A DNA stretch of 38,327 nucleotides from Vulcanimicrobiota bacterium. Lineage in GTDB: Bacteria; Vulcanimicrobiota; Vulcanimicrobiia; Vulcanimicrobiales; Vulcanimicrobiaceae. Below, piece after piece: positions 1-38,327 of this stretch. The stretch covers positions 1 to 38,327 of the forward strand of contig JAAXCX010000017.1 in NCBI GenBank assembly GCA_013036105.1. The letters are read 5' to 3'. A program made the translations under genes and the position numbers. The notes beneath the pieces are model-generated. The model was not told the origin of the DNA. It did no database searches and was given only the letters and a program-made list of their open reading frames with translations. The number at the start of each line of letters is the position of its first letter. Positions within the stretch are counted from its first letter, which is position 1.

Positions 1-1161
1 CATCGGTCGCGGGCGGTTGCGAAAAGACGAAGCGATTGCGAGCGCGATGCCCAAGTCGGCCGCCGGCTCATTCACGCGCAATCCGCCCGCGACCGATGCG
101 TAAACGTCATGCGAGCCGAGCTCCATGCCGACGCGGCGTTCGAGCACCGCTATGATCATCGCGAGCCGTGCTTGATCGACGTTGTTTGCGAGCCGCCGCG
201 GCGTTCCATAGCTCGTTTCACCGACGAGCGCCTGAATCTCGATGAGCACGGGACGGGAACCGACGATCCCCGCGACGACGCATGAACCGCTCGGACGCCC
301 GTGCCGGCCGGAAAGAAAGAGTTCGGACGGATTGCTCACTTCATGAAGGCCGTCGGGCTGCATCGTGAAGACACAGATCTCGTCGATGCTGCCAAAACGG
401 TTTTTGTATGCCCGCAGGATGCGGTGATCGCTGTTGACGTCGCCTTCGAAATAGAGAACGGTGTCGACCAAATGCTCGAGCAATCGCGGCCCGGCAATGG
501 CGCCGTCTTTCGTCACATGCCCCACGACGAACGTAGCGCAATTCGTGCGTTTCGAAAACTCCATAGCGGCTTGAGCGCAGTCCCGGACCTGCGTAACGCT
601 GCCGGCATACGACTCCGCCTCGGTCAGCCACACCGTTTGAATTGAAGCGATGATCAGTGCGCGCGGAGCCAGTTTTTCCATCGCATCGAGTACGACGCGC
701 AAATTGGTTTCGGGATACACCAAGATCTCACGCTCTCCGAGCGCAAGCCGTTCCGCGCGCAGGCGCACTTGCGCGGCCGATTCTTCGCCGCAGACATAGA
801 CGACCGGGCCGCTCTCACCCGCAAGATTGGCCGCGATTTGCAGCAAGAGCGTAGACTTGCCCGCGCCTGGCGGGCCGCCGATCAGCGTGACGCTTCCGGG
901 AACGATGCCGCCGCCGAGCACCGCATCGAATTCGGCTAAGCCGGTAGACGATCGGGTCGTCGCGGAGCGATCGACCTCGCGCAGCGGAATCGGGCCGTTC
1001 GCGGTGGATGCACTCGCGCTTGCGCGCGAGCGGGCCGGGGTGACGCGCATTGGGCGCTCGTCAAAGGAGTTCCACGCTTCGCACTGCGGGCAGCGGCCGA
1101 GCCAGCGCGGCGATTCGAAACCGCACGCCGAGCAGAAGTACACCGATCGCGCCTTTGCCAC
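1..1161 (-). CDS. radA: DNA repair protein RadA (3' end outside window)
   Basis: RadA is a RecA-like ATPase that processes recombination intermediates (branch migration). Read on the minus strand, the frame begins with GTG at 1161 (MAKARSVYFC...). It has the N-terminal zinc finger CSACG...CPQC, a Walker A motif GPPGAGKST, and the RadA KNRFG motif (seen as YKNRFGS) followed by EICVFTM. The Lon-like C-terminal domain then starts (LIEIQALV...GTPRR, NNVDQARLAMIIAVLERR). 387 codons are visible out of about 450, and the C-terminus lies left of position 1. The start was chosen because MAKA just ahead of the zinc finger is the usual family start. No clear Shine-Dalgarno is seen. It is divergent from cmk with 54 bp between them. 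Confidence 0.95.
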   Translation of the reverse strand, partial: MAKARSVYFCSACGFESPRWLGRCPQCEAWNSFDERPMRVTPARSRASASASTANGPIPLREVDRSATTRSSTGLAEFDAVLGGGIVPGSVTLIGGPPGAGKSTLLLQIAANLAGESGPVVYVCGEESAAQVRLRAERLALGEREILVYPETNLRVVLDAMEKLAPRALIIASIQTVWLTEAESYAGSVTQVRDCAQAAMEFSKRTNCATFVVGHVTKDGAIAGPRLLEHLVDTVLYFEGDVNSDHRILRAYKNRFGSIDEICVFTMQPDGLHEVSNPSELFLSGRHGRPSGSCVVAGIVGSRPVLIEIQALVGETSYGTPRRLANNVDQARLAMIIAVLERRVGMELGSHDVYASVAGGLRVNEPAADLGIALAIASSFRNRPRPM

Positions 1162-1215
1162 GTTTGCGCAGTTAGGCGCGAGGCGCGCTCCGGCCTCGCG
1201 CAAAAGAGGGGTGAC

Positions 1216-1887
1216 GTGCCCGCAGATCTGCAGATTGCCATCGACGGTCCCGCCGCGTCGGGAAAGACGACGGTTGCGCGTCTACTCGCGCAGCGTTTGG
1301 GCGTGGTGTATGTGGACACGGGCGCGATGTACCGCGCGCTCGCTCACGCTGCACTGCAAACGCAGACTGACGTGGACAATGAGAACGCGCTCGTGCGCCT
1401 GTTCGATCAGCAGATTCGGGTGAGCCTCGACCGCGAGGCGCAGCTCGGCTTTCGCGTCTTTTGGAAAGAAAAAGAGTTGGGCCAAGACGAATTGGATTCG
1501 CCCGTCGTTACGGCGGTCGTATCAATCGTCGCCGCTCATCCGCTCGTTCGCGAAGCGATGGTGCGCGAACAGCGCCGGATCGCGGCGGAAGGCTCCGTGG
1601 TGATGGCCGGGCGCGATATCGGGACGGTGGTTCTCCCCAAAGCGTCATGCAAGATTTTTCTGACTGCCTCGGTTGCCGCGCGCGTGCAGCGGAGGCGCGT
1701 GCAGTTGGACAACTCGGGCGTTGACGTCAGCGCTCACGAGCTGACGCAAGAAATCGAAGAACGCGACCGGCTAGACGAAACGCGAAAAATCTCGCCGCTG
1801 GCAAAGGCGTCCGACGCCCACGTGATCGATTCAAGTACGCTGACCGCCGATCAAGTGGTGGGCGAGATCTGCGCGCTGCTCGGATGA
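1216..1887 (+). CDS. cmk: Cytidylate kinase
   Basis: Phosphorylates CMP/dCMP with ATP in pyrimidine nucleotide salvage. The 223-residue length is normal. The P-loop GPAASGKTT lies at residues 11-19, followed by YVDTGAMYRAL, and the CMP-binding segment AGRDIGTVV is present. The C-terminal lid is rich in arginines (ARVQRRRVQ and EERDRLDETR). The GTG start at 1216 is preceded by AGAGGGG at about 5 bp spacing. It heads a run of overlapping genes and its stop overlaps plsC (ATGA). Confidence 0.96.
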   Translation: MPADLQIAIDGPAASGKTTVARLLAQRLGVVYVDTGAMYRALAHAALQTQTDVDNENALVRLFDQQIRVSLDREAQLGFRVFWKEKELGQDELDSPVVTAVVSIVAAHPLVREAMVREQRRIAAEGSVVMAGRDIGTVVLPKASCKIFLTASVAARVQRRRVQLDNSGVDVSAHELTQEIEERDRLDETRKISPLAKASDAHVIDSSTLTADQVVGEICALLG

Positions 1888-2480
1888 TCGATTGGACCTA
1901 CGACGCCGCCAAACTCTCGCTGAACCTCCTCTTCAAATTATGGCGCATGCGCGTTTTCGGCGCGCACAACGTGCCCGCCACGGGTCCGGTGATCGTCGCG
2001 TGCAATCATATCTCGTATTTCGATCCGCCGCTGCTGGGAACGGCCTGTCCGCGGCGCATCCGGTATATGGCTAAGGCCAGCCTTTTCAGCATCCCGGTGC
2101 TCGGGCCGCTCATTACGGGCTTCGGCGCCTATCCGGTCGATCGGACCGGTCCTCCCATGGCGGCCGTCCGCCGTTCGGTCGAGGTGCTGCGCCGCGGCGA
2201 GGTCATCGGCATTTTCCCCGAGGGCACGCGAAATCTGGACGGAACCGTGCAGGCGCGTGAAGGGGTTGCACTGCTGGCTTCCTTAGGAAGGGCGCCCGTC
2301 GTGCCGGCCGCGGTCGTGGGCACACGCGATCCGGCCCGCTTCGGGCGCTTTTCGGTCATTTTCGGCGCGCCTCTGAGGCTGCCCGAGGGCCGGAAAGCGA
2401 CTCGCGAAGAGTTGGCGAACTTTACCGAACAGGTGATGCAAGCGATCCGAAAGCTCCCGGAGACCGCCGGTGGAGATTAA
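1884..2480 (+). CDS. plsC: 1-acyl-sn-glycerol-3-phosphate acyltransferase
   Basis: Transfers the second acyl chain in phosphatidic acid synthesis at the inner membrane face. The protein is 198 aa. The acyltransferase HX4D motif is NHISYFD (H42, D47). The glycerol-phosphate binding motif FPEGTRN lies around residue 111, and VVPAAVVGT follows. There is a hydrophobic stretch near the N-terminus. The ATG overlaps the cmk stop by 4 bp and the 3' end overlaps ispH by 11 bp, indicating translational coupling. Confidence 0.93.
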   Translation: MIDWTYDAAKLSLNLLFKLWRMRVFGAHNVPATGPVIVACNHISYFDPPLLGTACPRRIRYMAKASLFSIPVLGPLITGFGAYPVDRTGPPMAAVRRSVEVLRRGEVIGIFPEGTRNLDGTVQAREGVALLASLGRAPVVPAAVVGTRDPARFGRFSVIFGAPLRLPEGRKATREELANFTEQVMQAIRKLPETAGGD

Positions 2481-3312
2481 GAAGGCGAAGGTCCAAGGCT
2501 TTTGCTTCGGCGTTGCCATCACGCTGAAGAAGGCCGAAGAGGCGATCGACGCACGCGAAACCGTGACGACGCTCGGACACGTGGTCCACAATCCGCAGAT
2601 GGTCGAATCCCTCGAGCAGCGCGGATTGAAAAATGCGACGTCGGTCGACGAGGTCGATACGGGCGCGCTCTTCGTTCGCGCGCACGGCCTGCCGGTTGAC
2701 GTTTACGAAAAAGCCAAAGAAAAAGGCTTGGAGATCATCGACGCGACGTGCCCGATGGTCACGAAAATCCACGTGCAAGCCGAGAAATTGAAAGCTGACG
2801 GTTACAAGATCATCGTCGTCGGCGATCCCAATCATCCCGAGGTCAAGGGCACGCTCAGCCACGTGCCGGGCGCCTGGTGCATCGAAACGATCGAGGACGT
2901 CGAGAAACTCCCGCGCGGATCGCGCGTCGGCGTTGTCGTGCAGTCGACCTATTCGCGCGAGCGCTTTACCGACATCGTGCGCGCGCTGATCGCCAAATAT
3001 TACGAAGTTCGCGCGGTCAACACGATCTGCACCGATACGAACAACCGCCAAACCGAAGCACTCGAGCTTTCCAAGGAAGTCGAAGTCATGGTGGTCGTCG
3101 GCGGCAAGACTTCGGCCAACACGAAACATCTCGCCGAGCTCTCCGAGCTCCACGGCGCCAAAGCCTATCACATCGAAGGTCCCGACGAGCTGGAAGCGCG
3201 GTGGTTTAGCGGCGTTCGCACCGCGGGACTGATGTCGGGCGCGTCGACTCCCGGCTGGCTCGTCGATAACGTGGCCCAGCGCATGGAGGAGCTCGCCCGT
3301 CAGCCCGCCTGA
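2470..3312 (+). CDS. ispH: 4-hydroxy-3-methylbut-2-enyl diphosphate reductase
   Basis: Last step of the MEP isoprenoid pathway: reduces HMBPP to IPP and DMAPP using a [4Fe-4S] cluster. All three cluster cysteines are visible: C12 (GFCFGV), C94 (DATCPMV) and C187 (NTICTDTNNRQ). Substrate-site motifs LGHVVHNPQ, RAHG, HPEVKG and VVVGGKTSANT are present. The protein is 280 aa. The GTG start at 2470 lies inside the plsC 3' end and puts VQGFCFGV at the usual place. The downstream prenyl synthase consumes its products. Confidence 0.97.
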   Translation: MEIKKAKVQGFCFGVAITLKKAEEAIDARETVTTLGHVVHNPQMVESLEQRGLKNATSVDEVDTGALFVRAHGLPVDVYEKAKEKGLEIIDATCPMVTKIHVQAEKLKADGYKIIVVGDPNHPEVKGTLSHVPGAWCIETIEDVEKLPRGSRVGVVVQSTYSRERFTDIVRALIAKYYEVRAVNTICTDTNNRQTEALELSKEVEVMVVVGGKTSANTKHLAELSELHGAKAYHIEGPDELEARWFSGVRTAGLMSGASTPGWLVDNVAQRMEELARQPA

Positions 3313-3376
3313 TCTTTTTGAAACCCACCTCGAGAATACCATCAGGAACTACCGGGGATCGCCGCAGATTTCCGAT

Positions 3377-4273
3377 ATGCTGCTCTACCATTTCGGTTTC
3401 GGGGAGTACGGCCCGGCCAAACGCGGTAAGCGGCTGCGTCCGCGTCTGCTGCTCTGCGTAGCCGATGCCGAAGGCGGAGAGGCTGAAGACGCGCTCGATG
3501 CAGCCGCCGCCATTGAAATACTTCACAACTACTCGCTGGTGCACGACGATATCGAGGACAACGACGAGCTGCGCCGCGGCCGCCGGACGGTTTGGGCGGT
3601 CTACGGCATACCGCAAGCGCTCAATGCGGGCGACGCGCTGTGCGCGATTAGTTTTCTCGTCTTGACCAACAGCGTTTCGCATCATAACGGCGAGCGCGTG
3701 CTGCGCATGGTTCGCGCGCTGCACGAAGCGCACGCCACGATGTGCGACGGACAGTCGATGGATCTCGCCTACGAACGCGCCGGGCAAGTGGACTTAGACG
3801 CATACAGCCGCATGATCGAAGCGAAAACCGCCGCGCTCTTCGGCGCGTCCTCGCAGCTGGGCGCGCTATGCGCGCCGTGCGACGGCGACGCGGTTTTGCA
3901 TTACCGCGAGTTGGGCCGCGCGTTCGGAATGGCATTCCAAATTCGCGACGACGTGCTGGGAATTTGGGGAACGCTCGATGCGACCGGAAAAATCTCCGGC
4001 AATGACATCGCGCGCCGCAAGTGGACCTTCCCGGTCGTGTGGGCGCTGGCTCAGCCGCCTTCGGCGGCACGCGACCGCATCGCGGAGGCTTACGCTCGCG
4101 GGGAGACGCTCGACAACGCTGCCGTCGGGGCCGTCGTGGACGCGCTCGATGAACTCGGAGCGCGCGAAGCCGCCAATCAAGCCGCCGCCGGACATTTGGC
4201 CGTCGTGGAACGGCACCCGGTCAAGCAAGTGCGGGAGTTTCTCTTGAGTTCGCTCGAACTGGCGTCAACGTGA
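3377..4273 (+). CDS. Polyprenyl synthetase family protein
   Basis: Trans-isoprenyl diphosphate synthase that elongates allylic diphosphates with IPP. Visible motifs are GKRLRPRLLL, the first Asp-rich motif HDDIEDNDELRRGRRTVW, and a second Asp motif IRDDVLGIWGT. The DDVLG form (not DDxxD) is seen in geranylgeranyl-type synthases. Product length cannot be read from sequence. ATG 3377 is the first canonical start and gives 298 aa, with a short N-terminus. The same frame stays open upstream to about 3299 and reads plausibly (DLFETHLENTIRNY). It contains no ATG/GTG/TTG, although a strong GGAGGAG lies at 3285-3291. The real start may be non-canonical. Confidence 0.9.
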   Translation: MLLYHFGFGEYGPAKRGKRLRPRLLLCVADAEGGEAEDALDAAAAIEILHNYSLVHDDIEDNDELRRGRRTVWAVYGIPQALNAGDALCAISFLVLTNSVSHHNGERVLRMVRALHEAHATMCDGQSMDLAYERAGQVDLDAYSRMIEAKTAALFGASSQLGALCAPCDGDAVLHYRELGRAFGMAFQIRDDVLGIWGTLDATGKISGNDIARRKWTFPVVWALAQPPSAARDRIAEAYARGETLDNAAVGAVVDALDELGAREAANQAAAGHLAVVERHPVKQVREFLLSSLELAST

Positions 4274-7200
4274 CCGCCGTACGTCCTCGGCTTTTGCTTC
4301 TACTGCTGGCGGCGTTCGTCGTCCGGCTGTTTTTCATCGGCGATCAGGGCTTTAAGAACGATATCGAGTCGTTCGAGGCATGGGCTCTGACGCTGACCAC
4401 GCATCCGATGTCGCAGTTCTACGCGTCAACGAAATTCGTAGACTATCCGACCGGGTACTTTTACATTCTGTGGATCGTCGGCCACGTCTACTCGGTGATT
4501 TCGCCGCACGGGAATTTCGACGTGCTTCGCGTGCTGGTGAAGATGCCCGCGATCCTGATGGATCTCGTGGACGCCGCGCTGTTGTATATGCTCGTGCGGC
4601 GGTACGCTTCGGAACGCTGGGCTCTGGGAGCCGCTGCATTTTTCGCTCTGAATCCGGCCGTGATTTTCATTTCGGCTTCGTGGGGACAGGTTGATTCGGT
4701 CGCCGCCGGATTAGCGCTGGGCGCGGCGTATTTGGTCTTGCGCTCGAGTGATTTTCTCGATGGTTTTGCATGGCGGATCCCCGCAGCGTGGCTGTTGTTG
4801 GCCTATTCGCTGTTGATAAAACCGCAAGCCGCGGCGCTTATACCGCTGTTTATCGTATTCGCTTTTGCGTCGCCGGAGCTGAGAGCGCGCCGTCTGGCGG
4901 CGACCGGCGTTGGCATCGTCGCCGCGCTCGCCCTCGCGTTTGTCTTAACAGTACCGTTCCATCCCACTGCCAACCCCGTGGCAGCGCTGTCGTGGCTGTA
5001 TCAGCGTTACGAAGTCGGCAAAGACGTGTATGCCGTCAACTCCGTCAACGCGTTCAATCTGTGGTCGATCGTCCATCCGTTTTGGCAGCCCGACTCGCAG
5101 CTGATCGCCGTTTGGCCGCAATACCTGTGGGGCGTCGTCCTTGGCGGCATCGCACTGGTGCTGATTTTGGTGCGGTATGCCCAGGCGCGCACGCAGGAGG
5201 CGTTCGTCGAGGCCGCCGTGCTCTCGACGCTGGCGTTTTTTATGCTCTCGACGCGCATGCACGAGCGATATCTCTTCGACGGACTGCTCTTTACCATTGC
5301 GGCCGCGCCCATTGCAAGGCGTTACGCTTGGGCCGCAGCGATCTTTTCCGTTACGCTGCTGGTGAATCTGTTGTATTCACTCACGTACCTCACGGTCGTC
5401 GTGCAAAGTACCCCCGGAGTGAATCCGCGCGACATGTGGCCGCTGTTGACGCATCCGCTCTCAGCCCTCAACGTGCTTGCGTTTTTCTACTTAGGCTACA
5501 TCTATTTAGGGCAAAGCGCTCAGGACATACCGGCCGCAAAAGCTGTGGGCAGCGAACCTTCGCTCTCGGAGGCATTTCTGGAACCGTGGCGCGGCCTCAA
5601 AGGTCGGGCGTGGTTCGATCCGCGTGAAGGTTTAGCGCGGATGGTGTGGCCCATGGACTACGGTTTAGCGGCGTTGTTCGGCGTTATTTCATTCATCTTG
5701 TCGTTTGTAAACTACTGGGTTCCCAAAGAGAAGATCTTCGACGAGATCTACTTCGCGCGCGCGGCCGAAGAGTATCTCTCACATAAGTACATTTACGAGA
5801 ACACGCACCCTCCGCTGACGAAGCTCATCATCACGCTTTCCACGATGCTTTTCGGCGGCGACAACGCGCACGGCTGGCGCTTTCTGGACGTCGTCTTCGG
5901 CGCGTTGGCGATTGTACTCATCTACATCTTTGCCAAGCGCTTGACGCGCTCGTCGCTGTTCGCATCTTTTGCGGCGATCATCTTCACCGCCGACGGCATG
6001 CATTTCGTTCAGTCCCGTATCGCGACGCCGGAAGGCATCGTCGTCGTCTTCGCTCTGGGTACGCTCTACGCGTTCTACCGGTTTTGGATCGCTTCGCAGT
6101 CGACGTTGCGCGCCTACGAGCCGCAGACGCTCTCCCGTGTGGGGGTCGCGGCGATTGCGGCGTTGGCCGGCGGATTTGTCCTCAGCGCGTTGGTGACAAT
6201 GCCGTTTCATCAATCGCGCGCGGCATTCGTCGTGACCGGATGTTATCTGGCATTCGGGCTCTATCTGCTGTTGCGTTTAGCCATCGTACCTCGTGTTTTT
6301 GGCCGAATGGGCGAGTTCGGGTCGTACGCCGAGGGCTCGCGGCTGCTGCGCCGGAGCGCAGCCGCAACCTTGGAAACTCCCGACGGCCGCGCGGTTGTTG
6401 GGAAAACGCTGCAGATTGCTCAGGATGGTTTGAAGGCGGAGTACGACCGCGAGGGTTCGGTGCGTTATCAAACTCCCGACGGATCGGCGACATATTCGCC
6501 CGGATTGGTGACGACGAGCGAACTCGAAACGCAGGAAGGCCGCCATGCCGGCGCATGGCTGATCGTTTTCACCATTCTCTTGGGCGCGCTGGTCGCGAGC
6601 AAGTGGTACGGGGTGATGGCGTACGGCGTCTCGTTCGTCATCATCGCATTCGTTTGGGCGCAGCGGTATTGGAATGTGGGCAAACCGAAGACGTGGGGCA
6701 ATCCATACGGATTTCGCTTGGACGTTGCGATTGTTGCGACGATCTTTCTGAGCATGACCGTCTACGCTCTGGTTTGGGTGCCGGATTTCATCCGTCAAAT
6801 TGAAATAAGAAATCTCACCGATCTCGTCTACCGGCAGTACACGATGTTCATGTATCACGACACCCTCAAGGCGACCCATCCATATGCATCGGCGTTTTGG
6901 ACGTGGCCGATCGATCTGCGCCCGATCGCTTACTACTGGAACGATTCGCGTACCGGCATCGCGGCCGCACAGTCAACGGCCTGTTGTGTGGCGGAGATTA
7001 TGTCGCTGCCCAACCCCTTTATCTTGTGGCCCGGATTGGCGTGCGTGCCAATCGTCGGATTCCTCGCCTGGCGCGAACGCAATAAAGGTTATGCGCTCCT
7101 CGTCATTGCGTACTTGCTGCAGTGGCTGCCCTGGGCGCGCTCGCCGCGGATCACCTTCATCTATCATTTTTATGTCGACATTCCAATCATCGTATTGTGC

Positions 7201-7398
7201 AACGTCATCATCTTGCAGCGCATTTGGCAGCTCGGCGAAGCGAGCACCGACGGCAAATGGCTGAGCCGCGCCGTCGTCTGCGGCTACGTCGCGGCTGTGG
7301 TCGGCGCGTTCATTTGGTTCTATCCGGTTCTGGCTGCCGTACCTATTCCGTGGGACCACTGGAGCCACCGGATGTGGCTCACCCGCTGGATCATTTAG
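4270..7398 (+). CDS. Two-module GT-C membrane glycosyltransferase (PMT-type C-terminal half)
   Basis: Polytopic protein of 1042 aa that looks like two GT-C transferases in one chain. Residues 1-430 have repeated membrane helices, an acidic first loop (D31, E33) and the TRMHERYLFD motif near 330, as in bacterial/archaeal GT-C mannosyltransferases. Residues 460-1042 resemble protein O-mannosyltransferases (GT39/PMT): a DE pair at D491-E492 (FDEIYFARAAEEY), THPPLTK at 512-518, and FTADGMHFVQSRIATPE. A soluble insert lies at about 690-760 (TLETPDGRAVVGK, YQTPDGSATYSPG). A polyprenyl-phosphate sugar donor is inferred from family knowledge and from the adjacent prenyl synthase. GTG 4270 overlaps the upstream stop. 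Confidence 0.85.
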   Translation: MTAVRPRLLLLLLAAFVVRLFFIGDQGFKNDIESFEAWALTLTTHPMSQFYASTKFVDYPTGYFYILWIVGHVYSVISPHGNFDVLRVLVKMPAILMDLVDAALLYMLVRRYASERWALGAAAFFALNPAVIFISASWGQVDSVAAGLALGAAYLVLRSSDFLDGFAWRIPAAWLLLAYSLLIKPQAAALIPLFIVFAFASPELRARRLAATGVGIVAALALAFVLTVPFHPTANPVAALSWLYQRYEVGKDVYAVNSVNAFNLWSIVHPFWQPDSQLIAVWPQYLWGVVLGGIALVLILVRYAQARTQEAFVEAAVLSTLAFFMLSTRMHERYLFDGLLFTIAAAPIARRYAWAAAIFSVTLLVNLLYSLTYLTVVVQSTPGVNPRDMWPLLTHPLSALNVLAFFYLGYIYLGQSAQDIPAAKAVGSEPSLSEAFLEPWRGLKGRAWFDPREGLARMVWPMDYGLAALFGVISFILSFVNYWVPKEKIFDEIYFARAAEEYLSHKYIYENTHPPLTKLIITLSTMLFGGDNAHGWRFLDVVFGALAIVLIYIFAKRLTRSSLFASFAAIIFTADGMHFVQSRIATPEGIVVVFALGTLYAFYRFWIASQSTLRAYEPQTLSRVGVAAIAALAGGFVLSALVTMPFHQSRAAFVVTGCYLAFGLYLLLRLAIVPRVFGRMGEFGSYAEGSRLLRRSAAATLETPDGRAVVGKTLQIAQDGLKAEYDREGSVRYQTPDGSATYSPGLVTTSELETQEGRHAGAWLIVFTILLGALVASKWYGVMAYGVSFVIIAFVWAQRYWNVGKPKTWGNPYGFRLDVAIVATIFLSMTVYALVWVPDFIRQIEIRNLTDLVYRQYTMFMYHDTLKATHPYASAFWTWPIDLRPIAYYWNDSRTGIAAAQSTACCVAEIMSLPNPFILWPGLACVPIVGFLAWRERNKGYALLVIAYLLQWLPWARSPRITFIYHFYVDIPIIVLCNVIILQRIWQLGEASTDGKWLSRAVVCGYVAAVVGAFIWFYPVLAAVPIPWDHWSHRMWLTRWII

Positions 7399-7436
7399 GC
7401 ATGACAGTCCGGGTCCAAAGCCAAAGGTAGGCGCTT

Positions 7437-8183
7437 ATGTCCGGGCACTCCAAATGGCATAACATCAAGCTGCGCAAGGGCAAAGTTGACGCGCAGCGTG
7501 GCGCGCTTTTCACCAAATTGAGCAAAGAACTCATTCTCGCCGCCAAATCGGGCTCGCCCGATCCCGAAGCCAATTACCGGCTGAAAATGGCCGTCGAAAA
7601 AGCGCGCGAGAACAATATGCCGCAGGACAACATCAAACGAGCGATCGCGCGCGCGTCCGGCGCTGCGGGCGAAAAAGAGATTCACGAGATTCGATATGAA
7701 GGATACGGGCCGCACGGACTCGCCGTCGTGATCGATGCGGCGACCGATAACCGCAACCGGACGGCGGGCGAACTGCGGTTTCTGTTCAGCAAAAACGGCG
7801 GGAGCTTGGGAGAGACAGGCAGCGTCGGGTGGATGTTCGACCCGGTCGGCGTGCTGGAGGTCGACCCTCAAGGGCGTTCGGAAGACCAGCTCACCGAAGC
7901 CGCCTTGGTTGATGGCGTCATTGATCTCGACTACGGCCAGCCCGCCGAAGTGTACACCGATCCCGTTCGGTTGGGCGATGCGCGCACGGCGCTGCAGAAA
8001 GCCGGAGTAAAAATTTCCGATGCATTTCTCGGCGTGCGCGCAAAACAGAAAGCTCCGCTGCAAGGCGCAGAGCTCGCCGAGGCGCTAAACTTTTTGGAGG
8101 CGCTCGAGGAACACGAAGACGCGCAACGAGTGTTCTCCAACCTCGATGTCAGCGAGGCTGCGTTGGAGGCTCTCGCGACGTGA
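7437..8183 (+). CDS. yebC: YebC/PmpR family regulatory/translation factor
   Basis: Member of the YebC/TACO1 family, described as DNA-binding regulators and more recently as ribosome-associated factors easing translation of difficult motifs. The 248-aa length is normal. The start MSGHSKWHNIKLRKGKVDAQRG is the family signature. MPQDNIKRAI, YEGYGPHG, NRNRTAGELR and FSKNGGSLGETGSV follow. The ATG has AGGTAGG upstream. The stop overlaps the PASTA gene start (GTGA). Confidence 0.95.
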   Translation: MSGHSKWHNIKLRKGKVDAQRGALFTKLSKELILAAKSGSPDPEANYRLKMAVEKARENNMPQDNIKRAIARASGAAGEKEIHEIRYEGYGPHGLAVVIDAATDNRNRTAGELRFLFSKNGGSLGETGSVGWMFDPVGVLEVDPQGRSEDQLTEAALVDGVIDLDYGQPAEVYTDPVRLGDARTALQKAGVKISDAFLGVRAKQKAPLQGAELAEALNFLEALEEHEDAQRVFSNLDVSEAALEALAT

Positions 8184-9238
8184 GCGCAGACGCTCGTCCG
8201 CTGATCGAGCGCTACGTACCGCGGGATTGGGTTTTTCCATTAGTCTTCGCCGCGTTTGTGGGCGTCCTGGTGTGGTTTGGTCATTCCGTGCAGCAATTTT
8301 TGCTGCCCGGACCCAACACGGTGACCGTGCCGTCGTTCGTTGGCCTTACCGCAAATGATGCGACCAGTGCCATCGCGCGCATCAATCTCAAGGCGACAAT
8401 TGCCGGGCACTCCGTCAGCAATCAATTCCCCAAGGGCGTCGTGATGAGCCAGCAGCCCGAAGCGGGGCTGCACGTCCGCGCCGGGCGGCAGATTTCGCTG
8501 ATTGTGAGCGACGGCGTGAAAACCGAATTCATGCCGGACTTGCGCTATCAATCGTATCGTGACGCGCGGCTCGATCTTTCACAGGCGCACCTCACGCTGA
8601 CCAAGACGACGTACGCGCGCAGCGACGACATCCCGTCCGATCACGTGATCTCGCAAAACCCCGAGCCCTCGATCAGCGTTGCGGAGGGCGCACCCGTCTC
8701 GCTGCTCGTCAGCAAAGGCGGCAATCCCACGGTTCGCGTTCCCGACATGACCGGCATGGACATCGACGAGGCCCGCGGCGCCGCCGCCGCGGCGCACGTG
8801 AAGCTGGGCCAGGTCGTCTGGACACCGCTGGGTCCGGGCGCCCCGGCGCACGGGACGGTCGTCGAGCAGAGACCCGCCCCCGGGTCGTTGATTGGAACCT
8901 ACGATACGGTTTCGCTCGACGTCAGCGCAGGGCCGCACGAATCGGGCTACATCATCCACCAGACGCACATTCTCGCGGCGGTTCCGCCGTCGGAAGCCGA
9001 ACAGAACAAGGCGCTGCGCGTACGGTTTTCGGTGAGCGATGCAACGGGGCAGTACGATCTCTACAACGGCTACGCGACGCCGGGTCAGAAGTTCGATCTG
9101 ACGGTGACGACGGTCGGTACGTCGGCGGTGTACTTTTTTGTCAACGATACGCTGCTGGGAGAAACCAAGGTCGGGCAGGAGCCGCCCAATGCCTACGGAG
9201 CTCCGGCTCCGTCCCCGAAGAATTCGCATGGCCGTTAA
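8180..9238 (+). CDS. Membrane-anchored PASTA-domain protein
   Basis: A 352-aa protein with a short cytoplasmic N-terminus, one membrane helix (about residues 18-36) and an outer region of three PASTA-like repeats: about 48-113 (VTVPSFVGLTANDA...VSDG), 116-180 (MPDLRYQSYRDA...LVSKG) and 185-250 (VRVPDMTGMDIDEA...VSAG). A beta-rich C-terminal domain of about 100 aa ends in a Pro/Ser tail. PASTA repeats bind muropeptides or mediate envelope contacts. No kinase or transpeptidase domain is present, so it may be a sensor or scaffold. GTG 8180 overlaps the yebC stop. Confidence 0.85.
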   Translation: MSADARPLIERYVPRDWVFPLVFAAFVGVLVWFGHSVQQFLLPGPNTVTVPSFVGLTANDATSAIARINLKATIAGHSVSNQFPKGVVMSQQPEAGLHVRAGRQISLIVSDGVKTEFMPDLRYQSYRDARLDLSQAHLTLTKTTYARSDDIPSDHVISQNPEPSISVAEGAPVSLLVSKGGNPTVRVPDMTGMDIDEARGAAAAAHVKLGQVVWTPLGPGAPAHGTVVEQRPAPGSLIGTYDTVSLDVSAGPHESGYIIHQTHILAAVPPSEAEQNKALRVRFSVSDATGQYDLYNGYATPGQKFDLTVTTVGTSAVYFFVNDTLLGETKVGQEPPNAYGAPAPSPKNSHGR

Positions 9239-9899
9239 GATCGCGCCGTCGGTCCTTTCAGCCGACTTCGGCCGTATCGCCGAACAGATCGCCGACGTCG
9301 AACGCAACGGCGCGTCTTACGTGCATCTGGACGTCATGGACGGGCGCTTCGTGCCGAATATTACCTGGGGGCCCAAGGTGATTGCCGATCTGCGCAAGCG
9401 CACGTCACTCGTTTTCGACTGCCACCTGATGATCGTGGAGCCCGAGCGGTACGTCGATCGATTCCGCGACGCCGGAGCCGAGATCATTACGTTTCACCTC
9501 GAGGCGACAACGCAGGCGCACCGGCTCTTGGAGCACATCCGGTCGACGGGCGCAAAGTCCGGAATCTCGATATCGCCGCAGACGCCCGTTGCAATGCTGG
9601 AGGACCTTGCGGGAGATTTCGATCTCGCGCTCGTGATGAGCGTGAATCCCGGTTTTGGCGGCCAGCGCTTCATTCCGCACGCGCTCGAAAAGCTTCGCGA
9701 AACCAAAGCGCTGCGCGAGCGCTCGGGGGCAACATTCGAAATCGAAGTGGACGGCGGGATAACCCTTGACAACGTGCGCGGCGCAGCCGAAGCCGGGGCC
9801 GACGTCATCGTGATCGGTTCGGCTATCTTCGATACGCCCGACTGCGGCCGCGCGACGAAGCAGTTTCGCGAACTGCTCGACGGGGCCGCGAGCCGCTGA
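9228..9899 (+). CDS. rpe: Ribulose-phosphate 3-epimerase
   Basis: Interconverts ribulose-5-phosphate and xylulose-5-phosphate in the pentose phosphate/Calvin pathways. It is a TIM barrel of 223 aa with MAVKIAPSVLSADF, HLDVMDGRFVPNITWGP, HLMIVEPERY, MSVNPGFGGQ, EVDGGI and VIGSAIF. The start was taken at ATG 9228 because MAVKIAPSVLSADF is the family N-terminus. The longer frame from 9138 lies inside the PASTA gene. It overlaps the PASTA stop by 11 bp. Confidence 0.96.
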   Translation: MAVKIAPSVLSADFGRIAEQIADVERNGASYVHLDVMDGRFVPNITWGPKVIADLRKRTSLVFDCHLMIVEPERYVDRFRDAGAEIITFHLEATTQAHRLLEHIRSTGAKSGISISPQTPVAMLEDLAGDFDLALVMSVNPGFGGQRFIPHALEKLRETKALRERSGATFEIEVDGGITLDNVRGAAEAGADVIVIGSAIFDTPDCGRATKQFRELLDGAASR

Positions 9900-10822
9900 C
9901 CGCGTTCGAAGACCGGCTCGTCGAAGAGATTCGTCAGCTGGCCGAGCGGTCCGGTGCGAGTGCCATTCTCACCGGTATCGGCGACGACGCGGCGGTTTGG
10001 CAGCCCTCGCGATCGCACCGCAGCGTCGTCACAACCGATGCGTTTGTGGAGAACGTGCACTTCAAGCGCGAGGATTCTCTCGAAAACGCCGGCCGGCGCG
10101 CGATGGCCGCGAGTTTGAGCGACATCGCCGCCATGGGCGCGCGCCCGGTGCTGGCCACGATTTCGCTCGCGCTTCCGGCGGAAAGTGCGCGCGAGGACGC
10201 GCTGGCGCTGTACCGCGGCATCGCCGAATCCGCACACGCGAATGCGTGCGCGATCGCCGGCGGCGATCTTACGCGCGCGCCGCTTGTTGCGCTTGCGGTG
10301 ACGGTCGTCGGCGAGGTGCGCGCCTCAAACGTCAAGTTGCGTTCGGATGCGCGACCGGGCGACGTCGTCGCGGTTACGGGTTCGCTCGGCGCCGCGCGCG
10401 CGGATGGATTCCGCACCGTCTCGTCGCCGCGCATTGCGGAAGGCCGCTGGCTCGCGGCGAGCGCCTCGGTGCATGCCATGATGGATGTGTCGGATGGACT
10501 CTCGACCGATTTGCTGCGCATCTGCGCGCGCTCGAAATGCGGAGCGCTGATCGATCGCGTTCCGGTCGCCGCCGCCGCTCAAGCCGCCGCGCGTGCGGCG
10601 GGAGAAGAGGCGGAGGAGTATGCTCTTGCGGCCGGCGAGGATTACGAACTGCTTATCACCGTGAAAGCGCGAGCGTTCCGCTACGTTGCCGCGCGCTTCC
10701 GGAAACGATTTGGCCGCGATCTCGAACGGATCGGCGTCATGCGCGAGGGCTCGGGAGTTTTCCGGAAGGCCGGAACAGGCGAGAAAGAGGTTGCCGCGAC
10801 CGGCTGGGACCACTTTTCATAA
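9896..10822 (+). CDS. thiL: Thiamine-monophosphate kinase, probable CTG start
   Basis: Phosphorylates TMP to TPP, the last step of thiamine diphosphate synthesis. Family motifs are GIGDDAAVW, VVTTDAFVENVHF, SLSDIAAMGARP, AGGDLTRAP and MMDVSDGLSTDLLRI. The frame from the first canonical start (GTG 10046) would lose the metal-binding GDDAA loop. Upstream residues LTAFEDRLVEEIRQLAERSG match the family N-terminus and begin at CTG 9896, which overlaps the rpe stop (CTGA). No ATG/GTG/TTG exists in frame in that stretch. The CTG start gives 308 aa, a typical length. Confidence 0.9.
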   Translation: MTAFEDRLVEEIRQLAERSGASAILTGIGDDAAVWQPSRSHRSVVTTDAFVENVHFKREDSLENAGRRAMAASLSDIAAMGARPVLATISLALPAESAREDALALYRGIAESAHANACAIAGGDLTRAPLVALAVTVVGEVRASNVKLRSDARPGDVVAVTGSLGAARADGFRTVSSPRIAEGRWLAASASVHAMMDVSDGLSTDLLRICARSKCGALIDRVPVAAAAQAAARAAGEEAEEYALAAGEDYELLITVKARAFRYVAARFRKRFGRDLERIGVMREGSGVFRKAGTGEKEVAATGWDHFS

Positions 10823-10853
10823 CTTCTTCAGACTCTCGGGCAAGATCGTCTGT

Positions 10854-11357
10854 ATGAGCAGAGCCCACTCCCAACCGTTCGCGCCCTCGCTTCCGAGCAT
10901 CAAAATCGCGCAGCCGGCGCGATTGGGCGCGCTTTTCATCGCCGTGGTCCTGGTCGTGGCGGCATTTGCGGCGCTGATCGACATGACGTTGGAAGTCAAC
11001 CGCATGGCGGCGTCGCTCACAACCGTTAACGACGGTTTGCGGACGCTTCACGCAAAGCTCTCGCGCACGAACTCGACGCTGCGTCAGGTGAGCGTGAAAC
11101 TGACCTTGACCAACACGCTGCTGCATTCGACGAACCTGAAGCTCGTCGCGACCAACGAAAAATTGAATCTTACGAACGCGAAGGCGTCCCAATCGATCGT
11201 GTTGTTGCATGGAATGACTGCAGCCGTGGCCAGAACCAACACGCGCTTAGCGCGGACGAACACGAGTTTAGCCGGCATGCAGGCGACGCTGGGCGGGATG
11301 TCGTCGGATATTGGGAGCATGGCGCGCAAGATTACGCACGCCAAGCTGCTGTTCTAG
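10854..11357 (+). CDS. Small membrane-anchored coiled-coil protein
   Basis: 167 aa of unknown function. One membrane helix lies at about residues 27-49 (LGALFIAVVLVVAAFAALIDM). A long helical region rich in Asn, Thr and Leu follows with a heptad-like pattern (TNSTLRQVSVKLTLTNTLL, TNTRLARTNTSLAGM), consistent with a coiled coil outside the membrane. ATG 10854 was chosen because the upstream part of the frame lies over thiL. No family recognised. Confidence 0.6.
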   Translation: MSRAHSQPFAPSLPSIKIAQPARLGALFIAVVLVVAAFAALIDMTLEVNRMAASLTTVNDGLRTLHAKLSRTNSTLRQVSVKLTLTNTLLHSTNLKLVATNEKLNLTNAKASQSIVLLHGMTAAVARTNTRLARTNTSLAGMQATLGGMSSDIGSMARKITHAKLLF

Positions 11358-11366
11358 GGAGTCTGC

Positions 11367-11558
11367 CTAGGCTTTGCGGGTGACGCGCTTGGCGCGTAAG
11401 CAGGCCGCGCAGACCTTCGCCGTGCGATTCGTGCCGCGGTCGCTTATTCTGACCGACTGAAGGTTGGGCAGCCAGCGGCGCTTGGTCTTGTTCATCGCGT
11501 GGCTGACATTGTTGCCGGCCATCGGTCCCTTGCCGCAGACTTCACAGCGTTTTGCCAT
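11367..11558 (-). CDS. rpmB: 50S ribosomal protein L28
   Basis: 63-aa large-subunit protein with [24 protein letters not shown], then [13 protein letters not shown] and [10 protein letters not shown]. Both CxxC pairs (CEVC, CAAC) are kept, so it is the zinc-binding form. Start at 11558: the longer frame to 11597 runs through the promoter. It is convergent with the coiled-coil gene and divergent from fakA. It has its own promoter with almost no leader. Confidence 0.96.
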
Positions 11559-11568
11559 AACGTTCCGC

Positions 11569-11597
11569 ATAGTACCACGGCCCGGGGGCATTGGCAA
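11569..11597 (-). promoter_or_regulatory. Sigma-70-type promoter of rpmB (possibly leaderless)
   Basis: On the minus strand TTGCCA (11597-11592) and TACTAT (11574-11569) are separated by 17 bp. Transcription would start near 11562, about 4 bases before the rpmB ATG. No Shine-Dalgarno is seen. Confidence 0.6.
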
Positions 11598-11619
11598 TGC
11601 ACACAGAAGGGCGGGCCCG

Positions 11620-13206
11620 ATGGATGTTACCGTCCTTGACGGGCGCGGCTATGCCAAATTTATCGCGGCCGGGTCCTTTTTCGTGCGGAAATACCGCCAG
11701 GTCCTCAATGATTTGAACGTCTTTCCCGTGCCTGACGGGGATACCGGGACCAATATGTACCTGACGGTCAGGCAGGCGGCGGTCGAGGCGGCCAAACACC
11801 GGGACGCTCCCTTGTCGAAGGTAGCCGAAGCGGCGGCTCAGGGCAGCCTGATGGGAGCCCGGGGCAACTCCGGAGTGATCATCTCCCAGATGCTGCGCGG
11901 TTTCGCCCACCATGTACGGCACCGCGACGCGATCGACACGTTCGTTTTTGCGACCGGCATGCGCGAAGCGGTGGGGGCGGCGCGACAAGCTTTGGTGCGT
12001 CCGGTCGAAGGAACCATTCTCAGCGTCGCCGATGCGGCGGCCGAGGCCGCGTACCGTTTGGCTCTCCACGAAAAAGATTTTTACCGGCTGTGCAACGGCG
12101 TGCTGCGCGCCGCGAACGAAGCGCTCGACCGGACGCCCGAGCAGCTGCCCGTATTAAAGGAAGCCGGAGTCGTGGATGCCGGCGGCGCGGGCCTGGTGTA
12201 TTTCCTGGAAGGCGCCCTGCGTTTTCTTCCCGACAGCAAAGTGCACGCGACCGCATTTCCACGCCGGCCGGTGCGGCAGACGGTCTTTACGCCGCAGCAG
12301 CAGGTGGGCGAGCGGAAGTTCTGCACCGAGTTCATTCTCGAAGGCGCGACATGCGCGCCGCTCGATCTGCGTGAAACGCTGCAGCCGCGCGGTGACTCGC
12401 TGATTGTCGCAGGCGTTGCTCCGACGCTGAAAGTTCACATTCACACCGCCGATCCCGACCGCGTCCAAGACGCCGCGGCGAAGTACGGAACGGTTACGCG
12501 TCTGAAGATCGACGACATGGAGCAGCAGCACAACGTGCTGATCGATGCGCCGCCGCCCCCCTATTCCGTGGTCGCCGTCGTCCCGGGTTTGGGTTTCGAA
12601 CGCATCGTGCGGGAACTCGGCGTTGAAGTGCCGCTCGTGACGCAGAAAAACCCCAGCGTGAGAGATTTTCTTCTCGCGATCAATTCGTGTTTGTCGCCTG
12701 AGGTGTATCTGTTTGTCAACGACAACAATGCGGCGCTCGCGGCGCAAGAAGCGGTGAAGCTGAGCGGCCGCGCGGTTCGGGTTCTGCCGACTCGCGACAT
12801 CGTGGCGGGAATCGCCGGACTTTTTGCGATGCGATCGGGAAACGGGCGCGTCCGGACGCCCGAGGAGATCATGGCGGCCGCTATGCACCCGCGAAGCGCG
12901 CAAGTCTTCTTCGCCGGGAAGGACGCAACGCTCGGTGGAACGACCGTCGCACGCGGGAAGCCGGCCGCGGCGAGCGGCGGCGGCCTGTATGCCGGAAAGT
13001 CGCTCGCGGATGCGGCGGCGTCGGCCTTGGATGCAATGGGCGCACGAGACGGAGGGTTGATCACCGTGTACTACGGCGGCGCGCAAAAGGAACGCGACGC
13101 ACAACACCTGGCCGAACGCCTGCGGACTGCGTTTCCGTCCGCCGAAATCGAATACTATTTCGGCGGTCAGCGCGACGTCGAGTTTTGGATTTCGCGCGAT
13201 GAATAA
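11620..13206 (+). CDS. fakA: Fatty acid kinase catalytic subunit FakA (DAK2 domain)
   Basis: 528-aa protein of the FakA/YloV family. It phosphorylates fatty acids held by a FakB (DegV) protein, feeding acyl-phosphate to PlsX/PlsY. The N-terminal DAK2/DhaL domain shows [15 protein letters not shown] (D39, D41 as likely Mg/ATP ligands), [12 protein letters not shown] and [13 protein letters not shown]. The rest is the family C-terminal region with HIHTADP and [14 protein letters not shown] 11620 has AGAAGGG upstream. The frame upstream of it lies over rpmB and was rejected. It overlaps plsX by 8 bp, and a FakB gene follows plsX. Confidence 0.92.
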
Positions 13207-14212
13207 CGCGCGCCCCCGCATCGTGATCGACGCAATGGGAGGCGATCATGCTCCGACTGAGATCGTCGCAGGCACGCTGTTGGCGGCACAAAGCGATTAC
13301 GCCGACCTCACCCTGGCGGGCGACGAAGCGCAGATAAAGCCGCTGCTGCGCGGAGCGGCGGCTTCCCGGATTGCAATTTTGCACGCGCCGAAAAACGTAC
13401 CGATGGACATGCACGCGTCGCAGGCGCTGCGGATCGCCGCCGAGACGTCGCTGGGCGTCGCGGTTGAAGCGGTGAAAGACGGCCGGGCCGACGCCGTGGT
13501 TTCGGCCGGCAACAGCGCGGCTTTCCTGGGAATCGCTCTGGTCAAACTCCGACCGATCGCGGGCATCGCGCGTCCGGCCATCGCAACGGTCTGGCCCGCA
13601 CTCAACGGGCCGATGGTGCTGCTCGATTCTGGCGCAAACGTCGACTGCCGCCCCGAGTGGCTCGAGCAATTCGGCATCATGGGATCGTCCTACGCCAAAG
13701 CCGTGCTGAAGATCGCCAATCCGCGCGTCGCGATTCTTTCGATCGGCGAGGAGCGCTCCAAAGGCAACGCGCAAGTGCTCGAGGCCGCCAAGCTGCTCGA
13801 ACGCGCGCCGATCAATTTCATCGGGAACGTAGAAGGCAAAGATCTCTTCCACAACGCGGCGGATGTGGTGGTTGTTGACGGCTTCGTCGGCAACGTCGTG
13901 CTCAAAATGGGCGAAGGGCTGATCGGCGATCTCGGGAAGGTGATTCGCGAGACGATTCTGGGCGGAAACTTCGTCACGAAAATCGGCGCCGCGCTCGTGG
14001 CGCCCGCGCTGCGCGGCTTGCGGCGAAAATTCGACTACGAGGAGTACGGCGGAGCGCCGCTGCTCGGGTTGCGCGGAAACTGCATTGTCACCCACGGGCG
14101 CGCGACGCGCAACGCGATCAGGGGCGCCATACGCGTTGCCGCCGACGAAGTGCGTAACGACGTCGTCGGCAAGATCAGCGATCTCGTTACACCGGATCCT
14201 ACCGAGGTTTAG
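13199..14212 (+). CDS. plsX: Phosphate acyltransferase PlsX
   Basis: Converts acyl-ACP and phosphate to acyl-phosphate, the acyl donor for glycerol-3-phosphate acylation. 337 aa with IVIDAMGGDHAPTEIV at the N-terminus, SAGNSAAFLGIAL, LDSGANVDCRPEWLEQF, GEERSKGN, FIGNVEGKD, VVVDGFVGNVVLKMGEG and YGGAPLLGLRG. It sits between the two subunits of the fatty acid kinase. Exogenous and ACP-bound acyl groups could therefore both enter the acyl-phosphate pool from one operon. Confidence 0.96.
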   Translation: MNNARPRIVIDAMGGDHAPTEIVAGTLLAAQSDYADLTLAGDEAQIKPLLRGAAASRIAILHAPKNVPMDMHASQALRIAAETSLGVAVEAVKDGRADAVVSAGNSAAFLGIALVKLRPIAGIARPAIATVWPALNGPMVLLDSGANVDCRPEWLEQFGIMGSSYAKAVLKIANPRVAILSIGEERSKGNAQVLEAAKLLERAPINFIGNVEGKDLFHNAADVVVVDGFVGNVVLKMGEGLIGDLGKVIRETILGGNFVTKIGAALVAPALRGLRRKFDYEEYGGAPLLGLRGNCIVTHGRATRNAIRGAIRVAADEVRNDVVGKISDLVTPDPTEV

Positions 14213-14218
14213 CAGCTC

Positions 14219-15067
14219 GTGGCTGTTGGAATCGTCACCGACAGCACGTCGGACATCGAACCGCAGCTTGCGGATCGCCTAGGCATAACGGTCGTTCCTC
14301 TCTTCGTTATTTGGGGCGACCGCAGCTACCGCGACTACGTCGATCTGAGCCGCCGGGAGTTTTACCGGCGGTTGGCATCCGAAGCCGAATTGCCGAAAAC
14401 CTCTCAGCCCTCGCCGCAAATGTTCGAAGACGCATTCGCGCTGCTCGCGAACGCCGGCCAAGAGATCGTCTGCATAACGATCAGCTCCAAACTTTCCGGT
14501 ACGGTAAACGCCGCGCGCGCGGCCGCCGGCCGGTTCGAAGGCGCGAGCATCACCGTTTTTGATTCGCTGAGCGTGGCCGGCGGCTTGGGCATGCAAGCTC
14601 GCATCGCCAACGACTTGGCCAAGAGCGGAGCGCGAACGGATCAGATTGTGAGGGCGCTCGAAAACGAGCGGCGCGCGCAACGGCTGTACGCATGCATTCC
14701 CGATCTCTCGCACGTCGTGCGAACCGGGCGGATTGGAAAAGCGCAAGCGGCGATCGGAACGTTGATGAAGATCGTGCCGGTCATTTCGCTGCACGACGGT
14801 GAGGTTGTCGCTGAGGCCCAAGTCCGGACGTTTGCGCGGGCCGAAGAGACGATGATCGACTTAGCGCTCAAGAACGTGCGCGACATTGCTGACGGGCGTT
14901 TCTTGGTCATGCACACCAACGCGCCGGATCTTGCCGAGAACGTGCGCGGCCGGCTCGTTCACCGCTTCGCCGGCGTCAAACCAAAACTGTTGGAAGTGCT
15001 TGAAGCGGGCCCGGTCATCGCTACGCACGGCGGTCCCGGGGCGGTCGGAGTTTTTTCCGCGCAATGA
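14219..15067 (+). CDS. fakB: DegV family fatty-acid-binding protein (FakB)
   Basis: 282-aa DegV/FakB protein that presents a fatty acid to FakA. Motifs are GIVTDSTSDI, KTSQPSPQMF, ISSKLSGTVNAARAAAGRF, FDSLSVAGGLGMQ and GRIGKAQAAIGTLMKIVPVI. Start GTG 14219 lies 6 bp after plsX and the stop overlaps hemW (ATGA). The adjacent FakA and PlsX support the FakB reading over a generic DegV. Confidence 0.92.
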   Translation: MAVGIVTDSTSDIEPQLADRLGITVVPLFVIWGDRSYRDYVDLSRREFYRRLASEAELPKTSQPSPQMFEDAFALLANAGQEIVCITISSKLSGTVNAARAAAGRFEGASITVFDSLSVAGGLGMQARIANDLAKSGARTDQIVRALENERRAQRLYACIPDLSHVVRTGRIGKAQAAIGTLMKIVPVISLHDGEVVAEAQVRTFARAEETMIDLALKNVRDIADGRFLVMHTNAPDLAENVRGRLVHRFAGVKPKLLEVLEAGPVIATHGGPGAVGVFSAQ

Positions 15068-16191
15068 CCGGCGTCTACGTGCATTTGCCGTTTTGTCCGT
15101 ACATTTGCCCGTACTGCGATTTTGCAAAGTGGCCGCATAAACAGAGCGCGGCACGGCAGTACCTCGACGCGCTGCACGGTGAGATCGATTCGGCCGCCCC
15201 CGGCGCGGGCGAGCACACGGTATTTCTCGGAGGCGGAACGCCGAACACGTACGCGGCGGACGAGATCGCGGATCTTCTGGCGCGTATCGCATCCAAATTT
15301 CCGCCCGCACGCTCACCCGAAGTGACGATCGAACTGAACCCGGAACTGGTAACGGCGGAAGCCGTAAAGGTCTATGCGGCTGCGGGCGTGACGAGAATAT
15401 CTATCGGCGTGCAATCTTTTGTGGAGCCGGAGATCCGGACGCTCGGAAGACGCCACAATGCGGCGCAGGTCGCTTCCGCCGTGGCTGCCGCTCGATCGGC
15501 CGGAATGGGCAGCGTAAGTCTCGATCTGATCTTCGCCGTTCCGGGGCAGACCATCGCGAGCTGGCGGGTCTCGTTGGAAGCCGCGATCGCGCTTGCACCG
15601 GATCATGTTTCCGCCTACGGTCTGACAGTCGAAGACGGAACTCCGTACGCGCAGTGGCGCGATCGAGAGCCCGCGCTTTTCCCCGATCAGGATGTGGAAG
15701 GCGATCTCTACGAGACGGCGATTGACGTGCTGGAGGCGGCGGGCTTCGAACACTATGAGATCAGCAACTTCGCGCGCCCGGGTCATCGCTGCGCGCACAA
15801 TGCAAACTACTGGGCGAACGGCGAGTACATCGGATTCGGCGTCGGCGCCGCGTCCTACCGCGGCGGCGTGCGTTCGACACACACGCGCGACTTGGAATCA
15901 TACGTTTCCGCGGCGTCCCAGGGACGCCGTATTCCCGGCCACTCCGAGCGTCTCGAAGGAGCGCAGCGAGCGGGCGAGGCCGTGATGCTGGCGCTGCGCA
16001 CGGCGCAGGGGCTGTCGTTTGCAGCCTTCAAAGAGCGTTACGGGTTGGAATTCTTGGATTACTACGCTTCAATCGTCGAGCCGCATCGCGCGGCCGGACT
16101 GCTCGAAGTCGACGCCGCCGGCGCGCGGCTGACCAGGCGCGGTAGATTCGTAGCCAACGACATATGCGCAACGTTCATAACACTTCCTTAG
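15064..16191 (+). CDS. hemW: Radical SAM HemW-like protein
   Basis: 375-aa radical SAM protein of the HemN/HemW family. The cluster motif is C11-C15-C18 (FCPYICPYCDF). Also present are FLGGGTPNTY, ELNPE, RISIGVQSF, SLDLIFAVPGQT, VSAYGLTVEDGTPY, HYEISNFARPGHRCAHNANYW and GFGVGAASY. HemW proteins are heme chaperones. The first motif is CX3CXXC followed directly by D, without the extra Cys of true HemN oxygen-independent coproporphyrinogen oxidases, so HemW is preferred. It overlaps fakB by 4 bp and the PIN/TRAM gene by 28 bp. Confidence 0.92.
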   Translation: MTGVYVHLPFCPYICPYCDFAKWPHKQSAARQYLDALHGEIDSAAPGAGEHTVFLGGGTPNTYAADEIADLLARIASKFPPARSPEVTIELNPELVTAEAVKVYAAAGVTRISIGVQSFVEPEIRTLGRRHNAAQVASAVAAARSAGMGSVSLDLIFAVPGQTIASWRVSLEAAIALAPDHVSAYGLTVEDGTPYAQWRDREPALFPDQDVEGDLYETAIDVLEAAGFEHYEISNFARPGHRCAHNANYWANGEYIGFGVGAASYRGGVRSTHTRDLESYVSAASQGRRIPGHSERLEGAQRAGEAVMLALRTAQGLSFAAFKERYGLEFLDYYASIVEPHRAAGLLEVDAAGARLTRRGRFVANDICATFITLP

Positions 16192-17267
16192 GCCCGCACG
16201 TCGCCGCCGCGATCCTGCGCGCCGTTTTTGCCGTCGTTTTTACCGTTACCGGATTCCTCTTGGGCCGCGAAGCGTACGTCTATCTGGTCGCGCCTCATTT
16301 TGCCGCCGAGAGCTTGCAGCTCGCGTTTACGATTGGCGTCCCGCTCGCGGGCGCGCTGCTCGGGCTCTTCGTGGCGCCGGTCGCGCAAAGCGTCTTCGAA
16401 AAAGAACTCAACGCGATCGAGCGCGCCATCGAACGGCTCGCTCCATACGAGATCGCCGGCGGGGCGATCGGCTTGATCGCCGGACTCGTGATCGCCTTTC
16501 TGATCCGCAGCGTCGTCTTCGAATTCATCTCGACCACCGGCCGGTCTGGAAGTTATGTCGCCATCCTGCTCTACATCGTGCTCAGCGTGTTCTTCGCGTA
16601 CTTGGGAGCGCGTGTGGGCTCGCGGAAAATCGTACCGCTTTCGCTGGCGGGAGCCCATGCAGGCGGCAATATTCCGAAAATCATCGACACTTCGATCATC
16701 GTCGACGGCCGCATCGTCGAGATCTTGCAGGCTGGATTTCTCGAAGGTCCGTTCATCCTTCCCCGTTTCATTCTACGCGAGCTGCAAGCAGTCGCCGATT
16801 CCGCCGACGCGCTCAAGCGGACGCGCGGACGACGCGGGCTGGAGGTGCTGAACCGGCTGCAAGAGCTCGGTTCGCTGGAAATCAGTGAAATCGATTACGA
16901 CGGCGTCCGTGAAGCCGATGCGAAGCTGGTGCGGCTGGCGCGCGAACTGGGCGGCAAACTCGTCACCAACGATTACAATCTCAACCGCGTCGCGCACGTC
17001 GAAGGCGTCGCGGTGCTCAACGTCAACGAGCTCGCAAACGCGGTCAAACCGGTCGTGCTCCCGGGAGAAGAATTGCACATTGCCGTGATACGCGACGGCA
17101 AGGAGCCCCATCAAGGCGTCGGCTACCTCGACGACGGCACGATGATCGTGGTCGAAAACGGACGGCCGCTGATTGGCGAATCGACCGACGTCGTGGTGAC
17201 GAGCGTTCTGCAAACCGTAGCAGGCCGCATGATCTTTGCGAAAGCGCGAAAGGAGATGCAGCACTGA
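16164..17267 (+). CDS. yacL: Membrane PIN/TRAM domain protein (YacL-type)
   Basis: 367 aa. Four membrane helices lie at about 14-34, 52-74, 98-116 and 129-147. They are followed by a PIN nuclease-like domain (KIIDTSIIVDGRI with D175 and D181, LPRFILREL, GRRGLEVLNRL, TNDYNLNRVA with D270) and a C-terminal TRAM domain (GEELHIAVIRDGKEPHQGVGYLDDGTMIVVE). PIN suggests RNA cleavage at the membrane, and TRAM suggests RNA binding. It precedes ispD as yacL does in Firmicutes. Start 16164 overlaps hemW. Confidence 0.9.
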   Translation: MRNVHNTSLGPHVAAAILRAVFAVVFTVTGFLLGREAYVYLVAPHFAAESLQLAFTIGVPLAGALLGLFVAPVAQSVFEKELNAIERAIERLAPYEIAGGAIGLIAGLVIAFLIRSVVFEFISTTGRSGSYVAILLYIVLSVFFAYLGARVGSRKIVPLSLAGAHAGGNIPKIIDTSIIVDGRIVEILQAGFLEGPFILPRFILRELQAVADSADALKRTRGRRGLEVLNRLQELGSLEISEIDYDGVREADAKLVRLARELGGKLVTNDYNLNRVAHVEGVAVLNVNELANAVKPVVLPGEELHIAVIRDGKEPHQGVGYLDDGTMIVVENGRPLIGESTDVVVTSVLQTVAGRMIFAKARKEMQH

Positions 17268-17974
17268 TGCGCCGTCCGCCGTCGTGGACTGCTATCGTTG
17301 TTGCGGCGGGTCGCGGAACGCGATTCGGCCGGCCCAAGCAGTTGCTTGAAATCGCCGGGACCCCGATGCTCGCATGGTCGATTCGAACGCTTGCGGAGAT
17401 GCCTGAAGTTGACGCGATGGTGATCGTTACCGAAAGTGAATGGCTGACCGAGATCTCGTCGGTAGCAGCGGATGCGGGCGGAACGAAGTGTTCGGCGGTG
17501 GTGCCCGGCGGGGCAACGCGCCAGGCCAGCGTCTACGAGGGATTGCGATCCGTTTCCGGCGGATGCGATGCCGTGCTCGTGCACGATGGCGCGCGCCCGC
17601 TCATTAACGCCGAGATCGTCCGCAACGGTATGCAGGTCATCGGCGACGGATACGCCAGTTTGCTGGCGGTCCCGGTGGTCGATACGGTCAAAATCGTGGA
17701 ACCTCATTCGCGCGTCGTGAAGGAAACGTCGCCGCGCGAGCGCCTTTGGGCGGCACAGACGCCGCAATTCGCCACGCTATCCGACATGCGTTTGGCGCAC
17801 GAAGCCGCCCGCCGCGATCACGTTTCCGCCACCGACGATGCGATGCTGCTCGAGCGTATCGGCGTGACCGTCCAGATCGTGCCGGGCTCTCCCGACAACT
17901 TCAAAGTGACGCTTCCCGAGGACTTAGCGCGTGCCGAGGATATTTTACGGCGCCGCTTTGCGGACGCCCGCTGA
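17267..17974 (+). CDS. ispD: 2-C-methyl-D-erythritol 4-phosphate cytidylyltransferase
   Basis: Third MEP-pathway step: MEP + CTP gives CDP-ME. 235 aa with the nucleotide-binding loop AAGRGTRFGRPKQ (residues 13-25), VVPGGATRQASVYEGL, VLVHDGARPL, VVDTVKIV, RLWAAQTPQF and VPGSPDNFKVTLPEDLARAE. ATG 17267 shares a base with the yacL stop (TGATG), and the ispD stop does the same with ispF. Confidence 0.96.
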   Translation: MRRPPSWTAIVVAAGRGTRFGRPKQLLEIAGTPMLAWSIRTLAEMPEVDAMVIVTESEWLTEISSVAADAGGTKCSAVVPGGATRQASVYEGLRSVSGGCDAVLVHDGARPLINAEIVRNGMQVIGDGYASLLAVPVVDTVKIVEPHSRVVKETSPRERLWAAQTPQFATLSDMRLAHEAARRDHVSATDDAMLLERIGVTVQIVPGSPDNFKVTLPEDLARAEDILRRRFADAR

Positions 17975-18447
17975 TGCGCGCCGGATTCGGCTTCGACGCG
18001 CATCGCCTGGAGGCCGGACGCAAATTCGTTCTTGGCGGCGTGCATATCGAAAACGATCGCGGCGCCGCCGGACACTCGGACGCCGACGTGCTTGCCCATG
18101 CGGTCAGCGATGCAATTTTGGGCGCCGCTGCCATCGGCGACCTTGGCGGACGCTTTCCGGCGACGGATGCGCGTTGGAAAGACGCCGATTCGCTCGATCT
18201 TTTGGCGCAGTGCGCGGCGGACGTGCAGCGCGCCGGCTATTCCATTCAAAATGTGGATGCGACGATCGTGCTGGAGTCGCCGCGGCTAGCGCCGTTTGTC
18301 GACCGTATGCGGGAAAATCTCGCGCGCAGCTTAGGTATCTCCACCGGCCAAGTCAGCGTCAAAGCGAAAAGTAGCGAAGGTCTGGGCTACACCGGCGACG
18401 GCACGGGCATTGCCGCTTCCGCGGTCGCCCTGATCGAAACGCTGTAA
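17974..18447 (+). CDS. ispF: 2-C-methyl-D-erythritol 2,4-cyclodiphosphate synthase
   Basis: Fifth MEP-pathway step, a trimeric zinc enzyme. 157 aa with GFGFDAHRLEAGRKFVLGGV (D8, H10 metal ligands), GHSDADVLAHAVSDAILGAAAIGDLGGRFP (H42 third ligand) and the C-terminal VSVKAKSSEGLGYTG. Start ATG 17974 overlaps the ispD stop. The frame upstream lies over ispD. Confidence 0.97.
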   Translation: MRAGFGFDAHRLEAGRKFVLGGVHIENDRGAAGHSDADVLAHAVSDAILGAAAIGDLGGRFPATDARWKDADSLDLLAQCAADVQRAGYSIQNVDATIVLESPRLAPFVDRMRENLARSLGISTGQVSVKAKSSEGLGYTGDGTGIAASAVALIETL

Positions 18448-18448
18448 C

Positions 18449-18991
18449 GTGTTGGATCCACAAGCGCTCGCCACAGCGATGCAACGCTGGGGATTTTTGG
18501 AAGACCCGGTTCCCGCTGCGGCTTGGCAATGGATCGAAACGTTTGTCAAAGCGTATCCCGGGAGTACGATTGAAACCGCGCGGCCGCTCGTTGCCGCCCT
18601 GCGCGCCGAAGCGTGCATGATTCCGGCGTTGGAGCTGGAGCGGCTGCGTTCGCGAGATACGCTGTTCTTTATCGACTCGGTCGGGCAATATGTGGATCAG
18701 CAGCCGGAGCTGCGCGATCTGCCGCTGGACCGCGACCTTTGCGAAATCGCAAAAGAGTTCGGTCTCTCGCGTGAAGACGCGCTGGTGGCGACGCGGCTGG
18801 CGCTCACGGGTGAAAGAGAAGGGCCGCCGCTGGAACTGCTTTTTCCGCTGCTCGGACACGACCGGATTTTGATCCGGATCGGAGCGGTCAACTCGCGCCT
18901 GCTGCATGGCCGCGGTTTACAGCCGTTGGCTTTCGGTCCCGATGGAAAACCGTTCGAGCCGATCCACGGAGAACGTCCGCTTCGTGGATGA
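18449..18991 (+). CDS. Orphan glutamyl-tRNA synthetase C-terminal (anticodon-binding-like) domain
   Basis: 180 aa with no catalytic domain: no HIGH or KMSKS motif is present. Residues about 110-140 ([17 protein letters not shown] then [12 protein letters not shown]) match the characteristic C-terminal GluRS segment (RVALTG...GPPLFE..ALLG.ER.L). The first 110 residues are helical with an FFIDS segment like the FF region before that motif. Position is telling: gltX sits between ispF and cysE in Firmicutes, and this gene occupies that slot. It may be a reduced GluRS relic retained as an RNA- or protein-binding module. GTG 18449 lies one base after the ispF stop. It overlaps cysE by 8 bp. Confidence 0.68.
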
Positions 18992-19562
18992 TGTGTTTTC
19001 GGCTATCGGATCCGATTTGCGTGCGGCTTTGGAGCGCGATCCCGCCGCCCGCGGGGCAGCCGACGTCATTCTTTCTTATCCCGGCTTTCACGCGGTTGCG
19101 GCCCACCGTTTTATCCACGCGCTGCATCGCAGCGGCATTCCGCTGCTTCCGCGCTGGCTTTCGAACGTGAACCGGTTTTTCACGGGCATCGAGATCCACC
19201 CGAACGCACGCATCGGCCGTGGATTCTTCATCGATCATGGAATGGGCGTGGTCATCGGCGAGACGGCCGAAGTTGGCGATAACTGCACGATCTACCAAGG
19301 CGTGACGCTTGGCGGGACGAGTCTAGCGCGCGGCAAACGTCACCCGACCTTGGGAAACAACGTGACGGTCGGCGTCGGAGCGGCAGTGCTCGGAGCCATC
19401 ACGATCGGCGACCACGCGAAGATCGGCGGCGGATCGGTTGTCGTGCGAGATGTGCCGCCCAACGCGACGGCAGTCGGTGTTCCCGCTCGCATCGTCATGA
19501 AGGACGGGATCCCCGTGAGCGCGCCCGCCGAAGAAGAAGCCAATTGGACCTGGGTGATCTAG
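18984..19562 (+). CDS. cysE: Serine O-acetyltransferase
   Basis: Makes O-acetylserine for cysteine synthesis. 192 aa from GTG 18984 ([24 protein letters not shown]). Family motifs are [44 protein letters not shown] (catalytic His), and hexapeptide repeats [26 protein letters not shown] through [29 protein letters not shown] at 18968-18972 supports the GTG start; the longer frame from 18906 lies over the upstream gene. It precedes cysS. Confidence 0.95.
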
Positions 19563-19563
19563 C

Positions 19564-20976
19564 GTGAAGCTGTATAACACCCGCACGCGCAGCCTCGAAG
19601 AGTTCAAACCGCTGCGGCCGCCGCACGTGCGTATCTACGTCTGCGGACTGACGCCTTCGGCCGAGGCGCATGCCGGGCACGCCCGTTCGTTTCTGTTTTT
19701 CGACGTGCTCCGCCGGTATCTCGAACATTTGCGCTACGACGTGACGTTCGTGCAAAACGTCACCGACATCGACGACCGCAGCATCGAGCGCGCCAAGCGA
19801 ACCGGGGAACACTGGTACGATATCGTCGGCGGCTATTACGCATCATTCAAAGAGTCGATGCGCAAGCTCGGCGTACGTCAGCCCGACGAAGAACCGTACG
19901 CTACGCGCTTCGTTCCGCAGATCGTCGAGATGATTGGCGAATTGGTCGACAAGGGCTATGCGTACGTTTCCAAGGGCGGCGTCTATTACCGCGTAGCGAA
20001 ATTTCCGCGGTACGGAGCGCTCAGCGGCCGCAACGTCAAGGATTTAGAAGCGGGCGCGCGCGTCGAAGTGGACGAGTTCAAAGACGATCCGCTCGATTTC
20101 GCGCTGTGGAAATTCGCCAAACCGGGCGAGCCGACGTGGCCGTCGCCCTGGGGAGATGGCCGGCCGGGCTGGCACATCGAGTGTTCGGCCATGTCGCGGG
20201 CGCTGCTCGATCCCGATGGCGAGGGCTTCGACATTCACGGCGGGGGCGCAGACCTGATTTTTCCCCACCACGAAAACGAGATCGCGCAAAGCGAACCGCT
20301 GATGAGACATCCGCCGATGGCAAACGTTTGGCTGCACGGCGGACTGGTGCAATTCGAAAGCCGCAAGATGAGCAAATCACTTGGGAATTTCGAGCCGCTG
20401 GCAGATTTGCTGGAGCGGTTCGATCCGCAAGCGGTGCGGCTGGCATTTTTGCAAACCGGCTACAGCAAAGTGATGAATTTTACCGACGAGTCGATGACCG
20501 CGGCAACGGCTGCGTTGACCCGTATTAAAGAGTGCTGGCGCGAACTCGAGCGCGGCGAAGGACGTGACGGGAGTTTGATGCCGAAGATCGAGGCCGCGCT
20601 CGACGAAGATTTCAACACCTCGCAAGCGCTTTCGGAAGTCTTCGGTTACATCGCTAACCCGAAAGATGCAAATGGCGCGGAGCTCAGCTATGTACTCGCG
20701 CTCCTCGGAATCAAGCCCGACGATTCGTGGCTGGCCTCCGCGCCGCGTGAGCTCCGGGCGGGATTTCTTGATTGCTTGCATGTCGAGCTGGGGGCGGAAA
20801 TCTCGCTCAACGGCGAGACGCCGGAGAGCGCGATCGCGCAGGTCATTCGCTTGCGGGCGCGCGCCCGCGCCGACAAAAACTGGAAGGAATCGGATCGTTT
20901 GCGTGACGTCCTGCTGCGCTGCGGCGTCGAACTGCGCGACGAGCAGGGCGGGGACACCACGTGGCAGCCCGCGTAG
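19564..20976 (+). CDS. cysS: Cysteinyl-tRNA synthetase
   Basis: Class I aaRS of 470 aa. Zinc ligands C27 (YVCGLTPSAEAHAGHARSFL) and C207 (HIECSAMS), then PHHENEIAQSE and KMSKSLGNF. The HIGH signature reads HAGH and the usual CGPTVY is CGLTPS, which is unusual but keeps the two key His. The DALR-like C-terminal domain is present (RLRARARADKNWKESDRLRDVL). GTG 19564 lies one base after the cysE stop. The 3' end overlaps rlmB by 16 bp. Confidence 0.96.
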   Translation: MKLYNTRTRSLEEFKPLRPPHVRIYVCGLTPSAEAHAGHARSFLFFDVLRRYLEHLRYDVTFVQNVTDIDDRSIERAKRTGEHWYDIVGGYYASFKESMRKLGVRQPDEEPYATRFVPQIVEMIGELVDKGYAYVSKGGVYYRVAKFPRYGALSGRNVKDLEAGARVEVDEFKDDPLDFALWKFAKPGEPTWPSPWGDGRPGWHIECSAMSRALLDPDGEGFDIHGGGADLIFPHHENEIAQSEPLMRHPPMANVWLHGGLVQFESRKMSKSLGNFEPLADLLERFDPQAVRLAFLQTGYSKVMNFTDESMTAATAALTRIKECWRELERGEGRDGSLMPKIEAALDEDFNTSQALSEVFGYIANPKDANGAELSYVLALLGIKPDDSWLASAPRELRAGFLDCLHVELGAEISLNGETPESAIAQVIRLRARARADKNWKESDRLRDVLLRCGVELRDEQGGDTTWQPA

Positions 20977-21710
20977 ATCTCGACGACGCCGTCTACGGCG
21001 TGCACGCGATCGAAGAAGCGCTCGCCGCGGGCGAAGATCTTCGCCGCATCCACGTATCGGGCGAACGGCGGCGCGATCCGGCCATACGGAAGCTGCTGGA
21101 TCTTGCCAGCGATCGCGGCACGCAGATCCGTTTTGAAGAGAGAAAGTTTTTCACGCAATTTCCGTACAAAGCGCATCAAGGCGTGGTTGCGGTCGGAGAG
21201 CCGTTTCCTTACGAAACGCTCGAGGGCGTACTGGCGAAACGCAGAAACCCGGCGCTCTACGTCGTGCTCGACCACATTACCGACCCGCACAACGCCGGCG
21301 CGATTATTCGCACGGCCGAGTCAGCCGGCGCCGACGCGCTCGTTCTGCCGGAACGGCGATCGGCCGGCGTGAACGCCACGGTTCGTAAAGCCTCGGCGGG
21401 CGCATCAGCGCACTTGCCGATCGCGCGCGTCAGCAATATCGCCGAGACGCTGCGCAAGTTGAAGAAGGCCGGCATATGGATTGCCGGGGCCGACACCGGC
21501 GAGTCCAGCGTCCAGTACGACCAAGCAAATCTGGGCGGCGACTTAGCGCTCGTCATCGGAGCCGAGGGCCAGGGCCTCTCGCAGGTGGCCCGCAAGGAGT
21601 GCGACTTCCTGGTCCGGATTCCGATGCGTGGAAAGGTGGCTTCGCTGAACGCCTCGGTCGCCGCGGCCGTGCTGCTCTACGAGGCAGTCAGGCAGCGAAG
21701 AGGGGTCTGA
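20961..21710 (+). CDS. rlmB: 23S rRNA 2'-O-ribose methyltransferase, RlmB/TrmH family
   Basis: SPOUT-fold methyltransferase of 249 aa. N-terminal substrate-binding domain (YGVHAIEEALAAGEDLRRIHVS, AHQGVVAVGEP), then the knot: DHITDPHNAGAIIRTAESAGADALVL, LVIGAEGQGLSQ and IPMRGKVASLNASVAAAVLLYE. GTG 20961 sits inside the end of cysS, as in the Firmicute cysS-rlmB pair. Exact target base is from family knowledge. Confidence 0.93.
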   Translation: MAARVDLDDAVYGVHAIEEALAAGEDLRRIHVSGERRRDPAIRKLLDLASDRGTQIRFEERKFFTQFPYKAHQGVVAVGEPFPYETLEGVLAKRRNPALYVVLDHITDPHNAGAIIRTAESAGADALVLPERRSAGVNATVRKASAGASAHLPIARVSNIAETLRKLKKAGIWIAGADTGESSVQYDQANLGGDLALVIGAEGQGLSQVARKECDFLVRIPMRGKVASLNASVAAAVLLYEAVRQRRGV

Positions 21711-21723
21711 CCGCACGAAGTCC

Positions 21724-21752
21724 TTGACGGCGCAGGAACACCCTTTTATACT
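21724..21752 (+). promoter_or_regulatory. Sigma-70-type promoter of sigH
   Basis: TTGACG (21724-21729) and TATACT (21747-21752) are separated by 17 bp, ahead of sigH by 76 bp. This gives sigH its own transcription start after the long upstream operon. Confidence 0.75.
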
Positions 21753-21827
21753 GGGTCGAGATGTGTGGCGCTCGACGGGCTCCGGCCCGCGATTTGCCCA
21801 CATCGGTTCAAAAGGGTAGAGGCACTT

Positions 21828-22475
21828 ATGGCGATGACCCATCCCGTCTCGGAGGGCTTGGACTACCACGAGCGGGTCGACGAGGACTTGGTCGCAACGG
21901 CTAAGTCGGGCGACAACCTCGCGATGGAATTCCTTCTCAACAAGTATAAGAATTTCGTTCGCATTAAAGCGAAGAGCTATTTCTTGATCGGCGCCGACCG
22001 CGAAGACATCATTCAAGAAGGAATGATCGGCTTGTATAAAGCCGTCCGCGACTTCAAAGCCGACAAACTGTCGAGCTTCCGCGCATTCGCCGAGCTTTGC
22101 ATTACGCGGCAAATTATTACCGCGATCAAGACGGCGACCCGTCAGAAGCACATTCCGCTCAATCAGTACATCTCACTGAATAAGCCGATCTACGACGAAG
22201 ACAGCGAACGCACGCTGCTCGACGTCATGGCGTCGAACAAGATGTCCGATCCGGAAGAACTGGTGATCAATCAAGAAGTCTCGCAAGACATCAAGGAACG
22301 CATCCAGGAAAATCTTTCGGAGCTCGAGTCGCAGGTGTTGCTGTCATATCTTGAAGGCAAGAGCTATCAGGAGATGGCGCGCGACCTTGGCCGGCATGTC
22401 AAATCGATCGACAACGCGCTACAGCGCGTGAAGCGGAAGATCGAAAAGAATCTTTCGGAGATCGAACTGCCGTAA
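21828..22475 (+). CDS. sigH: RNA polymerase sigma factor, SigH/Spo0H-like
   Basis: 215-aa sigma-70 family factor. Region 2: DEDLVATAKSGDNLAMEFLLNKYKNFV, DREDIIQEGMIGLYKAVRDF and FRAFAELCITRQIITAIKTATRQKH. Region 4: LSELESQVLLSYLEGKSYQEMARDLGRHVKSIDNALQRVKRKIEK. The layout and the rlmB-sigH-rpmG neighbourhood are those of Firmicute sigH; sporulation cannot be inferred. ATG 21828 has GGGTAGAGG upstream. A terminator follows. Confidence 0.93.
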   Translation: MAMTHPVSEGLDYHERVDEDLVATAKSGDNLAMEFLLNKYKNFVRIKAKSYFLIGADREDIIQEGMIGLYKAVRDFKADKLSSFRAFAELCITRQIITAIKTATRQKHIPLNQYISLNKPIYDEDSERTLLDVMASNKMSDPEELVINQEVSQDIKERIQENLSELESQVLLSYLEGKSYQEMARDLGRHVKSIDNALQRVKRKIEKNLSEIELP

Positions 22476-22491
22476 TCCATTGTCAAAGGAC

Positions 22492-22521
22492 AAAAAAGGG
22501 CGCCTTAACCGGCGCCTTTTT
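22492..22521 (+). terminator. Rho-independent terminator after sigH
   Basis: GGCGCC (22499-22504), loop TTAACC, GGCGCC (22511-22516). The stem is flanked by A6 on the left and T5 on the right, so it may serve both strands. Confidence 0.85.
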
Positions 22522-22539
22522 GCTTGAGCCCTATCTTAG

Positions 22540-22902
22540 TTACTTGCGCTGATGCAGGTAAATGTAGTTCCCTTCGGGGTCAATGCACTCGGTCGCGCCG
22601 CACGACTCGCCCTCGAACTTGCGGTCGGTGATTTTTCCGCCCAGTGATTGGGCGCGTTCGGCCGCCGCGCTCTTGTCGCTGACGCCGAACATGATGCCGT
22701 GGCCTTCTTTCCAACCCGCCGACGGATCGTGCGCTAAGGCAAACGTCGAGCCGTCCGGTAATCCGTACTCAACCCAATAGTCCGACTCCATGCCCGGTTG
22801 CCATTCGAAGAGGCCTTCGTAAAATGCGCGCGCACGCTTCATGTCTTTGACGGTGTAGAAGACGACGTCTAGGCCGCGCAGCGGAATTTTTTGTTCGCTC
22901 AT
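22540..22902 (-). CDS. Glyoxalase/VOC family protein
   Basis: 120-aa vicinal-oxygen-chelate protein: LDVVFYTVKDMKRARAFYEGLF, WVEYGLPDGSTFALAHDP, GIMFGVSDKSAAAERAQSLGG and CIDPEGNYIYLHQRK. One babABB module is expected to dimerise. The substrate is unknown. ATG 22902 overlaps the stop of the ferredoxin-like gene upstream (ATGA), so the two form a small operon pointing towards sigH. Confidence 0.88.
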   Translation of the reverse strand: MSEQKIPLRGLDVVFYTVKDMKRARAFYEGLFEWQPGMESDYWVEYGLPDGSTFALAHDPSAGWKEGHGIMFGVSDKSAAAERAQSLGGKITDRKFEGESCGATECIDPEGNYIYLHQRK

Positions 22903-23231
22903 CCCAGCCGCTTCACGATTTCGGCGTAGAGCGCCTCTCGGTCCGCGACCGGATCGACGACGAAGGCTTGCGCTTCTTTGCCTTCGATCTTGGGATCGAT
23001 GACGACCGTTACGTTGCGTCGGGCGCAAACATCCATGCAGCTCGTGTTGATGGCGCGAATTTTTCCCCACAGACCTTCGGCTTTGAGCCGGTCCTTGAGC
23101 CAATCGCGCAGATGGAAGTCGCCGATCTCTGCGGCTTTGTCTGGGTCCTCTTCGGGAATGCGTTCTTTCGTGCAGCGTTCGCAGACGAGCACGAGTCCGG
23201 CATCCGACCATTTTGGTTTTATTTGCTGCAT
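22899..23231 (-). CDS. Thioredoxin-like (2Fe-2S) ferredoxin domain protein
   Basis: 110 aa. LVLVCERCTKE near the N-terminus and INTSCMDVCARRNVTVVIDPK in the second half give four Cys in the pattern of thioredoxin-fold [2Fe-2S] ferredoxins (C..C then CX3C). DFHLRDWLKDRLKAEGLWGKIRAINTSC is the usual connecting helix/strand. Cytosolic electron carrier or sensor; partner unknown. ATG 23231 preferred over TTG 23243. Confidence 0.8.
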   Translation of the reverse strand: MQQIKPKWSDAGLVLVCERCTKERIPEEDPDKAAEIGDFHLRDWLKDRLKAEGLWGKIRAINTSCMDVCARRNVTVVIDPKIEGKEAQAFVVDPVADREALYAEIVKRLG

Positions 23232-23251
23232 AAGCTTTCGCAAGAATTTTT

Positions 23252-23340
23252 AGCCGACGGAGGGATTCGAACCCCCGAAACCCTTTCGGGCTTGCCTAAT
23301 TACAAATCAGGTGCTTTCAACCAGACTCAGCCACGTCGGC
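23252..23340 (-). tRNA. tRNA-Thr (anticodon TGT) with a long variable arm
   Basis: 89 nt folding as a full cloverleaf: acceptor GCCGACG/CGTCGGC with discriminator T and no encoded CCA; D-stem GCT/AGC; anticodon stem CCTGA/TTAGG with loop TTTGTAA (anticodon TGT); T-arm GGGGG TTCGAAT CCCTC. The variable region is 18 nt with a 6-bp stem and a GAAA loop (AAGCCC/GGGTTT), the class II form normal for Ser, Leu and Tyr. The D-arm (GTGGCTGAG...GGTTGAA) resembles tRNA-Ser. The acceptor (G1-C72, C2-G71) and anticodon loop look like tRNA-Thr. Confidence 0.88.
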
Positions 23341-23395
23341 GTCAGCAATACTTCGCTTCGGGATACTCCTACTCGTTTCGAATGCCCGGCTTCTG

Positions 23396-23867
23396 TCAGA
23401 CCAGCGGCGGTTTCTCCGTGATTGATACGACACCTATCCTCAACGGATTCTCGCGGCCGCCTAGCCTGTGCGCGCGGCCTTTACCCTTGTTTAGGCCGCG
23501 AAAGGTATGAGTCAGGGAGTGGCAGCTGGGGCAAAGAAGCGTGAGGTTCGTTAAATGATTATTCTTCCAGTCGCCATCGATGTGCTCGACTTCAATTGGA
23601 ACACGCCGAGTGCACGGATTTCGTTGAGCCCACCCGCATCGCGCGCATTTTTCGCCAAATTTCCCCACGAGGTAATCCCGGAGAGGCCTAAGGCTGCTGA
23701 AAGGGTCGTAGGTCCCCGCTTCGATCCGAGCGACGCGTGTTTCGTATGTATGGCGACGTTGGCACGTTCTGGAGCAGTAACGAGTGCGGTCGCGTGGGAT
23801 TGGCTTTCCGCAACACGCGTCCGCTTGCGCATTGCCCGCGATAAATTTTTGGATTCAATCTGCTCAT
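23396..23867 (-). pseudogene. HNH endonuclease with N-terminal zinc finger, frameshifted near the start
   Basis: The main frame encodes a zinc finger CGKPIP...YCSRTCQRRH, then LRDYLVGKFGEKCARCGW, the HNH core VPIEVEHIDGDWKNNHLTNL with LLCPSCHSLT, and FRGLNKGKGR. This is the pattern of phage/intron-type HNH nucleases. No canonical start exists in this frame before GTG 23668, which would discard the zinc finger. ATG 23867 opens a frame (MSRLNPK) that joins the nuclease frame if the A5 run at 23846-23850 is one base shorter. So it is either a decayed gene, a slippage-regulated gene or a sequencing indel. The shortest intact frame is 23396-23668. It is followed codirectionally by tRNA-Thr(TGT). 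Confidence 0.8.
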
Positions 23868-23884
23868 GCATGCATGCATGCATG
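23865..23884. repeat. Five-unit CATG tetranucleotide repeat at the HNH start
   Basis: CATG repeated five times, self-complementary over 20 bp. The presumed HNH start codon (23867-23865, minus strand) is embedded in its last unit. Confidence 0.9.
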
Positions 23885-23897
23885 TTAGCGAAACACA

Positions 23898-23915
23898 GTG
23901 CCAACAGCATGGCAC
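23898..23915 (-). promoter_or_regulatory. Palindrome GTGCCA-N6-TGGCAC upstream of the HNH gene
   Basis: Perfect 6-bp half sites with a 6-bp spacer, about 31 bp before the presumed HNH start. The same dyad with near-identical flanks (AGTGCCAAC, ATGGCACAAT) occurs at 28761-28778 before the PD-(D/E)XK gene. Probably an operator for a dimeric regulator. Confidence 0.6.
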
Positions 23916-23959
23916 AATGTTTATGTCAAGCAGAAAGTTGAAAACTGCGTAACGAAATG

Positions 23960-24358
23960 TTAAGCGATGTATGACACAACGATACGATTCGGAATCGTTG
24001 GAGAATAGCGAATCCATTGACATTGCGCGATGCCGTTACGCTCGCGAAGCGGCAACGGATCGAGGCCGCGGGTTGCCGGGCCTGCGACGTGCGCGCCGCT
24101 GCGATCGAATTGCGAACCGTGACACGGGCAAACGAACCGGTTTGCGAACGGCTTCCACTCATAGTAGCAGCCAAGATGCGGACAAATCGGACTGAAAAGC
24201 GCGAACCCAATGTTAACGGCCGGATACGGCAGCGTCTCTTCGCCGCCCGCGGTAAAGAGATCGGGACGATCGCGCATGAATTTCTGAGGATCTTTAACCT
24301 TGATGCCCCAAACGGATTGTGGCGACCCGGCCGTAAGGTATGCGTCCTTGCTGTGCAT
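23960..24358 (-). pseudogene. Rieske iron-sulfur protein, C-terminal fragment
   Basis: 132 codons with the complete Rieske cluster region: ICPHLGCYYEW and CPCHGSQFDRSGAHVAGPATRGLDPLPLRE (two Cys, two His ligands plus the disulfide Cys pair), then WIRYSPTIPNRIVVSYIA. Upstream residues KDAYLTAGSPQSVWGIKVKD align with the middle of QcrA-type Rieske proteins. A TAG lies directly before ATG 24358. The missing N-terminus is found at 25109-25339 on the same strand, separated by about 750 bp. No cytochrome b gene follows. Confidence 0.88.
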
Positions 24359-25108
24359 CTACAAGTGCGGGCTGTCCGCCAAACTCTGCTAAGGATCAGA
24401 GACACACGTCGAATGGTTTGCCAATTTTTACCAAGCTCACGCGGTTGGAGCGGTCAAATTCTATGGTCACGTATCTGTGCCGCCCGCACACCATGCTGAG
24501 TGGGTGAACAATCTCTATTACAGCTTGTGGATCGCGTGCAAACGCAGCAGAAGGTGCATAGTCGTAAGCGTTCAGCCCGTGCAACTCAAGGATTTCGTAT
24601 GCTTTGGCACGCGTCATCCCGGTCCTGATATGCCCCTCGATCCATTTCACGTTAGCGGTTTCATAGGGGCGGTCACTCGCTTGAGCGCACGATTCTAAAA
24701 TTTGAGACAAAAGAATGGCAGACATACACATCCTCAGCAGTTGCCGAGCACAGAAAGCGGGGCGCCGTGCTACTTCCCTAGGTGCCATTGGGTGCCTACT
24801 GCGTTGCCGCGCCCTTAGCACAGTCTTATTAGCGACCAGTTTAGGTGGCGTTTGACATTAATAGCACCGCAAAGGGCCAGCCCATCGAATCCAAGGCGCA
24901 TGTGATCCCTATGGCCCGAATAGGCTTTGGACATTGCCCCCATACGCGGCGCCATAAGGGTCTAATCCGCCGCTCCGTGCGGAAAGTAGGCCAAGATACG
25001 CGTCAAGGAATAGTTGATCGTAGCCATAGTAGTCGAGGAGGCCAGCCACCCATGTGTTGCTGTTTGGATATGGATACGGAACATAAGTCGGGGGCGAATG
25101 ACTATTAT
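24359..25108. other. Foreign segment interrupting the Rieske gene
   Basis: About 750 bp between two collinear Rieske halves. It holds a small SmpA-like secreted protein gene (24396-24725) and a 3' fragment of an unknown gene (24909-25112), both on the minus strand. No inverted repeats, transposase or clear target duplication are seen. Junction bases AGATCGAC and AGATGCAC are similar but not identical. Confidence 0.7.
24396..24725 (-). CDS. Small secreted protein, SmpA-like
   Basis: 109 aa with an N-terminal hydrophobic stretch (MSAILLSQILESCAQA) that may be a signal peptide. A GMTRAKAYEILELHG segment follows, reminiscent of SmpA/BamE-like proteins (GMTrxEVyxlLG), and a Cys pair (MVCGRHRY, DVCL). 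ATG 24725 was preferred because GAGG lies 6 bp before it; ATG 24731 touches that GAGG. It lies inside the segment splitting the Rieske gene. Function unknown. Confidence 0.55.
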   Translation of the reverse strand: MSAILLSQILESCAQASDRPYETANVKWIEGHIRTGMTRAKAYEILELHGLNAYDYAPSAAFARDPQAVIEIVHPLSMVCGRHRYVTIEFDRSNRVSLVKIGKPFDVCL

Positions 25109-25112
25109 TATG
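24909..25112 (-). pseudogene. 3' fragment of an unknown gene fused to the Rieske N-terminal part
   Basis: A frame different from Rieske opens exactly where Rieske similarity stops. It encodes about 67 residues: SPPTYVPYPYPNSNTWV, then AGLLDYYGYDQLFLDAYLGL and GAAYGGNVQSLFGP. PNSNTWV resembles the N(S)NTF/W motif of some papain-like or secreted domains, weakly. It has no start of its own, so it looks like the end of a longer gene brought in with the inserted segment. Confidence 0.5.
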
Positions 25113-25339
25113 TCGATCTGTACTGGGGTGTCCGTCGCGGCTTGAAGCTGCTTCCAGGCGTTTTCGTCCATGCCGGTCCACGCCGGCCGTCCTGGATTAA
25201 CGTCCGGAGTTAACGCGGCCATCGTCGGAATGGCGAGAGTCAAGCCGATGACGCCGCCGAGCGAGATCGTCGCTTTCCCCATCCATTCGCGGCGCGATAT
25301 CTCTTCGGGAGGCTGCGGTTGCGAGTGCTCATCTTGCAT
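25109..25339 (-). pseudogene. Rieske protein, N-terminal Tat-signal fragment
   Basis: 77 codons from ATG 25339 with a perfect GGAGGT upstream. ISRREWMGKATISLGG is a twin-arginine signal/anchor, followed by a membrane helix (VIGLTLAIPTMAAL) and the linker GMDENAWKQLQAATDTPVQIDI typical of QcrA-type proteins. The sequence then leaves the family. It continues logically at 24358 (KDAYLTAG...). Together the halves would make a protein of about 208 aa. Confidence 0.85.
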
Positions 25340-25459
25340 GTTGACCTCCGTTTGCGGCGTAGTAGCCGTAAGCGAATGGTAGCACGATTCGGCCCCCCGA
25401 GGGTGCGTCATTTCTATGAATCCGTTTCGCCAGGGCAACGGAACGGGAACACAGTCGCC

Positions 25460-25900
25460 ATGGACTTGACCAAGGATTATCCGCGTAGCCCTCGCGAGCA
25501 ACTCGACGGCATCATGATCTTGCCGCGCGCGATCGATAAAGCCCGTGCCCAGCTCGAAGGGAAGCTCGGGGAGTACATCTATTTCGGCTGTCACCTCAAC
25601 CGGACGCTTTTCAGCACGCTCGGCGTTACCGAGGACGAATTCTTGCAAACCGTGCGATCGTCGCCCGACGATGAAGGCGTGCTGGAATGGATTCAGGAGT
25701 TCGTTCGCCCTGAGCGCGACAAAATCGAAGCGATGAATCGGCGCCTGCTTAACGATGGCCCGCAGAAGCCCGAAGAGCAGAAATATTTCAAAGACGAACT
25801 CGACCGGATCGATCCCGGAAACGACCACATCAAAACCTGGCCGGACCTGATCGATCTTGAAGAGGGCCGGCTGCCCAAAGAAAGCGCGACGGCGACATAA
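25460..25900 (+). CDS. DUF5069 domain protein
   Basis: 146 aa: MDLTKDYPRSPREQLDGIMILPRAIDKARAQLEG, GEYIYFGCHLNRTLFSTLGV and DDEGVLEWIQEF match the DUF5069 pattern. Soluble, helical, function unknown. ATG 25460 was chosen because MDLT.DYPRSPRE is the family start; the longer frame runs over the Rieske N-terminus. A strong terminator follows directly. Confidence 0.8.
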   Translation: MDLTKDYPRSPREQLDGIMILPRAIDKARAQLEGKLGEYIYFGCHLNRTLFSTLGVTEDEFLQTVRSSPDDEGVLEWIQEFVRPERDKIEAMNRRLLNDGPQKPEEQKYFKDELDRIDPGNDHIKTWPDLIDLEEGRLPKESATAT

Positions 25901-25901
25901 A

Positions 25902-25930
25902 AAGAAGACCCGCACGGAGCGGGTCTTCTT
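25902..25930. terminator. Bidirectional terminator, 12-bp stem
   Basis: AAGAAGACCCGC (25902-25913) pairs perfectly with GCGGGTCTTCTT (25919-25930) around ACGGA. It lies between the convergent DUF5069 and lipoprotein genes. Confidence 0.85.
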
Positions 25931-25952
25931 GTCTCGGGAGGAGACGTCCCGA

Positions 25953-27119
25953 TTATCTGACGACGTGCCAGTCGTTGATGACGAACTGTTTGCCTGTCGC
26001 TGCTACGGTCAGCACGCCGTCGCCGAACGCGTTGACGTTGAACGAGGCAACGGCCGTCCCGCTCTTGGTCAGCGTTCCGGAGATGAAGTGCGGGTCGGGC
26101 GGCTGCAGGTTCGTGTTCGTCGTGACGTTGAGCGTGTCACCGTTGACCAGCGTAGCGTTTGTGATGGCCAGATTGATCAGGATTCCGCGCGCGAACGTCG
26201 CGGTGACCGGAATGCTGAACGATCCCTTCAGCGTTCCACCCGCGAGAGAGAACATCGGCGTGGAGATCGGGCACGCGGTGTTCTGATTGCCGATCGCGAT
26301 CGAGAATGAACCGACGCTGCCGGTATAGATGTTGCCGGTGTGGGTTGACTGCCACGTTACCGAACCGTCGCTGTTGAGCGTGCGCGTGCCGCTCGGCAGC
26401 AGTCCGGCCCAGCCGTAGGTTTCGCCTGAGATGCCGGCGGCGTTATACCCGGCGGAATCCGAGCAGAACGTCGTGCTGTTTCCCGAGGAAGCCGCGAGCA
26501 CGAATTCGCCGTCTTCAACGACCGTTTTCACGCCGGCGACATCGAGTTCGCCGGTATTCGAACGGTCGAACCCGTTCTTGAGGACTGGATAACCGTACTG
26601 GTCAAAGGTCGAGTGGATGTAGTTGACGGTTTCCGTGCGAACGGCGGCCGGCGTCGACGAATTCAGCGCGTACATTTTTCCGGTGCGCTGCACGGTCTCC
26701 GAGCTTGAACCGGTCGATGTCCAGATCCGCACGACGTCGCGCGCGAGTCCGGTGCAGGCGTTGTCGTAGAAGAACTGCGTTTCGGTCGAGTTCGGATCGC
26801 CGTTCTTATCGGGCGCGTAGAATTCGATGCCGTTGTTGCACGCGCCGGACGCCGTTTGCACGGAGGCGTCTTCGGTGCGAATCGCGCTGGACTGCAGGGG
26901 CGAGTTGGTGGAGTCGTTGACGTTTGCGAAGTCCTGAACCGGGGCGCCGAGCGCCTCGGTTGACGCGATAGAGTCTTCGGTCTGCTGCGCGGCGGATTGG
27001 CTGACGGCGCCGCCGCCCGCCGGCGGGGTCAGGGAGCCGGAGCTGGACGCGCCGCCGCCGCATGCGGTCAGCGTCGAGGTGAGAAACGCCGCGAGGATGA
27101 GGAGATGCGTGGTTTTCAT
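25953..27119 (-). CDS. Secreted lipoprotein of unknown function
   Basis: 388 aa from ATG 27119 (GGAG 8 bp upstream). Signal peptide MKTTHLLILAAFLTSTLTACGGG has lipobox LTAC with Cys19. A Ser/Gly/Ala-rich linker (to about residue 60) precedes a beta-rich Ser/Thr/Asn-rich domain with six further Cys, likely disulfides. Repeated GxVxW and GxLTxxG strands suggest a beta-barrel or adhesin-like surface domain. No family recognised. Confidence 0.78.
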   Translation of the reverse strand: MKTTHLLILAAFLTSTLTACGGGASSSGSLTPPAGGGAVSQSAAQQTEDSIASTEALGAPVQDFANVNDSTNSPLQSSAIRTEDASVQTASGACNNGIEFYAPDKNGDPNSTETQFFYDNACTGLARDVVRIWTSTGSSSETVQRTGKMYALNSSTPAAVRTETVNYIHSTFDQYGYPVLKNGFDRSNTGELDVAGVKTVVEDGEFVLAASSGNSTTFCSDSAGYNAAGISGETYGWAGLLPSGTRTLNSDGSVTWQSTHTGNIYTGSVGSFSIAIGNQNTACPISTPMFSLAGGTLKGSFSIPVTATFARGILINLAITNATLVNGDTLNVTTNTNLQPPDPHFISGTLTKSGTAVASFNVNAFGDGVLTVAATGKQFVINDWHVVR

Positions 27120-27285
27120 GTGCGGAAGCTCCAATGAGTAGAGAAGTGCTTGCTCCCGTTATATCTCAGACGGTTCCCAGCATCATTAGGCGGACTTTAG
27201 CGAAAGCGGTGAATCGGATTAAAATGATACAATGGCGGCACAGGACTCGCGCCTGAGCGCGACGTACCCTGGTGCGCCTGTATAT

Positions 27286-27369
27286 GGGTAGGTGGCCGAG
27301 TGGTTAAAGGCAACAGACTGTAAATCTGTCCAGCTACGCTGTACGCTGGTTCGAATCCAGCCCTGCCCA
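27286..27369 (+). tRNA. tRNA-Tyr (anticodon GTA)
   Basis: 84 nt class II tRNA: acceptor GGGTAGG/CCTGCCC, anticodon loop CTGTAAA (GTA), variable arm, T-arm GCTGG TTCGAAT CCAGC. Discriminator A is followed by AAT, not CCA. Its 3' end is duplicated at 27803-27819, where CCA follows. Confidence 0.96.
27353..27369 (+). repeat. Attachment-like repeat, left copy (tRNA-Tyr 3' end)
   Basis: GAATCCAGCCCTGCCCA, the last 17 bases of tRNA-Tyr. It matches 16 of 17 bases at 27803-27819. Confidence 0.75.
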
Positions 27370-27383
27370 AATTTCAAAATGAA

Positions 27384-27412
27384 GAAAGCCCGTTAGGCCA
27401 TAACGGGCTTTC
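27384..27412. terminator. 12-bp hairpin after tRNA-Tyr, bidirectional terminator-like
   Basis: GAAAGCCCGTTA (27384-27395) pairs with TAACGGGCTTTC (27401-27412) around GGCCA. The T-run is short (CTTTCC), so termination is likely but not certain. It also lies 3' to the minus-strand gene at 27443-27736. Confidence 0.65.
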
Positions 27413-27442
27413 CACATTGGGGGGATCTGGCGAGTCGCGTGA

Positions 27443-27736
27443 TTATCGCCCGAGCGTGAAGCTGCGGCCAGACCCTCGAATATAGAGACGATCGTTGTTT
27501 CCGGCGGTTATGAACTCTCTGTCAGCAACCTTGCTGCCCGAGCACTTCTCGCTCGGCATGACCTCGGCGCGGACTTTGTATCTCCACACGCCTAGGTGGC
27601 TGTACACCTTGGAAGCGCCCGGTGCAAAGAATCTGGGTCTGTCGTGTCCGCGCAGAATCGTGTATCTCGTCAACACTCCACGGTCGTACACGGTAACCCA
27701 TGCGCAGTTTGTCGACTCATTTTTGACGTCGACCAC
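27443..27736 (-). CDS. Hypothetical protein inside the tRNA-Tyr insertion, probably 5'-truncated
   Basis: 97 aa from GTG 27736: VDVKNESTNCAWVTVYDRG, RFFAPGASKVYSHLGVWRYKV, FITAGNNDRLYIRGSG. Basic, probably beta-rich, no family recognised. The same frame stays open upstream (EPALAEGTPICRPAV) without ATG/GTG/TTG up to a TAG at 27802-27800, directly beside the right tRNA repeat. So the gene's beginning was probably lost at the integration junction. Confidence 0.5.
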   Translation of the reverse strand: MVDVKNESTNCAWVTVYDRGVLTRYTILRGHDRPRFFAPGASKVYSHLGVWRYKVRAEVMPSEKCSGSKVADREFITAGNNDRLYIRGSGRSFTLGR

Positions 27737-27802
27737 CGCGGGGCGGCAAATTGGCGTCCCCTCTGCTAATGCAGGTTCCAGGATAAGGCGGCGTGGTGGC
27801 TA

Positions 27803-27819
27803 GAATGCAGCCCTGCCCA
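27803..27819 (+). repeat. Attachment-like repeat, right copy, followed by CCA
   Basis: GAATGCAGCCCTGCCCA, 16/17 identical to the tRNA-Tyr 3' end and followed by CCA at 27820-27822. This looks like the original tRNA-Tyr tail displaced by an insertion of about 450 bp. Confidence 0.75.
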
Positions 27820-27830
27820 CCAGATTTCGC

Positions 27831-27904
27831 GCGGGCGTTGCATAGTGGTAGTGCTTTTGCCTTCCAAGCAAACAGCGCGGGTTCGATTCCCGCCGCCCGC
27901 TCCA
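27831..27904 (+). tRNA. tRNA-Gly (anticodon TCC)
   Basis: Acceptor GCGGGCG/CGCCCGC, anticodon loop CTTCCAA (TCC), T-arm GCGGG TTCGATT CCCGC, discriminator T and encoded CCA. Confidence 0.96.
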
Positions 27905-27962
27905 AGTGTTTTCGACATAACTCGGCAATATCGCGGCAACCTTCATAGCCGCATAAATTCAT

Positions 27963-28271
27963 ATGGATATTACCTGGAAACCGGTGCGGGCGCGCCCGGG
28001 TGAAACGCGCGCTCAATTGCCCGCCAGTGCTTTCGCCTTTCCCAAAGAACGCAAAGAACCGCTGACCGATGCGAGTCACGTTCGTGGCGCCGTTAGGCGT
28101 TTTGCGCAAGTTGATGGTGTCGACGACGCCGAGCGCGCTCAGGCGTTCGGCAATATCAAAGCCGCCGCGCAGTATTACGGAATCGCCCTACATGCCAAAG
28201 ACTGGCGCGATCTTGTTATGGTACGCGATGGCAGAGCGAATGGCTGTACTGTCTCCAGCCGAATTGTGTGA
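27963..28271 (+). CDS. Small DUF6582-like protein, C-terminus possibly altered
   Basis: 102 aa. LPASAFAFPKERKEPLTDASH and VRRFAQVDGVDDAERAQAFGNIKAAAQYYGI with a final DWR segment match a short family (FPE.RKEPL.DA.HVR.A.ARFDQVEGV) often listed as DUF6582. The last 18 residues (VMVRDGRANGCTVSSRIV) do not look like the family and overlap the convergent gene by 56 bp, so the original 3' end may be lost. Confidence 0.65.
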   Translation: MDITWKPVRARPGETRAQLPASAFAFPKERKEPLTDASHVRGAVRRFAQVDGVDDAERAQAFGNIKAAAQYYGIALHAKDWRDLVMVRDGRANGCTVSSRIV

Positions 28272-28704
28272 GCGTGTAATGGGCGCGTTCGAGCGTTCCG
28301 TCTTTCCAGCGCGTGTACACTTCGCGAAAATTGAAAGATCCGCCCGGCACGTTATCAGCGCCTTCGAACTCGAGGCGATCGTCCTTCCAGTCCGGTGAGC
28401 TAGCGACTTCGAGTGAGCCGTTGGATCCTATACTCGATACCCACCAGGTCCGCACAGGCGCATCGTAACGATAGTACTCGATGAACTCGCCGTTCACGCC
28501 GCTCGGCGGGTTGGCAAAAGAGTTTTGCAGGACGAGCCACTCGCCGCCCAGGACCGGGTGGTACTGCATAAAGGTTTTCGATCCGGCGTCGCTCGAGCAT
28601 TGCCAGTTTCCGGCAAAAAAATCGAAGGCCGCTGCGCGCGCCATGCTCCTGGAGGCGCTCACGAGGAGGGTTAACGCAACTATGGCCGCGATCAGGTTAC
28701 GCAT
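28216..28704 (-). CDS. Secreted DUF1579-like protein
   Basis: 162 aa with signal peptide MRNLIAAIVALTLLVSASRSMARA. The mature part FDFFAGNWQCSSDAGSKTFMQYHPVLGGEWLVL, YYRYDAPVRTWWVSSIGSNGSLEVASSPDW resembles the DUF1579/lipocalin-like beta-barrel group. Periplasmic or extracellular, role unknown. AAGGGA lies before the ATG. Confidence 0.7.
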   Translation of the reverse strand: MRNLIAAIVALTLLVSASRSMARAAAFDFFAGNWQCSSDAGSKTFMQYHPVLGGEWLVLQNSFANPPSGVNGEFIEYYRYDAPVRTWWVSSIGSNGSLEVASSPDWKDDRLEFEGADNVPGGSFNFREVYTRWKDGTLERAHYTLTQFGWRQYSHSLCHRVP

Positions 28705-28760
28705 GTCAAATCCCTTCGCGCAATGCGGTCGAATCTCCGTCGCCCTTCACGCGAGATATT

Positions 28761-28778
28761 GTGCCATACAGTTGGCAC
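28761..28778 (+). promoter_or_regulatory. Palindrome GTGCCA-N6-TGGCAC upstream of the PD-(D/E)XK gene
   Basis: GTGCCA TACAGT TGGCAC, about 40 bp before the nuclease frame. It matches the dyad at 23898-23915 including flanks (ATTGTGCCAT, GTTGGCACT in gene sense). Confidence 0.6.
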
Positions 28779-28817
28779 TTTCATGCGTTATTCTCCGAGC
28801 ATGGAAACGCATGTTAA

Positions 28818-29300
28818 GTGAAACACGAAGCTCGTCGGCGATATATCCGAATGCGCAGTAATCACGGCACTTATCAAATGTGGCTATGAAGTTTCGATCC
28901 CTTTCGGCGAGAATCACCGATATGACGCGATCGTGGACAAAGACGGCGTGCTGTCGCGCGTCCAAATCAAGTCGGGACGTTTGCGGCGGGTGTTATTGAT
29001 TATGCCGCTTGTAGTTCACACTTCCATCGAAGAGGGCAAAACTATCGAAGCTATCAAGGACAGGTCGATTATTTTGGGATTTACTGCAAAGATACGGACG
29101 AAGTATACTTGGTCCCCTGCGCTGACGTGCCGGCCACTCGCGGTTCGCTTCGGATTGATCCAACCAAGCAAGGGCAATTCAAGAAGGTACGTTGGGCGCA
29201 CCCATATCTGCTTTGCCGCGGTACCCCCGTCATGGTAGGGAGCGGTTCCGAGGCCGTAGTAAGGGCGCTAGGGCCGGTGCAGCTGGAAATGCCGTCGTAG
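28818..29300 (+). pseudogene. Group I intron-type PD-(D/E)XK endonuclease, two indels
   Basis: Frame one (28822-28988): NTKLVGDISECAVITALIKCG, then YEVSIPFGENHRYDAIVDKDG and RVQIKSGRLRR. Frame two (28989-29300): GVIDYAACSSHFH, then QGQVDYFGIYCKDTDEVYLVP, RIDPTKQGQFKKVRWAHPY. Together they give a PDDEXK_5-like nuclease with catalytic YD and QxK. One G is missing near 28989. At the start GTGAAACACG would read GTG-AAC-ACG (MNTKL) if one A were removed, but as it stands an in-frame TGA precedes AAC. The stop lies inside the following tRNA-Thr(GGT). Confidence 0.82.
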
Positions 29301-29365
29301 CTTAGTGGTAAAGCATTTCGTTGGTAACGAAAAGAGCGTGAGTTCAATCCTCACCGACGGCTCCA
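29291..29365 (+). tRNA. tRNA-Thr (anticodon GGT)
   Basis: Class I tRNA: acceptor GCCGTCG/CGACGGC, anticodon stem TTTCG/CGAAA with loop TTGGTAA (GGT), T-arm GTGAG TTCAATC CTCAC, discriminator T, encoded CCA. It overlaps the last codons of the nuclease pseudogene. Confidence 0.95.
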
Positions 29366-29390
29366 TCTCTCTGGGCGGAAAGGCCGGCGC

Positions 29391-30827
29391 ATGCAGTTTA
29401 GAGTCGAACTCGTCGTTCCGCCGGATGTCGCTTTCGCGTCGCTGGTGCAATCGACGGTCGCCGACGCCTGCGAGCGCGCGGAACTCAAGCGCCACGATGA
29501 CCTCATGACGGCAGCGTCCCACGGGTTCTTGACGATCGTCGAGCAAGCGATGGTGGAATCGAGCGAACCCATCCGCGTGATCTTGCAGGCGGAGCCCGGC
29601 GAATTGCGCGTGCGCATCCGCGAGCACGGCTTGCCGCTCGACAGCGCGAATGCACGGCGCGATCCGGCATGGGCGCAGATCGCCGCGAAAGTCGACACGA
29701 TGAGGTGGCTCGCGCACGGCGCGTCGGGAAGCGAACTCGAACTCATCGTAAAACATCGTCCACCGACCTTGGAAAGTGAAACGCCGCCCGCAACCGGCGA
29801 TGTCCCGCTCGCTCCGCCGCAAGAATATACGATCCGGCGTTTCGAACCGGCCGACGCGCGTGCGCTAGCGCGCGCATTCTATCTAACGTATGGCTACCAC
29901 TACGATTTCCCGGCGGTGTACCAACCGCGCCGGCTTATCGCGCTGAATGCGTCTGGACGCTACAGCTCGACAGTTGCCGTCGCTGCGAACGGAGAAATCG
30001 CCGGCCACTACGCGCTCTCGCGCGAACCCGATCAGCCCATCGGAGACGGCTGCGGCGCGATCGTTCTCCCGGCACATCGCGGACGCGATCTCCTGAACAA
30101 GTTACGCGCAGGCACGGAGAAAGAGGCGCAACGGATCGGGCTCGAAGCGTATTTTTCCGAGCCCGTGACGGACCACGGCCGTACGCAACGCGCGAGCGAG
30201 AGTTTTGGCGCAAAGGCGACCGCGATCACATTGGGCTGCGCGCCGCGCACTTTTTTGGCCAAACACATGGAGCTTTCCGCGACCGCGCAGCGGCAAAGCA
30301 CGATGCTCTACTACAAGTTGCTGAAAACTGCGGCGCCGCGTGTCTTGTATGCGCCCAAAAATCACGCGCGCATGCTGGCGAAGATCTACCGGAACCTCGG
30401 CATACCCGCTGAGTTTGCCGAACCCAAGCCCGCCTCCGGAAACGGCGCGATGCGAACGACCGTAAACCACTCCGACGCCGTCGCGACGATCGACGTCACA
30501 CGCGTCGGCGCCGACAGCGCCGCACTGCTGCAGCAGAACATCGAAGACCTGCGCTCGCTCGCGCACCTGGGTGCGATCTACGCGCGGCTGCCGCTCGACG
30601 ATCCCGCCATGCCACACCTCGCGACGGTTGCGGAATCGTGCGGCCTGTTTTTCTCGGGCGCGGCTCCGTGGGCGCTCGACGGTCGTGATGCGCTCGTCTT
30701 GCAGCTTCCGCTCATGCCAATCGATCTCTCGGCACTCACCGTCGTCGGCGACTTCGGAAACGAGCTGCTACATTATATCGGCGTCGCTTCCAAGAAGGCG
30801 GCGACAAGCCGTTCGATCCCGGCCTGA
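29391..30827 (+). CDS. Fusion of RsbW-like GHKL ATPase domain and GNAT acetyltransferase
   Basis: 478 aa. Residues 1-125 read like an anti-sigma/RsbW-type HATPase_c domain (LKRHDDLMTAASHGFLTIVEQAMVES, LQAEPGELRVRIREHGLPLD), although the canonical N-box Asn (ExxxNA) appears to be Q (VEQA). Residues about 148-265 are a GNAT domain (YTIRRFEPADARALARAFYLTYGY, GEIAGHYAL, VLPAHRGRDLLNKLRAGTEKEAQRIGL). The C-terminal 200 aa are mixed alpha/beta. Partner and substrate unknown. The 3' end overlaps the convergent GAF gene by 55 bp. Confidence 0.7.
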   Translation: MQFRVELVVPPDVAFASLVQSTVADACERAELKRHDDLMTAASHGFLTIVEQAMVESSEPIRVILQAEPGELRVRIREHGLPLDSANARRDPAWAQIAAKVDTMRWLAHGASGSELELIVKHRPPTLESETPPATGDVPLAPPQEYTIRRFEPADARALARAFYLTYGYHYDFPAVYQPRRLIALNASGRYSSTVAVAANGEIAGHYALSREPDQPIGDGCGAIVLPAHRGRDLLNKLRAGTEKEAQRIGLEAYFSEPVTDHGRTQRASESFGAKATAITLGCAPRTFLAKHMELSATAQRQSTMLYYKLLKTAAPRVLYAPKNHARMLAKIYRNLGIPAEFAEPKPASGNGAMRTTVNHSDAVATIDVTRVGADSAALLQQNIEDLRSLAHLGAIYARLPLDDPAMPHLATVAESCGLFFSGAAPWALDGRDALVLQLPLMPIDLSALTVVGDFGNELLHYIGVASKKAATSRSIPA

Positions 30828-31231
30828 TCGTCGGCGCCGAAGCGCGCCAATTCCGGGCTGTCGAGATCGAAAACGCCGCGCGCTTCACCCTTGACGAGCA
30901 ACGGTACGACCATCTCCGATTTCGAAGCCGAATCGCAATAAATGTGATCGGGTGCTGTGCTGACGTCGTCGACGACGACCGTCCGCTTTTCCGCGAACGC
31001 GCGATTGCAAATGCCCTGGCCGGCCGGCAGGCGCGAGCTGGCCGGCTTTCCGCCGAAGGGACCCAGCACTAAACCGTCCGGCGCCGGGAGATAAAAACCG
31101 GCCCAATTGATCGCCGGAACCTCGCCGTAAATGAATGCGGCAAAATTTGCGGCGTTGGCGATGAAGTCGCGCTCGTCTTCGAGCAGAGCGCGAACCTGGC
31201 GCTCCAAAAGCTCATAATCCACCGCCTGCAC
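30773..31231 (-). CDS. msrC: GAF-domain free methionine-(R)-sulfoxide reductase-like protein
   Basis: 152-aa single GAF domain with LLEDERDFIANAANFAAFIYGEVPAINWAGFYL, LGPFGGKPASSRLPAGQGICNRAF, HIYCDSASKSEMVVPLLVKG and GVFDLDSPELARF. fRMsr enzymes reduce free Met-R-sulfoxide with Cys. Two of three conserved Cys are kept (GIC and HIYCD), but the first (KPAC in the family) is Ser. A resolving cysteine is thus missing and activity may differ. Start GTG 31231. Confidence 0.85.
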   Translation of the reverse strand: MQAVDYELLERQVRALLEDERDFIANAANFAAFIYGEVPAINWAGFYLPAPDGLVLGPFGGKPASSRLPAGQGICNRAFAEKRTVVVDDVSTAPDHIYCDSASKSEMVVPLLVKGEARGVFDLDSPELARFGADDQAGIERLVAAFLEATPI

Positions 31232-31316
31232 CGTGCCGCTCTTTTGGCGCCCGAAAGCGAAGCCCTCGGCACGGCCACCCAGGGCCGGCTCGCGGGCGGG
31301 AGTAAGGAGCCCCTAC

Positions 31317-31393
31317 GCGCCCGTAGCTCAATTGGATAGAGCAAGGCACTCCTAAGGCCGAGGTTGGCGGTTCAATTCCGTCCGGGCGCACCA
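31317..31393 (+). tRNA. tRNA-Arg (anticodon CCT)
   Basis: Acceptor GCGCCCG/CGGGCGC, D-stem GCTC/GAGC, loop CTCCTAA (CCT), T-arm GGCGG TTCAATT CCGTC, discriminator A and encoded CCA. The anticodon stem is weak: AGGCA opposite GGCCG has A-G mismatches at both ends. Confidence 0.92.
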
Positions 31394-31406
31394 CCATATC
31401 GCTTGC

Positions 31407-31436
31407 TTGCCGGACCCCCTCCTCCGGTGCTATAAT
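31407..31436 (+). promoter_or_regulatory. Sigma-70-type promoter upstream of rpmG
   Basis: TTGCCG (31407-31412), 18 bp, TATAAT (31431-31436). The start site would lie about 57 bp before rpmG, and tRNA-Trp, secE and nusG may be read from it. Confidence 0.7.
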
Positions 31437-31500
31437 CAGCCGCGAACGGACTTGCGGGTCCGTTTATTTAATGTGGCTCGTCCGGTCCAGAGGCTTGTAA

Positions 31501-31665
31501 GTGGCAAAAAAAGAGAACCGCGTGATGGTCGTTATGGCGTGCACCGAGTGCAAACGGCGCAACTACAACACGCAAAAAAACAAACAAAAAACGACGGAAC
31601 GGCTCGAATTGAGCAAGTACTGCCGCTTTTGCCGCTGCCATAAACCTCACAAGGAGACCAAGTAG
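31501..31665 (+). CDS. rpmG: 50S ribosomal protein L33
   Basis: 54 aa from GTG 31501: [54 protein letters not shown]. Four zinc-type Cys (CTEC, CRFC) make this the C+ form. GAGG lies 8 bp before the start. It stands just ahead of tRNA-Trp and secE, the usual order. Confidence 0.96.
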
Positions 31666-31669
31666 GCGG

Positions 31670-31745
31670 AGGGCGGTAGCTCAATTGGTAGAGTTGCGGT
31701 CTCCAAAACCGTCGGTTGCAGGTTCGAGTCCTGTCCGCCCTGCCA
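31670..31745 (+). tRNA. tRNA-Trp (anticodon CCA)
   Basis: Acceptor AGGGCGG/CCGCCCT, loop CTCCAAA (CCA), T-arm GCAGG TTCGAGT CCTGT, discriminator G, encoded CCA. Located between rpmG and secE, as in many bacteria. Confidence 0.96.
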
Positions 31746-31762
31746 ATTCCTGAAGATCAATT

Positions 31763-31990
31763 ATGAGTAAAGTACGAACTGAAACAACGGCGAACCGGCC
31801 AAACCCGCGCGAATTCGTTCGCGGCGTCTGGCTCGAGCTGCGTCGCGTCACGTGGCCGACGCGCGAAGAATGGATTTCGGCGACGGTCTTGACCGTCGTG
31901 CTCGTGGTCACCGTCGGCTTGTACACGTACGGCTGCGATTGGATCTTCGCTCAACTTTTCTCCCTCATTCACCCGCCGGTAACATCATGA
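31763..31990 (+). CDS. secE: Preprotein translocase subunit SecE
   Basis: 75-aa single-span SecYEG subunit: FVRGVWLELRRVTWPTREEWISATVLTVVLVV is the conserved cytoplasmic helix and membrane segment. The stop overlaps nusG (ATGA). Confidence 0.95.
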   Translation: MSKVRTETTANRPNPREFVRGVWLELRRVTWPTREEWISATVLTVVLVVTVGLYTYGCDWIFAQLFSLIHPPVTS

Positions 31991-32841
31991 TCGAATTTCC
32001 CAGTCACGAGTCGGAAGCCGAAGCGCTTTCGGAAGCGTCCGGAGTGCAAGACACGCCGGAGCAAGCTTTTGAAGCCTCCGAGAATGCGCAACTTGAAAGC
32101 GCGCAGGACGAGAGCCCTGCAAGCAACGGCGCGGTAACCACCGAGCCGGCCGAAGCGGACGCGGAGACCGTCGATTCCTTCGCCGAACTCGAAACGCCCG
32201 AAACCGAAGTCGCTCAGTTCGAAAGCGCTGAAGCTCCGGAAGCCGCGGAAATCCCGGCAGCCCAAAGCGCTCCCGCAGACGGCGAGGCCAAACCAAAAGG
32301 CAAAGACAGCCGCAAGAATTGGTTTGTGATCCATACGTACTCGGGTTACGAGAACAAGGTGAAAGCCAACCTCGAGCGGCGCATCCATTCGATGAACATG
32401 CAAGATAAGATCTTCCGCGTGCTCGTGCCGATGGAAGACGAAGTCGAGTTCAAAGACGGCAAGCGCAAAATCACGCCGAAAAAAGTTTTTCCGGGTTACG
32501 TGCTCGTCGAGATGGACATGGACGACCAGTCCTGGTACGTCGTGCGCAACACCTCAGGCGTTACCGGTTTCGTCGGCAGCCCCGGGGCCGGCGAGAAGCC
32601 GGTGCCGCTGCAAGATAAAGAAGTCAAGACGATTCTCAAGCAGATGGGTATCGAAACGCCCAAACTCAAGATCGACTTCAAGAAAGGCGACCGCGTCAAG
32701 GTTACGTCGGGACCGTTCTTCGACTTCACCGGACTCATCGACGAGATTCAGCCGGAGAAGGAAAAAGTGCGCGCGCTCATCTCGATCTTCGGCCGCGAAA
32801 CGCCGGTCGAACTCGAGTTCTACCAGATCGAGAAAGTTTGA
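31987..32841 (+). CDS. nusG: Transcription termination/antitermination factor NusG with acidic N-terminal extension
   Basis: 284 aa. Residues about 1-108 are a low-complexity Glu/Ala/Ser-rich tail (repeated EA, SE and AE). The NGN domain begins at NWFVIHTYSGYENKVKANLERR and has KVFPGYVLVEMDMDD and VRNTSGVTGFVGS. The KOW domain is DFKKGDRVKVTSGPFFDFTGLIDEI. ATG 31987 overlaps the secE stop. NusG binds RNA polymerase and couples to Rho or ribosome. Acidic extensions are known in actinobacterial NusG. Confidence 0.95.
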   Translation: MIEFPSHESEAEALSEASGVQDTPEQAFEASENAQLESAQDESPASNGAVTTEPAEADAETVDSFAELETPETEVAQFESAEAPEAAEIPAAQSAPADGEAKPKGKDSRKNWFVIHTYSGYENKVKANLERRIHSMNMQDKIFRVLVPMEDEVEFKDGKRKITPKKVFPGYVLVEMDMDDQSWYVVRNTSGVTGFVGSPGAGEKPVPLQDKEVKTILKQMGIETPKLKIDFKKGDRVKVTSGPFFDFTGLIDEIQPEKEKVRALISIFGRETPVELEFYQIEKV

Positions 32842-33200
32842 TGAAACCCTACGTTGGTACGGTTTCGATCAAAGTCAAAGACCTGGACCGTGCCAAGGCG
32901 TTCTTCCTGGAGAACTTCGGCTGGGTTTGTACCGCCGACGTAACCAACGGAGATTACCGCTGGGTGAGCGTCGCTCCCAGCGAGAGCGGCCAAACGAGCA
33001 TCCATCTGTCGAAAGAAGACGGTGCCGGCGAGTTAACAAATGTCATGATCGAGTGCGACGACGTCGTAAAGACGGCGGAAGCGCTCAAGACGAAGGGCGT
33101 GAAGATCAGCGAAGAGCCGCGCGTGGAATCCTGGGGCGGCTGGGCGAAATTCAAGGATTCCGAAGGCAACGAGTTCGGCTTGCACCACGCCGTAAAGTAG
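32841..33200 (+). CDS. Glyoxalase/VOC family protein between nusG and rplK
   Basis: 119-aa single VOC module: VGTVSIKVKDLDRAKAFFLENFGWVCTAD, ESGQTSIHLSKEDG, NVMIECDDVVKTAEALKTKGVKI, WGGWAKFKDSEGNEFGLHHAVK. ATG 32841 overlaps the nusG stop (TGATG), so it is translationally coupled to nusG in a ribosomal operon, an unusual place. Substrate unknown. Confidence 0.87.
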   Translation: MKPYVGTVSIKVKDLDRAKAFFLENFGWVCTADVTNGDYRWVSVAPSESGQTSIHLSKEDGAGELTNVMIECDDVVKTAEALKTKGVKISEEPRVESWGGWAKFKDSEGNEFGLHHAVK

Positions 33201-33268
33201 AAACTTTCTCACGCGGAGCGACCCCGGTCGCGTGATGTATCAGGGGGAGTCTTTGAAAGGACGACAAC

Positions 33269-33694
33269 ATGGCAAAAAAAGTTGTGGGCAAAATCGGCCT
33301 GCAAATTCCGGCCGGCAAGGCCACTCCGGCGCCGCCAATCGGTCCGGCGCTCGGTCCATACAGCTTGAACATCATGGACTTCTGCAAGCAGTACAACGAA
33401 CGTACCGCATCGCAGTCGGGCATGATCATTCCGGTCGAGATTACCGTTTTCGAGGACCGCACGTTTACGTTTATCACGAAAACGCCGCCGGCCTCATTCC
33501 TCATTAAACAAGCCGCGAAGATCGAGTCGGGTTCCAAAGAGCCCAACCGCGATAAAGTCGGCAAGATCTCGCAAGCGCAAGTCGAGCAGATCGCCAAAAC
33601 GAAGATGCCCGACCTCAACGCCAACGACATCGATATGGCCAAGCGGATCATCGCAGGCACCGCCCGCTCGATGGGCGTGGAGGTCGAAGGCTGA
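33269..33694 (+). CDS. rplK: 50S ribosomal protein L11
   Basis: 141 aa: [76 protein letters not shown] and the C-terminal RNA-binding domain. AAAGGA before the ATG. Overlaps rplA (TGATG). Confidence 0.98.
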
Positions 33695-34398
33695 TGGCGC
33701 GCACACACGGTAAGCGATTCGTCAATCTCGCGAAGAGCTACAATCCCGCAGAAGCCCTGGATACGGTTGCGGCCGTTTCGCTCGTGAAGAAAAACGCGAA
33801 CGCGAAATTCGACGAAACGATCGAAGCGCACATCCGGCTGGGCGTCGATCCGAAGAAGAGCGAACAGAACGTGCGCGGCACGGTTTTGCTTCCGCACGGA
33901 ACCGGACGCGCCGTTCGTGTCGTGGCTTTTGCTAAGGGCGACAAAGCCAAAGAGGCCGAAGCCGCGGGTGCAGATTTTGTCGGCGAACAGGATCTGATCG
34001 ATAAAATAAAAGGCGGTTTCGCCGACTTCGACGTCGCCGTAGCGACGCCGGACATGATGGGCCCGGTCGGTTCGCAGCTCGGACGCATCCTGGCGCAGAA
34101 GATGCCCAACCCGAAAGCCGGCACCGTTTCGCCGAACATCGGCGCGGCGGTGCGCGACATCAAGGCCGGTAAGGTGGAGTACCGCTTGGACAAAGCGTCG
34201 ATCGTTCACACGATCGTCGGCAAAGCCAGCTTCGAAGAAAACCAGCTGGCCGAGAACGTGACAACGCTGCTCGACGCGATTATTCGCGCCAAGCCCGCCG
34301 CTTCGAAAGGGACCTATCTTCGCAGCATAACGCTGACGAGCACGATGGGCCCGGGCGTGAAAGTCGATCCGAACAAAGTTCGAACAACGACCGCCTAG
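33694..34398 (+). CDS. rplA: 50S ribosomal protein L1
   Basis: 234 aa: [57 protein letters not shown] and [15 protein letters not shown]. Usually autoregulates the L11 operon by binding its mRNA. Confidence 0.98.
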
Positions 34399-34404
34399 CC
34401 TCAG

Positions 34405-35070
34405 CTAGACGAGCAAGACTTTCCCCGACGCGAGATCGTAGACGGCGCCTACGAACTCGACGCCTTTGGCGGCGATGATCGGATCGGCTTTGAGCTTCGC
34501 GAGATTGGCGTGCACGTTTGCGATGGTCGCATTGTGCACCCAGTCTCCGGCGCTATGCTGCGTCGCTTTTGCAGACGGAGCGATCGCGGCGGCGAGTCCC
34601 TGAATATGTCCGGGAAACGTCGTGCCCTTGCCGACGAACTCGGTTGCAGCCTTCACCGCGCCGCAAGACGTGTGTCCGAGCACCATGACGAGCGTCGATT
34701 TGAGGACTGCGACCGCAAACTCGAGCGAGCCGATGCCGACCGGGTCGGCGAAATTCCCCGCCACGCGGACGACGAAAATGTCGCCCGGTTCGTGGTCGAA
34801 AACGGTTTCGACCGGAACCCGCGAGTCCGAACAGCCGAGCACGGCCGCGAACGGCGCCTGCCCGTTGGCCAACTGGGCGCGCTTGACCGATGCCGGCAAA
34901 CAGGCCGGCGTTCCGGCGACGAAGCGGGCGTTGCCCTTCATGAGCGCCTTAAGAGCGTCTGAAGCATTCACTGGGGCTTGCGAGTTCGCTGCCAGGGCGG
35001 GGGATTCCGCAGCGGTCAGGGCGACCGCGGCGGCGGACGAGAGCAAGAAGGAACGGCGATTTGTCTTCAT
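34405..35070 (-). CDS. Beta-class carbonic anhydrase, Tat-exported
   Basis: 221 aa from ATG 35070. The N-terminus MKTNRRSFLLSSAAAVALTAAESPALA is a twin-arginine signal peptide. Beta-CA motifs are AVLGCSDSRVPVETVFD (C80, D82, R84) and LVMVLGHTSCGAV (H133, C136), the zinc ligands and catalytic dyad. Hydrates CO2 outside the cytoplasm. It sits head-on to rplA between rplA and rplJ, breaking the usual rplKAJL run. Confidence 0.92.
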   Translation of the reverse strand: MKTNRRSFLLSSAAAVALTAAESPALAANSQAPVNASDALKALMKGNARFVAGTPACLPASVKRAQLANGQAPFAAVLGCSDSRVPVETVFDHEPGDIFVVRVAGNFADPVGIGSLEFAVAVLKSTLVMVLGHTSCGAVKAATEFVGKGTTFPGHIQGLAAAIAPSAKATQHSAGDWVHNATIANVHANLAKLKADPIIAAKGVEFVGAVYDLASGKVLLV

Positions 35071-35103
35071 AGCGCTTGCTTGGCTTAGGCTCATGTCGGG
35101 CCC

Positions 35104-35133
35104 TTGCGCCACCGGGCCGTCCTCTGTTATGAT
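35104..35133 (+). promoter_or_regulatory. Promoter of the rplJ-rplL operon
   Basis: TTGCGC (35104-35109), 18 bp, TATGAT (35128-35133), upstream of the L10 leader. Confidence 0.65.
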
Positions 35134-35139
35134 GGCCGA

Positions 35140-35246
35140 CGGCTCCGAAGACCGCAGCAGGGTCCGCCCTTAATACGCTGCAGAGGACGCACTCGAAGAC
35201 TTTTTGTGCGCGCCCTCCGGACGGATGGAGCGCGTTTTTGTTTTTT
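35140..35246 (+). ncRNA. Ribosomal protein L10 leader
   Basis: The segment GAAGACCGCAGCAGGGTCC..CTTAAT..CTGCAGAGGACGC has the look of the L10 leader that L10-(L12)4 binds to repress rplJL. A hairpin (CGCG, CTCC against GGAG, CGCG at about 35209-35234) followed by T-runs precedes the rplJ ribosome site and may be an attenuator. Confidence 0.75.
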
Positions 35247-35254
35247 GAGGAACG

Positions 35255-35782
35255 ATGCCGACAGCAAAAAAAGAAGCGGCGATTGCCGAACTCCAGCGCA
35301 AGCTCAAAGATTCGACCAATCTTTTTCTCACGGACTATACGGGACTGACGGTCGAGCAGATCACGCGCTTGCGCGGCGAGCTGCGCAAAGACGGCAGTTC
35401 GTATTCGGTCGTGAAGAACACGCTGTTTTCGATCGCCGCCGCCGATCTGGCGAAAACGCTTGAGAAGTATCTCGCCGGACCGACCGGCGTGGTTTTTGCC
35501 GGAGAAGATCCGGTGGCGCCGGCCAAGGCGCTCAAAACATTTTCGGACGACGTCAAAGCGATCGGCATCAAAGCGGCGTACATCGAAGGCCGCATCGTCG
35601 ACGCCAAAGAGGTTATGGTCCTCGCGTCGCTTCCTTCAAAACAAGAACTGATCGCAAAACTGGTCGGTTCGCTCGCCTCGCCGCTGCGCGGCTTGGTAAC
35701 GGTCCTCTCGGGAAATCAAAGCGGACTCGTCCGCGTGCTCAATGCTATCCGCGAGCAAAAAGCCGCGGCTACGAACGCTTAA
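35255..35782 (+). CDS. rplJ: 50S ribosomal protein L10
   Basis: 175 aa: AIAELQRKLKDSTNLFLTDYTGLTVEQITRLRGELRK, YSVVKNTLFSIAA, LAGPTGVVFAGEDPVAPAKAL. Anchors L12 to the stalk. GAGGA before ATG. Confidence 0.97.
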   Translation: MPTAKKEAAIAELQRKLKDSTNLFLTDYTGLTVEQITRLRGELRKDGSSYSVVKNTLFSIAAADLAKTLEKYLAGPTGVVFAGEDPVAPAKALKTFSDDVKAIGIKAAYIEGRIVDAKEVMVLASLPSKQELIAKLVGSLASPLRGLVTVLSGNQSGLVRVLNAIREQKAAATNA

Positions 35783-35800
35783 AGGAGAATTACACCTATC

Positions 35801-36175
35801 ATGGCAGTCGCCGAAATCATCGAAACCATTGATAAACTTACCGTGCTCGAGCTCGCCGATCTCGTCAAACAGCTCGAAGAAAAGTACGGCGTATCGGCCG
35901 CAGCTCCGGTTGCCATGATGGCCGCCGGCGCCGGTGCCGCTGCTGCCGCACCCGCGGCCGAGAAAACCGAGTTCGACGTCATTCTGACCGAGGCCGGGCC
36001 CGAGAAGATCAAAGTCATTAAGGCCGTGCGCGAACTCACGAGTCTGGGATTGACCGAAGCCAAAACCTTCGTGGAAAGTGCGCCCAAACCGGTGAAGGAA
36101 GGCGTTGCCAAAGACGAAGCCGAGGCCGTCAAAAAGAAACTCGAAGAAGCCGGCGCAAAAGTCGAAATCAAGTAG
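35801..36175 (+). CDS. rplL: 50S ribosomal protein L7/L12
   Basis: 124 aa: N-terminal dimer domain, Ala-rich hinge (residues about 35-50), C-terminal domain [41 protein letters not shown] before ATG. Ends the operon; a terminator follows. Confidence 0.98.
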
Positions 36176-36193
36176 GGGCTCACCGAGGCCGAA

Positions 36194-36235
36194 TAAAAAG
36201 GGGAGGAGCGTTAGCCGTTCCTCTCTTTTTATTTT
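36194..36235 (+). terminator. Terminator after rplL
   Basis: AAAAAGGGGAGGAGCG, loop, CCGTTCCTCTCTTTTT forms an imperfect stem ending in a T-run. Confidence 0.8.
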
Positions 36236-36253
36236 CCTTGAAAGGTTTTCTGG

Positions 36254-36775
36254 ATGAATCCCGCCGCGCACGGACCGCCGCAGCCCTCAGTGTGGAATCA
36301 GCTGGCAATCTACGTCGTGATCGCCGCCATCGTGCTGTTCCGCTACTCGCGGCCGATGAAAATGAGCATCGTGCGGCTGTTCATCACGCCCGTGGTTTTC
36401 CTCGTGCTGACCGTCTTCAGCATCTGGGCATCGGAGCGGTTCAACCCCGCGCCGCCCCTCTGGATAGCGGCCGCCGTGCTCACCGGCATTGTTTTGGGCG
36501 TTCCGCTCGGGATCGCCATGTCGGCGCACCGGACGGTCCGCCGCACCGAGAAGCCGCACGTGATGTACGTGGAACCTTCTTGGATTACAGCGGTAATCTG
36601 GATCGGCGCGTTTATTTTGCGCGCCGTCATCCGGCTGTTGCTGCCGCAGGGAGTCGTGGCAACCGTCGTCGGCGATGGACTCGTGCTCTTCGGTATTTCG
36701 GCAATTTTAGCGTCTTACTGGGTCATCTATCGCAAGTTCCGCGCGCTTGACGAAGCGCCGGCGCAAGCAACGTAG
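36254..36775 (+). CDS. CcdC-like integral membrane protein
   Basis: 173 aa with five predicted membrane helices (near 15-30, 40-59, 69-90, 111-128 and 139-158). The loop YSRPMKMSIVRLFITPVVF and the IVLGVPLGIAMSAHRTVRR segment resemble CcdC/DUF1453 proteins. Function poorly known; a role in cytochrome c maturation is by family name only. Confidence 0.65.
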   Translation: MNPAAHGPPQPSVWNQLAIYVVIAAIVLFRYSRPMKMSIVRLFITPVVFLVLTVFSIWASERFNPAPPLWIAAAVLTGIVLGVPLGIAMSAHRTVRRTEKPHVMYVEPSWITAVIWIGAFILRAVIRLLLPQGVVATVVGDGLVLFGISAILASYWVIYRKFRALDEAPAQAT

Positions 36776-36786
36776 GAAAGGAAGAT

Positions 36787-37410
36787 ATGGGACAAGTGCA
36801 AGGCCGGCCGCGCTCGTACGGCATTTGGATTGTGTTGGCGGTCGTTGTCATCATCGTGATCATGATCGGTTCGACGTACAATAGCCTGGTGACCATGGAT
36901 CAATCGGTGCAGTCGCAGTGGGCTCAAGTGCAAAATCAATATCAGCGCCGCGCCGATCTCGTTCCCAACCTCGTTGCGACCGTCAAAGGCGCCGCGAACT
37001 TCGAGAAGAGCACCTACATCGCTGTTGCGCAAGCGCGGGCAAGCGTCGGTCAACTATCGCCCCAAGCAGTTGCCAATGCCGCCAACGATCCAAAAATAAT
37101 GGCGCAATTCTCGCAGGCGCAGAATAACTTGGGCTCGGCCCTTTCTCGCCTTTTGGTGACCGTCGAAAATTATCCGCAACTCAAAGCCACCGAGAATTTT
37201 CAGACGCTGCAGTCGCAGCTGGAAGGCACCGAAAACCGGATAGCGGTTGAACGCCGCCGTTACAACGAGCTGGCGCAGGCGTTTAACACCAAGCGCAACA
37301 CGTTTCCGACCGTCATGATCGCCGGGTTATTCGGCTCGCGTTTCAACGACAAAGCATATTTCCAAGCGGCAACAGGGGCCGAGAAAGCGCCGCAAGTCAA
37401 CTTCCCGTGA
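36787..37410 (+). CDS. LemA family protein
   Basis: 207 aa: one N-terminal membrane helix (IWIVLAVVVIIVIMIG), then YNSLVTMDQSVQSQWAQVQNQYQRRADLVPNLVATVKG, the LemA signature, with a helical periplasmic/outer domain. LemA genes are typically next to TPM-domain genes, as here. GAAAGGAAG before ATG. Confidence 0.93.
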   Translation: MGQVQGRPRSYGIWIVLAVVVIIVIMIGSTYNSLVTMDQSVQSQWAQVQNQYQRRADLVPNLVATVKGAANFEKSTYIAVAQARASVGQLSPQAVANAANDPKIMAQFSQAQNNLGSALSRLLVTVENYPQLKATENFQTLQSQLEGTENRIAVERRRYNELAQAFNTKRNTFPTVMIAGLFGSRFNDKAYFQAATGAEKAPQVNFP

Positions 37411-37790
37411 CAACAGTCGACCGCGGCCGGGTTCAGAAGGCGATCGATTCGGCCGAGCGCGGCACGACCGGGCGCGTTGCCGTACACATGATGCATCACG
37501 AAACGCCCGACGCGCTCGAGTCCGCACGCGAGCACCTGCACCGCGCCGAGCTGCACAAGCATCCGCACCGCAACGCGATCATCTTTCTGGTCGCGCCGAA
37601 GTCACGCCGCTTCGCGGTCTATGGCGACGAGGGTATTCATAAAATCGTCGGCGACCGTTTCTGGCAGGACGTCGTTGACGAGATGACGCCGCACCTCAAG
37701 AACGGCGATATGACCGCGGCGCTCGAGCACGGGATATCCCGCGCCGGCGAGCAGCTGCGCTTGCACTTTCCGCGGAACGACGCCTCGTGA
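37407..37790 (+). CDS. TPM-domain protein (short)
   Basis: 127 aa: AIDSAERGTTGRVAVHMMHHE, AIIFLVAPKSRRFAVYGDEGIHKIVGDRFWQDVVDEM resembles the TPM_phosphatase/YgcG-type domain without signal peptide. GTG 37407 overlaps the lemA stop. Probably cytoplasmic or membrane-peripheral partner of LemA. Confidence 0.8.
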   Translation: MTTVDRGRVQKAIDSAERGTTGRVAVHMMHHETPDALESAREHLHRAELHKHPHRNAIIFLVAPKSRRFAVYGDEGIHKIVGDRFWQDVVDEMTPHLKNGDMTAALEHGISRAGEQLRLHFPRNDAS

Positions 37791-38327
37791 TCGCCGCGTT
37801 CGTCCTGGCCGCGGCGCTAACGGCGCCTCCGCGCCCAACCGAGTACGTAACCGATAATGCGAACGCGCTCTCTTCGAGCACGATTACCAATCTGGACAAC
37901 GAGCTCCAGACATACGAGGACACAACCGGCCACCGCGTGATCGTCTGGATCGATCAGACGACGGGAGACGTTCCACTCGAGAATTTCACGATAAACGCGG
38001 CCGAGACGTGGAAAATCGGGCGCAAAGGCAAGGACGACGGCGCCATCTTGTTCTTGTTCATGAAAGACCGTAAGGCGCGCATCGAAGTCGGCTACGGCTT
38101 GGAGCCGGTGCTCACCGACGCGGCGTCGTTCCGCATCATCAACGACACGATCCGGCCGAAGATGCGAGCCGGCGAAACCGACGGCGCGGTGCAGGCCGGC
38201 GTCGATCAGATGCTCTTGACGATCACGCCATCGTTCAAAGAGAAGATCGGCCACACAGTCGCCGTGCCATCCGATAACAGCGACGAATTGCCGGGCGGCA
38301 CAATCGGTTCGATCATCCTCTTCATAC
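37787..38327 (+). CDS. TPM-domain secreted/membrane protein (C-terminus outside window)
   Basis: From GTG 37787: signal sequence IAAFVLAAALTAPPRP, then YVTDNANALSSSTITNLDNELQTYEDTTGHRVIVWI, GRKGKDDGAILFLFMKDRKARIEVGYGLEPVLTD, the YgcG/TPM fold. The frame runs off the right edge. Overlaps the previous TPM gene by 4 bp. Confidence 0.9.
   Translation, partial: MIAAFVLAAALTAPPRPTEYVTDNANALSSSTITNLDNELQTYEDTTGHRVIVWIDQTTGDVPLENFTINAAETWKIGRKGKDDGAILFLFMKDRKARIEVGYGLEPVLTDAASFRIINDTIRPKMRAGETDGAVQAGVDQMLLTITPSFKEKIGHTVAVPSDNSDELPGGTIGSIILFI

Follow-up and report, generated by a model that had tools for sequence, protein, structure and literature searches.

In textbooks, bacterial class II tRNAs are those for serine, leucine, tyrosine and selenocysteine, and the class of a tRNA is held to be ancient and fixed. 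The window analysed here, a stretch of 38,327 nt that forms contig 17 of a draft genome from a family of Candidatus Eremiobacterota (G000; 2.34 Mb, 29 contigs, 95% complete), contains a gene that joins the threonine anticodon UGU to a long variable arm (Table 1). This raises the questions of whether the gene encodes a working tRNA, whether that tRNA carries threonine or serine, and how its unusual arm arose.

Anatomy of the tRNA gene

ARAGORN places a tRNA-Thr(tgt) on the minus strand at exactly 23252-23340, and these 89 nt are also matched by the Rfam tRNA model with 56.8 bits (E 8e-10; gathering score 29). Both calls cover the span of the initial sequence-only reading, which described a class II tRNA with the threonine anticodon TGT. 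Several features mark the molecule as a tRNA-Thr: UGU lies in a 7-nt loop (UUUGUAA), the gene occupies a position orthologous to that of class I Thr(UGU) genes (see below), and the acceptor bears the pairs G1-C72 and C2-G71, which had been described as Thr-type. The entire acceptor, GCCGACG/CGUCGGC with U73, is the same as in the class I Thr(CGU) of G000. Other features are those of class II, namely a D-arm with a 3-bp stem and an enlarged loop, and a variable arm of at least 10 nt with a stem. The 18 nt ascribed to this arm were confirmed and resolve into a C, a covarying 6-bp stem closed by GAAA, and a second C. The D-arm, first called Ser-like, proved to be Ser/Tyr-like when compared with the Ser and Tyr genes of G000.

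Table 1. Coordinates of the class II tRNA-Thr(UGU) gene, its parts and neighbouring features in the window.
Feature	Position	Strand	Remarks
114-aa ORF with CxxC-type cysteine motifs	22899..23243	-	Begins 9 nt beyond the tRNA; marks synteny of class I and class II loci
Class II tRNA-Thr(UGU) gene	23252..23340	-	89 nt, no encoded CCA; sole Thr(UGU) in G000; RNA GCCGACG-UG-GCU..AGC-A-CCUGA-UUUGUAA-UUAGG-C-AAGCCC-GAAA-GGGUUU-C-GGGGG-UUCGAAU-CCCUC-CGUCGGC-U
Acceptor stem, 5' strand	23334..23340	-	GCCGACG; G1 and C2 are threonine identity bases
D-arm	23313..23331	-	3-bp stem GCU/AGC, long D-loop; Ser/Tyr-like (compared with Ser and Tyr genes)
Anticodon arm	23295..23311	-	CCUGA-UUUGUAA-UUAGG; anticodon UGU at 23302-23304
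Variable arm	23277..23294	-	18 nt: C, 6-bp stem AAGCCC/GGGUUU, GAAA tetraloop, C48
T-arm	23260..23276	-	GGGGG-UUCGAAU-CCCUC, from the sequence
Acceptor stem, 3' strand, and discriminator	23252..23259	-	CGUCGGC and U73; contains G71 and C72
HNH-endonuclease-like ORF	23396..23668	-	55 nt upstream of the tRNA; found at class I loci too
Class I tRNA-Thr(GGU), comparison gene	29291..29365	+	ARAGORN, Rfam tRNA model

The tRNA shares with tRNA-Ser a large variable arm in the Ser orientation, C11-G24 and R4-Y69. It departs from tRNA-Ser in having C2-G71 instead of G2-C71, U73 instead of G73 and G30-U40 instead of G30-C40. Its acceptor-T composition is 7/5, not the 8/5, 8/4 or 9/3 of the Sec, allo-tRNA and selC* types. 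The class I tRNA-Thr(GGT) said to lie about 6 kb away was found at 29291, at a distance of 5.95 kb. The description of the gene as folding perfectly holds in part: a class II cloverleaf with the extra arm forms at -32.3 kcal/mol, but a misfold of the bare, unmodified transcript is slightly better (-35.5 kcal/mol). In the close relative G003, the Thr(UGU) at minimum energy folds essentially into the class II cloverleaf, with acceptor, anticodon, variable and T arms.

Sole copy and decoding role

All 46 tRNA matches of G000 were read, and its threonine set consists of a class I GGU, a class I CGU and the UGU gene at 23252-23340. A class I Thr(UGU) elsewhere in the genome, which would have spoken against a role for the class II gene, was not found among these 46 tRNA genes of the 95%-complete assembly. 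Under standard decoding ACA needs a UGU anticodon, and as the sole UGU tRNA the class II gene should therefore be essential in G000. Across 33 stretches of conserved coding sequence in the window, ACA makes up 6.7% of the Thr codons (31 counted). The tRNA is expected to read ACA and probably, by wobble, ACG as well.

Class I and class II forms at a shared locus

Thr(UGU) was readable in 92 of the 99 genomes of the family by a combination of model, pattern and ARAGORN. The length of its variable region is 4-5 nt in 49 of these genomes, 6-7 nt in five and 11-21 nt in 38. The search of related genomes proposed in the sequence-only reading thus found class II tRNA-Thr in 38 of 92 species, within a range of 4-21 nt that includes intermediates of 6, 7 and 11 nt (lengths seen: 4-7, 11, 13-16, 18, 19 and 21 nt). 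Both classes occur within six genera, and in the genus of the window the variable regions measure 5, 5, 14, 15, 15, 18 and 18 nt. Every Thr(GGU) and Thr(CGU) of the family (23 and 26 distinct sequences, respectively) is class I, and every class II Thr(UGU) copy that was read with its acceptor complete carries G1-C72 and C2-G71.

The family's ThrRS tree implies a minimum of 19 class changes, or of 12 to 18 with weakly supported nodes collapsed (mean with shuffled labels, 23.6); the count is rough, as it comes from a single-gene tree, and the within-genus mixtures are independent of that tree. G028, from the same order but outside the family, has a Thr(UGU) with a 14-nt arm, and the other members of the phylum that were read are class I. 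Judged from these gene sequences, the class switch is recurrent, lineage-wide and confined to one isoacceptor, UGU.

Two further forms were observed. In genomes of g35, g11 and g42, Thr(UGU) loci of class I length (L139, L141, L178-L185 and L189) have an unusual 3-bp D-arm, GUGGCUCAGCGGCUACAGC, which resembles the D-arm of the 6-, 7-, 11- and 15-nt forms; these genes are possible intermediates of the class switch. The Thr(UGU) of G056 (L208), with a 21-nt variable region, has the anticodon loop CCUGUAA, in which C33 replaces the nearly universal U33.

The 114-aa ORF next to the tRNA has no match in Pfam or NCBIfam and is tightly linked to tRNA-Thr(UGU) all over the family. Among loci in which both the tRNA and the ORF were visible (a few genomes enter via more than one locus), it lies downstream on the strand of the tRNA, in most cases no more than 60 nt away, at 35 of 40 class I loci and at 39 of 40 class II loci. 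Because the same ORF follows genes of both classes, class I and class II Thr(UGU) are orthologous, and the change occurred in place. The usual neighbours of Thr(UGU), tRNA-Tyr, tRNA-Gly and Thr(GGU), agree with a shared locus. On the other side, the HNH-like ORF has its best NCBIfam similarity, far below the cut-off, to the HNH region of IscB. We rejected it as the cause of the class switch, since it is found beside loci of either class. Near Thr(CGU) there is a paralogue of this ORF (L009, L103 and L108).

Covariation and geometry of the variable arm

Between G000 and G003 all six pairs of the V-stem are kept (6/6), with three double and two single compensatory changes. Standard pairs fill 86 of the 90 pair cells across 30 distinct arms of 14-15 nt; shuffling gives 45 on average and at most 60. 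Of the class II Thr arms in which a hairpin was scored, 39 of 53 have a GNRA loop, and most arms consist of a 3-bp GNRA hairpin with two to three unpaired linker bases before position 48.

These results bear on the possibility that the gene is a pseudogene, an assembly error or a tRNA-like element without a role in translation, as its odd architecture and the slightly better alternative fold of the unmodified transcript might suggest. We consider this extremely improbable, given the conservation of the gene in many species and assemblies, including the one-contig genome G014, the compensatory changes in the V-stem, and its status as the only gene found in G000 able to read ACA. The sequence-only reading had named decay of the locus in related genomes as grounds for doubt; in those genomes Thr(UGU) is conserved and covarying.

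On the 3' side of the V-stem, and counting position 48, Ser arms have one unpaired base (16/16), Tyr arms three (16/16) and class II Thr arms mostly three or four. G000 and G003 are among the few class II Thr arms with one unpaired base and no linker before position 48, which is a Ser-like geometry. These counts indicate that the arm points away from the serine position in most relatives, which appear to hold it at a Tyr-like angle, whereas the G000 tRNA keeps the serine geometry.

The arm could also have arrived ready-made, through gene conversion that copied a tRNA-Ser or tRNA-Tyr gene, or its segment from the D- to the V-arm, into the Thr(UGU) locus. Whether the arm was copied or grew stepwise concerns its origin, not its function. 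Copying would fit the G000 gene, in which a Ser/Tyr-like D-arm and V-arm are combined with a Thr-like acceptor and T-arm, and the adjoining HNH-type endonuclease gene could promote such an exchange. It fits less well with relatives whose variable regions have 6, 7 or 11 nt and no clear hairpin, with several D-arm types that are not Ser-like, and with the prevailing 3-bp GNRA hairpin and its two to three linker bases, which are unlike Ser. We therefore regard copying as a possible but rather unlikely origin.

Threonine or serine

Bacterial threonine identity resides in the acceptor pairs G1-C72 and C2-G71 and in the anticodon, not in the variable arm, whereas serine identity uses the variable arm, G2-C71 and G73 (PMC9976931). 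With a Ser-oriented arm, C11-G24 and R4-Y69 in the G000 tRNA, misserylation is a real question. A standard SerRS is present in G000, and the SerRS of G003 includes the N-terminal domain with which the enzyme grips variable arms. The sequence-only reading had concluded that the tRNA must either avoid serylation or be ambiguous; the question is a fair one, but the codon comparison favours threonine over ambiguity. When 29 ACA positions of G000 in conserved genes of the window were aligned with relatives that have a class I Thr(UGU), they matched Thr in 43% and Ser in 10% of cases (bootstrap 95% interval 5-16%). In the same test, other Thr codons matched Ser in 6-8% and Ser codons matched Ser in 50-62%. 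As ACA aligns like the Thr codons and unlike the Ser codons, the comparison favours threonine as its meaning, and 29 positions leave room for a small share of serine.

Serine attached to tRNA-Thr is reported to be removed by ThrRS (PMC4041444). The ThrRS of the relatives carries the editing domain PF07973, and the editing residues H73, H77, C182 and H186 (E. coli numbering) are intact in 102 of the 102 enzymes compared, all from relatives. In the 95%-complete G000 draft assembly thrS was not found, presumably because of an assembly gap. G002 has two thrS copies at 7% contamination, and the double gene there and the missing one in G000 are probably both assembly effects. Loss of the TGS domain from ThrRS was considered as an enabling change and rejected, as it shows no simple link with class: the ThrRS of G002 lacks TGS and the enzymes of the family begin at the editing domain, but outgroup f3 genomes, whose genes are class I, also have short ThrRS, and TGS is retained in Spirosoma with its class II genes.

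A tRNA gripped by SerRS through its Ser-like arm, so that ACA is partly or wholly serine, would accord with the arm geometry of G000 and G003, which is that of 16/16 Ser arms, with C11-G24 and R4-Y69, and with the SerRS enzymes just described. We judge it very unlikely in view of the full threonine acceptor set with U73 and C2-G71 in place of G73 and G2-C71, the behaviour of ACA positions as Thr codons and the intact ThrRS editing domain in relatives.

The best explanation, which we hold with considerable confidence, is that the gene encodes a working tRNA-Thr, threonylated as we infer, and that it has switched class in place many times. Support comes from its anatomy, sole copy, synteny and covariation, from the meaning of ACA and from the editing residues of the relatives' ThrRS. 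ThrRS would recognise G1-C72, C2-G71, G35 and U36, none of which lies in the variable arm; with all threonine determinants outside it, the arm could grow while threonine identity was kept. SerRS would be held off by C2-G71 and U73, and residual Ser-tRNA-Thr could be hydrolysed by the editing domain of ThrRS. Threonine identity placed in the acceptor and anticodon should thus tolerate a long arm, and editing may clean up mischarging. With both safeguards already present, the Thr(UGU) gene may have moved repeatedly between class I and class II within the family.

Why UGU alone was affected might be explained if the long arm were kept for a function, such as the insertion of serine at ACA through SerRS, at a low level, tolerated or regulated, or evasion of toxins that target tRNA-Thr or of nucleases triggered by phages. 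Such a function, which we think improbable, would account for repeated arm gain in only one isoacceptor.

Occurrence in other bacteria

A genome scan over about 85,000 species, with further cases called by ARAGORN, revealed class II tRNA-Thr(UGU) beyond the family. Among the matches listed, it occurs in at least eight species of the cultured genus Spirosoma (15 nt), in Kiritimatiellae/Verrucomicrobia (14 nt), and in Rhodospirillales/Acetobacteraceae, Betaproteobacteria and others. When Spirosoma and Kiritimatiellae genomes were checked by a pattern search, none showed a class I Thr(UGU); both classes of Thr(UGU) occur together in G152 and in the Bacteroidota MAG G172. Among the matches listed by an even-draw search across the Spirosoma family, most were of class I length. 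Matches of the scan in Corynebacterium were discarded as chance matches to tRNA-Tyr, and archaeal and similar pattern matches as intron-containing or spurious. A Woeseiaceae MAG (L213) has a Leu-like class II tRNA with the anticodon UGU, possibly an anticodon-shifted tRNA-Leu, and also class I-length Thr(UGU) candidates.

Comparison with known systems

A literature search, which did not cover Mukai 2017, found no earlier report of a class II bacterial tRNA-Thr. The presence of both classes of one isoacceptor inside single genera of one family, with cases in other phyla, contrasts with the textbook fixity of tRNA class. It provides material, including the culturable Spirosoma, for testing how tRNA class changes, how SerRS and ThrRS distinguish two long-armed tRNAs and whether synthetase editing permits class changes, and it supplies tRNA engineering with natural scaffolds.

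Class I bacterial tRNA-Thr(UGU) resembles the class II form in acceptor stem, U73, anticodon, T-arm and position beside the same ORF. It differs in its variable loop of 4-5 nt and its D-stem of usually 4 bp, compared with 11-21 nt and usually 3 bp in the class II form. Bacterial tRNA-Ser has a comparable long variable arm, the zero-linker geometry seen in G000 and G003, and the D-arm type with C11-G24; unlike it, the Thr(UGU) has a Thr anticodon, C2-G71 and U73, and most relatives have a shorter hairpin and two to three linker bases. Bacterial tRNA-Tyr shares with the class II tRNA-Thr of most relatives a short arm of 3-4 bp followed by an unpaired linker, but it has the anticodon GUA and A73 and is not homologous by position.

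The nearest parallel is found in the nematode nev-tRNAs (tRNA-Gly and tRNA-Ile), in which a class II arm is likewise carried by a normally class I isotype; they take leucine in vitro, and the resulting mistranslation is undetectable in C. elegans (PMC4300185). In contrast to these, the Thr(UGU) described here comes from a bacterium, has no second Thr(UGU) beside it and retains its own identity elements. Unexpected long variable arms also occur in allo-tRNA and selC*, which are natural tRNAs of bacteria, and selC* retains Cys identity. However, their acceptor stems are longer (8/4, 9/3) and they are of a Sec-like accessory nature, whereas the class II tRNA-Thr(UGU) has a 7/5 composition and serves standard decoding.
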